From positions 186,001 through 250,000 of the forward strand of contig NZ_CP035534.1 of NCBI RefSeq assembly GCF_009068765.1: a stretch of 64,000 nt of DNA, read 5' to 3'. A program made the position numbers and the translations under genes. This document shows, piece after piece, positions 1 to 64,000 of this stretch (position 1 is the first letter of the stretch; each line of letters starts with the position of its first letter). The notes beneath the pieces were generated by a model, which saw only the letters and a list, made by a program, of their open reading frames with translations, made no database searches and had not been told where the DNA came from. The DNA comes from Sulfurimonas hydrogeniphila. Lineage in GTDB: Bacteria; Campylobacterota; Campylobacteria; Campylobacterales; Sulfurimonadaceae.

Positions 1-28
1 AAAACTGGCGGGTAAAATTTTAAAAAGC

Positions 29-121
29 TTATAAGAATTTACGGCTTGCCAGATAGAATGTTTTTTCTAATTTACTGAGTAATACATGTAAGTGATCGCT
101 GTATCGGCTGATTCTTTGCAT
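29..121 (-). CDS. Possible 30-residue small protein
   Basis: A short reading frame follows uppP on the same strand, 58 nt downstream. It is preceded by AAGGAG with good spacing to the ATG, and this is the main support. The product is basic, has no membrane segment and is not recognised. It contains one copy of the TACATGTA palindrome. It could be a real small protein, the 5' remnant of a decayed gene, or a chance frame. Confidence 0.3.
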   Translation of the reverse strand: MQRISRYSDHLHVLLSKLEKTFYLASRKFL

Positions 122-179
122 GATATCTCCTTATAGATTTAAAATGTCTCACAGGAGAGACTCAGCAAAAAGTGTACCA

Positions 180-950
180 TTAGTTAAATAGCGTTAAAAG
201 TATCACACCAAAAAGAATTCTGTATACACCAAAGGCAACAAAGGTGAATTTTTCCAAAAATTTCAAAAAGAGCTTGATTGTCAGATAGGCAACAGCAAAA
301 GCAACAACAAAGCCGACCGCCAAAGCTTCGATGTTTGCAGAAGAAAATTCATGATAATGTTTGAGCAGATCATATCCACTCACGGCACTCATTACGGGAA
401 AAGCAAGCAAAAAACTGAATTCCGCACTGGCCTTTCTGTTCAAACCGACCAGTAAGGCCCCGATGATTGTTGCTCCCGCACGTGAAGTTCCGGGGATGAG
501 TGCAAAAATCTGTGCAATACCAATCCACAAAGACTGCCTGAGTGTAATATCTTCGACATCTTCTGTAAGTTTTTTTTCTTTGGGAATATAAAATTTTTCG
601 ACAATCAAAAATATAATTCCGCCTGTGATAAACATAATCGCAACAATATTGATACTGAAAAGTGCTTTGATCTGGTGTGAAAAAATGAAACCGACAATAC
701 CGATAGGCAAAAAGGCAAGAAAAACTTTTGTCCATAATGAAATATGTTTGAATGTAAATTTTTCTCTGTAGTTGAGAACAACAGCCAAAATAGCTGCAAA
801 CTGGATGATAACTTCATACGCTTTGGTGACATTTGTCTGGTCTATACCCAAAAATTGACTCGCTACAATCAGATGACCGGTTGAAGATATGGGAAGAAAT
901 TCGGTAAAACCTTCAATTATACCTAGTAAAACAGAGTCAGACAATGTCAT
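180..950 (-). CDS. uppP: Undecaprenyl-diphosphate phosphatase
   Basis: This integral membrane enzyme (BacA/UppP family, 256 residues) dephosphorylates undecaprenyl pyrophosphate, recycling the lipid carrier for peptidoglycan and surface glycan synthesis. The family motif [14 protein letters not shown] lies at residues 13-26, and the second conserved motif, PGTSRAGAT, is in the middle of the protein. The rest is hydrophobic helices. The frame stays open 26 codons further upstream, but the ATG at 950 is preferred because it starts the conserved region and follows an AAGAAGG ribosome binding site. It is divergent from the aminotransferase gene. Confidence 0.95.
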
Positions 951-988
951 GAAAGAACCTTCTTTTTTAAAATTTAAACTTATTTCGA

Positions 989-994
989 TATAAT
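989..994 (+). promoter_or_regulatory. -10 box for the aminotransferase-purA operon
   Basis: A TATAAT hexamer lies about 46 nt before the ATG at 1041, in the divergent region between uppP and the aminotransferase gene. No clear -35 box is visible, as is usual for sigma70 promoters in Campylobacterota. Confidence 0.5.
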
Positions 995-1040
995 ACGAGG
1001 TTTTATTTTTAAACAACCTAAAACTCACAGGAAATTACAT

Positions 1041-2168
1041 ATGTTACTTTTTACACCCGGTCCTACACCAGTACCGCAAAATGTTAGAAATGCCATGGCT
1101 GATGAGACAATGCACCATCGTACCCCTGAATTTGAAGCTATTTTTGAAAAAACACGAAAACATCTTTTTGAACTTTTTGCTACTGATGAAGTTGTTATGA
1201 TTGCATCAAGCGGAACAGGCGCTATGGAAGCAACAGTAGTCAACCTGTGTAAAAATACAATTTTAAGTGTCAATTCAGGAAAATTCGGCGAGCGTTTTGG
1301 AAAAATTGCCAAAGCACACGGACTCAAAAATATTGAGATAAAAAATGAGTGGGACACACCTGTCAGTGTTGAAGATGTTGTTGCCGCTGTAAAATCCAAC
1401 AGCGACATTGATGCTGTGGCTGTGCAGATTTCTGAGAGTGCGGGCGGACTGAGGCATCCCGTGGAAGAGATAGCAGAGGCGCTCAAGGCAATCAATCCGG
1501 ATATTATGATTATTGCGGACGGGATTACCGCTGTCGGTGTTGAACGTATAGATGTGACAAATATTGATGCGTTGATTGCAGGCAGTCAAAAAGCACTTAT
1601 GCTGCCTCCTGGACTTGCCATTATCGGACTCAGCAATGCCGCGATAGATAAAATCGGCGAGGGCAAAGGCTACTATTTTAACCTTGCGTCCGAAATCAAA
1701 AAACAGCGCCAGAACACGACAGCCTATACTGCTGCTACGACACTTGTTATCGGTCTTTTGGAAGTTTTGGAGACAATAAAAAAAGAGGGCGGATTCGGCG
1801 TGCTGTATTGCAATACAGCCAGACGTGCCAAAGCGACAAGAGCGGCACTCGAAGCGATAGGTTTGCACTCTTACCCCAAAGTGCCTGCTAAAAGTATGAC
1901 AACCATTGATGACAAAGATGCGGCAAAAATCCGCTCCGCTTTAAAAGAGGAGTACGGGGTAAATGTAGCCGGCGGACAGGACCATTTAAAAGGTAAAATA
2001 TTCCGTATAAACCAGATGGGCTTGATTGCACCGCATGAATCTCTCTGGGTTGTCAATGCGATAGAGTTGATCTTGCACCGTTTGGGACGTTTGGAGTATG
2101 CGGGCATTGCTTCAAAAGTCTATAATGAGGTTTATTTTAAAACCGCATTAGAAAAAAAAGAGGTATAA
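1041..2168 (+). CDS. Class V PLP-dependent aminotransferase
   Basis: A 375-residue fold-type I aminotransferase of the serine/alanine-glyoxylate/aspartate group. It opens with the typical LLFTPGPTPVP segment. Other visible motifs are SSGTGAMEA for cofactor phosphate binding, an aspartate near residue 160 (IIAD) that should contact the PLP ring, and the PLP lysine K184 in SQKALMLPPG. The substrate cannot be read from sequence: serine-glyoxylate, alanine-glyoxylate and aspartate transamination are all possible. Its stop codon is immediately followed by the ATG of the HisZ-like gene, so the two are almost certainly co-transcribed and translationally coupled. Confidence 0.85.
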   Translation: MLLFTPGPTPVPQNVRNAMADETMHHRTPEFEAIFEKTRKHLFELFATDEVVMIASSGTGAMEATVVNLCKNTILSVNSGKFGERFGKIAKAHGLKNIEIKNEWDTPVSVEDVVAAVKSNSDIDAVAVQISESAGGLRHPVEEIAEALKAINPDIMIIADGITAVGVERIDVTNIDALIAGSQKALMLPPGLAIIGLSNAAIDKIGEGKGYYFNLASEIKKQRQNTTAYTAATTLVIGLLEVLETIKKEGGFGVLYCNTARRAKATRAALEAIGLHSYPKVPAKSMTTIDDKDAAKIRSALKEEYGVNVAGGQDHLKGKIFRINQMGLIAPHESLWVVNAIELILHRLGRLEYAGIASKVYNEVYFKTALEKKEV

Positions 2169-3017
2169 ATGATACTTGAACATGAAATACCCAATGGTTC
2201 AAAGCTTTATTTTGGCAAATCCGCCAAGATAAAACGCCAGATAGAAAAAACTGCAAGTGATATTCTTGATGCAAATGGCTACGAAGAGATAGTAACTCCT
2301 GTGTTTTCCTACCATCAGCATCAGAGTATTGCAGATCAAAGAGAGCTGATTCGTATAAATGATGAAAAGAACAATGCGCTTTCTTTACGTGCAGACTCGA
2401 CAATAGATGTTGTACGCATTATAAAAAAAAGACTCGGAAGCAATACGAAACAGAAAAAGTGGTTTTATATCCAACCTGTGTTTACCTACCCGACAAACGA
2501 ACAGTATCAGGTCGGTGTGGAATTTATGGGGGAGAAAAAACTCTCTTGTGTGGCAACACTGGCAATAGAGATTTTTGAACGCTTACATGTAAAGCCTCTG
2601 ATGCAGATTTCCAATATTAAGATACCCGAGTTGCTGGTTGCAATGTTTGATGAACTGACTATAGATGATTTCAGACATATCAACATTGACAAGTTTTTGA
2701 ATCTCAAAGTCGAATGGCTGAGCGAACTTGTTTATCTGCAGTATGTGGAGCAGATAGATGATGTGCTTCACAAGGTACCCGAAGCAATCAAAAAAGAACT
2801 CTTGAAGATGAAAGAACTGTGCGCGGAAATTGCCTGTGAAAATGCTGTTTTGGCACCAATGTATTATGCAAAAATGCTTTATTATGATGAGCTGTTTTTC
2901 AGATGCATAGTAGGCAATGAAGTCTATGCACGGGGCGGAAGATATAAAGATTCAGATTTAACATCTGTAGGGTTTGCAATTTATACAGATACTTTGTGTG
3001 AAGCATTAGAGCAATAG
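2169..3017 (+). CDS. hisZ: HisZ-like ATP phosphoribosyltransferase regulatory subunit
   Basis: A 282-residue protein related to the catalytic core of histidyl-tRNA synthetase but lacking the C-terminal anticodon-binding domain. That is the hallmark of HisZ, the regulatory partner of short-form HisG in the first step of histidine synthesis. Class II synthetase-like segments are visible, including the [10 protein letters not shown] strand (motif 2 region) and a C-terminal GGRYKDSD region. No hisG lies in the window, so the functional call rests on family resemblance. It starts directly at the aminotransferase stop codon and lies 19 nt before purA. Confidence 0.75.
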
Positions 3018-3036
3018 AAAAAGAGGAAAAGAAAAT

Positions 3037-4296
3037 ATGTATACAAATAAAGCAGATGTGATCGTCGGAATCCAGTGGGGAGACGAAGGCAAAGGCAAGA
3101 TTGTTGATAAACTTGCAATGGAATATGATATGGTTTGTCGCTCCCAGGGCGGGCACAATGCGGGACATACGATTTGGGTGGACGGAGTCAAATATGCACT
3201 GCATCTCATTCCTTCGGGTGTTTTGAATCCAAAAGCCGTCAATGTAGTGGGTAACGGTGTTGTTCTCTCTCCTGTTTCTATTATCAAAGAGATGGAGCAG
3301 TTTGAAAATCTTGAGGGACGTCTTTATATTTCAGATAAAGCACATCTCAATCTTGCATACCATGCAGAGATTGACCAGGCAAAAGAGAAGCTCAAAGGCG
3401 ATAAAGCAATTGGAACAACAGGAAAAGGGATAGGACCTGCCTACTCTGACAAAATCAACCGCATCGGACATCGTGTGGGCGAACTGCTGGATCCTGAGAA
3501 GTTGTGTCAGACTATTTTGGACTATTTTGCGCTTAACAAGCCTATTTTTGATGTTATGGATCTGCATGCACCGAAAAAAGAGGAACTTTTGGCAGAGCTT
3601 AAAGGCTATAAAGAAAAGTTGGCACCTTATATTACGGATACAACACAGATGGTATGGCGGGCTCTGGACAGTGAAGGCAAACGTGTGTTGCTTGAGGGTG
3701 CACAGGGAACAATGCTTGATATTGACCACGGAACCTATCCGTATGTGACCTCTTCGTCTACCGTAAGTGCGGGAGCATGTACAGGTCTGGGTTTAAATGC
3801 AAAAGATATCGGTAAAGTGACAGGGATAGTCAAAGCCTATTGTACCCGTGTGGGTAACGGGCCTTTTCCGAGTGAAGACCTTGGTGAAGCCGGTAGACGT
3901 CTTGGTGAACAAGGGAATGAGTTTGGAACGACTACAGGCCGGGCAAGACGCTGTGGCTGGTTTGATGCGGTTGCAACCCGTTATGCAAGCCGTCTGAACG
4001 GATGTGACGAACTTGCACTGATGAAACTTGATGTTCTTGACGGTTTTGATGAGGTAAAAGTCTGCGTTGCCTATGAATATAAGGGCAAGACTATAGATTA
4101 TGTACCGATTGATCTGGAAAATGTCAAACCGGTTTACAAAACTTTTAAAGGCTGGGACAATTCAGTGGGCGTGAGAACTTTTGAAGAGTTGCCGGCATCT
4201 GCGCAGGATTATGTGAAACTTATTGAAGAGATAAGTAAAACAAAAGTCGGTATAATTTCTACATCACCGGAAAGAGAAGATACAATAATTTTATAA
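3037..4296 (+). CDS. purA: Adenylosuccinate synthase
   Basis: Catalyses GTP-dependent ligation of IMP and aspartate to adenylosuccinate, the first committed step to AMP. The 419-residue length is normal. The GTP-binding WGDEGKGK motif is near the N terminus, followed by [10 protein letters not shown] with the catalytic histidine, and by [11 protein letters not shown] and the C-terminal [11 protein letters not shown]. It lies in the same position relative to the FliJ/MotE-like genes and carA as I recall for Campylobacter purA. Confidence 0.97.
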
Positions 4297-4305
4297 GGAT
4301 ACGCC

Positions 4306-4734
4306 GTGAAAACACGTTTTACCTCTTTGGTACATGTAAAGAAAAACATTATGCAAAAGAGTGAACGTGTTTTGCAAGAGGCAAATACAAACCTGCAAAA
4401 AGCAAAAAAAGCGCTGGAAGACTCTCTGGCGTTTTTGCAGGAAATTTCTCTCCCCTCACATGGAAAAATAGCAGAATTTATGGCAGGAAGGGCACTTTTG
4501 GATGCACAAAGAGCCGTGATACAGCATAACCAGGAATGGTTGCAATATGCAAAAAACGAAGTAGAACAGGCAAAAGAGGCATTGAAAAAAAACATGACAG
4601 AGTATGAAAAGTATAAATATTTAGAATATGAAGAGATAAAAAAAGCACTCAAAAAAATAAAAATCAAAGAGGCAAAAGATTTGGATGAAATTGCTCTAAT
4701 GACCTATACAAACAAAAGCAAGGAAGCCTCTTGA
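4306..4734 (+). CDS. FliJ-like coiled-coil flagellar export protein
   Basis: A 142-residue, highly charged and almost wholly helical protein with heptad-like repeats from end to end. Size and pattern fit FliJ, the coiled-coil stalk protein of the flagellar export ATPase, but the sequence is too low in complexity for certainty. Translation starts at GTG, preceded by AAGGA ten bases upstream. The stop codon overlaps the TTG start of the next gene by four bases, and that gene belongs to a family linked to the flagellar motor. This pairing is the main support for a motility role. Confidence 0.6.
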   Translation: MKTRFTSLVHVKKNIMQKSERVLQEANTNLQKAKKALEDSLAFLQEISLPSHGKIAEFMAGRALLDAQRAVIQHNQEWLQYAKNEVEQAKEALKKNMTEYEKYKYLEYEEIKKALKKIKIKEAKDLDEIALMTYTNKSKEAS

Positions 4735-5240
4735 GATATCTTTTACTTACAGCATTTCTCTGCTCTTCACTTTTTTCGATACAAAACAGTGACAAACTTT
4801 TTGAATGCACACAAATATTCAACGAAAGAAAAAATGAACTTTTGGTTGAACTTGAACGTATAGATGAGCAAAAACAGGCATTAAATGCCTTGAAAACGGC
4901 TACTGAAGAGTTATTGAAACAAAAAGAGGCAAAACTTTCTTTGAAAGAAGAGGAAGTGAATGCCAAACTGGAGCAGATCAGCGAAAAAGAGAAGAAAATA
5001 AAAGCAATGCTTGAAAAAGATGCGCAAATTCTCAAAGAGCTGAAATCGACAAAGATGAATAAAATATCGCAAACATTTGCAAAAATGAAAGCAGGGGCTG
5101 CGGCAAATGTACTCTCGGACATGGACGAAATAGAAGCAGTGGCTATTTTGCAGTCTCTCAAACCAAAAGTAGTAGGAAAAATATTAACCAAGATGGATCC
5201 AAAAAAAGCATCAAAGTTAACGCAACTATTAGCTAAATAA
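4731..5240 (+). CDS. MotE-family periplasmic coiled-coil protein
   Basis: A 169-residue protein with an N-terminal signal peptide (a hydrophobic stretch ending near Ser-Ile-Gln). A long coiled coil follows at about residues 25-105, then a C-terminal MgtE-N-like helical domain (VLSDMDEIEAVAILQSLKP). This architecture is that of the MotE/PDP family, periplasmic chaperones for the MotB stator. The start is TTG, sharing TTGA with the stop of the FliJ-like gene, so the two are coupled. Campylobacter Cj1496c, which to my recollection affects invasion and colonisation, appears to be the positional counterpart. Confidence 0.7.
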   Translation: MRYLLLTAFLCSSLFSIQNSDKLFECTQIFNERKNELLVELERIDEQKQALNALKTATEELLKQKEAKLSLKEEEVNAKLEQISEKEKKIKAMLEKDAQILKELKSTKMNKISQTFAKMKAGAAANVLSDMDEIEAVAILQSLKPKVVGKILTKMDPKKASKLTQLLAK

Positions 5241-5281
5241 TTGTAAAATACTTAAATTTAATTTATAAGCAGGCTGAATCT

Positions 5282-5833
5282 ATGAAAATATCTCTTAAAA
5301 CTATTCCCCATATCGCAAATAAAATTGCTGTTGATTTAAACAAAAGCGGTGCTGTTACAATGACAAAAGGGCTTGAAAATGTCGCACTTGAGGCACAGAA
5401 AGTATTGGAAGAGAATGTCAAGCAGGAGATGGCTCTTGAGAAAAAAGTAGATGAGATCTGTATGGACAATGAAGAAGAGATTGAGTTTATGCTTGCAGAC
5501 GAGAGACAGCTTTTCTTTATGATTAAGAAAAAACTGGCTCCCGAATACGGGGTGATTTTAGATTATGAGGAGCGGTACTCGGATATATCGCACAAAATTC
5601 TTGATGAACTTTATGAAGAAGATTTGATTCATTTTGAAGTAACGGAAAATCGTATTAAAAATATTATTTACAATGCCATTACTTCTTTTATTGCGGATGC
5701 GTCGGAAATTGAAGATGCCGTAATGGACAAAATTCGTTCGTACAAGAGAAAATTTATTCCCGGAACAGATGAGTTTGACATCTTGCATGAAAAACTTTAC
5801 AGAGAAGAATTAATGAAAAGAGGAATGGAGTAA
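5282..5833 (+). CDS. DUF507 family protein
   Basis: A 183-residue acidic cytoplasmic protein of the DUF507 family, conserved in Campylobacterota and a few other phyla and of unknown function. It is helix-rich, with no membrane segment, no cysteines forming a metal site and no recognisable catalytic motif. It ends four bases before the carA start codon and lies between the MotE-like gene and carA, as I recall for Campylobacter Cj1495c. Confidence 0.7.
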   Translation: MKISLKTIPHIANKIAVDLNKSGAVTMTKGLENVALEAQKVLEENVKQEMALEKKVDEICMDNEEEIEFMLADERQLFFMIKKKLAPEYGVILDYEERYSDISHKILDELYEEDLIHFEVTENRIKNIIYNAITSFIADASEIEDAVMDKIRSYKRKFIPGTDEFDILHEKLYREELMKRGME

Positions 5834-5837
5834 GCGT

Positions 5838-6977
5838 ATGAGTTATTCATTGAAAAAAGCCTGGATATATTTGGAGAACGGTACTTTTTTGGAAGCAAAC
5901 AGTTTTGGTGCAGACAAAACAGAGGTCGGCGAAATCGTTTTTAATACCTCAATGAGCGGCTATCAGGAGATAATGAGTGATCCCTCGTATGCCGGACAGT
6001 TTGTTACTTTTACAATGCCGGAGATCGGAAATGTCGGTGTGAATGAGCAGGATATGGAGAGCGCCAAGGCGCATGCCAAGGGAATGATAGTGCGAAAGTA
6101 CCAGGGGCGTTATTCAAATTTTCGTGCACAAAACTCCTTGCATGATTTTTTGATTGAGAACAGTGTGATGGGTATTTGTGATATTGACACACGCTATCTG
6201 ACAAAAATGCTCAGAAGCGAAGGTTCCATGATGATGGTTGCTTCAACATTAATAAGCGACAAAGAAGAGCTGAAACAGATTCTCCAAAACGCTTCCCGCA
6301 TTGAAGATGTAAACTATATAGAACAGGTCAGCACAAAAGAGCCGTATCAGCATACTTCAAGCACTTTTTCATACAGAGCATTCAAGTATGACGAAGCACC
6401 AAAAGCAGAGGCAAAAATCGTTGTCATTGACTTTGGTGTCAAGCGTAATATTTTAAATGAACTTGTGAGTGCAGGCATCGAGGCAGAAGTCATCCCAAAT
6501 GATTTTATAGCCGAAGACCTGATAGAAAAATATCATGCAAAATTAATTGACGGCGTCTTTTTGTCAAACGGTCCCGGTGATCCGCTGGTACTTAAACGCG
6601 AACAGGAGCAGATTAAAAAGCTTATAGATGCAAAAGTGCCGATGTTCGGAATATGTCTGGGGCATCAACTGCTCTCAATTGCTCACGGATATGATACTTT
6701 TAAATTAAAGTTCGGACATCACGGTGGCAACCATCCTGTCAAAAACGAAAAAACCGGACTGGTTGAGATTACAGCACAAAATCATAACTATAACGTTCCG
6801 GACACTATTACAGAGATTGCAGAGGTGACACATACAAATCTTTTTGACGGAACCATTGAAGGCTTACGTTATCATGAAGCGCCTGTATTTTCAGTCCAGC
6901 ATCACCCGGAAGCTTCCCCCGGTCCCAAAGAGAGCCGCTATATATTCAGTGAGTTTTTATCTTTGATAAGAAGATAA
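5838..6977 (+). CDS. carA: Carbamoyl-phosphate synthase small subunit
   Basis: The glutaminase subunit that hydrolyses glutamine and channels ammonia to CarB for carbamoyl phosphate, feeding arginine and pyrimidine synthesis. The N-terminal small domain (about residues 1-150) has the family segment EIVFNTSMSGYQEIMSDPSY. The class I amidotransferase domain has the nucleophile cysteine in GICLGHQLL and the His/Glu pair in HHPEASPGP. The length of 379 residues is normal. carB is not in the window. Confidence 0.96.
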   Translation: MSYSLKKAWIYLENGTFLEANSFGADKTEVGEIVFNTSMSGYQEIMSDPSYAGQFVTFTMPEIGNVGVNEQDMESAKAHAKGMIVRKYQGRYSNFRAQNSLHDFLIENSVMGICDIDTRYLTKMLRSEGSMMMVASTLISDKEELKQILQNASRIEDVNYIEQVSTKEPYQHTSSTFSYRAFKYDEAPKAEAKIVVIDFGVKRNILNELVSAGIEAEVIPNDFIAEDLIEKYHAKLIDGVFLSNGPGDPLVLKREQEQIKKLIDAKVPMFGICLGHQLLSIAHGYDTFKLKFGHHGGNHPVKNEKTGLVEITAQNHNYNVPDTITEIAEVTHTNLFDGTIEGLRYHEAPVFSVQHHPEASPGPKESRYIFSEFLSLIRR

Positions 6978-7189
6978 AACTCTCTCTTTTTTCGTAATTT
7001 TCTTATAGCAAACACATAATTCCTAATTAATTGCTTCCTTTTAGAATGATATTAAAAAAAGTGTCATTTTTATGTCACTTTTAAGATAGATTAAACAAAT
7101 CTATTGTTAATATACAAATGTTGATTAGTCTTTTGAGTGTATTTATACATTTAAAGACTTAATTGCTTTGAATCTTAAGGAGGCTATAT
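6978..7189. promoter_or_regulatory. Intergenic promoter region before ccoN
   Basis: This AT-rich gap of 212 nt must hold the promoter of the cytochrome oxidase operon. A plausible -10-like TATACAT lies near 7145, and a strong AAGGAGG site precedes the ccoN ATG. I looked for a clear FNR-type TTGAT-N4-ATCAA palindrome and did not find one. Confidence 0.4.
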
Positions 7190-8683
7190 ATGGAGAATCG
7201 TCCATTAGAGTACGACTATACGGTTGCAAAGATGTTCATGTTGACAACAATTGTTTTAGGAATTGTTGGTATGAGTATCGGTGTATTTATTGCATTTGAA
7301 CTTGCATTCCCTGGATTGAATACAATCTTTGGTGCAGGTTTGGCTGAATATACAAACTTTAGTCGTCTTCGTCCATTGCATACTGACGCAGTTGCATTTG
7401 GTTTTACGTTAAGTGGTATTTTTGCTACGTGGTATTATGTTGGTCAGAGGGTACTGAAAGTATCTATGGCAGAATCTAAATTTCTGATGTTTATCGGTAA
7501 ACTTCAATTTTGGTTATATGTTATCGGTGTTGCGGCAGTTGTTGTTTCACTGTTTATGGGAATTACTACCTCAAAAGAGTACGCTGAATTCGAATGGCCT
7601 ATTGATATAGCCATTGTTGTTGTATGGGTACTGTGGGGTGTAAGTATCTTCGGTCTTATCGGTATTCGCCGTGAGAAATCATTATATATTTCTATCTGGT
7701 ATTATATTGCTACTTTCTTGGGTGTGGCTATGTTGTATCTGTTTAACAATATGGAAATTCCTACAATGCTGGCAACTTCTGCAGCAGGTGAGACAGGAAT
7801 CGGTGCATGGTATCACTCTATTTCTATGTATGCAGGTACTAATGATGCGCTAGTACAGTGGTGGTATGGACACAATGCGGTTGCATTTGTATTTACTGTG
7901 CCTATTATTGCTATGATTTATTACTTTTTGCCAAAAGAGTCCGGACAGGCGATTTACTCTTATAAATTGTCTTTACTTGCATTCTGGGGTTTAATGTTTG
8001 TATATCTTTGGGCCGGTGGTCACCACCTTCTTTACTCAACTGTTCCTGACTGGATGCAGACTATGGGTTCTGTTTTCTCGGTAATTCTTATTTTACCGTC
8101 ATGGGGTTCAGCGATCAATATGCTTTTGACAATGAAGGGTGAATGGCAACAGGTTGCAGCATCTCCATTGATTAAGTTTATGGTTCTTGCTTCAACTTTC
8201 TATATGTTCTCAACTTTGGAAGGACCTATCCAGGCGATTAAATCTGTTAATGCTATTGCACACTTTACTGACTGGATTGTCGGTCACGTACATGACGGTA
8301 CTCTTGGTTGGGTCGGATTTATGATTATTGCTGCGCTTTACCATATGGCTCCGCGTGTATTCAAACGTGAACTGTATTCTAAAAGTCTTATGGCTGCACA
8401 ATTCTGGATTCAAACTTTAGGTATCGTTTTATACTTTACTTCTATGTGGATTGCAGGTATCACTCAAGGTATGATGTGGCGTGCTCACGATGAGTTTGGA
8501 AACCTGGCATATTCATTTATGGATACTGTTGATGTATTGCATCCTTACTATGCTTTACGTGGTACAGGTGGATTGTTATATCTTATCGGTTTCTTTATGT
8601 TTGCTTATAATATTTACAAAACTATGTCGTCTCGTCCTGTGGAAGAGTCTGAATTACAAAATGCTTCGCCTATGGGCGCTTAA
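7190..8683 (+). CDS. ccoN: cbb3-type cytochrome c oxidase subunit I
   Basis: The catalytic haem-copper subunit of the high-affinity cbb3 terminal oxidase, which reduces oxygen to water and pumps protons at low oxygen. The 497-residue protein has about twelve membrane helices. Haem and copper histidines are visible in RPLHTDAVAFGF, WWYGHNAVAF, GGHHLLYS and GHVHDGTLGW. It heads a tight operon with ccoO, ccoQ and ccoP, separated by gaps of at most about 20 nt. Confidence 0.97.
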   Translation: MENRPLEYDYTVAKMFMLTTIVLGIVGMSIGVFIAFELAFPGLNTIFGAGLAEYTNFSRLRPLHTDAVAFGFTLSGIFATWYYVGQRVLKVSMAESKFLMFIGKLQFWLYVIGVAAVVVSLFMGITTSKEYAEFEWPIDIAIVVVWVLWGVSIFGLIGIRREKSLYISIWYYIATFLGVAMLYLFNNMEIPTMLATSAAGETGIGAWYHSISMYAGTNDALVQWWYGHNAVAFVFTVPIIAMIYYFLPKESGQAIYSYKLSLLAFWGLMFVYLWAGGHHLLYSTVPDWMQTMGSVFSVILILPSWGSAINMLLTMKGEWQQVAASPLIKFMVLASTFYMFSTLEGPIQAIKSVNAIAHFTDWIVGHVHDGTLGWVGFMIIAALYHMAPRVFKRELYSKSLMAAQFWIQTLGIVLYFTSMWIAGITQGMMWRAHDEFGNLAYSFMDTVDVLHPYYALRGTGGLLYLIGFFMFAYNIYKTMSSRPVEESELQNASPMGA

Positions 8684-8701
8684 GAAAGGGAGGATTATAT
8701 T

Positions 8702-9394
8702 ATGTTTCATTGGTTAGAAAAACACCCGTTCTTTTTTGCGGTAGGTGTATTTGTAGTAATTGCGTTTGCGGGTTTGATTGAAATCGTTCCAAACTTTGCA
8801 CAGGCTTCTCGTCCTGTTATCGGAACTAAACCGATAAGTCTGTTAGAACAGGCCGGTCGTGATGTTTATATCAAAAACAGCTGTAATGCCTGTCATTCAC
8901 AGCTTATTCGTCCGTTTAAAGCGGAGACTGACCGTTACGGTCACTACTCTTTAAGTGGAGAGTATGCGTATGACAGACCATTCCTTTGGGGCTCAAAAAG
9001 AACAGGTCCGGATTTACACAGAGTAGGAAATTACAGAACTACCGAGTGGCATGAAAACCACATGAAAGATCCAAAGTCTGTAATGCCATCAAGTATTATG
9101 CCTGGTTATCCGTGGATGTTTACAAACAGTGCAGATATAGACACTGCATATGCGACACAGTTGACAAATGCACAGTTCTTTGGTGTACCGTATAACAAGC
9201 CTGTTCCTATGAAAGACGGCTCAACTACAGTAGTTAAAATGGCAGATTCTGTTGCTCAAGCACATGCTATGGCACTGGAAGAAGCGAAAAAAATTACAGC
9301 GAAAATGAAAGATCAAGACGTTAAAGATGCAGTGGCTGCAGGTAAAATACCTGAAATAGTTGCTTTAATTGCATATTTAAACAGTCTTAAATAG
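8702..9394 (+). CDS. ccoO: cbb3-type cytochrome c oxidase subunit II (monohaem)
   Basis: A 230-residue membrane-anchored c-type cytochrome that passes electrons from CcoP to CcoN. It has an N-terminal membrane helix (residues 10-32), a single haem c attachment site CNACH at residues 61-65, and a later methionine-rich MPSSIMPGYPW segment that should supply the axial methionine. The length is normal for Campylobacterota CcoO. Confidence 0.96.
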   Translation: MFHWLEKHPFFFAVGVFVVIAFAGLIEIVPNFAQASRPVIGTKPISLLEQAGRDVYIKNSCNACHSQLIRPFKAETDRYGHYSLSGEYAYDRPFLWGSKRTGPDLHRVGNYRTTEWHENHMKDPKSVMPSSIMPGYPWMFTNSADIDTAYATQLTNAQFFGVPYNKPVPMKDGSTTVVKMADSVAQAHAMALEEAKKITAKMKDQDVKDAVAAGKIPEIVALIAYLNSLK

Positions 9395-9408
9395 AAAAGG
9401 TGTTGATA

Positions 9409-9612
9409 GTGGATTTTAATGAATTTGCCGCGTATGCGTATTTCTTTTTAATAGTTTTTTTGGTGGTTGCAACATATTCGTATGTGTATCATCTTTATAC
9501 AAAAAAGAAAGATGCTACCGGAGTTGATTATGAACACTATAGTAATATGGCACTGAAGGATGATATAGGGGATACTCCGGTAAAACCTGTATCAAAGACA
9601 GAAGAAAAATAG
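9409..9612 (+). CDS. ccoQ: cbb3-type oxidase small subunit CcoQ
   Basis: A 67-residue single-pass membrane protein in the usual place between ccoO and ccoP. It has one membrane helix (about residues 5-27) followed by a charged cytoplasmic tail, as in FixQ/CcoQ proteins that stabilise the complex. The frame could start at GTG 9400 or TTG 9403. The GTG at 9409 is preferred because the AAAAGG sequence just upstream then sits at normal spacing. Confidence 0.8.
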   Translation: MDFNEFAAYAYFFLIVFLVVATYSYVYHLYTKKKDATGVDYEHYSNMALKDDIGDTPVKPVSKTEEK

Positions 9613-9621
9613 GAGAGATAT

Positions 9622-10563
9622 ATGAATAAGCTTTATCTTTGGGGAATTATCATAACGGCTGCAATGTTGGCTGCAACATATGCAACAGTTGGATACCAAA
9701 AAGGCGGTCTCAATGATGATATCGTCAATATGCTTGCAATTGCAGGGGCTGTGGCACTTGTAATAATTACAGTATTTGTGGTTATCAAGTATGTTCGTCA
9801 GATGCAGGTTGATCAGGCAACTGGTGAATTGGCAGATGAGTCATGGGACAACATAGGTGAATATAAAAACCCGGTACCTTTTGGTTGGGCAATTATGTTT
9901 TTAGGTACAATGATTTGGGGTATGTGGTATTTTACAATCGGGTATCCAGTAAATGCATTTTCTCAAATCGGTCAGTACAATGAAGAAGTAAAAGAAAAAG
10001 ATGCTGACTTTGAGAAAAAATATGCAAACATCAAAGGTGAACAACTTGTAAACATGGGTGAATCTGTGTATCTGGTTGAGTGTGTTGCCTGTCACGGTCT
10101 CAATGCTGACGGCAATAATGAAGTTGATGCGGCAGATTTAAACCGCAGAATATCTGCTAAAAGTGTGAAGTATGTTATCAATCACGGTTCAAACAACAAA
10201 CTTTTAGGAACAGAGATGCCGATGCCTGATAGAAACGGTCTTTTCAATGCAGCAACCGGTGCATTGATTACAGATAAAGAGATAGATGAAGTGGCTGATT
10301 ATGTTGCAGGCGGATTAAAAGATGCAAACAGCGCAGGTGCGGCAGTATTTGCAAATGTATGTGCCGCATGTCACGGTCCTGACGGAAAAGGCATGGCATA
10401 TGTTGCTCCGGATATTGCAACTTGGAACCAACAACTGATCATCAATGTTCTTGATAACGGTAAAATAGGGGCTATTGGTAAAATGCCAGCAATGGACAGA
10501 CTGAACCCTAAACAAAAAGAAGCTATTGCAGCATATGTGATGAGCTTAAGTAAAGGAGAGTAG
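9622..10563 (+). CDS. ccoP: cbb3-type cytochrome c oxidase subunit III (dihaem)
   Basis: A 313-residue dihaem cytochrome c that receives electrons from the bc1 complex or soluble cytochromes. Two N-terminal membrane helices (about residues 5-25 and 35-57) precede a further hydrophobic segment near 90-108. The two haem c motifs are CVACH at 154-158 and CAACH at 247-251, each in a cytochrome c domain with following methionine ligands. It ends one base before the next small gene. Confidence 0.96.
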   Translation: MNKLYLWGIIITAAMLAATYATVGYQKGGLNDDIVNMLAIAGAVALVIITVFVVIKYVRQMQVDQATGELADESWDNIGEYKNPVPFGWAIMFLGTMIWGMWYFTIGYPVNAFSQIGQYNEEVKEKDADFEKKYANIKGEQLVNMGESVYLVECVACHGLNADGNNEVDAADLNRRISAKSVKYVINHGSNNKLLGTEMPMPDRNGLFNAATGALITDKEIDEVADYVAGGLKDANSAGAAVFANVCAACHGPDGKGMAYVAPDIATWNQQLIINVLDNGKIGAIGKMPAMDRLNPKQKEAIAAYVMSLSKGE

Positions 10564-10564
10564 C

Positions 10565-10774
10565 ATGAATGAAAATAGAAGTGTTTTTGCTCTTGATGGT
10601 GTAACGGGTATGCTGATTGCAACTGTTTTACTGCTCAGCATATTGGTTTTTTTAACTGTTAATGCCTTAAGCGTACAACATGCAAATGCTGAAAACTTTT
10701 ATCAGATAAAAGATGAAAAATCAATTAAGATGTTTAGTACCGAAAATGCTAAGCATGTTGTTGATGTGAAGTAA
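10565..10774 (+). CDS. DUF4006 small membrane protein
   Basis: A 69-residue protein with a single central membrane helix (about residues 15-37), of the DUF4006 family found after ccoP in Campylobacterota. It starts one base after the ccoP stop and is preceded by GGAGAG inside ccoP, so it is co-translated with the oxidase. A role in cbb3 assembly or stability is inferred only from position. Confidence 0.75.
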   Translation: MNENRSVFALDGVTGMLIATVLLLSILVFLTVNALSVQHANAENFYQIKDEKSIKMFSTENAKHVVDVK

Positions 10775-10784
10775 GGAGTTTAGA

Positions 10785-10874
10785 ATGGAAAAAATTATTT
10801 CTTGGGGCCTTGTAATTATGGCTGCATATACTCTTTGGGCTGTTGTAACTCCAAATCATCTTTATGTTGGTTAG
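10785..10874 (+). CDS. 29-residue single-helix membrane peptide
   Basis: The frame has an AAGGAG site eight bases before its ATG and encodes a peptide that is almost entirely one membrane helix (about residues 4-22, rich in Leu, Val, Trp). It sits 10 nt after the DUF4006 gene and 9 nt before the next gene, so it fits the operon exactly. Such tiny hydrophobic subunits accompany several terminal oxidases (CydX, CcoM types), which makes a structural role in the cbb3 complex plausible. No sequence family is recognised. Confidence 0.65.
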   Translation: MEKIISWGLVIMAAYTLWAVVTPNHLYVG

Positions 10875-10883
10875 GAAGTTTAT

Positions 10884-11603
10884 TTGAAACTTTTAAGAAG
10901 AGGGCTTTATGCCCTCACCCTCATACTGTTATTTCAAACACATTTATTTGCAGAGTATTTATATAAAGATGAAGTGATACACAACCCAAAATTCACGGAA
11001 GAGGTGGAAACCTTAGGGAGTACGCTTTATAAGAAAACAGGGATTTCTTTACGCCTGATGATGCTTAAAGAACTGCCAAAGAATATGACGATGTACGAAT
11101 ATGAAAAAAAAATATTATCGCAGTTTCAGGAACCGACAATATTGTTGACATTCTCTGAAATGAATTCGCAGGTAGATATAGAAGCAAATGATCAGTCTTT
11201 ATATAAATATTTTGACAAAAAACAGGTACTGAGTCCGGTTACGTCCTATGTACAGGCTTTTATGATGGCAGCCTTTTATGCAAAAAGCTGGGATGACTTT
11301 GTCAGCATTATGAGCAATACCGGAGGGACTATTTTGCCTCTTTTAGGCGGAAAAGCAAAAAAAGGAATGGTCGCAGACAAATATTCTGCGGCAATGTTTA
11401 ACGGTTACCTGGATATAGCGCAGCAGATAGCAAAAGCCAAGGGTGTCAAGTTGGGACATGGATTTGACAGTGATGCAAATCAAACGTCTTTGTTTTATGT
11501 AAGAGTATTATTCTATGGTTTTATTTTATATGGTATAGTTATGCTTTTTAAAAGAAAAATTTATAAAATGAGGCATAAAAATGAGCATTATAAAAAGTGG
11601 TAG
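10884..11603 (+). CDS. Exported TPM-like membrane-anchored protein
   Basis: A 239-residue protein with a basic, hydrophobic signal peptide (residues 1-23), a periplasmic domain of about 170 residues and a C-terminal membrane anchor (about residues 207-224) followed by a basic tail. The periplasmic part resembles the TPM (YgcG/Psb32-like) fold, but I cannot be sure. The start is TTG. Its 3' end overlaps the FixH-like gene by 23 nt. It appears to correspond by position to Campylobacter Cj1484c, within the oxidase operon. Confidence 0.55.
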   Translation: MKLLRRGLYALTLILLFQTHLFAEYLYKDEVIHNPKFTEEVETLGSTLYKKTGISLRLMMLKELPKNMTMYEYEKKILSQFQEPTILLTFSEMNSQVDIEANDQSLYKYFDKKQVLSPVTSYVQAFMMAAFYAKSWDDFVSIMSNTGGTILPLLGGKAKKGMVADKYSAAMFNGYLDIAQQIAKAKGVKLGHGFDSDANQTSLFYVRVLFYGFILYGIVMLFKRKIYKMRHKNEHYKKW

Positions 11604-12108
11604 ACTCTGGCCTTATGCAATAGGGCTGGCAATTACAGGTGTTTTTGGCTTATGCGTATGGACAATTATAGAAACAAGCAAGGCTGACATACAGCCGAGT
11701 GATGATTATATGACAAAATACCAGGATGCAGATGCAAATGCAAACAAACTTATCAAACAGAGAATAGCTTTTGACAAAGCATATAAACTGAAATTTGTTT
11801 CAGACAGAATTTCAGAAAATGGTTCGGATGTAAAGTATGCCCTCACTACAAAAGAGGGCAAAGCGGTCAAAGGCGCAAAAATGATTTTGGAAATCAGCCG
11901 TCCTGAAGTTGACACCTACACAAAAACGCTCAAAGATCCTGTGTTTGAAGAGGGTCTTTATGTATTTCATGATGTGAAATTTCCAAAAAAAGGTGTTTGG
12001 AATCTGTTGTTAAAAGTAGATGTCGGTGACAAGAGCAGATTTTATGCCATCAAAACTGATACCCGCATCATAAACGACAGAAGCATCCAGGAAGCTTCGC
12101 AGTACTAA
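11581..12108 (+). CDS. FixH-like protein
   Basis: A 175-residue protein with an N-terminal membrane anchor (about residues 10-30) and a periplasmic beta-rich domain ending in VWNLLLKVD. This is typical of FixH, which is co-encoded with cbb3 oxidases and with the copper-handling proteins that mature them. Its start lies inside the end of the TPM-like gene, and it ends two bases before addB, so oxidase and nuclease genes may share a transcript. Confidence 0.7.
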   Translation: MSIIKSGRLWPYAIGLAITGVFGLCVWTIIETSKADIQPSDDYMTKYQDADANANKLIKQRIAFDKAYKLKFVSDRISENGSDVKYALTTKEGKAVKGAKMILEISRPEVDTYTKTLKDPVFEEGLYVFHDVKFPKKGVWNLLLKVDVGDKSRFYAIKTDTRIINDRSIQEASQY

Positions 12109-12110
12109 AT

Positions 12111-14456
12111 ATGGAAGAGACAACCATAGTCCTTCCGACTGCCCGTGCTATTCGTCACGAGCAGCTTGCTGCACAAGAACAGACACTCTTTTTACCCAAC
12201 TACATTACTATGAGCGATTTTATCGCCAGACTCACGCTTGTAAAAGGCTATAAATTTATAGATGATGAGAGCAGAATACTGCTTTTGCTTGAAGCGTCAG
12301 ATTTTAAAGGCTTTGCAAACCTTCAGATCGAGCGGAATTTTTTTACCTTTACCAAAAATTCTTCGTATATCTTTAAATTTTACGAAGAACTGAGTGCAGA
12401 ACTTTATGATATCAATCTACTCAGCAGTGCCGATGTTTATGCAGAGTATGAAGAGCATATTGCCATTTTGCAAGAACTTTACAAACGTTATGAAAAACTG
12501 TGCAATGAAAAAAAACTGCTTGACAGAATATTTTTGCCAAAGCTTTACGAATTTAACGAAGCGTATGCAAAAACACATCAAAATGTGACGATTTATTTAG
12601 ACGGGCATCTGACAAACTTTGAGCTTGAACTGTTGCAAAAGGCAAAGTCGTTTATGTCTATAAAACTCCGTTTCTGGGCGACGCGCTTTAATGAAAAGAT
12701 GCAAAACAAACTGGGCGAACTCGGGTTTGAACTGGAAGCCGGATTTATATATGAACTTGACTTTAACAACATAAAAACGCTCACAAAAGAAAAAATACCT
12801 ACAGATTACAAGCTTACATGTAACAGTTTCAGCGAATCTCTTTTGCAGGTTGCCTTTGTACAGCAGAAAATCTATGAATTTGTACAAAAAGGATATAATC
12901 CCCAAAACATTGCTGTCATTTTGCCCAATGAAACCGCAGCACCGATACTTAAAAGCTTTGATGAAAAGTGCAATCTGAACTTTGCAATGGGGGAGTCTTT
13001 TCGTCACTCCGGAGTTTATAAAAAAATCGAAGCAACATTAAATGCGATAGAACAGGACTCAAAAGAGAATGAGGCACGTATACAAAGAGTGGGAGATGAG
13101 CTCTTTTTACTTTTGCACGGACTCTACTATAAAAAAGTTTCAGAGATTGATTTTATACAAAAAATGCAGGAAGTGGCTGCTTTTTTTACCAATAGACAGG
13201 AGAAGAAAATATTGAACGAGGAGTTGCATAAAATAGAAAAACTTTTGCCTTTTATGCAGGATATGAGTGTAAAATCACTCTTGAATATTTTTATGCAGCG
13301 TCTGGCTTTGAGAACTGTGGATGATGTCCGTGGGGGCAAAGTGACGGTAATGGGAGTACTTGAGACAAGAAGTGTTCATTTTGATGCAGTAATTATTATA
13401 GATTTTGATGACAAAAATGTTCCAAAACGCAGTGATAAAGATATGTTTTTAAATACACAGATACGAAAAGCTGCCTCTTTGCCAACGATGGGAGACAGGG
13501 AAAGCCTGCAGAAACATTACTACCAAATGCTGATTTCACGCTCAAAAGAGGTGGCAATCGCCTATGTCAACTCAAGTGAGAGCAGCGGTTCAAGGTTTTT
13601 AAAACAACTCGGCATTACACAAAAAAATGAGCACAGAGAACTGGACTACGCTGAAATTCTCTTTCAAAAAAGAGAGGCAGGTTTTCAAAAAGAAGAAGAG
13701 ATAATAGAGGAGTACAGTTTTAAAAATGTAGCGCTCTCTGCCAGCAGGCTCAAAACCTTCCTTACATGTAAGCGTAAATATTACTATAAATATATCCAAC
13801 ATATAAAAAACCATGAAATACCAAAAGATATGCCTCAGGAGTATGAAATAGGCAATGTCGTGCACAGTGCATTAAAAGCAGTCTATGAAAAGCAGAATTT
13901 TTATACGGATACCGAAAAGCTCAAAAAAGATATCAACAAAGCTCTGGATGATTTTTGCGGAGAGAGTGAGCTTGACAAGTATCTCGTTGAAATGCAAAAA
14001 AAACGTCTGGAGGCTTTTGCGGAGGCTGAAATAGAGCGGTTTAAAAAAGGCTGGAAAGTATTCAAAACAGAAGAACTTTTAGAAACGAATTTTGCAGGCA
14101 TGAAAATTGTCGGTCAAATAGACAGAATAGATAAAAAAGAAAATCTTATCGAGGTGCTTGACTATAAAACAGGTGCCTACATGCTTTACAATAAAAACAA
14201 CTACACAGAGGCAACGGACTTTCAGCTTGAATTTTACGCTCTTTTGGCCGGCGGTTTTGGAAACGTTGAGCGTTGCGGTTTTTATGATTTGAAAGAGTCT
14301 CAAATCATCCCGGAAGCATTTTTGCAAGAAAAAACAGAAATATTAAAATCTCATATCAAAGATCTCCTTTCCATAGAGTCCGTCAACTTTGAAAAATGTG
14401 AAGAGACAAAGCCCTGCCAGTTTTGTGAATATGCCATCATGTGTAATAGAGATTAA
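12111..14456 (+). CDS. addB: AddB-type helicase-nuclease subunit
   Basis: A 781-residue protein of the AddB/PD-(D/E)XK superfamily, the partner of AddA in a RecBCD-like complex that resects double-strand ends for recombination. The N-terminal two thirds is an inactivated helicase-like region. The C-terminal nuclease motif is LIEVLDYKTG, preceded by GQIDRID. Four cysteines that should hold an iron-sulfur cluster are seen: one in FLTCKRKYYYKY before the nuclease and three in CQFCEYAIMC at the very end. Two copies of the TTACATGTAA palindrome lie inside it (12814, 13762). Unusually, its partner addA is not directly adjacent. Confidence 0.85.
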   Translation: MEETTIVLPTARAIRHEQLAAQEQTLFLPNYITMSDFIARLTLVKGYKFIDDESRILLLLEASDFKGFANLQIERNFFTFTKNSSYIFKFYEELSAELYDINLLSSADVYAEYEEHIAILQELYKRYEKLCNEKKLLDRIFLPKLYEFNEAYAKTHQNVTIYLDGHLTNFELELLQKAKSFMSIKLRFWATRFNEKMQNKLGELGFELEAGFIYELDFNNIKTLTKEKIPTDYKLTCNSFSESLLQVAFVQQKIYEFVQKGYNPQNIAVILPNETAAPILKSFDEKCNLNFAMGESFRHSGVYKKIEATLNAIEQDSKENEARIQRVGDELFLLLHGLYYKKVSEIDFIQKMQEVAAFFTNRQEKKILNEELHKIEKLLPFMQDMSVKSLLNIFMQRLALRTVDDVRGGKVTVMGVLETRSVHFDAVIIIDFDDKNVPKRSDKDMFLNTQIRKAASLPTMGDRESLQKHYYQMLISRSKEVAIAYVNSSESSGSRFLKQLGITQKNEHRELDYAEILFQKREAGFQKEEEIIEEYSFKNVALSASRLKTFLTCKRKYYYKYIQHIKNHEIPKDMPQEYEIGNVVHSALKAVYEKQNFYTDTEKLKKDINKALDDFCGESELDKYLVEMQKKRLEAFAEAEIERFKKGWKVFKTEELLETNFAGMKIVGQIDRIDKKENLIEVLDYKTGAYMLYNKNNYTEATDFQLEFYALLAGGFGNVERCGFYDLKESQIIPEAFLQEKTEILKSHIKDLLSIESVNFEKCEETKPCQFCEYAIMCNRD

Positions 14457-14467
14457 TTGTAAGTATA

Positions 14468-14705
14468 ATGCAAAATATTATTTATGAATACAGTAAAATT
14501 GAAAATAAAGGTCTGAAAAGCCATATCATCAACACGCCTAAACTATATAAATATTTTAAACTTGATTGGAATGTTTTATAATCACGACAGTATTGTGGGA
14601 TATTGAATTTTGGGGCATTATACATTTGTAAAAGAGTATTTTTATGCCGATGAAAAAAGTGCAGATGAAATAACGGAAGAGGTCTTGAGAGAAAATAATG
14701 GCTAA
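14468..14705 (+). pseudogene. Decayed ORF between addB and the HEPN/MNT pair
   Basis: The 309-nt gap after addB is not empty. A frame from ATG 14468 runs 37 codons to a stop at 14579. A second frame, open from TTG 14610 to the TAA at 14703-14705, encodes a charged, protein-like tail (HYTFVKEYFYADEKSADEI followed by TEEVLRENNG). The two frames differ, so this looks like one small gene broken by indels, or two fragments. I do not recognise the family. A TATAAT overlaps the first ATG. Confidence 0.35.
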
Positions 14706-14726
14706 GTTTGTTATTTACAGAAATGC

Positions 14727-14732
14727 TATAAT
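14727..14732 (+). promoter_or_regulatory. -10 box for the toxin-antitoxin pair
   Basis: A TATAAT hexamer lies 34 nt before the mntA start codon and is followed by an AAAAGAGG ribosome binding site. The module therefore appears to have its own promoter inside the addB-addA interval, and could also drive addA. Confidence 0.5.
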
Positions 14733-14765
14733 ACACTTAAGAAAGCAAAAAAGAGGTATATTATT

Positions 14766-15053
14766 ATGACAAAACGTGATGTACTTAATTATTTAAAAGA
14801 GCATTACCCCGAGTTCCATAAACAATATGCGGTTGAAAAAATTGGATTGTTCGGAAGTTATGCAAGAGATGAAGCAACACCGCAGAGTGATATAGATATT
14901 TTTGTAAAAATGAGACCTAATATGTTTGATATGATTGCAATAAAAGAGCAGATAGAAGAAGATTTGCATATAAAAGTGGATATTGTGCGTGAACATAAAA
15001 ATATGAAACCTTTTTTCCTGGAAATGATTCAAAAAGATTTGATTTATGCTTAA
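14766..15053 (+). CDS. mntA: MntA-type nucleotidyltransferase antitoxin
   Basis: A 95-residue minimal nucleotidyltransferase. The family signature GS-X10-DXD is complete: Gly30-Ser31, then Asp42 and Asp44, with a third acidic residue expected in the VDIV strand. In the type VII HEPN/MNT systems studied so far, MntA adds AMP units to a tyrosine of the HEPN toxin and silences it. Its last eight bases overlap the HEPN gene, the usual tight coupling of such pairs. The surprise is the location between addB and addA. Confidence 0.85.
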   Translation: MTKRDVLNYLKEHYPEFHKQYAVEKIGLFGSYARDEATPQSDIDIFVKMRPNMFDMIAIKEQIEEDLHIKVDIVREHKNMKPFFLEMIQKDLIYA

Positions 15054-15426
15054 TGATAAACAAAGAATGATTTTATCCACACTTGATGATATACGAATAT
15101 CATTAGAACTCATTATTCAAAGATGCCAAAAAATAAATTCGAGTGATGATTTTTTAGAAAACGATGAGGGACTTTTAAAACTTGATAGTATCTCAATGCG
15201 ACTAATTGCTATTGGAGAGGGTTTTAAAAATATTGATAAATTGTCTGAGGGAAAAATATTGCCTCAGTATCCAAATATTCCGTGGAGACAGGTAAAGGGA
15301 GTGCGAGATGTTTTATCTCATCACTATTTTGATTTGGATGCGGAGGTAATATTTGAAATTTGTCAAAATGATATACACAATCTTTTAGAAGCAACTGTTG
15401 AAATAATAAAAGATCTTCATGTCTAA
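15046..15426 (+). CDS. hepT: HEPN-domain RNase toxin (DUF86/HepT family)
   Basis: A 126-residue all-helical protein with the HEPN active-site motif RX4HXY present as Arg87, His92 and Tyr94 (RDVLSHHY). The arginine and histidine are the RNase residues of the family, and the tyrosine is the residue modified by MntA in characterised pairs. It overlaps mntA by 8 nt upstream and addA by 8 nt downstream, so all three are translationally linked. Catalytic and control residues look intact, so the toxin is probably functional. Confidence 0.85.
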   Translation: MLNDKQRMILSTLDDIRISLELIIQRCQKINSSDDFLENDEGLLKLDSISMRLIAIGEGFKNIDKLSEGKILPQYPNIPWRQVKGVRDVLSHHYFDLDAEVIFEICQNDIHNLLEATVEIIKDLHV

Positions 15427-18136
15427 GTTTAAAAATAATCTTGCCTACGAAGCGAGTGCGGGGAGCGGGAAGACTTTTATGCTTGTTGTGCGCTATCTTT
15501 CTCTACTTTTTAAAGGTGCGGAGCCTGCGAAGGTTTTGGCTCTTACTTTTACAAATAAAGCGGCTGCCGAGATGAGTGAGCGGATTGTCGAGACACTGCA
15601 GGCATTGGAATCACGTATGGAATTGCATGAAATTGCCAAAGAGTGTGGGATGTCTGACAAAGAGATTTTGGCAAAACGGTCGCAGATTTTGGCCGAGTTT
15701 TTAAATGCACATACGAAGATTATGACGATAGACAGCTTTTTCGCTCAGATTTTGAGAAAATTTTCTCTGTATGCCTTTTTGATGCCCGATTTTTCAACGG
15801 CGAATGCCCAGCATGAAGTCAAACTGATGTCTCGTTTTTTAAAAGAAGTCAGTGTTGCCAACAAACGCAAGACACTTATCAGTCTCTCTTTGGAATCAAA
15901 CAAACGTGTCAGTGACATTTTTGCGCTGCTGGATGATTTTTATCTTAAAAAAGAGGAACTTTCTCATCTGAAGTTTCAAAAAAAATCGATACAGGCGTAT
16001 GAAGAGGAGGCGATGCAAGGGCTCTCTCTTTTGCAAAATATTGTAAAAAACTGCAAAGAGGCATCGGTGACACTGCAAAAAGCCGTTGTTGCCCAAAATT
16101 TTGAAGCACTCAAAGCAAAAACATGGGTATATAAAGAGAGCCTGAACTACTGGGTCTTTAAAAAATGCTTCAGCCCTGCAATGGATGCGGCTCTGTTGCA
16201 AATTCAGCGTGCCGTACAGTCGCATGCAAAGGCAAAAGAGCAGAATTTTTTCTATGCCCTGAATGAACTTGTTACACTTTACAAAAAGGCAAAAAAAGCA
16301 CTCTATGTAGATGAGGGAGAACTCAGTTTTTCGGATGTGACGCTTCTGGTGTATGAGATTTTGCACCGTCTCAATGAGAGCGAATTTCTGTACTTTCGCC
16401 TCGATGCAACGATAGAACATATGCTGCTTGATGAATTCCAAGATACCAGCATATTGCAGTATGAGATTTTAAAACCGCTTATCACAGAGATAACTTCGGG
16501 TGTGGGTGTCTGCAGCGAGGGAAGTTTTTTCTTTGTGGGGGATGTTAAACAGTCTATTTACCGTTTTAGGGGAGGTGTGTCGGCTCTTTTTGGGGAGGTG
16601 GCAAAAGAGCACCGCACCGAGGTAAAAAAACTTTTGACAAACTACCGTTCGCAAAAAGAGGTTATAGCGTTTGTCAACAGAGTCTTTGCGGATAAAATAA
16701 AAAACTACACTCCTCAGCTTGTTCGCAAAGAGGCACAGGGCGGTTTTGTCGAAGTGATTGCAGATGAGGAACTTTTGGATGCACTGGTTGAGCAGGTAAA
16801 GCGCTTGATAGATCTTGGCGCAGATGTGAATGACATTGCCGTTTTATGTGCGACTAACAGTGACGGACAGGTCATTAAAAACGTACTTGACGAACAAAAT
16901 ATAGAGGTTGTGACTGAGACAACCACAAAGCTTATCAACCAAAGAAGTGTCAAGGCTGTTTTGGAGTATTTGAAATATCTCTATTTCAGAGAAGAGATTT
17001 ACAGACAGAACTTTTTTGCTTTGATAAATCAGGAGGTCAGGGCTGTTGCCACTGTAGATTTTAACAGTGTCAAGCTTGTAGATGTTGTGAAGAGATGTAT
17101 AGAAGAGTACAGACTTTTTCAAGATGATTTTCACCTGATTCGCTTTTTGAATGCTGTATCCAAATATGCAGATATTGAAGCGCTTTTGTTTGAGTATGAA
17201 AGACTTGATACTTCTGCAGCGGCGGCTGATATCAGTGGAGTGAGGGTTTTAACGGTACATAAATCAAAAGGCCTGGAGTATGAGCATGTGATTGTCATGG
17301 ACAGACTGAAAAAGGCTCCTGCCCCAAGAGATGCCATTATTTACAATTATGACGGCATCAAACTGCAAAATCTTTATCTGAGAACAAAAAACAGAGAGCT
17401 TATTGACCATGATTATGCCTATGCTCTTTCCAAAGAAAAAGAGCTTATACGAGAAGACAGTTTGAATGCCCTGTATGTTGCTTTTACAAGAGCAAGAGAA
17501 AACTTGATCATCCTTGCAAAACCAAAAGATTCCATATTTGCATTGCTGGATTTACAACCTCAAAGCTTCGGAGAACTGCGCTCTACATGTAAAGCCAAAA
17601 ACATACCGCAGGCATATAAAAAACTTTCGTTTGAAAATATCTATTACGGAACACAGAGTGATTTGTTGGCATTAGAAAAACACAATGAAGAAGATTTGCA
17701 AGCCATTAATTTTGGAATTGCTTTGCACTATACTCTGGAGATGATGCAGGAGTTTACACAAGAAGCGCTTGCTTGTGCCAAAGATATGATGCTGAACAAA
17801 TATGGCTTTATGCTCACAGAGCCAGAGATAGATGATATACAGCAGAGAATAGAGCGGCTTGTTGCTGCACCGGAGTTTTTGACTTTGACCCGGGGAGTAT
17901 GCTATAAAGAAAAGGCTCTGCGCTATAAGAACAATCTGCGTTATCTTGATTTGTTGGTCAAACATGAAAAGGGAGAGTGGAGTGTGATAGACTACAAAAG
18001 TGCGATGCATTTTACCGAGGAGCATCGCAAGCAGGTTCGATACTATGTAAAAGCAGTGAAAGAGATAACGGGAGATGAAGTGCGTGGCTATATCTGCTAT
18101 ATCTTGGAAGATGCCGTTAAAATAGAGACCGTTTAA
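15419..18136 (+). CDS. addA: AddA/RecB-like UvrD-type helicase-nuclease
   Basis: A 905-residue superfamily 1 helicase with a C-terminal nuclease, the motor subunit of the AddAB complex. Helicase motifs in order are the Walker A SAGSGKT (residues 13-19), LTFTNKAAAEM, IDSFFAQIL, LLDEFQDTS, FVGDVKQSIYRFRGG, LTVHKSKGLEYE and LYVAFTRARENL. The nuclease motif WSVIDYKSAMHF is near the C terminus. Its ATG lies inside the end of hepT (8-nt overlap), so expression is coupled to the toxin-antitoxin pair. A diverged copy of its last ~60 bases lies at 39203-39273. Confidence 0.9.
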   Translation: MSKFKNNLAYEASAGSGKTFMLVVRYLSLLFKGAEPAKVLALTFTNKAAAEMSERIVETLQALESRMELHEIAKECGMSDKEILAKRSQILAEFLNAHTKIMTIDSFFAQILRKFSLYAFLMPDFSTANAQHEVKLMSRFLKEVSVANKRKTLISLSLESNKRVSDIFALLDDFYLKKEELSHLKFQKKSIQAYEEEAMQGLSLLQNIVKNCKEASVTLQKAVVAQNFEALKAKTWVYKESLNYWVFKKCFSPAMDAALLQIQRAVQSHAKAKEQNFFYALNELVTLYKKAKKALYVDEGELSFSDVTLLVYEILHRLNESEFLYFRLDATIEHMLLDEFQDTSILQYEILKPLITEITSGVGVCSEGSFFFVGDVKQSIYRFRGGVSALFGEVAKEHRTEVKKLLTNYRSQKEVIAFVNRVFADKIKNYTPQLVRKEAQGGFVEVIADEELLDALVEQVKRLIDLGADVNDIAVLCATNSDGQVIKNVLDEQNIEVVTETTTKLINQRSVKAVLEYLKYLYFREEIYRQNFFALINQEVRAVATVDFNSVKLVDVVKRCIEEYRLFQDDFHLIRFLNAVSKYADIEALLFEYERLDTSAAAADISGVRVLTVHKSKGLEYEHVIVMDRLKKAPAPRDAIIYNYDGIKLQNLYLRTKNRELIDHDYAYALSKEKELIREDSLNALYVAFTRARENLIILAKPKDSIFALLDLQPQSFGELRSTCKAKNIPQAYKKLSFENIYYGTQSDLLALEKHNEEDLQAINFGIALHYTLEMMQEFTQEALACAKDMMLNKYGFMLTEPEIDDIQQRIERLVAAPEFLTLTRGVCYKEKALRYKNNLRYLDLLVKHEKGEWSVIDYKSAMHFTEEHRKQVRYYVKAVKEITGDEVRGYICYILEDAVKIETV

Positions 18137-18155
18137 ACGGGTAGAAGAGGTATTA

Positions 18156-18184
18156 AAAACAGGTTCTTGTGCAGAACCTGTTTT
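18156..18184. terminator. Bidirectional terminator after addA
   Basis: A perfect 11-bp stem (AAAACAGGTTC / GAACCTGTTTT) encloses a seven-base loop between the convergent addA and cheY-like genes. A and T runs on both flanks make it work as a terminator on either strand. Confidence 0.85.
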
Positions 18185-18189
18185 GCAGT

Positions 18190-18567
18190 TTAGACGATGA
18201 CTGTTTTGATTTTTGCAATCAAATCGTCATTGCGTATAGGTTTCATTAAAAATCCATTTGCGCCGCACTCCAAAGCTTCTGCTTTTTTTGTTTCATCTGT
18301 TGTAAGAACCAAAATAGGAAGTTGACGCAGACTTTCATCGGCACGCACGACTTTAAGCATATCGATACCACCCATGATAGGCATAATGATATCCAAGAGT
18401 ATCAAGTCAATATCATCACGGCTTTTTAAAACACCTATGGCATCTGAGCCGTTTTTTGCTTCGACAACCTCTTTTACATTTCCGCTTTTCATCAGCATAG
18501 ATTTTAAAAGCTTCAAATTAATGAGATCATCATCAACTGCAAGCACAACCAAATCAGTTTTTTTCAT
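18190..18567 (-). CDS. CheY-like single-domain response regulator
   Basis: A 125-residue stand-alone receiver domain. The acidic pocket (Asp12-Asp14), the phosphoacceptor Asp59 (LLLDI), the switch threonine near 88-89 and Lys108 (FLMKPI) are all present, so it should be phosphorylated. It is the last gene of the signalling operon, 10 nt after the hybrid kinase, and likely takes phosphate from that kinase or the double-Hpt protein. Its output partner is unknown; it carries no DNA-binding domain. Confidence 0.9.
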   Translation of the reverse strand: MKKTDLVVLAVDDDLINLKLLKSMLMKSGNVKEVVEAKNGSDAIGVLKSRDDIDLILLDIIMPIMGGIDMLKVVRADESLRQLPILVLTTDETKKAEALECGANGFLMKPIRNDDLIAKIKTVIV

Positions 18568-18577
18568 AGTTATTTCC

Positions 18578-21500
18578 TTAAATAAATTTTTCTATAACAA
18601 GTCTCAGCAAGTCTTTGTTTATAATATTTTTAATCGTTTCATCTACATATTTTGAATCTTCTTCACTTACAGGTACAGCCGGATCTACAATCAATACCAG
18701 GTAGGTGGAGAGATTGTTTTTTTGACTTTTCTCTTTGACTGACCGGGCGAAATCTTTCAAGTCTAAAGTTTCTGTCTCTTTGTCAAACAATATAAGTTTA
18801 TAGCTCTCCTCTTCAATTTTCTTTTGCAATTCATCTATATTGTCTATGACTTCGTAAGTATATCCAAGTGAACTGAGAATTTTTGTAAAAAGCTTTGTTT
18901 CAAAGGGACTTTTTTTAGCAAGAAGAATATCAGCTTTGTATTTTGCCGGAACTTGTTCCGGTACTGCTTTTTCTTCTTTTTCCGGTACTGCTTTTTCTTC
19001 TTCTTTTGCTTCTTCTTCCTGCTGTTGTGCTTTTTCTGTTTTCTTTTCTTCTGTCTTTGCATCATTGACATCCACAATGTGGTCTGCTAAAAAATGATTC
19101 AGCAGTGTTATGATCTCTTCACGTACTAATGGTTTTGTTGTATATTCATCAAGTCCGGCTGCTAAAAATCTTTCACGATCACCCTTGAGTGCATTTGCTG
19201 TTAAAGCGATTATTGGAACATGGGGCTGGTTGTATACCTCTTCATATTCAAGAATCTCCTGCGTCGCTTCTATACCATCAAGGAAAGGCATTTGGATATC
19301 CATAAAAATCAGATCATAGTTATTGTCTTTGCGTTTTTGAAATGCTTCAAGTCCATTGGATGCGATATCAACAGTGAGTCCCAAGTCTTCAAGTGTCCGT
19401 TTTATCAGTTTTTGGTTGATTATATTGTCTTCTGCAACAAGTACTTTTGCTGCAAATTTAGACGAACCGACTGTAAAGACTTTGTTTGAAGTTGTTTTTA
19501 ATTTTGGTGCTGTAAAATTTTGACTTTGGTAATTTTCAAGGGCTGCTTTTAATTTGGTATTATTTAATGGCTCATATATGGTCTTAAATATCTCAATACC
19601 CATAGAGTCGATTTTTCTCATAAAATAAGATTTTGTAAGAAGTATCAGCTTTTGCGGAAGAGTGCTGTATGCTTTTAATTCTTCTTCGGTTGCATATTCA
19701 TAATCTACAAAAAGCATATCATAATTTATTTGTCGCTGGAGTGTTTCACTTTCATTTTTGTTTTTAAATGTTGTATAGCTTACGCCGTAAAAATCAAGAT
19801 ACTCTTTGAGATAGGTGTCTTGTCTCTTTGTTTTATGAGCAGACTCTAAAATTAAAGCATTGATTCCCATATATTGTTCTTTGGCACTTTCGCTGATAAC
19901 TTCTATCTCTTCAAAATCAAGTGTAAAGAAGAAAGTTGTTCCTTCTCCCGGTTCACTGTGCAGATCAAGTTGTCCGCCCATCAGTTCAATAAAACGCGCA
20001 GAAATTGTAAGACCAAGACCTGTACCGCCGTATTTACGTGTAATGGATGTGTCTGCCTGTGAAAAAGCTTCAAAAATTCTGGATTTTTGCTCGCTTGTAA
20101 CACCGATACCGCTGTCTTGCACTTCAAATCTGATACGTGTTGTTCCTTCCTGAGGTGATTGCAGTTTTCTGATATCGACATTGATAGCTCCGGAACTGCT
20201 TGTAAACTTCACAGCATTAGAGAGCAGGTTAATAAGAACTTCTTTAATTTTTGTCGGGTCACCTTTGAGCGGCTGTTCAAGTTCAGGGTCAATAAAACAT
20301 CCCAGATCAATGTGCTTTTCACTTGCACGGACAGCATATACATCAACGGCACTTTCAAACTCTTCTATAGGATTAAAGATTACATCTTCAATTTCAAGTT
20401 TATTGCTCTCGATTTTTGAAAGGTCAAGAATATTGTTGATAATTTCAAGCAGATTTTCTGAAGATTTTTCAATAATTTCAACAAACTCCTGTTGCTCTTC
20501 TTTGAGTCCTGTATCTTTAAGAAGTTCCGTAAAGCCAACAATTCCGTTGAGCGGTGTACGAATTTCATGGGACATATTTGCAAGAAACATCGATTTTGCT
20601 TCACTCGCTTCCTGTGCTGCTTCTTTATCCCGTTTTGTCTGTTCAATGATTTTTTCCAAAAGACTGTAGGCTTCTTCTGTCCCTTTGGCTGTATGAAGAT
20701 TGATCTCAACTGCTTTGTCGCTTTCATTCGTGTCTTCTGCAACTTTTCTGAGGACACCTTCAAGGTTGTGAATATTTCTGGCAATTTCATTAGAGAGCAA
20801 AAAGCCCAAAACTGCCAATATGATTGAAATCAGCCAAATTGTCAATGTAATGGTCAAAAACTGTAAAGCTTCTGTTTTTACCTGAACGGCTCTGGTGTCC
20901 ATGGCACTCAGGACAACATTTTCTCCCTCTGAAATAAGGTTGCTTTTTTCTGAAAGCATGGCAAACCAGACACCCGGGTTTGTTTCATACTCTCCGCTTG
21001 CTGCAGCAATTAAAATAGAAGCACGTTCTGAGTTAAGGTCATCAAAGAGCTCAAGAGCATCATCACTTTTAAATAGTTCATCAAGCTTTTTCTCAAGATT
21101 TTTGTCTTTGAGGTTATAGAAGTTGATAGCATCGGCTTTTGCGATTAATGAGAGCCATTGATTTATCTCTTCTTCTTCCATTTCTGTTGAACGGGCAAGG
21201 GTATAAGAGATAAAGTCACGTTCATCTGCAGTATAGGCATTTGCACGTACCAGCGAAATATAAACAGAAGCATAAGTGTTGATTTTACTGTCAAGCTGGT
21301 GCGACGTAATCGTTTCAAGCTGCTTGATAATTATTTTTTCTGCTTTACCGTATACCTTATTGTATATATCTTCAAAGTTTATTTTATGTGTATCAACCAA
21401 TGTTCTGGCATGTTTTATACTTTGCATCGCATTTTTTAATGCCGTGTCTTTTTGTGAAAGTGCCTGTAGCTTTTGAAAATAGAGTTTTTCCTGTTTGTCA

Positions 21501-21760
21501 ACGATCTTTCTCTGCTTTAAGAGTGATTTTAATGTATTTGGTGAGGAATTACCAAGGTACATTACGGTCATACCTCTTTCCCGGGAAACATTTCTCAGAA
21601 GGTTGTTGAGTTGCCTGTTTGTGGAAAGTTTATCCTGAAGAAGTTGTGCTGCTTTATAGTTTTCGTATGAGTTATATACAAAATAACTTGTAATAGAAAT
21701 TAAAATAATAATCGGTAATAAACTAATAAGTCGAAGTCTGTTTTTTAGTCCTATTTGCAT
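18578..21760 (-). CDS. NIT-domain hybrid sensor histidine kinase
   Basis: A 1060-residue inner-membrane kinase. Membrane helices near residues 8-30 and 300-324 flank a periplasmic region resembling the NIT (nitrate/nitrite sensing) domain, with ERGMTVMYLG near residue 61. Then come HisKA with the phospho-His398 (NMSHEIRTPLNG), an HATPase domain with KYGGTGLGL, a degenerate receiver-like segment (about 630-740), a complete receiver (about 772-892; Asp821, Lys876), a low-complexity KEEKAVPE linker, and a C-terminal receiver-like domain lacking the acidic pair. The NIT assignment suggests nitrate, nitrite or a related ligand, but this is inferred. The start follows the Hpt gene stop by three bases. 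Confidence 0.85.
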   Translation of the reverse strand: MQIGLKNRLRLISLLPIIILISITSYFVYNSYENYKAAQLLQDKLSTNRQLNNLLRNVSRERGMTVMYLGNSSPNTLKSLLKQRKIVDKQEKLYFQKLQALSQKDTALKNAMQSIKHARTLVDTHKINFEDIYNKVYGKAEKIIIKQLETITSHQLDSKINTYASVYISLVRANAYTADERDFISYTLARSTEMEEEEINQWLSLIAKADAINFYNLKDKNLEKKLDELFKSDDALELFDDLNSERASILIAAASGEYETNPGVWFAMLSEKSNLISEGENVVLSAMDTRAVQVKTEALQFLTITLTIWLISIILAVLGFLLSNEIARNIHNLEGVLRKVAEDTNESDKAVEINLHTAKGTEEAYSLLEKIIEQTKRDKEAAQEASEAKSMFLANMSHEIRTPLNGIVGFTELLKDTGLKEEQQEFVEIIEKSSENLLEIINNILDLSKIESNKLEIEDVIFNPIEEFESAVDVYAVRASEKHIDLGCFIDPELEQPLKGDPTKIKEVLINLLSNAVKFTSSSGAINVDIRKLQSPQEGTTRIRFEVQDSGIGVTSEQKSRIFEAFSQADTSITRKYGGTGLGLTISARFIELMGGQLDLHSEPGEGTTFFFTLDFEEIEVISESAKEQYMGINALILESAHKTKRQDTYLKEYLDFYGVSYTTFKNKNESETLQRQINYDMLFVDYEYATEEELKAYSTLPQKLILLTKSYFMRKIDSMGIEIFKTIYEPLNNTKLKAALENYQSQNFTAPKLKTTSNKVFTVGSSKFAAKVLVAEDNIINQKLIKRTLEDLGLTVDIASNGLEAFQKRKDNNYDLIFMDIQMPFLDGIEATQEILEYEEVYNQPHVPIIALTANALKGDRERFLAAGLDEYTTKPLVREEIITLLNHFLADHIVDVNDAKTEEKKTEKAQQQEEEAKEEEKAVPEKEEKAVPEQVPAKYKADILLAKKSPFETKLFTKILSSLGYTYEVIDNIDELQKKIEEESYKLILFDKETETLDLKDFARSVKEKSQKNNLSTYLVLIVDPAVPVSEEDSKYVDETIKNIINKDLLRLVIEKFI

Positions 21761-21763
21761 TGC

Positions 21764-23230
21764 CTATTCCTCTTCTTTTGAAATTGCTGTAAGTATATTT
21801 TCTATCTCTTTTACAGTTTGTGTCAGCGTCTCTTTATCTGTAGAGTGTGTGAGTGTTTCAAGTTCATTTGTAAAAGTGTGCATTCTCATATTGTCACTCA
21901 TTCCTTTTAATTTTAAGGCCTGCCGCTTCAGTGCAGGGTAGTCTTGGGTGGCGAGAGCATCATTTATTTTTGCAATTATAGCATGTGCTTCTTTTATAAA
22001 GTCTTCAAAGAGTTCATTGAAACTCTCTAAATCCAGGCCTATCTCATTGGCAATTTTTTCTTTAGAATATTTTTTCTCATTTTCTGATTCTTCCTGCGTT
22101 TCTGTCTCTTCCTGCGTCTCTGTCTCTTCCTGCGTCTCTGTCTCTTCCTGAATTTCCTGTTCTTCTTGAATCTCCGGCTCTTCTTTAAATTCCAAAGTCA
22201 GTTCAGGTTCATCATCTTTAAAAGTGAGAATTTCTTCAGATTCCTGTGGTGCAACAAAATCATCATCATAAAGTTCCGGAATTTCAATTTTTTGAGGCAC
22301 TTCATCATCTTTTATGGTGGCAAGATCTTCTTCACCGGCTAATTTTGCAATAATTCTGTAAAAATCATCCAGGTTTGTCTGTATGATATCGACATCAGAA
22401 GTAGCATTTATAATTGAAAGTACTTCATGTGCATCTTCAATACGAAGATTCGCTGCGACTCCTTTAAGCTTGTGCGAAAGAGTTTTAACATTATCAATAT
22501 TTCCTTCTTCAAGTGATTTGTAAAGTTCATCTTTAAAGTCGTTTGCCTGGGTTATAAAATCCTGTATAAACTCTTCAATCAAATCAAGTGGCAAACCAAG
22601 CTCTTTTGATGCGATATTGGGGTCAAAAACATAGGTGCTTTTCGGTTTTTGAGGAGATTCCTGAACGAAAGGCTCTGTCTTTGTTACTTCCGGGGTTTCG
22701 ATGCTTAAGTCACCTACATCCAGCATTGCATCAAGGTCTTCTTTCTCTTGTGTCTCCACATGTAACGGAGTGTCATACTCATCTTGTATGACTGTTGGTT
22801 CTTCTGTTGTCTTAAGGATTGGTTGTGACTGCTGTGGAGATACTGTTTCCGGTATTGTTCTTTGCGTAATATCTCCTGAAATAGCATCATACTCCTGCGC
22901 TGTAAGTGTTCGCAGATTGTTTAAGTGTACTATATAGGCTTTTTGAGTCGGATTGTCTACAAGGTAGGCATTTGTAATTGTAATTATTGCTTTGTAGTTT
23001 TTTGAATTGGCATTAATGATGACTTTGGATTCTTCATTAGACTCTGCACATGTTATATAGTCAATCCAGTGCACATGCTGAAAATTATGTATATATCCTG
23101 GTGTTTTTACAAACAAATCTGCGAAATCTGTCACTTCTGCGCGCAGATCAGCCAAATCTTTATATCCCAGTGTATGCAGGTTTTTTTCGTCAATACCCAA
23201 AAACTCTTTTTGAAAATTATAAATTAGCAT
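21764..23230 (-). CDS. Double-Hpt phosphotransfer protein with PAS-like N terminus
   Basis: A 488-residue soluble protein. A PAS-like N-terminal region (about 1-115) is followed by a linker and a first Hpt domain (about 205-295) whose phospho-acceptor is His253 in LSHKLKG. A long acidic repetitive linker (about 350-385, TQEE repeats) leads to a second Hpt-like domain (about 390-485), where the equivalent residue is Leu439 (ALKLKG). Only the first domain can carry phosphate. It lies between the PAS gene and the hybrid kinase and is the obvious phosphorelay partner of that kinase and the CheY-like protein. Confidence 0.75.
   Translation of the reverse strand: MLIYNFQKEFLGIDEKNLHTLGYKDLADLRAEVTDFADLFVKTPGYIHNFQHVHWIDYITCAESNEESKVIINANSKNYKAIITITNAYLVDNPTQKAYIVHLNNLRTLTAQEYDAISGDITQRTIPETVSPQQSQPILKTTEEPTVIQDEYDTPLHVETQEKEDLDAMLDVGDLSIETPEVTKTEPFVQESPQKPKSTYVFDPNIASKELGLPLDLIEEFIQDFITQANDFKDELYKSLEEGNIDNVKTLSHKLKGVAANLRIEDAHEVLSIINATSDVDIIQTNLDDFYRIIAKLAGEEDLATIKDDEVPQKIEIPELYDDDFVAPQESEEILTFKDDEPELTLEFKEEPEIQEEQEIQEETETQEETETQEETETQEESENEKKYSKEKIANEIGLDLESFNELFEDFIKEAHAIIAKINDALATQDYPALKRQALKLKGMSDNMRMHTFTNELETLTHSTDKETLTQTVKEIENILTAISKEEE
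22080..22160 (-). repeat. 18-bp tandem repeat inside the Hpt gene
   Basis: The unit TCTTCCTGCGTCTCTGTC (plus-strand sense) recurs about three to four times with slight change. It encodes the ETQEET linker between the two Hpt domains. In-frame unit changes would alter only linker length. Confidence 0.8.
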
Positions 23231-23241
23231 TCTTCCATCCC

Positions 23242-23658
23242 TTATTCCTCTTCTGTCTCAAGCATCTTTTTATATGTTTCTTCTGTTTCTTGAATATCTT
23301 TGCGAGAGGCTGCTTTTCTGGCAGCAATATAACCTGTTATATTTTCATCATTATCTCTGATTGGCAGAATTTCTGTCTCTACCCAGTAGTACAGACCGTC
23401 TTTTCTAAGGTTTTTTACAAGTCCGTTCCAAGCCTGTCCACTTTGAATAGTTTCCCACATTTTTGCAAATATGCTGCGCGGCATATCCGGATGTCTGAGT
23501 ATGTTGTGGGGTTGTCCTACCAGTTCATCGGCTTTATAACCGGATACACTGCAAAATAGTTTGTTTGCATAGGTAATAACACCTTTTAAATCTGTCTGAG
23601 AAATAATGACATTTCCGTCAAAAAAATACTCTTCGTCTACAGGGATAATTTTGCTCAT
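23242..23658 (-). CDS. Aer-like PAS sensor protein
   Basis: A 138-residue protein made of one PAS domain. It has the Aer/CetB-type signature around HPDMPRSIFAKMW (about residues 56-68) and WVETEILPI, features of FAD-binding energy-taxis sensors. It has no membrane or signalling domain, so it must act through a partner, as CetB does in Campylobacter. It is the first gene of the operon ending in the CheY-like protein, 11 nt before the double-Hpt gene, so redox sensing into this relay is a reasonable inference. Confidence 0.75.
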   Translation of the reverse strand: MSKIIPVDEEYFFDGNVIISQTDLKGVITYANKLFCSVSGYKADELVGQPHNILRHPDMPRSIFAKMWETIQSGQAWNGLVKNLRKDGLYYWVETEILPIRDNDENITGYIAARKAASRKDIQETEETYKKMLETEEE

Positions 23659-23727
23659 TAAAAAACCTTATAATTAGTGATTCACTTGAATTCTCACAAA
23701 TATATCATAAAGGAGTGAAAAAAAAAC

Positions 23728-25530
23728 TTATTTATAAAAATTTTTGATGGTTTTTGCATCTTTTGTATTTAAAAGTGAACGAATATCATCAAATGTGGCA
23801 CTTTTGAGTGCTTCAAAGGTGCCATAATGATTGAGCAGTTTTTGAATTTTTGCAGCCGATATTCCATGTAAACTTAAAAGTCTGCTCTCCTGGTCAAGTT
23901 TGAGTTTTGTTTTTTTGTGAAATGTGATCGCTGCTCTGTGTGCTTCATCCCGTAAATTTTGAACCCACTGCAGACGTTTGTCACTTGTTTTGAGTCTGAA
24001 AATTTTCTCTTTTGTATAGAGAATATCCTGAGCATTTCCTTTGGCCCGGTGTGCCTTGGCATCAACTTTTTCTTTTGAAATGGCTATGACATCAAGGGCG
24101 ATACCGTTGGATTCAAGTATGTCAAGTGCAAGTTTAAGCAGTGTTGCTCCTCCGTCGAGTATCCACAGGTCCGGCGGTGAATTTTTAGAAAAACTCTCTA
24201 CTCTTTTTGTAAGTGTTTCGCGCATTTGGGAGTACTCGTCTTTTGCCTCCAGATGATAGGTTCTGTAGGATTTCTTGTCAAACTTTGCATTTTCATATAC
24301 GACCATAGCTCCGACTGTTGCAACACCGGACATATGGGAATTGTCAAATATTTCCACTCTGTTTGGAATTTTTTGCAATTGACACAGTTCCTGGAGTTCT
24401 TCGAGTATTTTGACATTAAGTGTTTCTTTGTCTTTTTTCAATAACTCCGCTGCATTTAATTTTGCCAAAGCAATCAAGTCTTTTTTCTTTCCTCTTTGAG
24501 GGATGAGAATGTGTGCTTTTTGACCAAATACTTTTGTGAGGTGATGCGCTATAAGTTCTTTGTCCTCAAAACTCTGAGGAAGAAGAATCGGAGCAACGAT
24601 GGGAGGCTTTTCATCTTTGTAAAATCCAAGCAGTGCTCTTGAATAGAGCTCATTCAAATCCAAGCCTTCATGAAGCTGCAGATACTCATGAGAAGAAGAG
24701 ATTATTTTGCCGTGTCGCATAAATATTTTTACAACTACCGCTCTTTTTTCAGAATTTTCTATTGCAAAAATATCATAATGTTCATTTGTGGCAAAATCAA
24801 TTTCGCTTTTAATCTGGGACCGTTCTATTCTCTCTATGGTGTCTCTGAGCTCGGCGGCTTCTTCAAAGCGCAACTCCTGGGCATAAAACTCCATTTTTTC
24901 TTCCAGTTTGCCAAGAAGCAGTTTTTTGTTTTTAATCAGCTGCGATGCAAGTGTTACTTCCTGCTGATAACGCTCTTTGCTGATTGGCAGTTCACAGGGA
25001 CCGAGACATTTGTCTATCTGATAGTAGAGACAAAGTTTTTTTGACTTCAGACAGGATTTTTTCTGTACAAGTTTGCAAATATCATAAATGGAGTTGAGAA
25101 TATCTCTCGCACCGACAGAGTAGGGACCATAGTAGGTGATATCTTTGGAGTTAATCACCTTTCTTGTAATGTCGAACCGAGGGTACTCCTGAGAGTTGTC
25201 TATATAAATGTAGGGGTAGGTTTTGTCATCACGGAGCAAAATATTGTATTTCGGACCCAGCTGTTTGATCAGTGAATTTTCAAGTATGAGCGCATCATGT
25301 TCGGAATTTACAATGATATAATCCATGGAAACGGTTTGGTTTATCATTTTTGAGATGCGCAAAGAGAGCTGCGGATTTGCACAAAGTTCGGGAGTAAACT
25401 GCCAGTAGCTTTTTACACGCTTGGCAAGGTTCTTGGCTTTGCCCACATACAGGAGATGGCCGTTTTTGTCAAAATACTGATAGACTCCCGGGTTGTTCGG
25501 CAGTTGTTGGATTTTTTCTTTAAGTGTCAT
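23728..25530 (-). CDS. uvrC: Excinuclease ABC subunit C
   Basis: The incision subunit of nucleotide excision repair. The N-terminal GIY-YIG nuclease domain is visible ([19 protein letters not shown]), then a cysteine-containing region ([13 protein letters not shown]), a UVR helix near residue 200, the RNase H-like endonuclease domain with FDNSHMSG, and a C-terminal helix-hairpin-helix ([13 protein letters not shown]). The 600-residue length is normal. Its start overlaps the upstream DUF721 gene by 11 nt. Confidence 0.97.
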
Positions 25531-25975
25531 TTTTTTCTTTTATAATTTTTTGGATAGAGAGAATAAGTTCTCTGAGTTTTTCATCATGAACAGGAATGTC
25601 AAAGTTTCCCGTTGCTCTTTCCCTGTAGGATACAATTTTTCTGGGTTGTGTCAATGCTGTTGTGTCTCCATGTAAAGCAGGTTTATGTGTAACAAAAGCT
25701 TTTATATCTGTTATAGTTTCATTTTCACATTCTGCGGGAGTGTGAAACTTTAAAGCACTTTTAATGCTTTGTATACTATTATCAAATTCTTGTTTGGCAC
25801 CGGGATGATTGAGAACGAAAAAAAGTATTTTATTTTTTATATATGAAAACTTAATCATCTTTTGTAAAGGGGGACTGAATGCCGATTGTATTTTATGAAT
25901 GCATTTGTATTGAGACAGTTTGGAAAATTGAGGTTTATTTTGAAGAGAGTTGAGAATATCACTGCTGTTTTTCAT
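25520..25975 (-). CDS. DUF721 (DciA-like) protein
   Basis: A 151-residue basic protein. Its first ~75 residues resemble the DUF721/DciA domain, whose members load the replicative helicase in bacteria lacking DnaC. The C-terminal part looks unstructured. The DciA role is a family-level inference from a short domain. It precedes uvrC with an 11-nt overlap. Its 5' end overlaps, head to head, the 5' end of the small lipoprotein gene on the other strand. Confidence 0.55.
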
Positions 25976-26134
25976 AGGCTAATTATAGCAAGCTTTTTAT
26001 TAAGCGTAAGCGGGTGCGGCTATAAAGCACCCCCTTATTATGAACAGAGTGTACCAAAAGAGGATAAAAATGTGAAGTTTATTATTCAAAAGAAAGAGTT
26101 TAATAATGATACGAATGAAAGCTGTGCACCGTAA
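25940..26134 (+). CDS. Small LptM-like lipoprotein
   Basis: A 64-residue lipoprotein. A basic and hydrophobic signal sequence ends in a lipobox (LLSVSGC), directly followed by GYKAPPYY, close to the CGxKGPLYxP pattern of LptM (YifL), the lipoprotein that helps mature the LPS translocon. The frame is open further upstream; TTG 25940 is chosen because GAGG lies seven bases before it and it gives a normal signal peptide length. The stop overlaps the nadB start (TAATG). Confidence 0.65.
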   Translation: MKRVENITAVFHRLIIASFLLSVSGCGYKAPPYYEQSVPKEDKNVKFIIQKKEFNNDTNESCAP

Positions 26135-27585
26135 TGACTGAATATGATGTAGTAATAATAGGCGCAGGTGTGGCAGGACTCTATGCAAGTATGAATATCC
26201 CTGCTGAGAAAAAAGTGCTTATTATCAATAAGCGGGAAACTTTTAAATGCAATACATTCTATGCCCAGGGCGGAGTAGCGCTGGCTCGTGATGAAGCGGA
26301 TATTCCGGTACATATAAAAGATACGCTTGCCGCCGGTGACGGGCTGTGTGATCCGGAAGCGGTGGATGTGCTGAGCCAGAATTCACGTCAGGCGATTGAT
26401 GACCTGATAGAACAGGGGTTTCGTTTTGACACCAATGAAGAGGGGGAACTTCTTTATACAAAAGAGGCGGCACATTCCTGCGAACGGATACTGCATGCAG
26501 GCGGTGATGCGACGGGGAGATATCTGCACCATTTTCTTCTTGAACATACTGCCCATGCGATGCTCAGTGATGCAAGAGTCGTTGATCTGCTGATTGATAA
26601 TGGCGAATGTTATGGCGTTACCGTACTTGATCACAGACAGCGCAGAAACATATATGCAAAAAATGTCATTATAGCGAGCGGAGGCGTAGGTTCTTTGTAT
26701 GAATACCATACAAATGCACCCTGTATCAGTGCTGATATACAGGGACTTTGTGTGATGAAAGGCATAGCCCTTGACAGAATGGAAATGTTGCAGTTTCATC
26801 CCACTGTATTTGTAAATTCCAACAATGCCCAAAAAATGCTCTTGACAGAAGCTCTCCGTGGAGAAGGGGCAACCATAGAGGATGAAACCGGAAAAAGATT
26901 CCTGTTTGATTATGATGAGAGAGGCGAGCTGGCTTCACGCGATATTGTCAGCAAGGCAATATATAAATATAAAAAGAAGACAGGTATGCATGTGTATCTC
27001 AACTGTGAAAATTTTGATAAAGAGTATTTTGAACACAGGTTTCCAAATATTTGCAAGAACCTAAGGGAACTGGGCTTTAATGTTCCTGCGCAAAGGGTTC
27101 CGATATCGCCTGCTTTTCATTATGCCATCGGTGGTATTCGCACCGATTTGAATGCCAGAGTGCCAAATGTAAAAAATTTGTATGCTGTTGGCGAAGTTGC
27201 TTCAACAAGGGTGCATGGAGCAAACAGACTGGCATCGAACTCACTGTTGGAGGGTTTGGTTTTTGCAAAAAGGGCAGTGGATGATATTTTAAAAAATATT
27301 GACACTCCTAAAAGTATGAAAACATTTGAACTCCATGATGAGGTGATGAGTCTCAAAGAGGACAAGGCGAAAAAAGACCAGCTCAGACGAATAATGTGGG
27401 AAAATGTTTCTATAATTCGTACAAAAAGCGGATTAAACGATGCTTTATCCACAATTAATGCACTTTTAAATGAAAATATTGGTAAACTACTAAAATTTCG
27501 TTTACTGACGGCAAAAGAGATAGTAATATCTGCATTAAACAGGCATGAATCCATAGGGGTTCATACAATACAAGAGGAGAATTAA
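26134..27585 (+). CDS. nadB: L-aspartate oxidase
   Basis: Oxidises L-aspartate to iminoaspartate, the first step of de novo NAD synthesis, feeding NadA. The 483-residue flavoprotein has the FAD-binding VVIIGAGVAGLYA motif at the N terminus, the substrate-side FYAQGGVALA segment, and the family GANRLASNSLLEGLVF motif near residue 365. Its start overlaps the lipoprotein gene and its stop overlaps nhaD (TAATGG), so three genes are coupled. Confidence 0.95.
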   Translation: MTEYDVVIIGAGVAGLYASMNIPAEKKVLIINKRETFKCNTFYAQGGVALARDEADIPVHIKDTLAAGDGLCDPEAVDVLSQNSRQAIDDLIEQGFRFDTNEEGELLYTKEAAHSCERILHAGGDATGRYLHHFLLEHTAHAMLSDARVVDLLIDNGECYGVTVLDHRQRRNIYAKNVIIASGGVGSLYEYHTNAPCISADIQGLCVMKGIALDRMEMLQFHPTVFVNSNNAQKMLLTEALRGEGATIEDETGKRFLFDYDERGELASRDIVSKAIYKYKKKTGMHVYLNCENFDKEYFEHRFPNICKNLRELGFNVPAQRVPISPAFHYAIGGIRTDLNARVPNVKNLYAVGEVASTRVHGANRLASNSLLEGLVFAKRAVDDILKNIDTPKSMKTFELHDEVMSLKEDKAKKDQLRRIMWENVSIIRTKSGLNDALSTINALLNENIGKLLKFRLLTAKEIVISALNRHESIGVHTIQEEN

Positions 27586-28892
27586 TGGAACACGAAGCAA
27601 TAAATCTTGCAACAACCTGGGTAGGATGGCTGAGCTTAGCTGTCTTTGTTATAGCGTATTATTTTATCGCTACAGAAGAAAAATATGAGATAAACAAAGC
27701 AAAACCGGCACTGTTTGCCGGTACATTTATGTTTATGCTTATCGGTATTTATTATGCTATTAACGGGATGAATCCTGATCCGCTGCATGATGAACTGGAA
27801 AAACTGATTTTGGAAATAGCCGAAATTTTCTTTTTCCTGCTTGTTGCAATGACTTTTATTGAGACGCTTTTAGAACGCGGTGTTTTTGATCTGTTAAAGT
27901 ATAAACTTGTCTCAAAAGGGTATACCTATAAAAAACTCTTTTGGCTGACCGGTCTGCTGGCATTTTTTATCTCCCCTGTCGCAGACAACCTGACAACTGC
28001 TTTGATCCTTTCCACCGTGCTTTTTACGATTGACAAGAAAAATCTTGCATTTTTGGTTCCGGGAGCTATAAATATTGTCGTAGCTGCCAATGCAGGCGGC
28101 GCATGGTCTCCGTTTGGTGACATTACAACACTCATGGCATGGACTGCCGGCAAAGGAGAGTTTGTGGACTTTCTTTTCCTCTTTCCTGCTTCTGTTGTCG
28201 GCTGGGTTGTTACAGCATTTTTACTCTCTTTGTCCGTTCCCTCGGGAGAACCGCCGTTTGATGCAGCGACAGAAAAGAAACCCAAAGTACTTGATGGTGG
28301 AATAACCGTTGCCTATTTGGGAGTATTGACCATTGCAATTGCTGTTCTCGGGCATACATTTTTTCATTTTCCGGCAATGTGGGGTATGATGTTCGGTCTG
28401 GCTATTTTAAAACTTTATGCGTTCCAGCTTGAAAGAACAGGAAAGAACAGTTTTAACATTTATGTCAATATGGAAAAGGTAGAGAACGATACGCTTCTTT
28501 TCTTCTTCGGTATTCTTTCGGCTGTCGGAGCATTGCACTTTTTAGGCTTTTTGGAATACATCCATCATCTGTATGAGTTGCTTGGTTCAACCACAGCCAA
28601 TATCGGTGTCGGATTCCTTTCTGCAATTGTAGACAATGTACCGGTAATGAGTGCAATTTTAAAATCTTCTCCAAACATGGGAATAGACCAGTGGATGCTT
28701 GTAACCATGACAGCGGGTATAGGCGGCAGTCTGATCTCTTTTGGTTCGGCAGCCGGTGTCGGAGTTATGGGAAAACTTCGCGGAATCTATACTTTCGGTT
28801 CACACATGAAGCATTCATGGACTATTTTAGTGGGATATGCGGTCTCTATTATAATCTGGTACGTTCAGTTTGAAATTATGGGACTTTATTAA
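27585..28892 (+). CDS. nhaD: NhaD-type sodium:proton antiporter
   Basis: A 435-residue inner-membrane antiporter of the ion transporter superfamily, exporting Na+ (or Li+) for protons in salt and pH homeostasis. About eleven to twelve membrane helices are predicted. Polar and glycine-rich stretches within helices, such as ISPVADNLTTALI, NAGGAWSPFGDITT and VDNVPVMSAIL, are typical of NhaD. A sodium antiporter fits a marine or saline sulfur oxidiser. It is followed by a hairpin terminator. Confidence 0.9.
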   Translation: MEHEAINLATTWVGWLSLAVFVIAYYFIATEEKYEINKAKPALFAGTFMFMLIGIYYAINGMNPDPLHDELEKLILEIAEIFFFLLVAMTFIETLLERGVFDLLKYKLVSKGYTYKKLFWLTGLLAFFISPVADNLTTALILSTVLFTIDKKNLAFLVPGAINIVVAANAGGAWSPFGDITTLMAWTAGKGEFVDFLFLFPASVVGWVVTAFLLSLSVPSGEPPFDAATEKKPKVLDGGITVAYLGVLTIAIAVLGHTFFHFPAMWGMMFGLAILKLYAFQLERTGKNSFNIYVNMEKVENDTLLFFFGILSAVGALHFLGFLEYIHHLYELLGSTTANIGVGFLSAIVDNVPVMSAILKSSPNMGIDQWMLVTMTAGIGGSLISFGSAAGVGVMGKLRGIYTFGSHMKHSWTILVGYAVSIIIWYVQFEIMGLY

Positions 28893-28945
28893 AAATCCAA
28901 ATTTCGGAACCCGCACTTTATGTGCGGGCTTTGTCTCTAATGGCT
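28893..28945 (+). terminator. Hairpin terminator after nhaD, REP-like
   Basis: A 7-bp GC stem (CCCGCAC / GTGCGGG, 28910-28928) lies inside a wider stem formed by AAATCCAA and TTGGATTT. The left part, TTCGGAACCCG, matches the dispersed hairpin family seen at 53426 and 62621. Confidence 0.7.
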
Positions 28946-29141
28946 AAGACTTGGATTTCCAAGAACAAATCAAACATTAATCTTATTTATTGTATCCTTT
29001 CATAACTTAAATTCTTTTCAACTTTTCTTTTCTCAAAAAACATTGTTTTTTGTAGCTTTAGGGGGTTGTAGGGACGCAGAGTCCCTGCTGTAAAATGGGC
29101 TTTTGCTCATTTTATATATAAATTTATCAAAAGGCATTTCA
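28946..29141 (+). promoter_or_regulatory. Leader region of guaA
   Basis: This AT-rich gap holds two further hairpins: GGGAC/GTCCC near 29071-29085 and AAAATGGGC/GCTCATTTT at 29092-29113, about 30 nt before the guaA ATG. They could form an attenuator or be processing sites. No known purine riboswitch core was seen. Confidence 0.35.
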
Positions 29142-30692
29142 ATGACAAATGTTAGCATTATAGTTTTAGACTTTGGTTCTCAATACACACAACTCATCGC
29201 TCGTCGTCTTCGTGAAGATAAAATATACTGTGAAATCCTTCCTTTTCATACAAAAGCCCAGGATATTGCAGCGAAAAATCCTCAGGGTATCATACTCAGC
29301 GGAGGTCCCTCTTCTGTATACAACAAAGATGCCTATGAAGTTGACAAAGAGGTTTATAAAATGGGCATTCCGATTCTTGGTATCTGTTATGGAATGCAAA
29401 GGATTGCGGTAGATTTTGGCGGTTCGGTTATACGTTCTGACCACCATGAATACGGAAAAGCAGAACTTGACATAGTCGGCTACCCTGACAATGTTTCTCC
29501 TCTTTTTAAAGATTGTGACAATCACACTGTAGTATGGATGAGCCACTCGGACAGAGTAGAAACACTTCCTGAGGGTTTTAAGGTAATTGCCACATCTGAC
29601 AATTCACCGTATGCGGCCATTGCAAATGATGAAAAACGTGTCTATGCGCTTCAGTTTCATCCGGAAGTACAGCACTCTGAAGAAGGGTACCTGATGCTTC
29701 GCAACTTTGCAAAAAATATCTGTGGCGTCACAGAAAAATGGAAAATGGAGCATTTTCTCAAGCAGCAGATTGAATCCATTCGCGAACGTGTCGGTGACGC
29801 CAAAGTGCTTTGCGGACTGAGCGGCGGTGTTGACAGTTCTGTTGTGGCAGCAATGCTGTATGAAGCAATCGGTGATCAGCTTATTCCTGTGTTTGTAGAT
29901 AACGGACTGTTACGCAAAGGTGAGAGAGAGCAGGTTGAAGAAGTTTTCAAAGTAAATCTCAAAGCGCCTCTTGTTACTGTGGATGCAGCGGATAACTTCT
30001 TAACAAAACTGGCAGGAGTGAGCGACCCTGAACAAAAACGCAAAATTATCGGGCATACTTTTATAGAAGAGTTTGAAAAAGAGGCGAAAAAACATGACGG
30101 TATTAAGTTTTTGGCACAGGGAACACTCTATCCGGATGTCATTGAATCTATCTCTGTCAACGGCCCCTCAGAAGTGATTAAATCTCACCATAATGTCGGC
30201 GGTCTTCCTGACTGGATGGATTTTGAACTGATTGAGCCGCTGCGTGAACTTTTTAAAGACGAAGTACGTAAAATCGGACTGGAACTGGGACTTCCGGAGA
30301 GTATGATTAACCGTCATCCTTTTCCCGGACCTGGTCTTGCTATTAGAATCATGGGGGATGTCAATGTTCCTGATTTGGATCTTTTACGCGAAGCAGATGT
30401 TATTTTGCTCGATGAACTCAAAGCAAGCGGATATTATGCAAAAACATGGCAGGCTTTTGCCGTGCTTTTAAATGTAAAATCAGTAGGGGTTATGGGTGAC
30501 AACCGTACCTATGACAACACGGTATGTATCAGAGTTGTAGAAGCAGTTGATGGTATGACAGCAACATTCGCACATCTGCCGCATGACCTGCTTGAGAGAA
30601 TTTCAAGAAGAATCATTAATGAGGTTGATGGAATAAACCGCGTAGTTTATGATATATCATCTAAGCCGCCCGCAACAATAGAGTGGGAATAA
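29142..30692 (+). CDS. guaA: GMP synthase (glutamine-hydrolysing)
   Basis: Converts XMP to GMP. The class I glutaminase domain comes first (GICYGMQ nucleophile, [11 protein letters not shown]), then the ATP pyrophosphatase domain with the P-loop [14 protein letters not shown] near residue 225, and a C-terminal dimerisation domain ending KPPATIEWE. The 516-residue length is normal. The frame is open 13 codons further upstream; ATG 29142 is preferred because it starts the conserved domain ([12 protein letters not shown]). Confidence 0.97.
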
Positions 30693-30818
30693 AATTGAGA
30701 AAAATTTCGGCTCATCTTGAAAGGATTGAGGAATCAGCATAGTTTAACTATGCCTTAACCTCAAAACATTCCAATCTGAACCAAACTTTTTACGATTTCC
30801 ATAAACGAGGAAATTTCA
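30693..30818 (+). promoter_or_regulatory. Palindromic leader between guaA and hemD
   Basis: An interrupted palindrome GCATAGTT-T-AACTATGC (30737-30753) is flanked by further complementary blocks (GGATTGAGG and CCTCAAAACATTCC). It may end the guaA transcript or fold in the hemD leader. No U tract follows directly. Confidence 0.35.
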
Positions 30819-31460
30819 ATGCATAACAAGCCCATTTACCTTTTTTCTGTCTCTTCTCATCCTGATGCTCACCATGTAAACTCTTTGGATATTACTTTTT
30901 TTCAGCCTGATATTGATTTTTCCAAATATGATTATCTGATAATTACCTCAAAGCAGGCATCAAAAGCGTTGCAACAGTATGAGAAAAAAGAGTATATAAA
31001 GAAGCAGGCGCTGTGTATCTCAAAACAGAGTGCAAAAAGTTTTGAAGATTTAGGGGGTCAGGTCCTGGCTGTCGGTAAGGGGTACGGCGATACTCTTGCG
31101 GAAAAAATAAAACAATACCCAAAAGAGACAAAATGGCTTTATTTGCGTGCTGAACTTGTTGCTTCTGATTTTGTCCTTACATGTAAAGAAGAGGGATACT
31201 GTATAGATGAAAAAATTGTCTATGCAAGCAAGTGCAGTGAAGAGTTGTTACATGTAACAGTGCCGCAGGAGGCTATACTTATTTTCACCTCTCCTTCAAG
31301 TGTAGAGTGTTTTTTAAGCAGGCATTCTTTGCTGCACACACATAAAATAATCGTTATAGGCAAAACAACGGCAAAAGCACTGCCAAAAAACTGCTCCTGT
31401 ATTCTCTCTGATGAGACAACTATTGAGAGTTGTATGCAAATAGCGCATTCCCTAAAATAA
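30819..31460 (+). CDS. hemD: Uroporphyrinogen-III synthase
   Basis: Closes and isomerises hydroxymethylbilane to uroporphyrinogen III for haem and sirohaem. HemD is poorly conserved, but this 213-residue protein shows the two-domain pattern: YLIITSKQASKAL early, WLYLRAELVASDF at mid length, and a C-terminal FTSPSSVECFL and VIGKTTAKAL pair. The last two are the usual recognisable stretches. It contains two TTACATGTAA palindromes (31177, 31248). Confidence 0.8.
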   Translation: MHNKPIYLFSVSSHPDAHHVNSLDITFFQPDIDFSKYDYLIITSKQASKALQQYEKKEYIKKQALCISKQSAKSFEDLGGQVLAVGKGYGDTLAEKIKQYPKETKWLYLRAELVASDFVLTCKEEGYCIDEKIVYASKCSEELLHVTVPQEAILIFTSPSSVECFLSRHSLLHTHKIIVIGKTTAKALPKNCSCILSDETTIESCMQIAHSLK

Positions 31461-31478
31461 AAACAAGCATATTTTTAG

Positions 31479-31484
31479 TATAAT
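31479..31484 (+). promoter_or_regulatory. -10 box for 6S RNA
   Basis: TATAAT lies seven bases before the first base-paired position of the RNA at 31492, exactly where a start site is expected. Confidence 0.65.
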
Positions 31485-31491
31485 TATCTTG

Positions 31492-31691
31492 TTAATCTGA
31501 GTAGTTCGTGTCAGCACATATATGCGGGTTCTACATATTCAACCTGTGAATCAGTAGGGTTGTCGTGTGTCGGTGGTTTCGCTTGAGGTATGTTCACTCT
31601 GCCGATGAAATTGCCGCCGTCAGGCAACCCTCTCTTCACCCAAATTCGGCTTTTAGAACCAAGCCAGTAGTGCGACGGCTGCTCGGGTTAA
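31492..31691 (+). ncRNA. ssrS: 6S RNA
   Basis: A structured RNA of about 200 nt. The ends pair over roughly 13 bp (TTAATCTGAGTAG with CTGCTCGGGTTAA, including G-U pairs). Further in, GGTTCTA (31527-31533) pairs with TAGAACC (31654-31660), and AGGGTTG (31556-31562) with CAACCCT (31625-31631). This leaves a large asymmetric bubble between them, with an apical stem beyond. One long hairpin with a central bubble is the 6S fold that mimics an open promoter and binds sigma70 RNA polymerase. The position just before purD matches my memory of 6S RNA in epsilonproteobacteria. No CCA-ended tRNA-like domain is present, so tmRNA is excluded. Confidence 0.75.
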
Positions 31692-31758
31692 TGCAAAAAA
31701 AGTTTATTTATTTCATCAGGGTGGGCTAAATAAATTTTTTAATTATATGGAGATACAA

Positions 31759-33024
31759 ATGAAAATATTGATCTTGGGGAGCGGTGGACGAGAATACTCT
31801 ATTGCCCGTGCTATAAAAAATGAAGAAGAGGAACATGAACTTTTTTTTCAGCCTGGAAACGGTGCAACAAACAATCTGGGAACAAACCTCGATATCAAAG
31901 ATTACAATGATTTGGCAGCATTTGCAAAAAAAAATGAGATTGATTTGACTATAGTAGGTCCTGAAGCGCCTCTGGTGGATGGTGTTGTTGACATATTTAA
32001 AGCACAGGGACTGACAATTTTCGGACCGGGTAAAGAGGCTGCTCAGCTTGAAGGCTCAAAAGTCTACATGAAAAACTTTTTGGCAAAATACAATATTCCT
32101 ACAGCAAAATATATAGAGAGTGATTCGATAGAAGAGCTGTTTAGGTTTACAAACACCCTGCAGGCACCTATCGTTGTAAAAGCAGATGGTCTGTGTGGCG
32201 GAAAGGGTGTTATCATCGCACAATCCCATGATGAGGCAAAAAAAGCAATTTCTGAAATGCTCAGCGGAAAAAGTTTCGGTGATGCGGGTAAAAAAGTAAT
32301 CGTGGAAGAGTTTTTAGACGGATATGAACTTTCTATGTTTGCAGTATGTGACGGGAAAGATTATATCTTGCTTCCGGCTGCACAGGATCACAAACGCCTG
32401 CTTGACGGTGACAAAGGTCCAAATACAGGAGGAATGGGTGCCTATGCCCCGACTCCGCTTGTAGATGAAACACTGTACCAAAAAGTACGAGAGCGTATTA
32501 TCCGCCCTACACTTGAGGGTATGCAACAAGAGGGTGCACCTTTTGAGGGTGTACTTTTTATCGGTATTATGGTGGTAAACGGTGAGCCGATTACTCTGGA
32601 ATTTAATGTACGTTTTGGAGATCCTGAATGTGAAATTCTTATGCCGTTAATGACTTCAAGCGTATCTGACATGTTTTACAAAGCGGCAACAAACCGTTTG
32701 GGCGAAATCAAAGTAGAATTTTCAGACCAGTATGCTGTCGGTGTGGTTATGGCGAGTGAAAACTATCCGTACGGACCATCAACGCCTGCTGAAATTATTT
32801 TAGATGATGTCAAGCATAAAGAAATAGAAGAAAATACACATATATCTTTTGCCGGTGTTGCAATGGAAGACGGGAAGCTCTACGCAACGGGTGGACGTGT
32901 TTTGGTATGTGTCGGTTTGGGTGAGAGTATCAAAGAGGCACGTGACAGAGCCTATATGAGATGTGGACAGGTTCATTTTGCAGGAAAAAAACTTCGTACA
33001 GATATCGCCTACCAAGCTCTTTAG
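31759..33024 (+). CDS. purD: Phosphoribosylamine-glycine ligase
   Basis: The GAR synthetase step of purine synthesis, joining phosphoribosylamine and glycine with ATP. The 421-residue ATP-grasp protein begins [15 protein letters not shown] and has the family segments [25 protein letters not shown] and [10 protein letters not shown]. The frame opens 4 codons earlier, but ATG 31759 is correctly spaced from GGAG and starts the conserved fold. Confidence 0.96.
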
Positions 33025-33035
33025 GAATTTGAATT

Positions 33036-33485
33036 TTGAATGAAGAGATTGAAAAACTTCTCAACCGAGAACATTTACAGCTCGCCTCTGTTAAAAAAAG
33101 GGCAATGGCATTTTTTATAGATGAAATGCTGCTCTCTTTTTTACTTATTATCGCGATGTCTGATTCATTTGCCAATGCGCAGACGGTTGAAGATATTATT
33201 ATACTGACAAATACCTATGTATTGCAGTATATTGCGATGAAAATAGTCTATCAGACTTTTTTTGTAATGCAGTACGGGGCTACTTTAGGGAAGCTGGCAA
33301 TGAAAATAAAAGTTATTGATGTACGTACACTGGACAATCCGAACTTTGCAGCAGCACTCAACAGGGCAGTTTTCAGAATTATAAGTGAAATGATTTTTTA
33401 TCTTGGTTTTTTATGGGGAATGTTTGATCCGCAGCGCCAGGCATGGCATGATAAAACCGCAAAAACTTTGGTGATAGATGCTTAA
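33036..33485 (+). CDS. RDD family membrane protein
   Basis: A 149-residue inner-membrane protein of the RDD family with three to four hydrophobic segments. The family's Arg/Asp features appear as KKRAMAFFIDEML near residue 20. A later YGATLGKLAMKIKVID segment and a C-terminal QAWHDKTAKTLVI complete the RDD pattern. Function is unknown for most members; some are linked to Na+ or Li+ export. The start is TTG, placed by AGGAATTT. It overlaps lptD by 8 nt, so it may act at the envelope. Confidence 0.75.
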   Translation: MNEEIEKLLNREHLQLASVKKRAMAFFIDEMLLSFLLIIAMSDSFANAQTVEDIIILTNTYVLQYIAMKIVYQTFFVMQYGATLGKLAMKIKVIDVRTLDNPNFAAALNRAVFRIISEMIFYLGFLWGMFDPQRQAWHDKTAKTLVIDA

Positions 33486-35670
33486 ATATTTTCTTTTTTT
33501 CCTTCTCGCCTGTATGGGTATTCTGATTGCAGATGACAAGATTGAAATATATGCATCCTCTGTTAAATCAAAAAACAATATTGTGTATGCGGACGGAGGA
33601 GTCAGTGTTGTTTACAAAGATTATTTTTTAACTGCTCAAAGAGCGGTGTATAACCAAAAGACGCAAGATTTGGAACTCTTTGGGAAGGTACGGCTCAACC
33701 ATAACAAAAAGTACAAGATACTCGGAAAATATGCAAAACTCAATTTGGCAAAAAAAGAGCGGTATTTTAAACCGCTTTATCTGCTTGAGAACAAATCTGA
33801 TGTCTGGATCAGTGCAAATGAAGGTGAATCAAAAGGAGTGCTGCTGGATATCACTTCAGGTTCAGTCAGTGGATGTGATCCTGTAGACCCTTTATGGACA
33901 ATGGAGTTTTCTTCATCGGAATACAATACAGATTCCAAATGGATTAATTTATACAATGCACGGCTTTATATTTACGATATACCGGTATTTTATACACCCT
34001 ATTTTGGCTACTCTCTTGATACGACACGGCGTACCGGTCTTTTGAAGCCGTCTTTTGGAATATCCTCAACCGAAGGGTTTTATTATGAACAGCCGATTTA
34101 CATTGCCGAACAAAACTGGTGGGATTTAGAAATCAATCCACAGATCAGAACCACAAGAGGAAAAGGACTTTATACTACTTTCAGATTTGTGGATTCTGCT
34201 GTTTCACACGGAGAATTCAAAGCAGGATATTTTAAAGAAAACGAGGAGTATTATTTAAAATATAATCTGCAAAATCAATCCCATTACGGATTTAATTTTA
34301 AGTATGACAATACAAATCCTCTGAATCAATGGCTTGGACTGAACTTGCCAGGACAGTCCGGAATATATGCAGATATTAACCATATGAATGATGTTGACTA
34401 CATTAACCTTGCACAAAACAACAATGCACTGCAGCAGGCAACTGCAACACAGGTACTTTCACGAGTAAACCTTTTTTATAATACAAATGACAACTATATA
34501 GGTGCCTATTTTAAATATTATGAAGATTTGACACTCCAGACAAATGACAATACACTGCAAAAACTCCCAACTGTTCAATACCATCATTATGTAGATACTT
34601 TTTTGAAAGATCATTTGCTGTACTCCTTTGATGTGCAGAGTAATAATATTCAAAGAATCATAAACAAAAAAGTAATTCAAACAGATGTAAATCTGCCTGT
34701 AACACTTCAGGCGCCATTGTTTAGTGAATATGTCAATCTTTCATACAAGGCAAATCTGTATCTGCAACATTCTCAATTTAGCGGGCATGAACAAAATCCA
34801 ATTCCGGGTTTTGAATATCATGACGGCTTTTATGCAAGCAACTACAATACTGTTACTGTTTCAACACAGTTAACAAAGGCATATGCAAATTTTAGTCATG
34901 TTGTAGGCTTTGACGTGAGTTATAATGCGAAAGGCTGGAGTAAGAAAGACGGTTTTTATCAGGACAATATGGACTACTGTTCAGATTTTACAAATAAGGC
35001 AGATCCAAATTTTGCACAAAGATGTGAGTTTTATAATATAGCAACAATTCAAAATGATACACAGCTAAACTTTCAGCAATATTTTTATGACAGTACCGCA
35101 CAGGAGATTATCTATCACAGACTTTCCCAAAACATCTCTTACGAAAATACAAAAGAACGCTATGGTGACCTGGAAAATGAGCTTGACTATAAGATAACGA
35201 GTTTTTTGTCCTATTACAATAACATGTTTTATAATTATAAGGAAAAAAAGTTTTCAAAGATTTTGAATCAGGTGTCATTCAACAGGAATGGCGTGAAAAT
35301 TGCACTCTCACATCTCTATAAAAATACCTTTTTACCAAAAACAGCCACTTATACGCCCTATACAAGTTATCTCACATCAAATGTAAAATATACTTACAAC
35401 AAACACTATTCTTACAATACAAGCTATAATTATGATTTAGAATCAAAAGAGAGAAAAAGTTTTTCTTTCGGATTTTTGTACACAAAGCGATGTTGGGATT
35501 TTGGAGTGCAGTATACCGAAAACAACAGACCTGTCTTGACTACAGTCGGGAGTACAAGTTCCTCTGTGTATGACAGGTTTATATACTTGACTATTGTATT
35601 AAAACCGTTAATGAAAGCAAATGCCGGCAGCTCTTTTTTATCGTATAAATTGCCGGATGATACAAAATAG
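33478..35670 (+). CDS. lptD: LPS-assembly protein LptD
   Basis: The outer-membrane beta-barrel that inserts lipopolysaccharide into the outer leaflet. After a signal peptide (residues 1-18), an N-terminal OstA/jellyroll domain (about 20-170, VYADGGVSVVYKDYFLTAQRA) is followed by a long tyrosine- and asparagine-rich barrel ending around FIYLTIVLKPLMK. At 730 residues it fits Campylobacterota LptD. The start lies 8 nt inside the RDD gene. Confidence 0.9.
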   Translation: MLKYFLFFLLACMGILIADDKIEIYASSVKSKNNIVYADGGVSVVYKDYFLTAQRAVYNQKTQDLELFGKVRLNHNKKYKILGKYAKLNLAKKERYFKPLYLLENKSDVWISANEGESKGVLLDITSGSVSGCDPVDPLWTMEFSSSEYNTDSKWINLYNARLYIYDIPVFYTPYFGYSLDTTRRTGLLKPSFGISSTEGFYYEQPIYIAEQNWWDLEINPQIRTTRGKGLYTTFRFVDSAVSHGEFKAGYFKENEEYYLKYNLQNQSHYGFNFKYDNTNPLNQWLGLNLPGQSGIYADINHMNDVDYINLAQNNNALQQATATQVLSRVNLFYNTNDNYIGAYFKYYEDLTLQTNDNTLQKLPTVQYHHYVDTFLKDHLLYSFDVQSNNIQRIINKKVIQTDVNLPVTLQAPLFSEYVNLSYKANLYLQHSQFSGHEQNPIPGFEYHDGFYASNYNTVTVSTQLTKAYANFSHVVGFDVSYNAKGWSKKDGFYQDNMDYCSDFTNKADPNFAQRCEFYNIATIQNDTQLNFQQYFYDSTAQEIIYHRLSQNISYENTKERYGDLENELDYKITSFLSYYNNMFYNYKEKKFSKILNQVSFNRNGVKIALSHLYKNTFLPKTATYTPYTSYLTSNVKYTYNKHYSYNTSYNYDLESKERKSFSFGFLYTKRCWDFGVQYTENNRPVLTTVGSTSSSVYDRFIYLTIVLKPLMKANAGSSFLSYKLPDDTK

Positions 35671-35681
35671 GATGCAAAAAG

Positions 35682-36350
35682 ATGCAAAAGTATAAGCATA
35701 TTTTACAAGACAGGGAAGATGCAGCACAAAAGCTTCGTGATGTACTGCCTATGCAAAAATTAAAAGAAGAAGCGTGGAATATTGTTGCAGTGTCAAAAGG
35801 CGGACTTGAATTGGCTTCACTGATAAAAGGCAAGTTGAAAAATAACCTGGAAATTCTTTTTTTAGAAGCAATTATGGCGCCAAACAATCCTGAATGTGAA
35901 GTTGCCAGAGTCAGTGAGACAGAGGAGATTGTCCTCAATGAAGAGTTGATTAATGCCTTTGGAATACAGTATGATTATATCTACGGAGAAGCTCACAGAA
36001 AGCATGAAGAGGATATACTTAGCTATATATACAAGTATCGCAAAGGAAGACCGTTTCCTCCTATGAAAAACAAGATTGTTTTACTTGTAGATGAGGGAAG
36101 TGAGACAGGAAGCAAGTTTATGACTGCACTCAAAACAGTTTTGGCCCAGAAACCAAAAGCAGTTTATATTGCCAGTCCTGTACTGCCAAGAGATGTTTTA
36201 GAATTGTTAGAAACATTCGTAGATGACATATTTTTTCTGTATGACATAGATGACTATGTAGAAACATCATTGTATTATAAGAATTTAACAATAATGGACG
36301 ATGAAGAAATAGAAGAAATACTCAGTAAAGATTTAAAGGATAACAGATGA
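35682..36350 (+). CDS. Phosphoribosyltransferase-like protein
   Basis: A 222-residue protein with a type I phosphoribosyltransferase fold. The PRPP-loop strand appears as VLLVDEGSETGSKF (about residues 131-144), where most relatives have DD-x-x-x-TG, and the preceding hood region has VAVSKGGLELA. The base or substrate is not apparent. It is joined to pnp by an ATGA overlap, which suggests a link to RNA or nucleotide recycling. Confidence 0.7.
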   Translation: MQKYKHILQDREDAAQKLRDVLPMQKLKEEAWNIVAVSKGGLELASLIKGKLKNNLEILFLEAIMAPNNPECEVARVSETEEIVLNEELINAFGIQYDYIYGEAHRKHEEDILSYIYKYRKGRPFPPMKNKIVLLVDEGSETGSKFMTALKTVLAQKPKAVYIASPVLPRDVLELLETFVDDIFFLYDIDDYVETSLYYKNLTIMDDEEIEEILSKDLKDNR

Positions 36351-38527
36351 CGTATGATGTAAAATTAGAATTAGAAAACAGAGTAGAAGAATACTCCTTT
36401 GGTGATGTTGCCAAACAGGCAAACGGTTCGGCATGGCTTAAATCAGGTAAAACTGTAATACTGGCGACGGTAGTAATTGATGAGACTGAGGTTGTCAAAG
36501 ATGACTTTTTGCCTTTGACTGTACAGTATATAGAAAAAACATATGCAGCCGGAAAAATTCCGGGAGGGTTTTTCAAACGTGAAACAAAGCCGAGTGATTT
36601 TGAGACTCTGACATCACGAATAGTAGACAGAAGTCTGCGTCCCTTGTTTCCGAAAGGATTCGGGCACCCGACACAAATTACCATTATGGTATTTTCGGCA
36701 GATGCTGAGTCTGATATGCAGCTTCTTGCGCTTAATGCCGCTTCGGCTGCACTTTTTACTTCGGACATAGATATAAACAGCAGTGTATGTGCGGTTCGCG
36801 CAGCTAAAGTAGACGGAGAGCTTGTACTGAACCCAACACTTTCACAGTTGAAGAACTCTACACTGGATTTGTATCTTTCAGGAACGAAGAAAGATTTACT
36901 GATGATAGAGATGCGTTCCATCGGCAGTGAAAAGGTTGAAGTCGAAGAGACCTACGAGCCGATGCTTGACCCGATGATGGATCCGAGTCTTGGTACAATA
37001 GTGGTAGATACACATGTATCCAATGCAATGAGTGAAGATGAACTGATAGAAGTACTTGATAAAACAGAAAAAATTCTTTTTGCTTCAAATGTTGAATATG
37101 AAGTGGCCTTTGGACCGTATCAAAAAGAGATAAAACCTCTGGAACTCAAAACAGACGGTTTAAATGAAGAGATGGTGGCTTTTGTGAAAGAACGTCATAT
37201 GCAAGATATCATAGATGCCATGAATCAAATGGCAAAGTCTGAACGCTCAACTGCCTTAAGAAACCTCAGAAAAAGAATTCTTACCAATAATCTGGAGTGG
37301 GATGAACTTGAACTCAAAGCGGCAATAGAAGCGGTTAAAAGAGAGCAGGTGCGTGCACAGATACTCAATGAAAAAGTAAGAGCCGACGGACGTACACTGA
37401 CAGAAATACGTCCTATCAGTATTGATACAAATGTATTGCCGGCTGCGCATGCCTCTTGTCTCTTCACCCGTGGACAGACACAGGCTCTTGTGGTCTTAAC
37501 GATGGGCGGACCCAAAGATGCGCAAATGTTTGAAGGTTTGACAGATTCCGGCACTCAAAATGAAAACTTTATGGTGCATTATAACTTTCCGGGATTTTCG
37601 GTAGGGGAAGCTTCTCCTATTATGGGAACAAAAAGACGTGAACTCGGACACGGAAATTTAGCAAAACGTGCGCTTGAACCGATACTCAACCTTGATGGAC
37701 AGACAGTCCGTCTGGTGTCTGAAATACTGGAGTCAAACGGTTCTTCTTCAATGGCAACTGTGTGTGGCGGGTATCTTGCACTTAAAGCTGCAGGGCTTGA
37801 GACAAGTGATACGGTTGCTGGTATTGCCATGGGTATGATAAGTGACGGAGAGCGTTATGCAATTCTTTCTGACATTATGGGTCTTGAAGATCATGATGGT
37901 GATATGGATTTCAAGGTTACCGGTTCGAAAGAGGGTATTACCGCTATGCAGATGGATATCAAACTCGGCGGTGTGAGTCTGAACATTTTAAAAGAAGCAT
38001 TGTATCAGGCAAAAGAAGGACGTGCGCATATTATTGACATTATGCTTGATGCAGAGGCTAAAATAGAATTTAATGACGGCGTACTTCCTGTTACAGAATT
38101 TTTTCATATTGATCCGGGATTTATCGGTGAAATTATAGGTCAGGCAGGAAAGACAATCCGTGAAATGATAGAAAAGTTTGAAGTGGCGATAGATATAGAT
38201 AAAAAAGAGGGAAAAGTTAAAATTACCGGTAAAAACAAAAATGGTGTAGAGGGAGCAAAAGAGCATATTCAAAAAATTGTCAATGCACCGAAAAAAGAAA
38301 AAATAAAATATGAAGTAGGCGGAAAATACGAAGGGACTGTAAAGAAAATCGTTGACTTTGGTGCTTTTATAGAGTTGCCTGACGGAACAGACGGCCTGTT
38401 GCACATATCCAAACTTTCAAAAGACAAACGTGTGGAGAATGTAAGTGATATTTTAAGCGAAGGCGATAAAGTAAAGGTGGAAATTTTAGAATTTAAAGGA
38501 AATAAAATTTCTTTAGGTCTTGCATAA
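36347..38527 (+). CDS. pnp: Polyribonucleotide nucleotidyltransferase
   Basis: A 3'-to-5' phosphorolytic exoribonuclease of the degradosome. Two RNase PH domains (about 1-215 and 315-540) flank a helical domain. The second carries GMGMISDGE and SDIMGLEDHDGDMDFK with catalytic acidic residues. KH (about 550-615) and S1 (about 635-700, VDFGAFIELPDGTDGLLHIS) RNA-binding domains follow. The 726-residue length is normal. The start codon overlaps the previous stop (ATGA). Confidence 0.97.
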   Translation: MTYDVKLELENRVEEYSFGDVAKQANGSAWLKSGKTVILATVVIDETEVVKDDFLPLTVQYIEKTYAAGKIPGGFFKRETKPSDFETLTSRIVDRSLRPLFPKGFGHPTQITIMVFSADAESDMQLLALNAASAALFTSDIDINSSVCAVRAAKVDGELVLNPTLSQLKNSTLDLYLSGTKKDLLMIEMRSIGSEKVEVEETYEPMLDPMMDPSLGTIVVDTHVSNAMSEDELIEVLDKTEKILFASNVEYEVAFGPYQKEIKPLELKTDGLNEEMVAFVKERHMQDIIDAMNQMAKSERSTALRNLRKRILTNNLEWDELELKAAIEAVKREQVRAQILNEKVRADGRTLTEIRPISIDTNVLPAAHASCLFTRGQTQALVVLTMGGPKDAQMFEGLTDSGTQNENFMVHYNFPGFSVGEASPIMGTKRRELGHGNLAKRALEPILNLDGQTVRLVSEILESNGSSSMATVCGGYLALKAAGLETSDTVAGIAMGMISDGERYAILSDIMGLEDHDGDMDFKVTGSKEGITAMQMDIKLGGVSLNILKEALYQAKEGRAHIIDIMLDAEAKIEFNDGVLPVTEFFHIDPGFIGEIIGQAGKTIREMIEKFEVAIDIDKKEGKVKITGKNKNGVEGAKEHIQKIVNAPKKEKIKYEVGGKYEGTVKKIVDFGAFIELPDGTDGLLHISKLSKDKRVENVSDILSEGDKVKVEILEFKGNKISLGLA

Positions 38528-38550
38528 GAGAATATTTAGCAAAACTTTCA

Positions 38551-38668
38551 TATAATGCGCTTATCAATTTCTAGTAGGGAAATCTGGGCATTTATGTTCA
38601 GGTTGCTTCATTACATGTAATGAGGTTACGCTATCCGAACGGATTGTAATTATTTCAAGGAATATATT
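38551..38668 (+). promoter_or_regulatory. atpE promoter and leader with palindrome
   Basis: TATAAT at 38551-38556 is a strong -10 box for atpE, giving a leader of about 105 nt. The leader holds CATTACATGTAATG (38609-38622), the only non-coding copy of the TTACATGTAA decamer in the window, inside a longer imperfect hairpin. Confidence 0.6.
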
Positions 38669-38983
38669 ATGAAAAAAATTCTTTTTCTTTTAGTAGCTTT
38701 TTCTGCTGCTGCATTCGCAAATGACGGTGAGGTTGCCAACCAAACTCTTAAAGCATACTCAATGATCGCTGCCGGTCTCGGTCTTGGTCTTGCTGCATTA
38801 GGTGGAGCTATCGGTATGGGTCATACTGCTGCTGCAACTATTGCCGGTACTGCACGTAACCCTGGTCTTGGTGCTAAACTTATGACTACAATGTTCATCG
38901 CTCTTGCAATGATCGAAGCACAGGTTATTTATGCACTGGTAATTGCGTTAATCGCACTTTACGCTAACCCATATTTAGGATAA
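38669..38983 (+). CDS. atpE: ATP synthase F0 subunit c
   Basis: The proteolipid ring subunit of ATP synthase. The 104-residue precursor has an N-terminal signal-like sequence (MKKILFLLVAFSAAAFA) not present in most bacterial c subunits but usual in Campylobacterota. Two membrane helices follow, with a glycine-rich GLGLGLAALGGAIGMG helix and the ion-binding glutamate in ALAMIEAQVIYALV. A GGxARNPG loop between helices contacts the F1 stalk. It stands alone, apart from the atp operon, with its own promoter and terminator. Confidence 0.95.
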   Translation: MKKILFLLVAFSAAAFANDGEVANQTLKAYSMIAAGLGLGLAALGGAIGMGHTAAATIAGTARNPGLGAKLMTTMFIALAMIEAQVIYALVIALIALYANPYLG

Positions 38984-39010
38984 TCTTTAGAGATTACTAA
39001 ATATACCTCA

Positions 39011-39041
39011 GACCTGGCTCCCAAAGAGTCAGGTCACTTTT
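39011..39041 (+). terminator. atpE terminator
   Basis: The stem GACCTG / CAGGTC, extended by CTC / GAG across a single mismatch, is followed by ACTTTTAT. It lies just before the tRNA gene. Confidence 0.8.
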
Positions 39042-39054
39042 ATACCACACAAAT

Positions 39055-39138
39055 GCGCAGGTGGTGGAACGGTAGACACGCAACGTTGAGGTCGTTGTGC
39101 CTTCGGGTGTGGGGGTTCAAATCCCCCTCTGCGCACCA
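39055..39138 (+). tRNA. tRNA-Leu(GAG)
   Basis: An 84-nt class II tRNA with its 3' CCA encoded. Acceptor strands GCGCAGG and TCTGCGC pair. The anticodon stem CAACG / CGTTG encloses TTGAGGT, giving anticodon GAG. The T arm is GGGGGTTCAAATCCCCC. A short variable arm lies between. It reads leucine CUC/CUU codons. Confidence 0.95.
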
Positions 39139-39202
39139 TAACCCCCTATTTTCGAACTTTCAAAGCAATATTTAAAAACCGGCATCGATACTATATAAAA
39201 GA

Positions 39203-39273
39203 CAACGGAAGATGAAGTGCGTGGACATATATGCTATATTTTGGCAGATACCGTTAAGATAGTTCAGGCTTAG
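39203..39273 (+). pseudogene. Relic of the addA 3' end
   Basis: From 39206 the frame reads TEDEVRGHICYILADTVKI and ends in TAG. It closely matches the last residues of AddA (GDEVRGYICYILEDAVKIE, 18064-18126). Over 58 aligned bases I count about 8 differences. The copy starts about 65 bases after the tRNA-Leu gene and its end runs about 20 bases into the 3' end of the EAL gene. No other part of addA is visible nearby. Confidence 0.7.
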
Positions 39274-40906
39274 GTTCCGATATTTCATAACCCTGGGCAT
39301 AATCTATCCCCATTTTTTTTACATAATCATAAACTTCCAAAGAACAGACAAATTCGGCAATGACCGGAATGTTTTTCTGGTGCGCATAGTCGAGTATTGT
39401 TTTTGCGGTAATCTGGGAGTTTCTGTCTGCAACGATATTTTTTATAAAGACCCCGTCTATTTTTATAAAATCAATTTTTAGGTTGTTGAGCTGTCCGAAA
39501 TTTGAACACTCAGCGCCAAAGTCATCAATGGCAAGTTTACACCCGAGGTCATGCAAAATATTAAGCGTTTTTTGAATCTCTTTGTGTTTTGCGATACTGT
39601 TGTTTTCTAAAATTTCAAAGGTCAGTCGTTCCGGACTGATACTGTATTTTTCGATATTTTTTTTCACAACTGCCATAAACTGCGGATGTTTCAGGTCATA
39701 GTCACTGATGTTGACGGTAAAATTATAAACACTGGTCTGAATTTTTTTACAGGCCTCTTCAAGAATTATTTTAAATATTTCAAAGAGCTGTCCGCTGTAG
39801 CGGGCGGCATCCAAAAAATGGTAGGGAGAATAGATTTCACCTTCATACTCTATGCGGACCAGACTTTCATATTTTTCAATTTTATCTGTTTTGAGATTTT
39901 TTATAGGCTGAAAATAGGTCAGAATTCTATGCTCACTCAGGGCATCGCGTATTCTTCCTGTCCACAAAGAGTTTGAATGGATGGTTCGCAGAATCGTCAA
40001 ATCATCACTGTATTTCTTTAGATTGTTTTTTCCATACAGACGGGCTTCTTTTAAGGCAAATTCTGCTTTTTGTATAATGTTTCCATAGTCATCGATGACA
40101 ACACCAATGCTGGCAGTCAAATGTATTTTAATACCGTTGATGGAGAAAAGATGGTTGTAAATGTCATCCTTTACCTTTGTAATTCTCTGCTCGGTTGTGA
40201 GCGTGTCTCCCTGTGTATAGAGCATGGCAAAAACATCTGCTTCAAGGTGAAAAACCTGGGCATCCTGTGTATATTTTTCCAATAAAAAACGGGAAAAAGC
40301 CCGCAGAACTTTGTCTCCAAAATCAAATCCGTTGTGGTTGTTAATAACACTGAAATCATCAATATTGATAAGTATGAGAGATTTCTTGCCGCTACTGCTG
40401 AGATTTTCAGAGAGTTTGAGCCGATTTGGCAGTTTTGTCACCTCATTTGTAGTCATCTTAGTGTAAATTTCATCTTTTTTGTCTTGAATGTCTTTAAACT
40501 GCTGGTACTGTTTGATAGCTGCACGCACAGTCAGAAAGAATTTTTGAGACTCTATGCAGGCGCGTGACCTGTAGTCATTTATATCATAATGCTCAAGAAT
40601 TTCATCAGTGGGAACAGCTGAGTCTACACTGTCTATAATGACTATGCGCATTGTAGTACTGATTTGTGCCCGAATGTAGTTGATTAATTGCAGTCCGCCG
40701 CTTAGTTTTTCTATATTGATATCTATAAAGGCAACAGCGATATCTTTATTGTTTTGAATGATTTTTCGTGCTTCTTCTGCGTTGTGTGCATGAAGTACTT
40801 TGAGCTTTTTATGGAAAATGACGGCATCTCCCAACTTTTCCTTTAAAATATCGTGGACAAAAGCATCATTGCCAACCAGTAGTATTTCCCAAAATTTTGT
40901 AGACAT
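39254..40906 (-). CDS. REC-GGDEF-EAL protein, degenerate cyclase (copy 1)
   Basis: A 550-residue cytoplasmic c-di-GMP protein. A receiver-like domain (about 1-130) has lost part of its acidic pocket (LLVGNDAF) but keeps the central aspartate in VAFIDIN. The GGDEF domain (about 160-310) has EADVF instead of GGDEF, so it should not make c-di-GMP. The EAL domain (about 320-550) has ESL instead of EAL but keeps IDDFG, FIKIDG, VIAEF and AQGYEI, so phosphodiesterase activity or c-di-GMP binding remains possible. ATG 40906 is chosen by GGAG spacing. It is a tandem paralogue of the next gene. Confidence 0.85.
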   Translation of the reverse strand: MSTKFWEILLVGNDAFVHDILKEKLGDAVIFHKKLKVLHAHNAEEARKIIQNNKDIAVAFIDINIEKLSGGLQLINYIRAQISTTMRIVIIDSVDSAVPTDEILEHYDINDYRSRACIESQKFFLTVRAAIKQYQQFKDIQDKKDEIYTKMTTNEVTKLPNRLKLSENLSSSGKKSLILINIDDFSVINNHNGFDFGDKVLRAFSRFLLEKYTQDAQVFHLEADVFAMLYTQGDTLTTEQRITKVKDDIYNHLFSINGIKIHLTASIGVVIDDYGNIIQKAEFALKEARLYGKNNLKKYSDDLTILRTIHSNSLWTGRIRDALSEHRILTYFQPIKNLKTDKIEKYESLVRIEYEGEIYSPYHFLDAARYSGQLFEIFKIILEEACKKIQTSVYNFTVNISDYDLKHPQFMAVVKKNIEKYSISPERLTFEILENNSIAKHKEIQKTLNILHDLGCKLAIDDFGAECSNFGQLNNLKIDFIKIDGVFIKNIVADRNSQITAKTILDYAHQKNIPVIAEFVCSLEVYDYVKKMGIDYAQGYEISEPKPELS

Positions 40907-41007
40907 TATGAACTCCATGCGTTAGTAACTATTATATATCGCTGCTCATAAAACTTTTATTAATCAATTAAATGAGGATTCTCAGAAGGAAAGGCTTTTT
41001 ATCTGTA

Positions 41008-42687
41008 CTAAGGAGACAAGAAGTCTAATTCCTGCAAATCAGGTTTCGGTTCTGCAATCTCATACCCCTGCACATACTCCACGCCCAAAGCCTTTACATA
41101 ATCATACACCTCTTTGGAGCAGACATATTCTGCAATGACCGGAATCCCTTTTTTGTGGGCAAAGTCAATAATGGTAGTCGTGACTATCTGAGAGTTTTCA
41201 TCTGTTATGATATTTTTGATGTAGGCTCCGTCAATTTTAATGAAATCTATGGGCAGGTTGTTAAGCTGTCCAAAGTTTGAACACTGGGCACCAAAGTCAT
41301 CTATGGCAAGCCGAAAGCCCTCTGCATGGAGTTCATTCAGCAGTGCCTGAATATTTTTGTTGTGGGCAATGCTGTCATTTTCCAGAATTTCAAAAGTAAT
41401 ACGGGAATGGGGCAGGTTATATTTCTTTACTATCTTTTTGACTGTCGGAAGAAAATCAGGATACTGCATATCGTACTGGCTGATATTTACCGTAAACAAG
41501 TAAGTGTTTTGGACAGCCTTTTTGCAGGCCTCTTCCAAAACAAACTGAAATATTTTAAATATCTGTCCGCTGTAGAGTGCCGCATCCAAAAAATGAAAAG
41601 GGGAGTAGATCTCATTTTCGTATTCCAGTCTGACAAGGGCTTCGTATTTAATGATTTTACCGGTTTTTACTTCTAAAATAGGCTGAAAATAGGTATGCAT
41701 TTTATGGTTGTGCAGGGCATCACGTACTCTTGTACTCCATAGTGAATTGGTATGAATCGTCCGGAGTATGTTCAAATCATCTGTATACTTTTGAATACTG
41801 TTCTTGCCGTAACGGCGTGCCTCTTTGAGGGCAAACTCCGCTTTTTGGATGATATTTCCGCGTTCGTACAGTGCAATGCCTATACTTGCTGTCAGGCGTG
41901 TTTTTATACCGTTGACGTTAAAAATATATTTTGCAATATCGTCTTTGATGCGTAAAATATTATCTTCGGTTGTTTCATTTTCGAGTTTGACACACAAGAG
42001 TACGAAATTATCGGAGTGCAGATGAAAAACCTGGGCATATCTGCCATATTTTTTCTCCAAAAATTTTGCAAAAGCACGCAGTACTTCATTGCCAAAGTCA
42101 AACCCGTTATGTTCATTGATGAGGCTGAAGTCGTCTATATTAATGAGTATAAGAGATTTTTCTCCCATTGTGTCCAGATATTCTGAGAGTTTGATTCTGT
42201 TTGGCAGATTGGTTACATTATTGGTCGTCATCTTTTTATAGATTTCATCTCTGCTGGATTTGATCTCTTTGTACTGTTCATACTGCTTAAGTGCATTGCG
42301 GATGATAAAATAAAATTTACCGCTTACAATTTCTTCTCTTTCTTTGTAGCCGTTAATATCATAATGGTCAAAAATTTTATCAGGAGGAACCGGCGAGTTT
42401 CCGCTGTCTATCATGACAATTCTTATGTTGCTGTTGTGCAAAACATTTCTTATATGTTCAACAAGCTTCAAGCCTGCGTCGGGTGTTTCCATAGATATGT
42501 CAATAAAAGCAATAGCAGTATCAGCATTGTTTTTTAAGAGTTCTTTCGCCTCTTGTGCATTGTGTGCATGGAGGATTTTTACGGGTTTGTTTTGAATAAA
42601 GATATTTTGCAGTTCTTTCTTAATGACATTATGCACAGCAACATCATCATCAACGACTAAAATTTCCCAATATTTTTCAGACATCAT
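41008..42687 (-). CDS. REC-GGDEF-EAL protein, degenerate cyclase (copy 2)
   Basis: A 559-residue paralogue of the preceding entry with the same domain order. Its receiver keeps the full acidic triad (VVDDDVAV) and the phospho-acceptor in IAFIDISM. Its GGDEF signature is HSDNF (inactive as cyclase), and its EAL motif is intact (YEALVRLEY) with IDDFG, FIKIDG, VIAEY and VQGYEI. It is thus the better candidate for an active, phosphorylation-controlled phosphodiesterase. A G9 tract lies about 66 bp upstream of its start. The start could be either of two adjacent ATG codons. Confidence 0.87.
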   Translation of the reverse strand: MMSEKYWEILVVDDDVAVHNVIKKELQNIFIQNKPVKILHAHNAQEAKELLKNNADTAIAFIDISMETPDAGLKLVEHIRNVLHNSNIRIVMIDSGNSPVPPDKIFDHYDINGYKEREEIVSGKFYFIIRNALKQYEQYKEIKSSRDEIYKKMTTNNVTNLPNRIKLSEYLDTMGEKSLILINIDDFSLINEHNGFDFGNEVLRAFAKFLEKKYGRYAQVFHLHSDNFVLLCVKLENETTEDNILRIKDDIAKYIFNVNGIKTRLTASIGIALYERGNIIQKAEFALKEARRYGKNSIQKYTDDLNILRTIHTNSLWSTRVRDALHNHKMHTYFQPILEVKTGKIIKYEALVRLEYENEIYSPFHFLDAALYSGQIFKIFQFVLEEACKKAVQNTYLFTVNISQYDMQYPDFLPTVKKIVKKYNLPHSRITFEILENDSIAHNKNIQALLNELHAEGFRLAIDDFGAQCSNFGQLNNLPIDFIKIDGAYIKNIITDENSQIVTTTIIDFAHKKGIPVIAEYVCSKEVYDYVKALGVEYVQGYEIAEPKPDLQELDFLSP

Positions 42688-42752
42688 TATATTTCCTAGT
42701 AGTATTAACCATAGACTAGCATGAAAAAGATTAATATTTGTTTATAATAAAC

Positions 42753-42761
42753 GGGGGGGGG
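42753..42761. repeat. Nine-base G tract upstream of the EAL gene
   Basis: A run of nine G on the plus strand lies between the 3' end of modC and the start of the second EAL gene. Read for the EAL gene it is a C9 tract in the promoter region. Tracts of this kind are the classic slippage-prone phase-variation elements of Campylobacterota. Confidence 0.8.
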
Positions 42762-42786
42762 AATACCGTTAAGCCAATAAAAAGCT

Positions 42787-43641
42787 TTAGTTTTGTGTGA
42801 CAGTCGGAGCAAAAGCCTTTGTACTGAGTCTGACACTTTGTCCGATTTGGAGATTCTTGGCTTCTGCGGAGCTGACGACAACCTCGACGAGTTGCTGTCC
42901 TATGGCTACAACAGCGATGTAGATGACATCTGCTTTTTTAATATCGAGCAGTTCTCCCTCAAAAGAAAATTTTTGACTGCCCTGCGTTTTGAGCAAAACC
43001 TCTTTTGGTGCGCCGTCATTGATTATTTTTCCGTTTTGTAAAATGATGACACGAGAGGCAAGACGGTATATTTCGCTCGGGTCGTGACTGACCATAATGG
43101 TTGTCGTGCCAAACTCTTTATGCAGCACAAGCAGTTCGTTTTGCAGTTTTGTCCGCATAGCAGGGTCAAGTGCCGAGAGGGGTTCGTCAAGCAGTAGTAT
43201 TTTTGGTTTTTTCATCAAGGCACGGCAGATGCTGACTCTCTGTTTCTGCCCGCCGCTGAGGCTGTTTGGATAGCGTTCTTTGAGACTGGAGAGTTCACTC
43301 AGTTCCAAAAGATGCTCGGCTAATTTTTTGTCATTGTTGACAAAAAGCAGATTTTTTTCTACACTCATATTTTCAAAAAGGGCATACTCCTGAAAAACAA
43401 AACCGATGGCTCTTTTTTGAACAGACAGGGCCCCTTTTGCATCAAGCCAGACGCTGTTTTGTACAGTGATGCTCCCTTTGGCCTCTTCAAGCCCTGCTAA
43501 AATTCTCAAAAGTGTGGTCTTTCCGCTGCCGCTTTTCCCACTGAGGGCTACAAACTCGCCCTCTTTAATATTGAGCTTTACATGTAAAGGCATAACGCCC
43601 TGGGCTCCGTGAAGTTTTTTTGTGACATCTATATGTATCAT
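42787..43641 (-). CDS. modC: Molybdate/tungstate ABC transporter ATP-binding protein
   Basis: A 284-residue ATPase. It has Walker [12 protein letters not shown] (about residue 35), signature LSGGQKQR, Walker [14 protein letters not shown] and the H-loop SHDPSEI. A C-terminal TOBE domain (about 215-284) binds the oxyanion and feeds back on transport. The start overlaps modB by four bases. Molybdate and tungstate cannot be told apart from sequence. Confidence 0.9.
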
Positions 43642-44309
43642 AATCCAAACCTTCTGTTGTGTCTGGCATTAAAGATGTAGACGCTCAGAAGTACTGCAAA
43701 AGAGATGCCCACCATTATGGCGCTGTAGATATGAGCGGCAGTGTAGTCCATATTTTCCACCATTTCATAAATGGCTACAGAGGCCACCTTTGTCTCACCC
43801 GGTATGCTGCCGCCTACCATTAAAACTACGCCGAATTCTCCGACTGTATGGGCAAAAGTGACAATGACGGCAGTGAGTACCGCCGGTTTCATATTTGGCA
43901 GGGCGACAAAAAACAGAGTCTGGAGTTTGCTTTTGCCGGCAATGTAACTCGCCTCAAGCATATTTTTGTTGAGACTCTCAAACCCGTTTTGAAGAGGCTG
44001 CACCATAAATGGCAAAGAGTAAAAACAACTTGCCACAACAAGTCCCGTAAAAGAAAAAACAAGTTTGACATCAAAAGTCTCTTCAAAAAAGTGACCGATT
44101 GGGGAGCTGTATGCAAATGCCCAAAGCAGATAAAACCCCAAAACAGAAGGGGGCAGAACAATTGGCAAAGCTGTAAGGGCTTCTAAAAAAGGTTTTGTTT
44201 GTGATTTTGTCTGTGAGAGAAACCATGCAAGCGGCAGGGCGATACAAAAGAGAATAAAAGCTGTCAACGCCGCAAGTTTGAAGGAGAGCACAAAGGGTTC
44301 AAAACTCAT
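43638..44309 (-). CDS. modB: Molybdate/tungstate ABC transporter permease
   Basis: A 223-residue permease with about five membrane helices. The EAA-loop region is [22 protein letters not shown], after the conserved [14 protein letters not shown] and YSLPFMVQP segments of ModB. It is overlapped by four bases at each end by modC and the TOBE gene. Confidence 0.9.
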
Positions 44310-44704
44310 GAAACTATCTCCTTGAGTGACAAATCACTTGATTTTATCAGTGCGATGACAGATTCCCCTACATGCAACTGCATTCTTTGCAAAGAATCGC
44401 TTGTGATGATGGACTCCAAAACATTGTCATAAAACTGTAACTCTACAACAGACAAGAGCTCTCCGACTTCTATAGAACGCACCGTTACATGTAACTGGTT
44501 TGCATGGCTCAGTTCTCCCTGAAGATTTTTTGCTATGGCAATGGCTGTGGGTTTACATGTAAGGAGAACTTCTGTGTTTTGTGTGAGTGTTTGGGGCAAT
44601 TCAAGGCTCATCATGCCCAGCGTGCTCTCATTACATGTAAAGTGTACTACATGTAAGTTTTGCACTGTTTGGATTGTCTCTGCTTTTGCTGGAATTGTAT
44701 TCAT
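44306..44704 (-). CDS. TOBE (Mop-like) molybdate-binding protein
   Basis: A 132-residue soluble protein with two TOBE/Mop-like halves, of the kind that bind molybdate or tungstate. The second half has [19 protein letters not shown] and a C-terminal [15 protein letters not shown]. It lies between modA and modB with four-base overlaps at both ends, an arrangement I recall from Campylobacter (Cj0302c). It may be an intracellular oxyanion store or sensor for ModC. It contains four copies of the ACATGTAA motif within 170 bp. Confidence 0.75.
44485..44656. repeat. Cluster of four ACATGTAA palindromes
   Basis: Three full TTACATGTAA decamers (44485, 44553, 44631) and one CTACATGTAA (44647) lie within 172 bp of the TOBE gene, the densest cluster in the window. 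Confidence 0.85.
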
Positions 44705-45447
44705 TGTACACTGTATCCGTACGCTTTGAAAATCTCTTTTGCCGGTTGTGAGAGTAAAAAGGTGTAAAAAGAGTGTGCGTCTGCATTGTCTGTGGCATGT
44801 TTGAGCAAAACAATACCCTGTGCAATGGGTGTGTAGAGTTTTGGATCAACATCTTTAAAATTGACGCCTTCTTTATACTGTTTCATTTTAGGCGAAAAGA
44901 GTGCTGACTTGGCGATAAAACCCAAATCAGCTGCCGTGACTGCATAGGCAACAGTCTGTCCGACAGACTCTCCGTACACAAGTTTCTTTTTGATTTTTTT
45001 ATACAAAGAGGCATTTTGCAATGCCTGACGCGCTGCTATTCCGTAAGGTGCGGTTTGCGGATTGGCTATGGCTATTGTTCTGATATTTTTGTCAAGAACG
45101 AGAGCTGTTCCCTGCTGAAACTCTCTTTTTTTTGTGCTAAAAAGAGCAAGCGCGCCCCGGGCATACACAACCGGTTTGGTCAGAGCAAAGCCTTTTTCGT
45201 ATAATTTTTTTGGATAGGCCATATTTGCAGAGAGAAAAATGTCATAAGGTGCGCCGTGCATTATCTGTGCTGTGAGTTTTCCACTGCTGCCTATAGTCAT
45301 TTGTATTTTTGTTTGCGGATTGTTTTTCTGAAATTCTTTTATCAGTCGGGGAAGGGCATAACTGACATTTGCCGCGGTTGCAATGTTGAGAGTACCCGCC
45401 AAAACAGTTGTAAAGGAGAATAAAAGTATAATAAGATAATTTTTCAT
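44701..45447 (-). CDS. modA: Molybdate/tungstate-binding periplasmic protein
   Basis: A 248-residue periplasmic binding protein with a signal peptide ending near LAG (residue 18). The family's oxyanion-contact segments are visible: NIATAANVSYALPRL, IGSSGKLTAQI and GAPYDIFLSANMAYP. It is first in the modA-TOBE-modB-modC operon. There is no Shine-Dalgarno sequence before the ATG, and a TATAAT ends only six bases upstream, so the message may be leaderless. Confidence 0.9.
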   Translation of the reverse strand: MKNYLIILLFSFTTVLAGTLNIATAANVSYALPRLIKEFQKNNPQTKIQMTIGSSGKLTAQIMHGAPYDIFLSANMAYPKKLYEKGFALTKPVVYARGALALFSTKKREFQQGTALVLDKNIRTIAIANPQTAPYGIAARQALQNASLYKKIKKKLVYGESVGQTVAYAVTAADLGFIAKSALFSPKMKQYKEGVNFKDVDPKLYTPIAQGIVLLKHATDNADAHSFYTFLLSQPAKEIFKAYGYSVQ

Positions 45448-45453
45448 TACAAG

Positions 45454-45459
45454 ATTATA
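45454..45459 (-). promoter_or_regulatory. -10 box for modA
   Basis: TATAAT on the minus strand ends six bases before the modA ATG, placing the expected transcription start at or next to the start codon. Confidence 0.45.
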
Positions 45460-45527
45460 GCAGAGAAACCCTAATCGGCAAAACTTACAAATAACTTAAA
45501 TTCAGTTGTTTATAAGTTTATACGGCT

Positions 45528-45533
45528 ATACTT
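45528..45533 (+). promoter_or_regulatory. -10 box for rplM-rpsI
   Basis: TATACT lies 32 nt before the rplM ATG, giving a short leader with the GAAGGG ribosome binding site. Confidence 0.4.
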
Positions 45534-45565
45534 CCATCAAATAAAATTACTTGAAGGGTTCGAGA

Positions 45566-45988
45566 ATGAAATTTACAAAAATTGCAACTCCTGAACAAAT
45601 CGATCAAAAATGGGTTTTGATTGATGCTGAGGGTAAAACATTCGGTCGTATGATCACTGAAGTAGCTACTATACTTCGTGGGAAAAACAAACCGTGTTTT
45701 ACTCCTAATATCGACTGTGGTGACTACGTAGTTATCATCAACGCTTCTAAGGCAAAATTTAACGGTCTTGGAAAAATAGCAAACAAAGAATATTTTTCTC
45801 ACTCTGGGTACTTCGGTAGTACAAAGAGCGTTAAAATGACTGAGCTTTTAGAAAAGAACCCTGAGAAACTGTATAAGTTGGCAACTCGCGGTATGCTTCC
45901 TAAAACAAAGCTTGGTGCTAAAATGCTTAAAAAATTAAAAATTTATGCAGGTGCTGAACATCCTCACACTGCACAAATTGCTAAATAA
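45566..45988 (+). CDS. rplM: Large ribosomal subunit protein uL13
   Basis: A 140-residue ribosomal protein with the family segments [25 protein letters not shown] and [15 protein letters not shown] 45566 is preferred over an in-frame ATG five codons earlier because it matches the usual N terminus and follows GAAGGG. It is paired with rpsI, as in nearly all bacteria. Confidence 0.97.
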
Positions 45989-45999
45989 GGACTGATTAT

Positions 46000-46392
46000 A
46001 TGGCAAATAAAATATATGCAACAGGTCGTCGTAAAGCCTCTGTAGCAAAAGTATGGTTAACTCCAGGAACCGGTAAAATCACTATCAACGGTCTTTCGTT
46101 AGACGCATGGTTGGGCGGACTTGAAGCGAAAAAACTTCGTGTAAAACAGCCATTGGTAGTAACAAAACAAGAAACAAATGTTGATATCGTTGCTACTACT
46201 TTAGGCGGTGGTTTCGGTGGTCAGGCAGATGCACTTCGTCACGGAATTTCCCGTGCTTTGGTAGCATACAACCCGGAATTAAAAGCAATGCTTAAACCTG
46301 AAGGTATGATGACTCGTGACTCACGTGTTGTTGAACGTAAGAAGCCAGGTAAGCGTAAAGCTCGTCGTTCTCGCCAGTTCTCTAAACGTTAA
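46000..46392 (+). CDS. rpsI: Small ribosomal subunit protein uS9
   Basis: A 130-residue protein with the N-terminal [15 protein letters not shown] and the invariant basic C terminus [11 protein letters not shown], which reaches the P-site tRNA. It starts 11 nt after rplM. Confidence 0.98.
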
Positions 46393-46399
46393 TCGTTTG

Positions 46400-46440
46400 G
46401 AATTTTTATCAATGCCTTTTGCATTGGTAAAATTCTTTTT
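46400..46440 (+). terminator. rplM-rpsI terminator
   Basis: A long hairpin pairs GAATTTTTATCAATGC (46400-46415) with GCATTGGTAAAATTC and is followed by a run of six T. It is a strong intrinsic terminator just after rpsI. Confidence 0.85.
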
Positions 46441-46484
46441 TATCTCCTCTTTGCAAAGTACACAATAAATTAACTCTATTAGTA

Positions 46485-46490
46485 TATAAT
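46485..46490 (+). promoter_or_regulatory. -10 box for the DUF945-like operon
   Basis: TATAAT lies 29 nt before the ATG at 46520. Confidence 0.45.
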
Positions 46491-46519
46491 GTCTGTTCCA
46501 TAAAAAAGCAGGTATTTAT

Positions 46520-47875
46520 ATGAAAAAAACAACGCTCATTCTCACACTGTTTACCATACTCATAATGCTTCTTTTTCCGTTTTTCGGCAACAGTTTCATG
46601 CAAAAACTTATAGATGAAAATATTCAGGTTTTGCAGTCACAGGGTCTGGTACTTAAAAAGAGTACAAAAGAGAGCGGTTATCTTAACACAAAACAGCATT
46701 TTGAATTTGTTTTGCAAGATACACAGGCACTGCAAAACTATTTACGTTCTTACACAAAATCAGCAGTGCCGCCGGCTGTAGAGAAAGTTTTTCAAGGTGC
46801 GACAATAGGCGCAGATGTTGCCTACAGCAATATTCCCTTTTCAAAGGCTGTGACTGTAGAGGTATATCCTTTGCAGCTTGCAAATACACTTATGCAGGAG
46901 ATGAAAAAAAACAATCCGCAAGCCTACAGATATTTTACTGACTTTCTTGATGCAAAAGGGCTTTTGTATCATGTAGAGTACAATGTGCTCAGTAGTGATT
47001 TTAACGGCTTTGTCAAAGATATAGATACGCATTACAGTGTAAAAAAGAATGCAAATGTGCGTATGCAGTTAGAAGGTGTCAGGTTCAGCGGAGAGGGAAG
47101 CCTTTTTGCAGCAGAAAATATGACTTTTCATATACAAACAATGAAGCTCGCTTTGGAAGATGCTGCAAATGCACTCTCTTTTGAGATAAATAATTTGCAA
47201 AACAGGAGTGAATTTGCATCTTTTTCCCACTATACAACGGATACTAAAGTATTTCAAATCAAGTTTTTGATGAAAAATTCTCAGGATGATATCAATATAT
47301 CTCTTGGTAATGTGGATATGGCTTCCTCTTCTTCTGAAAAAGACGGCAAAGTGGCATTGCATTCAAAAAGCTTTATAGATACTTTGATATTTCACGCAAA
47401 TAAATTAAATTTTTCTCTCAAAGCATTCAACAGCGATATCTCTATTGAGGACCTGGACAAACAAAGCTATGAAAAATTTTCGCAGTTACTCACACAGTCA
47501 AAACAGATAAAACAGCAGGCCTTGCTTGCCATGCTTGCTCACGGTTTACATGTAAAGGTATCGGACCTCTCCTTTGAAAATATAACACTCAACAGGATTG
47601 AAGAACTTGGCAGTATGAAAATTCAAAGTGATTTGAAAATAGCACAGGACAAAGATTTTGCCAAAAAACTCAAGATGTCACCTCTGTTGCTGCTTGCAAA
47701 TGCACAGATGAATATGAAAATAAAAGTCGCAAAAGCACTCTATCTCAAAATGATAGAAGATACACCTGCGGCAGCAGTGATTGTATCCTATGCAAAAGAG
47801 GATGCGCAGAGTGTCTATTTTGATATAGCATTTACAGACAGCAGACTTACAGTAAACGGTAAAGTTGTACAGTAA
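46520..47875 (+). CDS. YdgA/DUF945-like membrane-anchored protein
   Basis: A 451-residue protein with a short N-terminal membrane anchor (about residues 5-23) and a large extracytoplasmic beta-rich domain. Size, anchor and the repeated alternation of strands fit the DUF945/YdgA family, envelope proteins of unclear function. The match is by overall pattern, so moderate. One TTACATGTAA lies within. Its stop overlaps the next start (TAATGG). Confidence 0.55.
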   Translation: MKKTTLILTLFTILIMLLFPFFGNSFMQKLIDENIQVLQSQGLVLKKSTKESGYLNTKQHFEFVLQDTQALQNYLRSYTKSAVPPAVEKVFQGATIGADVAYSNIPFSKAVTVEVYPLQLANTLMQEMKKNNPQAYRYFTDFLDAKGLLYHVEYNVLSSDFNGFVKDIDTHYSVKKNANVRMQLEGVRFSGEGSLFAAENMTFHIQTMKLALEDAANALSFEINNLQNRSEFASFSHYTTDTKVFQIKFLMKNSQDDINISLGNVDMASSSSEKDGKVALHSKSFIDTLIFHANKLNFSLKAFNSDISIEDLDKQSYEKFSQLLTQSKQIKQQALLAMLAHGLHVKVSDLSFENITLNRIEELGSMKIQSDLKIAQDKDFAKKLKMSPLLLLANAQMNMKIKVAKALYLKMIEDTPAAAVIVSYAKEDAQSVYFDIAFTDSRLTVNGKVVQ

Positions 47876-49392
47876 TGGCAAAGACGGTTTTTTTTCTTTT
47901 TTTTTCCTGGAGTTTCTTCTTGGGCTCTCTCAACGGAGCCACTTTGCATCTGGCTACATCGTCAAATCCTTCAAGACTCAATCCTGTTTTGGCAACAGAT
48001 TCTTCTTCCTCGGAAATCAGCTCTTTTATATTTAACGGGCTTGTCAAATATGACAAAGATTCCAAAGAGATTATAGGGGATTTGGCAGAGAAATTTTATT
48101 TTAAAGACAATAAAACACTTGTTTTTGAACTGAAAAAAAATGTTTTGTGGCATGACGGCAAAAAATTCAGTGCCAAGGATGTACTCTTTACCTATAAAAC
48201 ACTTCTCTCAGATAAAATAGTTTCCCCTTACAGTTCAGATTTTCGTTTTGTCAAAAGCGTCAGGATTATCAATGACTACAAGATAGAAGTACGATACACA
48301 AAACCTTACTTTAAGGCACTTGAGACATGGATGATGGGGGTACTCCCCGAACATGTTTTAAAAAACGAAAAAAACCTGATGAACGCCTCTTTTAATACAC
48401 ATCCGACAGGGACAGGTCCCTATAAACTGACGCGTCTTGAATACTCAAAAAATATAGAGCTCTCTGCTTTTGATGCGTATTTCGAGGGCAGACCAAAGAT
48501 AGATACTGTTTCTTTCCATGTTATCGGTGATGCAATGACAAGATTTCTGATGCTTAAATCAGGACAACTGGATATCGGCAGTGTAGAGCCTTTCGTCTAT
48601 GAAAGACAGCTTACTCAGAAATTTTTTGAAAACTTCAATATATATGAAAAAATCACTCTCTCCTATACATATCTCGGATTTAATCTGCGAAAAAAGAAGT
48701 TTCAAAATCCGAAAGTCAGACGCGCACTCTCTTTGGCGATTGACAGGCAGGAACTCATCGACATCCTTTTTTTAAAACATGCAAAGGTCTGCACGGGTCC
48801 GTTTCTGCCGGGAACAATTGCCTTTAATCCTGATGTCAAAGCTCCGACACAAAATATTGGGGAGGCAAAAAGACTGCTTAAAGAGGCAGGTTATGACGAG
48901 CAGCACCCTTTTACTTTTGAAATAGCCACATCAAACGCCAGCTCGATTCGCCCCTATGCGGCAGAAATCCTGCAGTATCAGCTCAAAAAAGTCGGTGTAA
49001 TTGTCAAGCTGAGAGTCATGGAGTGGCAGGCCTTTTTAAATATGGTGGTTTTTCCGCATAAATTTGACACGGTTCTTTTGGGCTGGGGACTCTCACCTAC
49101 ACCCGACCCCTATATGTTCTGGCACTCAAAAAGCGATAAACCGGGCGGTTTTAACCTTGTAGGCTATCACAACAGTGAAATAGACGCAATGATAGAAAAA
49201 TCACAGGCGACAATTGACAGAAAAAAACTGGGAGAGCTGTGGAGAAAGATGTTTAAAATCATTGCAGAGGACAACCCTTATCTTTTTTTGTATATTCCAA
49301 ATTCCATCACGGCCGTGAACAAAAAGATAAAGCATATTCAACCGGCACAAAGCGGTATATGGCACAACTACATACAATGGGAGAAAAACTGA
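47875..49392 (+). CDS. Peptide/nickel-type ABC substrate-binding protein
   Basis: A 505-residue family 5 solute-binding protein (DppA/OppA/NikA type). A signal peptide (about 1-21) is followed by the domain I start LHLATSSNPSRLNPVLATDSS, then HPTGTGPYKL, NPKVRRALSLAIDRQEL and a C-terminal WGLSPTPDPYMFWHS. No permease or ATPase genes are adjacent, so the transporter partner lies elsewhere. The ligand is not known. Confidence 0.85.
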   Translation: MAKTVFFLFFSWSFFLGSLNGATLHLATSSNPSRLNPVLATDSSSSEISSFIFNGLVKYDKDSKEIIGDLAEKFYFKDNKTLVFELKKNVLWHDGKKFSAKDVLFTYKTLLSDKIVSPYSSDFRFVKSVRIINDYKIEVRYTKPYFKALETWMMGVLPEHVLKNEKNLMNASFNTHPTGTGPYKLTRLEYSKNIELSAFDAYFEGRPKIDTVSFHVIGDAMTRFLMLKSGQLDIGSVEPFVYERQLTQKFFENFNIYEKITLSYTYLGFNLRKKKFQNPKVRRALSLAIDRQELIDILFLKHAKVCTGPFLPGTIAFNPDVKAPTQNIGEAKRLLKEAGYDEQHPFTFEIATSNASSIRPYAAEILQYQLKKVGVIVKLRVMEWQAFLNMVVFPHKFDTVLLGWGLSPTPDPYMFWHSKSDKPGGFNLVGYHNSEIDAMIEKSQATIDRKKLGELWRKMFKIIAEDNPYLFLYIPNSITAVNKKIKHIQPAQSGIWHNYIQWEKN

Positions 49393-49393
49393 C

Positions 49394-50047
49394 GTGATAA
49401 TATTATTTGATTTGGACGGCACACTTATAGACTCGACAGAGGCAATTTTGGAGAGTTTTCACAACTCTTTTGCAGTGCACGGCTTCTCTGTACCCGATGA
49501 TGCACAGATAAAGGCGCTTATCGGCCATCCTTTGGATGTAATGTACAGAGAACTCGGGGTGGATGAAGCGCTTGTTTTGGATTTTGTCACTACCTACAAA
49601 GAGCATTACAGAGAAATTTCCACGCAAAAAACAAAACTCCTGCCCAATGCCAAAGAGGCCGTAGAAGCGGCAGCAGCATTTGCTTCTTTGGGAATAGTGA
49701 CAACAAAAACAGGAAAATATTCCCGGATTTTAATGGAACATTTCGGATTAATGGATAAATTTGAGGTCCTTGTAGGCAGAGAACATGTGCAAAATCCCAA
49801 ACCGCATGCGGAACCGATTTTAAAAGCTCTGCAGAGTTTTGATACAAAAAACAAAGAGATATGGATGATCGGAGATACACAGATGGATCTGTTGTCGGCA
49901 AAAAATGCCGGTGTCAATTCCATCGGTGTTTTGAGTGGATATGAAGAGAAAAAAAGTTTAAAAAAGTTTTCTGACATTATATTTAATGATTCTTTGGATG
50001 CAATCGGTTACCTGAAAAGTAGAAAAACCGCACACTTTATAGTATAA
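49394..50047 (+). CDS. HAD-family phosphatase, phosphoglycolate phosphatase-like
   Basis: A 217-residue haloacid dehalogenase-superfamily hydrolase. Motif I is LFDLDGTLIDST (nucleophile and acid Asp), with the later K of PKPHAEP and motif IV in MIGDTQMDLLSAKNAG. A helical cap between residues 15 and 80 is of the Gph/PGMB type. Substrate choice is open (phosphoglycolate is typical). The start is GTG, one base after the previous stop. Confidence 0.85.
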   Translation: MIILFDLDGTLIDSTEAILESFHNSFAVHGFSVPDDAQIKALIGHPLDVMYRELGVDEALVLDFVTTYKEHYREISTQKTKLLPNAKEAVEAAAAFASLGIVTTKTGKYSRILMEHFGLMDKFEVLVGREHVQNPKPHAEPILKALQSFDTKNKEIWMIGDTQMDLLSAKNAGVNSIGVLSGYEEKKSLKKFSDIIFNDSLDAIGYLKSRKTAHFIV

Positions 50048-50159
50048 GTTAATCTTAATCATATTATCAAGCTAACTTTAAGTGGGTCTGTTCTAAAATA
50101 GAGCTTAAGAATTGACAAAAATTGTTAAAGTAAGTTTCTTGAAAATTGAAGGAGAATTT

Positions 50160-50717
50160 ATGCTAGAGATTAGATGGCATAGTCGTGCTGGCCAAGGTGC
50201 TGTTACAGGTGCCAAGGGTTTGGCAGACGTTATTTCTACAACTGGTAAACATGTACAGGCATTTGCGTTTTACGGTTCTGCAAAACGTGGAGCTGCAATG
50301 ACAGCATATAATCGTGTGGATGATAAAGTAATCATGAATCATGAAAAATATATGGAGCCTGATTATGTCTTTGTCATAGATCCCGCTTTGGTATACACAA
50401 CAGATGTTACGGTAAACGGGAAAGACAATACAAAATACATCATTACAACGCATATGAGTACAGAAGAACTTGTCGCCTCTCAGCCAAAACTTGAGGGCAA
50501 AGATGTTTACACGGTTGACTGTATTAAAATTGCGCAAGAAACGATTGGGCGTCCTATTCCTAATACACCGATGCTTGGTGCTTTTATGAAGGTATCGGGT
50601 ATGTATGATATTGAATTCTTTAAAGAGAATATGATGAGAATATTAGATAAACTGCCTAAGAAAATTGTTGATGCAAATATGATCGCCATACAGCGCGCAT
50701 ATGATGAAGTAAAATAA
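50160..50717 (+). CDS. porC: Pyruvate:ferredoxin oxidoreductase gamma subunit
   Basis: A 185-residue subunit that binds CoA in four-subunit POR. It opens with LEIRWHSRAGQGAVTGAKGL, the family signature. The frame extends 16 codons further upstream, but ATG 50160 follows GAAGGAG at good spacing. It is first in the porC-porD-porA-porB operon, an order I recall from Helicobacter pylori. Confidence 0.93.
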   Translation: MLEIRWHSRAGQGAVTGAKGLADVISTTGKHVQAFAFYGSAKRGAAMTAYNRVDDKVIMNHEKYMEPDYVFVIDPALVYTTDVTVNGKDNTKYIITTHMSTEELVASQPKLEGKDVYTVDCIKIAQETIGRPIPNTPMLGAFMKVSGMYDIEFFKENMMRILDKLPKKIVDANMIAIQRAYDEVK

Positions 50718-50727
50718 GGAGCTATAG

Positions 50728-51123
50728 ATGGCAAATACAGGTTGGGACGAATTTGAAATCGGAGCAATGCTTCGTACATTTGATGGTGCAGTAGAAGATA
50801 TTGCGGGTACACTCCAAGAAGACCGTCCGTATTCACAAAACAGCTCTTTTTCTGCAAGTGTTGCTGACTGGAGAATTGAAAAACCGGTTTTTAATAAAGA
50901 TTTTTGTATTGATTGCCAATTTTGCTGGGTCTACTGTCCGGATATTTCAATTATTTCAAGAGACAAAAAGGTTGTGGGCGTAGATATGGATCACTGTAAA
51001 GGATGCGGAATTTGTGTTGAGGTTTGTCCTACAAACCCAAAATCACTTTTAATGTTTCCGGAACAGGCAGACGAAGAGACAGAAATAGCAAATTGGCCTG
51101 CTAAAGAGACAAAGGAGAAATAG
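50728..51123 (+). CDS. porD: Pyruvate:ferredoxin oxidoreductase delta subunit
   Basis: A 131-residue ferredoxin-like subunit with two [4Fe-4S] motifs, CIDCQFCWVYCPD and CKGCGICVEVCPTNP, which pass electrons from the thiamine site to ferredoxin or flavodoxin. It ends directly at the porA start codon. Confidence 0.94.
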   Translation: MANTGWDEFEIGAMLRTFDGAVEDIAGTLQEDRPYSQNSSFSASVADWRIEKPVFNKDFCIDCQFCWVYCPDISIISRDKKVVGVDMDHCKGCGICVEVCPTNPKSLLMFPEQADEETEIANWPAKETKEK

Positions 51124-52347
51124 ATGGCATTTGATAAAATGGAATTAAGAGATATCGAAGTATGGGATGGAAACTTTGCAGCTGCGCAGGCAATGAGACA
51201 GTGTCAAATTGATGTTGTTTCCGCATACCCGATTACGCCGTCAACTCCTATAGTTGAGGGATATGCAAAATTTTTGGCAGACAACTATGTCGAGGGTGAA
51301 TTCGTAATGGTTGAGTCTGAACATGCGGCAATGTCGGGATGTATCGGTGCTGCAGCTGCCGGCGGGCGTGTTGCTACCGCAACATCTTCACAGGGTTTTG
51401 CTTTAATGGTTGAAACGCTTTATCAGGCTTCCGGTATGCGTTTGCCGATTGTCTTAAATGTCGTAAACCGTGCATTGGCTGCACCGCTGAACGTAAATGG
51501 TGACCATTCAGATATGTATCTTGGACGCGACTGCGGTTGGATACAGCTTGATGCATACTGCCCTCAGGATGCGTATGACTTGAACTTTATCGCTTTTAAA
51601 GTGGCTGAAGATCATGATGTGAGACTGCCGTGTATGGTACATCAGGATGGTTTCATGACTTCACATACAGCACAGGGTGTGCATACACTCGATGATGATA
51701 CCGCATACAGTTTTGTAGGTGATTTCAAGCCTATGAACGATATGCTTGATTTTGAACACCCGGTAACACACGGAGTACAAACAGAAGAAGACTGGCATTT
51801 TGAACATAAAGCACGCCAGCATAATGACCTTATGACAAAAGTAATGCCAAAGATTCAAGCAGCCTTTGATGAGTTCGAGAAACTCTCAGGACGCAAATAC
51901 AATATCGTTGAAAAATATGATATGGATGATGCGGATGTGTGTGTTGTATGTATGGGTACTTCAGTGGAAACTGCCCGTGAAGTGGCAAGCGAGATGAGAG
52001 AAAAGGGTGTTAAGGCCGGTGTTGTCGGACTTCGTGTTATTCGGCCGTTTCCGTTTTTTGAAATTCAAGAAGCGCTTAAAGATGTAAAAGCTATAGCAGC
52101 ACTTGACCGTTCGTCTCCAAACGGAGCGCCGGGTATGCTCTTTAATGAAATTGCGGGTGCACTTTTTAACACAGATACAAAAGCCTTACTTTCGGGTTAC
52201 ATTTATGGTCTTGGCGGGAGAGATTTAACAAAAAGACATCTCACAGACCTGTATACTGAACTGCAGGCAAATGCTGATGCCGGCAAGGTGCTTACTCCAC
52301 TACAACAATTTATCGGTGTTCGTGGACCGAAATTACAATTTTTATAG
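51124..52347 (+). CDS. porA: Pyruvate:ferredoxin oxidoreductase alpha subunit
   Basis: A 407-residue subunit carrying the pyrimidine-binding domain of the thiamine diphosphate fold. The YPITPSTPIVE motif and catalytic-site VESEHAAMSGCIGAAAAGGR are near the N terminus; domain II and the transketolase C-terminal-like domain follow. The reaction is reversible: acetyl-CoA plus CO2 to pyruvate in the reductive TCA cycle, or the reverse. Confidence 0.94.
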   Translation: MAFDKMELRDIEVWDGNFAAAQAMRQCQIDVVSAYPITPSTPIVEGYAKFLADNYVEGEFVMVESEHAAMSGCIGAAAAGGRVATATSSQGFALMVETLYQASGMRLPIVLNVVNRALAAPLNVNGDHSDMYLGRDCGWIQLDAYCPQDAYDLNFIAFKVAEDHDVRLPCMVHQDGFMTSHTAQGVHTLDDDTAYSFVGDFKPMNDMLDFEHPVTHGVQTEEDWHFEHKARQHNDLMTKVMPKIQAAFDEFEKLSGRKYNIVEKYDMDDADVCVVCMGTSVETAREVASEMREKGVKAGVVGLRVIRPFPFFEIQEALKDVKAIAALDRSSPNGAPGMLFNEIAGALFNTDTKALLSGYIYGLGGRDLTKRHLTDLYTELQANADAGKVLTPLQQFIGVRGPKLQFL

Positions 52348-52356
52348 GAAAAAACG

Positions 52357-53313
52357 ATGAGTGAAATGAAAAAAATTAAAAACTTAAAAGAGTTTTCTAC
52401 ATCAGCAGACCGTTTTGAAGGGGCAAACCTTCTTTGCCCTGGTTGTGCACACTCTATCATTGTTCGTGAAGTTTTAAATGCAACGAATGATGACCTGGTT
52501 CTTTCAGCATCTACCGGATGTTTAGAAGTTTGTACAGCAGTGTATCCTTATACTTCATGGGATGCTTCATGGATTCACATCGGTTTTGAAAACGGCTCAA
52601 CTGCTGTTGCAGGAGCTGAAGCCATGTATAATGCATTAAAACGCAAAGGCCGTCTCAAGCAGCCTGACCGTAACCCTAAATTCGTATCTTTTGCCGGCGA
52701 CGGTGCTTCTTACGATATCGGTTTTCAGTGGATTTCAGGCTGTATGGAGCGTGGGCACAATATGATGCATGTTGTTTTAGATAATGAAGTATATGCAAAT
52801 ACGGGCGGACAGCGTTCCTCTTCAACACCGATCGGTTCAAGCACAACAACTGCACCGGCAGGTCGTGTAAGCTACGGTGAGAAGAAAAACAAAAAAGACA
52901 TGGTAAGCATTATGGCAAGCCACGGTATTCCGTATGCGGCGCAGGTAGCTCCAAACAAATGGAAAGATATGGTGAAAAAAATCCAACACGGTATGGCAGT
53001 GGAGGGGCCTGTATTTATCAATGCAGTTTCTCCTTGTACGACTGAGTGGAAATTTGACCCAAAAGATACGATGCTGTTAACGGACCTTGCGACTGATTCG
53101 TTGGTATTTCCGCTTTATGAAATCATTGACGGGCATGAGTTAAACATAACATACAGACCAAAAAGCGTTATTCCTGTTGAAGAATATTTAGCTGCACAGG
53201 GACGTTTCAAGCATCTTTTTAAAGATGAATACAAACATCTTATTAAAGAGTGGCAAGAGCGTGTCGATGCAAACTGGGAGTATCTAAACCGCCGAGAAGA
53301 AGCTCGCGTTTAA
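52357..53313 (+). CDS. porB: Pyruvate:ferredoxin oxidoreductase beta subunit
   Basis: A 318-residue subunit with the thiamine diphosphate-Mg motif (FAGDGASYDIGFQW then DNEVYANTGGQRSS) and cysteines for the [4Fe-4S] cluster near the active site (LCPGCAHS, ASTGCLEVCTAVYPY). It ends the por operon and is followed by a strong hairpin. Confidence 0.94.
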   Translation: MSEMKKIKNLKEFSTSADRFEGANLLCPGCAHSIIVREVLNATNDDLVLSASTGCLEVCTAVYPYTSWDASWIHIGFENGSTAVAGAEAMYNALKRKGRLKQPDRNPKFVSFAGDGASYDIGFQWISGCMERGHNMMHVVLDNEVYANTGGQRSSSTPIGSSTTTAPAGRVSYGEKKNKKDMVSIMASHGIPYAAQVAPNKWKDMVKKIQHGMAVEGPVFINAVSPCTTEWKFDPKDTMLLTDLATDSLVFPLYEIIDGHELNITYRPKSVIPVEEYLAAQGRFKHLFKDEYKHLIKEWQERVDANWEYLNRREEARV

Positions 53314-53342
53314 GAAGTTTCATCTTCACCGCATTTTGCACA

Positions 53343-53387
53343 AAAGTCAGAAACGGCAGGCTGTTAGCCTAGCCTTTTTCTGACTTT
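53343..53387 (+). terminator. Hairpin after porB
   Basis: AAAGTCAGAAA (53343-53353) pairs with TTTCTGACTTT (53377-53387), with an inner GGC-AGGCT / AGCCT-GCC stem. It is very stable but lacks a trailing T run, so it may be a processing barrier as much as a terminator. Confidence 0.65.
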
Positions 53388-53425
53388 GGCACAAACTACA
53401 GTAAATCTAAAACTTCTTTATTTTT

Positions 53426-53452
53426 CGGAACCCGGACTTCAGTCCGGGCTGA
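53426..53452 (+). repeat. REP-like hairpin
   Basis: CGGAA precedes the perfect 8-bp stem CCCGGACT-TC-AGTCCGGG (53431-53448) and GCTGAGAG follows. The same layout recurs at 28903 and, on the other strand, 62621-62651. Confidence 0.75.
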
Positions 53453-53481
53453 GAGTGCCAAGACTATTCCAACAGCCGGCA

Positions 53482-53489
53482 CTGAAGTC
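53482..53489. repeat. 8-bp target duplication of the IS4 element (left)
   Basis: ACTGAAGT is repeated exactly at 56115-56122, on the far side of the element. Confidence 0.8.
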
Positions 53490-53506
53490 ATAAGTATCTA
53501 CACAAC

Positions 53507-53901
53507 TTAAAACTCCATCTGCATAAAGTCATTGAGTTCTTTTTTAATGCTATGGAGTTCTTCAATATCATAAAGTTCAAGCATATCCATAGCAGAGAAG
53601 AAGTTCCATAAACCTGCTAACAGAGCCGGAGAGGTAGATATCTTCTTTCTTGCTACCAATCTCCCGCTTAATCGAACTAAAAACTTTCTAATTGCCAGCA
53701 TGTTTTTACTATTTGTATGTTCAATTTCCCATACAAGCAAACAGGCATAAGAGGCAACAAACAAGCGTTTAAATATAGCCTGTGCACTCTCTTGCTGCCA
53801 TTTTTCCAAATTAAACCCTGAGCTTTTTAACAGTTTAAAATACGTTTCTATATTCCATCTGTAATAATACCACAATCCTATCCTTGTTATATCAACATCT
53901 T
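53507..53901 (-). pseudogene. IS4-family transposase, C-terminal part
   Basis: The C-terminal ~130 codons of a DDE transposase. The IS4 signature Y-x2-R-x3-E-x6-K is complete (YYYRWNIETYFKLLK), with the catalytic glutamate. The frame runs on upstream into the ISAs1 end, but those residues are not part of the protein. The remainder of the gene is at 55109-56031. Confidence 0.85.
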
Positions 53902-55108
53902 CACGGTAATTCAAGTTTAATAACCAGTTAAATAAACTAGAACAAAATTTGCTTACTCCTATAAAAATTAGGAGGAGCAGATGCAAGTATTATTGGAAGA
54001 GTTTAGACAACTACCAGATTATAGAAAAAATAAAGTGCGATACACACATCCAGGAGAGATATTATTTTTATCACTTTTGGCTCTCCTTTCAGGTGCCGGG
54101 AGCTATGAAGATATTGCAACATGGATGAAAGAGAGAAAAAGAGAACTCTCTAAATTTTTGGGTCGTGCTTTTAAAGCTCCGGCATATACAACAATAAGAA
54201 ATACATTTTTGGGAATTGATACACAAGCAGTAGAGAAGATGCAACAAAAATGGATTCATCAACTTTCAAATACTCCAAAAGATTCACAAACATTGACAAT
54301 AGTTGCAACAGATGGGAAAACCATGAGAGGTTCTGCAAATAAAGAGATGAGTGAGAAAGCCAGACATATAGTTTCGCTCTTTCTAACAGAATCTAAACTT
54401 ACATTGGCACAAGCCCAGGTACAAGAGAAAACAAACGAGATTCCCGCACTTGTTGAACTATTAGATGCTTTAAACCTCACAAATTGTGTGATTACCATGG
54501 ATGCTATGCATACTCAAAAAAAACATTGAATAAAATAGTAAAGTGTGGACATGATTATATTGCACAGGTAAAATCGAATCAGAAAGAGCTTTTAAAATGG
54601 GTAATATTCAATACCTCTCTTGAAGATGCTAAGCCAATAGATACTTATGCCCATTATGAGCATAACACTCATGGGAGATATGAAGAGAGGGTTTGTGAAG
54701 TCTATGATGACCTCTATCAAATCAAAAAGAGTTGGTTATCTGTAAAAAGGGTTGTAAAGATTACAGCAACAACACTATCGTATGGAAAACATACGACAGA
54801 GTATCATTACTATATTTCAAGTCTTGATGTAGATGCAAAAACTTTTGCACATATTATCAGGAGCCATTGGAAAATTGAGAACTCTTTACACTATGTAAAA
54901 GATGTCAGTTTCGATGAGGATAGCTCAAGAGTTCGCACAGGTCAAGCACCTTTAATCTCTACAATGTTAAGAAGTCTTGCCATAAATATCATGAATATTA
55001 ACAAAATCTCCAATATTAAAAAAGCCAGAAAGGTTTTTGGATGGAGTCCTCATAAGCTTTTCAGTCTTAGTAGTAGACTTGGGTGAGTATTAAACTTGAA
55101 TTACCGTG
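53902..55108 (+). mobile_element. ISAs1-family insertion sequence
   Basis: A 1207-bp element with perfect 21-bp terminal inverted repeats (beginning CACGGTAATTCAAG at the left, ending CTTGAATTACCGTG at the right) and a 9-bp target duplication CAACATCTT at 53893-53901 and 55109-55117. It interrupts the IS4 transposase codons for KDV-DIT. Confidence 0.88.
53981..55086 (+). pseudogene. ISAs1-family transposase, frameshifted at an A8 run
   Basis: Two overlapping frames together encode one DDE transposase of about 367 residues. The first (53981-54529) has the N-terminal domain, VATDGKTMRGSA with catalytic Asp, and VITMDAMHTQKK. The second (from about 54525 to 55086) continues TLNKIVKCGHDY and has the final SHWKIENSLHYVKD with the catalytic Glu. 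The change of frame falls in a run of eight A at 54516-54523. One more A, or a -1 slip, would restore the full protein. A perfect AGGAGG site precedes the start. It is either a recent inactivation or slippage-controlled. Confidence 0.8.
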
Positions 55109-56031
55109 CAACATCTTTTGGAAGATTGCTTAACAGAAGCCAGGTAGCAACTGTATTGTTCTTCTCATCTATGAGTCTTTGGACTATAAATCTGTTTTTT
55201 ATTGGCTTGCCTTTTACTTTTTGTTTTATTGTTTTACCTTGTGGCGTATCTGTCTTTTGATAGCTGTCTCTTGTTATAAGTATATCTACCGTATTAACAT
55301 AAATTTTTACTTTTTTATTTTGATACTGTATAGTTTTTACATATTTGCCTTTATCCATTTTTTTGGACAACTCTTTTTGGGTAATATCTTCATCTTCATA
55401 CCTGACTTTGACATTGTCTAATGCTCGTACTATATATAAATCCTCTTTTTGCAGTCCTCTGAAAAACCCCGCACTGTCTGCTTCTCTGTCAATTACATGT
55501 ACAATTTTCTTTTGTATGTTGAGGGATTGATTGATATAAGCTATTCTTTGTGTTAATTCACCGAGATGGGTAAGATGACTCTTCATTGTAGGATTATAGC
55601 TTGAGAGCACTTTATCTTGTGTCTTTAGGTTCTGTACCAAGGGAAGGATTGGTTTGCCGCTGCTGCTCTCAATTGCAAGGGAACTTTGCAACTCATATCC
55701 TCTTGATGAAGCATTATTTACATTGCTTCTGCGTTTTCGTATACAATCTGTTTTTGCCGTATGGTTTTTATAATTTATGAGTGACCAGTCATGGGCTACA
55801 AGTATATATTCATCACTGCTTTTATTAATAGTTTTAATCCCTCTTGTAAGCATTGGCTCATTGAGTGACTCTATATCTACATGCTCATTATTGTAAAATC
55901 TCCAAGCACTTTGTGCTTGTGAAAATCCTTCAGTCTTTTGTAGCAGGTTTAATCCATTGGTACTGTGTTGTTTATGATTCATATGACTTTTTACCAGTCT
56001 CATATATCTTTTTTTTTAAACGCTCTTCCAT
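55109..56031 (-). pseudogene. IS4-family transposase, N-terminal part
   Basis: This part carries the first two catalytic aspartates (VAHDWSLINY and VIDREADSAGF) and stops within the inner element after LLSNLPKDV. The long frame opens at ATG 56003. A start at 56031 (MEERLK) lies one frame off, separated by a run of nine A; with eight it would read through as ERLKKRYMRLVK, which looks like the true N terminus. The gene is therefore broken twice, by the A run and by ISAs1. Confidence 0.8.
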
Positions 56032-56122
56032 TGCATAAACTCTCTTGTTTTTTAAAATCTTATGCAATATCTATTCCGCTTTCTTTGCTTTTTTGAGTTG
56101 TGTAGATACTTATGACTGAAGT

Positions 56123-56190
56123 ACCGCTTCCGAGAAAGCATTATTTTCTTAACTTAACGGCATAGAGACTTCAGTCCGGGCTAAAATTCA
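56123..56190. repeat. REP-like remnants right of the IS
   Basis: ACCGCTTCCGAGAAAGC continues the hairpin interrupted by the IS4 element. GACTTCAGTCCGGGCT (56167-56182) repeats the right arm of the 53426 hairpin. Confidence 0.6.
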
Positions 56191-56240
56191 TGCCTGCTTT
56201 CATCCTTCAATTTATCATCAATTTTTTTCGCTAAAATACA

Positions 56241-56246
56241 TATAAT
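56241..56246 (+). promoter_or_regulatory. -10 box for luxS
   Basis: TATAAT lies 20 nt before the luxS ATG, with AAGGA in between. This gives a very short leader. Confidence 0.5.
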
Positions 56247-56266
56247 ATAAACTAAGGAATAGACTC

Positions 56267-56782
56267 ATGCCATTATTAGACTCATTTACCGTTGACCACA
56301 CAATTATGCCGGCACCTGCAGTGCGTAAAGCAAAAGTTATGAAAACACCGTGCGGAGACAAAATTACAGTTTTTGACTTGCGTTTTTACAAACCAAACGA
56401 AGAGAAAATGGACGGACGGGGAATTCATACCTTGGAACACCTTTTTGCAGGATTTATGCGCAATCATTTAAATTCGAAAAATGTTGAAATTATAGACCTC
56501 TCGCCGATGGGATGCCGTACAGGATTCTATATGTCGGTAATTGGAACTCCTGATGAAAAAAGAGTGGCAAAGGCCTGGAAAAAATCTATGGAAGATGTCT
56601 TACATGTAAAGAGCAAAAAAGATATTCCTGAACTCAATATTTATCAGTGCGGAACCTATAAAATGCACTCTCTTAAAAATGCCAAAAAAATTGCCAGTGA
56701 CATTCTTTCGCATAAAATAGGCGTGATGGATAACAAAAAACTGCAACTGAGTAAAAAGAAACTTAAAGAGATAAACAGCTAA
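56267..56782 (+). CDS. luxS: S-ribosylhomocysteine lyase
   Basis: Cleaves S-ribosylhomocysteine to homocysteine and the AI-2 precursor DPD in the activated methyl cycle. The 171-residue protein has the metal-binding [12 protein letters not shown] (two histidines), the active-site cysteine in [11 protein letters not shown], and the third metal ligand in the C-terminal half ([10 protein letters not shown]). The stop overlaps the next start (TAATG). Confidence 0.96.
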
Positions 56783-57084
56783 TGTTGGTTTTAGTACCGA
56801 TGAACACTGCAGATGTGCAAGAAGCCGAGATTACACCGGTTTTAGAAGCAAAAACATGGGCACAGCTTCGTATAGAAGAGGGTGAACTTGTAGAGGTACT
56901 GCATTGTGACACATACGACGGTTTTGAGAACTGGTCTGAAGCCGTTGTTGTAAACAGCGATGGTGAACCTGTTATGGACTTTATGAATATGTCCATGATG
57001 GTACTCGTTGCACATACGCAAAAAACGATTGATGAGATTGTAGAAGCGTATTTATTTCGAGAACTGCATGATCTTGCATATTAG
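56782..57084 (+). CDS. Conserved hypothetical, NifX-like size and pattern
   Basis: A 100-residue acidic protein starting on the last base of luxS. The strand pattern MLVLVPMN, then LRIEEGELVEVLH and MMVLVAHTQKTIDEIVEAY, resembles the small NifX/NifB-C iron-molybdenum cofactor-binding fold, but no diagnostic residue confirms it. Translational coupling to luxS suggests a tie to the methyl cycle or AI-2. Function unknown. Confidence 0.6.
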   Translation: MLVLVPMNTADVQEAEITPVLEAKTWAQLRIEEGELVEVLHCDTYDGFENWSEAVVVNSDGEPVMDFMNMSMMVLVAHTQKTIDEIVEAYLFRELHDLAY

Positions 57085-57092
57085 GAAAAACA

Positions 57093-57687
57093 ATGGAGTT
57101 AAAACAGTTTTTAGAACTTTTTAACCCTCTGCCGGGAAATCACTATATTCAGATTACCGACAAAATTGATGCAACGACCCTTGCTTTGCAAAAAATGATT
57201 GCAGCAGTTGAGGGTGAGTTTCATCTGGCTCTTTATACAGAAAAAAAGCTGCAAATTCCCGATGCCCTCAAAGAGATTAAAATAGAGTATATACCAAATT
57301 TTTCAAAACCTTTTCGTGCATTGCCCAGAGATCATGACATCGTAATTTTCAAAGATGTTTTTTTTAAGCATCAAAACCCGGAGTTGCTCCTCAGAATTGC
57401 CTACACAACACTTGCAAATACGGCAAATGTGATAATTATGCAAAAAAAAGGAACAATGGATATAGAAAAGACAAAAGAGCTGTTGGAAAAATTTGAATTT
57501 CGCGCTCCCAATGCCATAGACATACTGCCTGAATATGATCTGGTCATGGCAAAAAAAATGCACATGTGGGGTAACGGGTTATAATTTTTCTCAAACTTCA
57601 CCTGCCCCTTTTGCAGTTCGTTTGACACAGGAGATGATTCCTTTTGATGAGCTAAAAGAAGTGTTTCATCAAAAAATCATCAAATAA
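57093..57687 (+). pseudogene. Unknown luxS-linked gene with a late frameshift
   Basis: The main frame gives 163 residues and ends HMWGNGL at 57584. In another frame the sequence continues as convincing protein, GYNFSQTSPAPFAVRLTQEM and so on, to a TAA at 57685-57687. Removing one G from the GGG at 57576-57578 joins them as MWGNGYNFSQ, giving about 197 residues. An A8 run just upstream (57551-57558) is a second possible slip site. The fold looks like alternating strands and helices without known motifs. It is 8 nt after the preceding gene and convergent with katG. Confidence 0.65.
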
Positions 57688-57689
57688 TT

Positions 57690-59852
57690 TTATAAAACAT
57701 CAAACCTGTCTAAATTCATCACTTTATCCCATGCCGAAATGAAGTCATCTACGAACTGTTCCTGTTTGTCATCTTGGGCATAAAATTCTGTTTGTGCTCG
57801 CAGTTGCGAGTTTGCACCAAAAATCAAATCTGCGCGTGTGGCTCTGTATCGAATTTCGCCGTTGTGGTGGCCCTCAAACAAGCTGTGTGTTTCATCTGCC
57901 GGTGACCATGATAAATTCATATCTGCCAAATTGACAAAAAAATCATTACTGAGACTCTCTTTTTTATCGCTGAGCACTCCATAATCACTTTGGCTATAAT
58001 TGATCCCGAGCACTCTCAGCCCACCGATGAGCACTGTCATTTCAGGAACACTCAGTGTCAATTGTTGTGCTTTGTCGAGTAAAAGACGTTCAGCAGCTAC
58101 CTGAGACTCTTTTGGAAGATAATTTCTAAAGGCATCTCCCTCTTTTGGTTCAAGGTATGCAAAGCTGTGAACATCGGTCTGCTCCTGTGTTGCATCAACT
58201 CTTCCCGGCAGGAAAGGAACTTTTTTTGCATAGCCGCCATTGTGTACAGCTTTTTCAAGTGCCGCTGCTCCTCCAAGGATAATCATGTCCGCAAGTGAAA
58301 TTTTATTTTTATGATTTTCATTGAAATTCTCTCGAATTTCTTGCAAAGCAGATAATACTTTTTGCAGCTGTATCGGATCGTTCACCTGCCAGTTTATTTG
58401 TGGTTCCAGAGCAATTCTTGCACCATTGGCACCGCCTCTTTTATCTGAATCTCTGTAGCTTGCAGCAGATGACCAGGCGGTATACAGCAGCTCGGAGATT
58501 TGCAGGGAGCTTTGTAAAATCTCTTCTTTAAGAGCTTCTGTCTCATCGTCATTTATCAGCGTATCCTCATTAACAGCAGGAAGCGGATCTTGCCATAAGA
58601 AGTCATCTTGCGGTACTTCCGGCCCAAGATAACGTGATTTTGGACCCATGTCCCGGTGTGTCAGTTTAAACCATGCTTTTGCAAAACTTTGGGCAAATAA
58701 TTCCGGATTTTCTAAAAAAGAGCGGGAAACTTTTTCAAATTCAGGATCCATTCGCAGTGCCAAATCTGTTGTAAACATAATTGTTTTGTCTTTTTTCCCT
58801 TCTATATGTGCATCAGGGGCCAAATCTTCTGCATCAGGATTGACAGGGACCCATTGCCACGCACCTGCAGGGCTTTTTTCAAGATTCCATTCATATTTAA
58901 ACAGGATTTCAAGATAGCTGTTGTCCCATTTTGTAGGAGTCGGTGTCCAGGCACCTTCCAAGCCGCTTGAAATAGTATCGGCTCCTTTGCCGCTTTTATA
59001 GCTGTTTTTCCAACCAAAGCCCTGTTGTTCCAATGGGGCTGCTTCAGGTTCGGGACCTACATACTTTTGAGGATCAGCGGCTCCATGGCTTTTGCCAAAG
59101 GTATGTCCGCCTGCAATAAGCGCAATTGTTTCTGCATCATTCATTCCCATTCGACGAAAACTTACCCGTATGTCCTCAGCGGCAGCCAAAACATTCGGTT
59201 CTCCGTTAGGGCCTTCAGGATTCACATAGATAAGTCCCATCTGTACAGCAGCTAATGGGTTTTGAAGCTTTTTGTCCTCTGAATGGCGCTTGTCTGCAAG
59301 CCACTCCTCTTCCTCTCCCCAGTAAATGTCTTCTTCTGTCTGCCAGATATCTTCACGGCCGCCGCCAAAACCGTAAGTCTGTAGACCCATAGATTCCATC
59401 GCAACAGTTCCGGCAAGTATCATTAAATCCGCCCAGGAAATTTTTTCTCCATATTTCTTTTTCAGAGGCCATAACAAACGGCGGGCTTTGTCCAGGTTGA
59501 CATTATCGGGCCAGCTGTTAAGCGGGGCAAAGCGCTGGTTGCCTGTTGCTGCGCCGCCGCGTCCGTCTGTGATTCGATAAGTTCCGGCGCTGTGCCATGC
59601 CATACGAATAAAAAAAGGACCGTAATGCCCATAATCGGCAGGCCACCAGGAAACGGAAGTCGTCATAAGCGAAATAAGATCTTTTTTGAGTTCTTCATAG
59701 GGGAGTGTCCCAAAAGCTTTTTTGTAAGAAAACTCTGATGTTGCAGGCGTCAGACGCGGATTGTTCTGTGTAAGTATTTTAAGATTAAGCTGATTTGGCC
59801 ACCATTTTGCGATTTCATCACCATCTACAATGGTATGTTTGTATGATTGCAT
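57690..59852 (-). CDS. katG: Catalase-peroxidase
   Basis: A 720-residue bifunctional haem enzyme that removes hydrogen peroxide. The distal site has the active-site Trp and His in [13 protein letters not shown]. The proximal haem-ligand histidine is in [13 protein letters not shown]. The peroxidase-like N-terminal half is followed by the degenerate C-terminal half typical of KatG. The Met-Tyr-Trp crosslink residues should be in [10 protein letters not shown], the first W and a later M. The length is normal. Confidence 0.97.
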
Positions 59853-60002
59853 AATAAATCCTTTAAAGAACTATTTTCTTAATGGAAAATAATTATCCTT
59901 TATTATTGCAGAACTAAACTTAAACGATTATTTATTATTAGAAATTTTTACAATTTGTTTCTCTGTGCAATATTTTGAGTAACACAATGGTAAAATAGCA
60001 TC
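59853..60002. promoter_or_regulatory. Divergent katG / mnmD promoter region
   Basis: A very AT-rich region with repeated ATAATTAT and TTATTATTA stretches. PerR or Fur control of katG is plausible for the group, but I could not align a clean operator. Confidence 0.3.
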
Positions 60003-60794
60003 ATGAAAAAAGATACAGACAGATTCGACACAGATATGCATACCTTGGAACTTACAAAAGACGGAAGCTATACGGCCTACTCAAAAGAGTATGCCCAGCA
60101 CTATCATTCAACAAGAGACGGTGCTCTGCATGAGTCCTTGAAAAAGCATATACTCCCTGCTTCTTTACATGTAAAGGAGAAAAAAGAGGTAGCTATTTTA
60201 GATATTTGTTACGGACTCGGGTTTAATACTCTGGCAACAGTATTGCATTACAAAAAATATGCACCGCAGATAAAACTGCATATATATTCTCCGGAGTCGG
60301 ATGCAAAACTGGTGCAATCCCTGCCTTCTTTTCACTATCCGGAGGAATTTAAAATACTGCACGAGGTAATAACAGCACTCAGTACACAGGGAAGATATGA
60401 GGATGAGACGCTTTGCATAGAACTTTTTTTAGGGGATGCACGGGAGTATGTAAACAAATTTGAAAACAAATTTGACATTGTCTATCAGGATGCTTTCTCG
60501 CCTGACGCAAATCCGATGCTCTGGACACAGGAGTATTTCAGTGATATAAAAAAGAGTATGAAAAAAGATGCGATTTTGACAACATACTCTACAGCACTCA
60601 AAACCCGTCTGGCCTTACATGTAAACGGGTTTTATATCTATTTAAACAAAGGAGAGGATTTCAGAGCTGCAACGGTGGCATCTCTGAGGGAGTTAAGCAA
60701 CTTTGAACCGGTGAATATGCAACACAAGATTACATGTAACCCTGACGTACAACCCTTGCGAGACAGTGAACTGAATTTTTTGTCACCTGTTTAG
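60003..60794 (+). CDS. mnmD: MnmD-like tRNA methyltransferase (DUF752)
   Basis: A 263-residue S-adenosylmethionine-dependent methyltransferase of the DUF752 family, the domain that in MnmC completes 5-methylaminomethyl-2-thiouridine at the tRNA wobble base. The SAM-site AILDICYGLGFNT (about residue 63) and the acidic DIVYQDAFSPDANPMLWT are typical. It lacks the FAD domain of full-length MnmC. Three TTACATGTAA palindromes fall within. Its stop overlaps the recQ stop by four bases, tail to tail. Confidence 0.8.
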   Translation: MKKDTDRFDTDMHTLELTKDGSYTAYSKEYAQHYHSTRDGALHESLKKHILPASLHVKEKKEVAILDICYGLGFNTLATVLHYKKYAPQIKLHIYSPESDAKLVQSLPSFHYPEEFKILHEVITALSTQGRYEDETLCIELFLGDAREYVNKFENKFDIVYQDAFSPDANPMLWTQEYFSDIKKSMKKDAILTTYSTALKTRLALHVNGFYIYLNKGEDFRAATVASLRELSNFEPVNMQHKITCNPDVQPLRDSELNFLSPV

Positions 60795-62587
60795 TCATTG
60801 ATAACATCCAAAAACTCTTTTCCAAACTGTGCGAATTTCTTTTCTCCCACACCGTTTACTTCAAGCATCTCTTCTTTGTTGGTCGGCATGTCATTGGCAA
60901 GGTGTTTGAGTGTTTTATCTCCAAAAATGATGTAGGCAGGTACCCCCATTTCACTTGCGAGTTCGGCTCTTTTTGCCCGAAGTTTTTCAAATAACTCTTC
61001 ATCATAATCAAACTCTTTTGCCTGTTTGATCTTTTTCTCTTTTATGTTTATCTGGAGTCTGGAAGATTTGATATCTACAAGTTTTTGTGATTTGAGTACG
61101 GCTATGGCATCATTTGTGAGTTTTAAAACGCTGAAATCACCCAGCAGTAAGATTTTTAATTCCAAAAGGCGTTCAATGATGACAAACCACTCTTTTTTGC
61201 TTAGTTCCAAACCGATGCCATAGACTGAAAGCTTGTCAGCACCGTTGGCAAGCAGCTTTTGTTCAGTGGAACCGCGAAGAATATCTATGATGTAGTTTTT
61301 TCCAAAACCCTGATTGGTCTTGTAGATTGTACTGAGAATCATTTGTGCCTCTTTGGTGATATCCTGGCGTTTGTCATCGGATGTCAGACAGTTGTCGCAG
61401 CGTTCTTTACAGGCATCAAGAGTGTCGTTAAAGTATTCGGCAAGCTGTTTGTGAAAGCAGATCTCGCTGGTGGCATATTTGTATATTTTGTCTATTTTTG
61501 TATCAAGATGGGCTTTGTACTCTTCATTTTCGATGTCTGCCAGAAACCTTTTATGCTGTGCCATATCGCCTGCATTAAACAGCAACAGCACTTCGCTGTC
61601 TTCACCGTCACGTCCCGCACGTCCGATTTCCTGATAGTAGTTCTCCTGTGACTTTGGCAGGCTCATATGCACGACAAAACGGATGTCGCTTTTGTCTATG
61701 CCCATGCCAAAGGCGATGGTCGCTACCATAATGTTGATCTTGTCGTTGACAAAGATTTTAAAATTCTGTTCTCTTACATGTTGAGGCAGGCCTGCATGGT
61801 AGGCAAGAGATTTGTAGCCGTTGACATTTAAAAAAGTGCTGAGTTCTTCGGCTTTTTTTCGCGAACTCACATATATGATTCCGCTTTCGTCTTGGTGTCT
61901 TGCCAAAAAGTTTTTAAGCTGTGCATGGCCGTTGCTTATGCGTCTTTGCGCGGAAATAAAAATATTTTTGCGAAATACTTTTCCTTTGAGCAAAAGAGGG
62001 TTTTCAAGACGCAGTTCTCTTAAAATATCCTGTGTGACATTGTCTGTTGAAGTTGCGGTAAAAGCGGCGATTGTCGTATGTGGAAAGTTGTGTTTGAGAT
62101 TTCCCAAGGCACGATAATCATCACGAAACTCATGTCCCCACTGCGAAATACAGTGTGCCTCGTCAATCACAAAAAAGTTTACATGTAAACCGTGCAGCAG
62201 TTCAATGGTATGTCCGTTGTTTAAGCGTTCGGGAGAGAGATACAAAAACTTTAAAGCACCGCTGTATGCCTGTGATATAATATCCTGCACCTCTTCATAA
62301 CTTTGTGCCGAGCTTATCATTTGTGCAGATATGTTTTGTGCCTGCAGTGCGCGTACCTGATCCTGCATCAGGGCGATAAGAGGAGAGATGACAATAGTAA
62401 TGCCCTCCATCATCATCGTCGGGAGCTGATAAACAAGAGACTTTCCGCCGCCGGTTGGCAGTATCATCAGTAAATCCTGCCCCTTTAAGATGGCATCCAC
62501 ACCCTCTTCCTGGAGTTCTCTAAAGCTGTTATGTCCGAAATTGTCTTTTAATATCTGATTTTTGATTTGTACTCCATTAGTTGTCAA
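60791..62587 (-). CDS. recQ: ATP-dependent DNA helicase RecQ
   Basis: A 3'-5' SF2 helicase of about 598 residues. Walker A is ILPTGGGKSLVYQLP, motif II is DEAHCISQWGHEFRDDY, and motif VI is QEIGRAGRDGE. The zinc cysteines are in CFHKQL and ACKERCDNCLT, followed by a winged helix and a C-terminal HRDC domain. The frame is open upstream to 62698, but that part is REP-like DNA and gives non-homologous residues. TTG 62587 is the best in-frame start, though it lacks a clear ribosome binding site. Confidence 0.9.
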   Translation of the reverse strand: MTTNGVQIKNQILKDNFGHNSFRELQEEGVDAILKGQDLLMILPTGGGKSLVYQLPTMMMEGITIVISPLIALMQDQVRALQAQNISAQMISSAQSYEEVQDIISQAYSGALKFLYLSPERLNNGHTIELLHGLHVNFFVIDEAHCISQWGHEFRDDYRALGNLKHNFPHTTIAAFTATSTDNVTQDILRELRLENPLLLKGKVFRKNIFISAQRRISNGHAQLKNFLARHQDESGIIYVSSRKKAEELSTFLNVNGYKSLAYHAGLPQHVREQNFKIFVNDKINIMVATIAFGMGIDKSDIRFVVHMSLPKSQENYYQEIGRAGRDGEDSEVLLLFNAGDMAQHKRFLADIENEEYKAHLDTKIDKIYKYATSEICFHKQLAEYFNDTLDACKERCDNCLTSDDKRQDITKEAQMILSTIYKTNQGFGKNYIIDILRGSTEQKLLANGADKLSVYGIGLELSKKEWFVIIERLLELKILLLGDFSVLKLTNDAIAVLKSQKLVDIKSSRLQINIKEKKIKQAKEFDYDEELFEKLRAKRAELASEMGVPAYIIFGDKTLKHLANDMPTNKEEMLEVNGVGEKKFAQFGKEFLDVIND

Positions 62588-62620
62588 CTTTTTTTCTGCA
62601 CAGCTGATTGTTGTTGCTTT

Positions 62621-62724
62621 GACTCTCAGCCCACCCTGAAGGATGGGTTCCTGGCATTTATTTTCCCGGAATCGGTACTTCAGTGCCGACTGCCACAACT
62701 TTCCTGCCGTTTTCAGCCCGCACT
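62621..62724 (-). repeat. Compound REP-like repeat upstream of recQ
   Basis: AGCCCACCCTGAAGGATGGG with following TTCC (62628-62651) and CGGTACTTCAGTGCCG (62673-62688) are two hairpins of the family seen at 28903, 53426 and 53476. A third half-copy CAGCCCGCACT is at 62714. The array fills the gap between ribE and recQ. Confidence 0.7.
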
Positions 62725-62735
62725 ACAGAAAAAAA

Positions 62736-63350
62736 TTAATAATTTGCACTTATTCGATCTACTTCATCCCATGAGAGTGAAGTTGATTTTTGATGTTTGA
62801 TGATATGTGCGACGTACCGGGCAAACATATCTGTCTCGACATTGACACGACTGCCTTTTTTGTAGTTCTTAAAAAGTGTCTCTTTCATTGTATGCGGAAT
62901 GATAGTCAGACGAAAACTGTTTTCGTCGACATCATTGACCGTAAGGCTGACCCCGTCAATGGTAATGGAGCCTTTTGGCACAATATAGGGAATAAATTTC
63001 TTCTCTACTGTTATAAAAACATCATAAGAGTTGCCGTTGTTTTTGATCTCTTTAATGGTGCCTACAGTATCAACATGTCCCTGAACGATATGCCCCTCAA
63101 ACCGGTCACCCATTTTCATAGCAGGTTCTATATGCACCTCGTTTTTATAATTTTCAATGGCCAAAAGTTTTTGGCTCTCAGGAGAGAGTTCTACGGCAAA
63201 GCCGTCTGGATTTACTTTTACTACGGTTAAACAGGCACCGTTTACGGCAATTGAATCACCGATACCGGCTTTGTATGTTGCTCTGATACTGAGAGTGGAA
63301 CCCACAAAGCTTTTCACTGTTGCAACTTCTCTGATTAGTCCTGTAAACAT
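62736..63350 (-). CDS. ribE: Riboflavin synthase, alpha subunit
   Basis: Dismutates two 6,7-dimethyl-8-ribityllumazine molecules to riboflavin. The 204-residue protein has two lumazine-binding barrels: the first begins MFTGLIREVATV with VNGACLTVV, and the second has GHIVQGHVDTVG and IDGVSLTVND. The start at 63350 follows AGGAG; the longer frame is not conserved. Confidence 0.94.
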   Translation of the reverse strand: MFTGLIREVATVKSFVGSTLSIRATYKAGIGDSIAVNGACLTVVKVNPDGFAVELSPESQKLLAIENYKNEVHIEPAMKMGDRFEGHIVQGHVDTVGTIKEIKNNGNSYDVFITVEKKFIPYIVPKGSITIDGVSLTVNDVDENSFRLTIIPHTMKETLFKNYKKGSRVNVETDMFARYVAHIIKHQKSTSLSWDEVDRISANY

Positions 63351-63362
63351 ATATCTGTTTCT

Positions 63363-63425
63363 CCTCTGCCTCATGAGAGGCTAGCGCAGTTAATCGGGAC
63401 GTGTTCCGATTCACGTGTTAAAAAA
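63363..63425 (-). promoter_or_regulatory. Structured leader before ribE
   Basis: On the minus strand ATCGG and CCGAT pair around a seven-base loop, followed by CCTCTCATGAGG. It lacks the conserved core of an FMN riboswitch. Confidence 0.3.
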
Positions 63426-64000
63426 CTAGAAGACGATTTTACCGTCTTCTTGAAGACCCTTAATGATAGCTTTGGCTTTTTCATGTCCTTGATAGGCAGC
63501 TTTTCGGCACAGGTCAAGGGCTTTGTCATGATCCTCTTCACAGCCTATTCCCTGATCATACAGGAGTCCAAGATTATACAGCCCTTCTGTGAGTCCGCCA
63601 TCAGCTGCACGCTTGAAACAGATAAAAGCTTTTGCATCGTTCTGTATCACGCCATGGCCCTCTTTGTAGAGTGCGCCAAGATTGTTAAATGCCTGCAAAT
63701 GTCCGCGTTTTGCCGCCTCTTCATACCAAAATGCGGCTTCTGAGTAGTTTTGCATACAGCCAAGCCCGCGCTCAAGCATAAGCGCAACTTCATACATGGC
63801 AGGCGGAACGCCTCTTGTTGCCGCTTCCATATGCAGCTCATATGCTTTGAACATGTCATGTTTGACACCGCCAATACCGTTTTCATATAAAATAGCGAGA
63901 TTAAAAAGGGCATAAGGCTGTTTTGCCTCGGCTGCCTTTGTGTAGAGCTCCAGTGTTTTTGCCTCATCCTTTTCACACCCCTGTGCCATTTGGTGCATAT
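63426..64000 (-). CDS. Sel1-repeat (TPR-like) protein, partial
   Basis: The C-terminal 190 or so residues of a Sel1-like repeat protein; the gene runs off the window end. At least five repeats of about 36 residues are seen, with motifs such as ALFNLAILYENGIGG, AFNNLGALYKEGHGV and GLYNLGLLYDQGIG. Cysteines placed at regular spacing (LGC, FIC, IGC, DLC) recall Helicobacter Hcp-type secreted proteins. The start is not visible. Confidence 0.85.
   Translation of the reverse strand, partial: MHQMAQGCEKDEAKTLELYTKAAEAKQPYALFNLAILYENGIGGVKHDMFKAYELHMEAATRGVPPAMYEVALMLERGLGCMQNYSEAAFWYEEAAKRGHLQAFNNLGALYKEGHGVIQNDAKAFICFKRAADGGLTEGLYNLGLLYDQGIGCEEDHDKALDLCRKAAYQGHEKAKAIIKGLQEDGKIVF

What the first reader, a model, noticed from the sequence alone, without database searches (positions are those of the whole stretch)
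18190..23658. Four-gene phosphorelay with one dead Hpt and pseudo-receivers
A PAS (Aer/CetB-like) protein, a double-Hpt protein, a NIT-type hybrid kinase and a lone CheY are encoded in one operon. The second Hpt has Leu439 in place of the phospho-histidine, and two of three receiver-like regions in the kinase lack acidic-pocket residues. This suggests a relay with built-in binding or docking domains that carry no phosphate, linking a redox sensor to nitrate-type input.
Basis: partly seen in the sequence, partly recalled or inferred. Interest (0 to 1): 0.5.

Follow-up and report, generated by a model that had tools for sequence, protein, structure and literature searches.

The report
Conserved phosphorelay with dead Hpt domain
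Next to the DNA-repair gene uvrC, this bacterium (a Sulfurimonas relative) and many of its kin keep a signalling relay in which one phosphate-passing domain and two phosphate-receiving domains have lost their chemistry but are still maintained, probably as docking parts.

Summary
Four tightly packed genes (18190-23658, minus strand) encode an Aer-like PAS protein, a protein with a PAS-like N-terminus and two Hpt domains (HPTP), a NIT-type hybrid kinase and a single-domain response regulator. Hpt1 has His253; Hpt2 has Leu439 at that place. REC1 and REC3 are pseudo-receivers; REC2 is canonical.

It is no local quirk. uvrC-(PAS)-HPTP-kinase-(RR) recurs in several families of the order. In 92 two-Hpt relatives domain 1 has His in 92, domain 2 in 1; residues around the lost His stay conserved and dN/dS is 0.17 (linkers 0.27-0.33). 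In family f4 the dead domain comes first; in f20, f7 and f22 no His-bearing Hpt was found in HPTP. REC1 Lys is Glu in 109 of 110 kinases.

Best reading: phosphate runs H398 > D821 > H253 > D59, with Hpt2, REC1 and REC3 as phosphate-free docking or allosteric modules. The docking partners are unresolved. Taxis is unsupported, nitrate input possible but untested. Pseudo-receivers are well known; an Hpt lineage that lacks its His almost without exception is a new variant.

The parts
23242..23658 (-). Aer/CetB-like single PAS protein, 138 aa
   Evidence: Pfam PAS_3/PAS/PAS_9; phmmer to Aer PAS 8dik E 4e-35, sharing the QPHN..RHPDMP..W stretch
21764..23230 (-). HPTP, 488 aa: PAS-like N-terminal domain (1 to about 118), Hpt1 (about 195-300), Hpt2 (about 385-488)
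22472..22474 (-). codon of His253, phospho-site of Hpt1
   Evidence: His in 92 of 92 two-domain relatives
21914..21916 (-). codon of Leu439, at the phospho-site position of Hpt2 (pseudo-Hpt)
   Evidence: not His in 91 of 92 two-domain relatives
18578..21760 (-). hybrid histidine kinase, 1060 aa: TM, NIT (54-287), TM, HisKA (H398), HATPase, REC1 (pseudo, about 632-748), REC2 (canonical, 773-887), REC3 (pseudo, about 943-1059)
18190..18567 (-). single-domain response regulator, 125 aa; canonical pocket D12/D13, D59, T89, K109
   Evidence: Pfam Response_reg E 1e-23; residues counted by eye on the sequence printed
23728..25530 (-). uvrC, 69 nt upstream on the same strand; the conserved neighbour
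   Evidence: Pfam UvrC domains; adjacency in relatives

Best explanation
This is a four-step phosphorelay. The membrane NIT kinase autophosphorylates on H398, passes phosphate to D821 of REC2, then to H253 of Hpt1 in HPTP, and finally to D59 of the lone response regulator. Hpt2, REC1 and REC3 carry no phosphate and serve as docking or allosteric modules. REC1 sits between the catalytic domain and REC2, as in ShkA, and probably gates the kinase. Hpt2 keeps a conserved motif around the lost His and most likely binds a receiver (REC3, REC1, REC2 or the free RR), tethering HPTP so that its PAS-like domain, and the separate Aer-like PAS protein, can modulate transfer. Shown by computation: domains, residues, predicted folds, conservation and purifying selection. 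Inferred: direction of phosphate flow, docking, partners, signal and output.
For: Canonical residues in HisKA, REC2, Hpt1 and RR; HisKA His 110 of 110 and REC2 Asp 110 of 110 kinases. Hpt1 His in 92 of 92, Hpt2 His in 1 of 92, with neighbours of the lost His conserved (K+3 0.89, G+4 0.89, S+6 0.96, N+8 0.93, R+10 0.90) while the site's commonest residue, Leu, is 0.36. dN/dS 0.17 for Hpt2 against 0.27 and 0.33 for linkers, 0.08 for Hpt1 and 0.06 for the N-terminal domain, from 10 independent pairs. REC1 Lys position Glu in 109 of 110; REC3 Lys at the second acidic position in 106 of 110. Foldseek ranks full-length ShkA (6qrj) first for the kinase model. In three loci where no kinase, RR or PAS gene is found beside HPTP (L110, L150, L152), HPTP ends after Hpt1 and Hpt2 is gone; among genus-set loci with two readable Hpt domains 82 of 82 have the kinase. 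One deletion could explain the loss of Hpt2, kinase and RR together.
Against: No biochemistry. The co-divergence test is unspecific: 21 pairs were tested, REC3-Hpt2 (r 0.17, p 0.007) does not survive correction for that, Hpt2 correlates more with NIT (r 0.23), REC1-Hpt2 shows nothing (0.04), and the presumed partners Hpt1 and RR show nothing either (-0.02), so its power is doubtful. Hpt2 evolves about twice as fast as Hpt1, which also fits a looser structural role. In f20, f7 and f22 no live Hpt was found in HPTP, so Hpt1 cannot be the relay step there. Lone His-bearing Hpt proteins exist in this genome and in the f20 and f7 genomes read and could be the true partner of REC2. L110 and L150 keep Hpt1 without the kinase. 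No complex was modelled.
Confidence: 0.55

Rival explanations
1. Hpt2 is a competitive inhibitor, as plant AHP6 is thought to be (recalled): it occupies REC2 or the RR and holds back phosphotransfer until a signal on the PAS-like domain releases it.
For: Same facts as for docking: conserved motif without His, purifying selection. It sits in the same chain as the live Hpt, so it would compete at high local concentration. In f20, f7 and f22 only dead Hpt domains, or none, were found, which fits a pure inhibitor or adaptor.
Against: No binding data; no co-divergence of Hpt2 with REC1 or RR (Hpt2 with REC2 was not tested, since REC2 was a control).
Confidence: 0.2
2. Hpt2 is a structural or dimerisation bundle that no longer touches any receiver; the conserved motif reflects packing.
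For: The predicted fold is kept at weaker constraint than Hpt1. The Pfam Hpt model barely sees three f20 domains tested (13.4-16.4 bits, cut-off 24.6).
Against: The conserved residues K+3 and G+4 lie where Hpt domains meet receivers (recalled), next to a site free to vary.
Confidence: 0.15
3. Hpt2 and the pseudo-receivers are decaying leftovers with no function.
For: The phospho-site residue varies widely (14 residue types over 92). A few loci look degenerate: L110, L150 and L152 have lost Hpt2, and L152 has Arg at the Hpt1 site.
Against: Retention in many genera, dN/dS 0.17, near-invariant substitutions such as REC1 E-P and REC3 K.
Confidence: 0.07
4. The relay's true Hpt is a separate lone Hpt protein; HPTP is an accessory regulator of the kinase.
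For: HPTP of f20, f7 and f22 shows no His-bearing Hpt, yet f20 keeps the kinase, and the RR in the 8 loci that reach far enough. Lone His-bearing Hpt genes are seen in this genome, in five f20 genomes and in two f7 genomes read.
Against: In the genus set and other f1 genera Hpt1 keeps an invariant His beside the kinase gene.
Confidence: 0.25

Closest known systems
ShkA / GacS / BarA-type hybrid kinases with a pseudo-receiver between CA and REC2 (PMC7010744, passages seen)
   Same: DHp-CA-pseudoREC1-REC2 order; ShkA 6qrj is the top Foldseek match. The paper says such pseudo-receivers are widespread and names GacS/BarA and RcsC.
   Different: NIT sensor, an additional C-terminal pseudo-receiver REC3, and Hpt in a separate protein. 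BarA model 423 bits against a cut-off of 890, and two other places in this genome score 399 and 359. c-di-GMP binding was not tested.
Plant pseudo-HPt proteins (listing; AHP6 by name and function recalled)
   Same: Hpt fold without the phospho-His
   Different: Here bacterial, usually in tandem with a live Hpt and a PAS-like domain, in an operon with its probable kinase
Bacterial pseudo-TCS domains surveyed by Bourret et al. 2025 (PMC12632262; abstract and sections 6 and 19 read)
   Same: They report that 0.9% (90 of 10,312) of sampled bacterial Hpt domains lack the His, and discuss pseudo-receivers acting by protein-protein contact
   Different: The sections read name no conserved pseudo-Hpt family; here loss of His is the rule for one domain in a wide group
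E. coli uvrY-uvrC (BarA-UvrY system; pairing with BarA recalled)
   Same: uvrC lies next to a regulator gene of a hybrid-kinase relay
   Different: UvrY is annotated as a DNA-binding activator upstream of uvrC; here the relay lies downstream and its RR has no output domain. Possibly coincidence.
Aer / CetB PAS proteins (CetB recalled)
   Same: PAS protein matches Aer PAS 8dik, E 4e-35
   Different: No chemoreceptor among the proteins scanned around it; FAD binding untested

Membership tests
Multistep phosphorelay (hybrid HK - REC - Hpt - RR) | Catalytic His/Asp/His/Asp and pocket residues present in HisKA, REC2, Hpt1, RR | tested here: met
Multistep phosphorelay (hybrid HK - REC - Hpt - RR) | Phosphate actually moves H398 > D821 > H253 > D59 | not testable with these tools
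   Needs phosphotransfer assays
Pseudo-Hpt | Hpt fold | tested here: met
   AlphaFold; VIA-align to HptB Z 13.0 over 385-488, at the edge of VIA's caution for helical bundles but with Hpt chains in the first eight rows; Pfam Hpt match over residues 406-483
Pseudo-Hpt | No phospho-accepting His at the site | tested here: met
   L439; no His in 91 of 92 relatives
Pseudo-Hpt | Retained by selection rather than decaying | tested here: met
   dN/dS 0.17, motif conservation
Pseudo-Hpt | Binds a receiver without phosphotransfer | not testable with these tools
Pseudo-receiver (REC1, REC3) | Receiver fold with key catalytic residues missing | tested here: met
   Five alternating strands and helices predicted for each; residues missing. 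Both keep Asp, so they are not aspartate-less. Pfam sees REC3 only below cut-off (14.7 against 30.2).
ShkA-type c-di-GMP-gated kinase | c-di-GMP binding to REC1; DDR motif in the REC1-REC2 linker | not tested
   The ShkA row covered only query 145-266 (linker end and REC2); by eye no DDR in the linker (sequence)
BarA (NF008318) | Score over curated cut-off | tested here: not met
   423 bits against 890
NIT nitrate/nitrite sensor | NIT domain | tested here: met
   PF08376, E 2e-23
NIT nitrate/nitrite sensor | Nitrate-binding pocket | tested here: inconclusive
   N-terminal half aligns to NasR 4akk (E 1e-4). Conserved E180/R181 falls on NasR QER, of which E175/R176 were predicted pocket residues (residue matching inferred). 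Binding not shown.
Aer/CetB energy-taxis module | Aer-like PAS | tested here: met
Aer/CetB energy-taxis module | Cognate methyl-accepting signalling partner in the operon | tested here: not met
   None among the 8 proteins scanned around and in the operon; elsewhere in the genome not looked for

The most novel reading that the evidence does not exclude
HPTP founds a bacterial pseudo-Hpt adaptor family: a PAS-like sensor fused to a phosphate-free Hpt that binds the receivers of a cognate hybrid kinase and regulates it. The phosphate-free binder, not the phosphotransfer Hpt, is the ancestral core of the protein. The live Hpt and the Aer-like PAS gene form a second module often kept or lost together, so that in families f20, f7 and f22 HPTP works with no phospho-His at all.
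Probability: 0.3. Interest if true: 0.7.

Novelty: new variant of a known kind. Interest (0 to 1): 0.5.

Why it matters
Bourret et al. [quoted passage not shown] A lineage of Hpt domains that lacks the His almost without exception yet is kept by selection, next to a kinase carrying two likewise conserved pseudo-receivers, offers a natural system for testing what phosphate-free two-component domains do. The families without a live Hpt give a ready comparison. The Pfam Hpt model misses the f20 members (no HPTP match in the f20 genomes; three below cut-off), so surveys based on it would undercount such proteins.

Tried and rejected
A BarA/UvrY counterpart suggested by uvrC linkage: E. coli uvrY-uvrC adjacency was confirmed, but the BarA score is below cut-off and hardly specific in this genome. 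Anti-phage defence: only a weak PADLOC match at kinase residues 742-854 (E 2.5e-5). Co-divergence as a way to name Hpt2's partner: weak and unspecific. A tree of 104 Hpt domains (14 two-domain proteins of the genus set drawn at random plus 5 named ones, overlap possible, with the other families) puts most dead domains in one group (53 rows, support 81/90) and the genus-set Hpt1 and f4 second domains in another (39 rows, 90/85, with two dead f23 rows on long branches). Columns are few, the bootstrap had not settled, and dead f4 domains group with live f18 ones (86/86). So a single origin of the dead domain is suggested, not shown. The PDB profile search with the PAS-like domain gave one hit at E 0.07; Pfam gives PAS matches for 1 of 14 members; Foldseek lists PAS/LOV chains at E above 0.2, so 'PAS-like' is a fold-level guess. 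A PDB search with a short NIT fragment gave nothing useful. A NasR paper was searched for R49 and R236, residues I recalled; neither term occurs. Terminator after the RR: the scan lists none there, though an inverted repeat is visible by eye at about 18155-18186. Literature: among the titles and abstract starts listed (15 of 10,085; 15 of 60; 3 of 3; 8 of 16; 8 of 48; 1 of 1) I saw no description of this operon or of a conserved bacterial pseudo-Hpt; (Sulfurimonas + histidine kinase + Hpt domain) returned 0. The library is open-access only. Seen of papers: PMC12632262 abstract, sections 6 and 19; passages of PMC7010744, PMC11481889, PMC7496416 and PMC6682613; the others as listings.

Full report
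What is there. The four ORFs lie on the minus strand with gaps of 11, 3 and 10 nt; uvrC is 69 nt upstream on the same strand. The window lies in a single-contig genome of 2.34 Mb; the 80 named relatives kept (of 153) are mostly titled Sulfurimonas. Pfam gives PAS, two Hpt stretches, NIT + HisKA + HATPase_c + one Response_reg, and a single-receiver protein. HPTP also has an N-terminal domain of about 118 residues that Pfam does not name in this protein; AlphaFold gives it an alpha/beta fold at high confidence, and 1 of 14 homologues matches PAS models.

The dead Hpt. H253 and L439 occupy the same place in two domains with the same helix layout. VIA-align matches 198-300 to Hpt 3myf (Z 12.6, rmsd 2.5, 103 aligned) and 385-488 to HptB 7c1i (Z 13.0, rmsd 2.5, 104 aligned); VIA cautions that under about 13 can be common for helical bundles, but the first eight rows are Hpt chains. 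Six other Hpt domains read in this genome keep the His.

Conservation of the dead Hpt. I collected HPTP proteins from fetched loci: 161 hits, 137 after removal of identical ones, fragments included. The genus set (same-genus handles plus all loci, a few of which carry family- or order-level titles) has 91, of which 82 show two readable domains; the other 9 have one domain, a cut domain or none. With 10 from other f1 genera this makes 92: domain 1 has His in 92 of 92, domain 2 in 1 of 92 (L053). Domain 2 has L 33, I 29, V 6, M 5, S 5, T 3, R 3, A 2, and one each of H, Q, N, Y, F, G. The site's commonest residue reaches 0.36, whereas +3 K, +4 G, +5 M, +6 S, +8 N and +10 R are at 0.89-0.96; +1 K is 0.77 and +7 D 0.59. 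Named and unnamed loci overlap, so near-identical species can count twice. In 10 independent pairs dN/dS is 0.06 (N-terminal domain), 0.08 (Hpt1), 0.17 (Hpt2), 0.33 and 0.27 (linkers).

Other families. In f4 the order is dead then live in 5 of 5; f6 the same in 1 of 1. In f20 the one Hpt found is dead in 9 of 9; in f7 dead in 5 of 7 with none found in 2; f22 dead in 1 of 1; f10 (1), f11 (2) and f23 (2) also show no His but are distant; f12 (1) shows none on a protein cut by the contig end. f18 has a live first domain in 7 of 7; its middle domain aligns with a gap in 4 of the 6 three-domain proteins, so its His there is uncertain. Scores with the family model are 54-74 bits in f20, 28-41 in f7 and 30 in f22, but that model was rebuilt with such hits included; with the first models L068 of f20 scored 21 and 32 bits. 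The Pfam Hpt model stays under cut-off for three f20 proteins (13.4-16.4 against 24.6), whereas the f22 protein passes it (29.0).

Gene neighbourhood. uvrC-(PAS)-HPTP-kinase-RR recurs in most loci long enough to show it; the f7 loci show no RR, and the f10, f23 and one of two f11 loci show no uvrC there. The N-terminal domain is found in 164 of 298 genomes of the order at E<=0.001, many of these weak and possibly other PAS domains; strong matches run from 1e-53 to about 1e-19. Where uvrC is in view, a PAS gene was called in 94 loci: 93 have a live Hpt and the other is broken by unread bases. Of 21 loci with no live Hpt seen and no PAS gene, 19 are in f20, f7, f12, f22 and f11; f12 and some others are incomplete. 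Eleven loci have a live Hpt without a called PAS gene: 5 in f18, 5 in the genus set, 1 in f4; the f4 one (L067) does have PAS and L126 and L128 leave room for it. So PAS and live Hpt often travel together, f18 being the clear exception. A PAS gene elsewhere in these genomes was not looked for.

A natural deletion. In L110, L150 and L152 no kinase, RR or PAS gene is found beside HPTP, and HPTP ends soon after Hpt1, so Hpt2 is missing with the kinase; L152 also has Arg at the Hpt1 site. Two-domain HPTP occurs with a kinase in the locus in 82 of 83, the other being cut by the contig end. This fits Hpt2 serving the kinase, but one deletion could have removed Hpt2, kinase and RR together, and Hpt1 staying without the kinase argues against a simple relay in those strains.

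Kinase. In 110 kinases (one per locus, over 900 aa, identical ones removed): HisKA His 110; REC2 Asp 110, Lys 110, acidic pair 109; REC1 Lys position Glu 109, following Pro 110, Asp 101; REC3 Asp 107 with 3 gaps, Lys at the second acidic position 106. The REC3 Thr and Lys columns are less surely aligned. Both pseudo-receivers usually keep the Asp but lack the pocket that would use it. AlphaFold predicts five alternating strands and helices for each of the three, and full-length ShkA is the first Foldseek match. REC1 is a known kind of pseudo-receiver (PMC7010744 passages).

Who docks to whom. With 68 genomes and UvrC, DHp-CA and REC2 distances controlled, partial r is REC1-REC3 0.39, REC1-Hpt1 0.39, NIT-REC1 0.34, NIT-REC3 0.25, NIT-Hpt2 0.23, REC1-RR 0.18, REC3-Hpt2 0.17 (p 0.007), REC1-Hpt2 0.04, Hpt1-RR -0.02, over 21 pairs tested without correction. 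The pairing is not settled.

Alternative relay step. This genome has a 133-aa lone Hpt with His beside a trpA-like gene, and 136-aa ones stand beside trpA-like genes in the five f20 genomes read; two f7 genomes have 135-aa ones elsewhere (gene names by eye). Another His-bearing Hpt of 171 aa lies near an htpG-like gene (L207). In families without a live HPTP Hpt such a protein could carry the phosphate.

Input and output. The PAS protein resembles Aer PAS (8dik; 3ewk ranks first with two stretches). NIT is real, its ligand open. The RR has no output domain. The signal, the output and the reason for uvrC linkage remain unknown.

Verdict. Observation confirmed, interpretation partly supported. 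The relay itself is ordinary; the conserved pseudo-Hpt, and families in which no live Hpt was found beside it, are the new part.

Noticed in passing
14766-15426 (+): Nucleotidyltransferase + HepT-like pair, a HepT/MntA-type toxin-antitoxin candidate, directly before a UvrD-like helicase (15419-18136) that is convergent with the operon.
   Followed up: no
L067 5229-5630, L068 5443-5841: In f4, f6, 6 of 9 f20, 3 of 7 f18 and 1 of 7 f7 loci a gap of about 400 bp separates HPTP and kinase; in the two loci read it encodes a 132-133 aa Sel1/TPR-like protein (Sel1 above cut-off in one, below in the other) with a signal-peptide-like start by eye. A possible periplasmic partner.
   Followed up: partly
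L197 4157-4558, L198-L202: Lone Hpt with intact His beside a trpA-like gene, with panB- and ruvB-like genes nearby (named by eye), shared by this genome and five f20 genomes.
   Followed up: partly
L207 2362-2877, L208 2520-3035: 171-aa protein with an HPTP-Hpt1-like domain (AHKNLGVARNLRI) next to an htpG-like gene (named by eye).
   Followed up: no
L053 3530-5200: The one two-domain relative with His in the second Hpt (HKLKGMSNNMR); a natural test case.
   Followed up: no
L110, L150, L152: HPTP ends after Hpt1, and no PAS gene, kinase or RR is found beside it; two of the three records are titled as symbionts. A possibly decaying or reduced system.
   Followed up: partly
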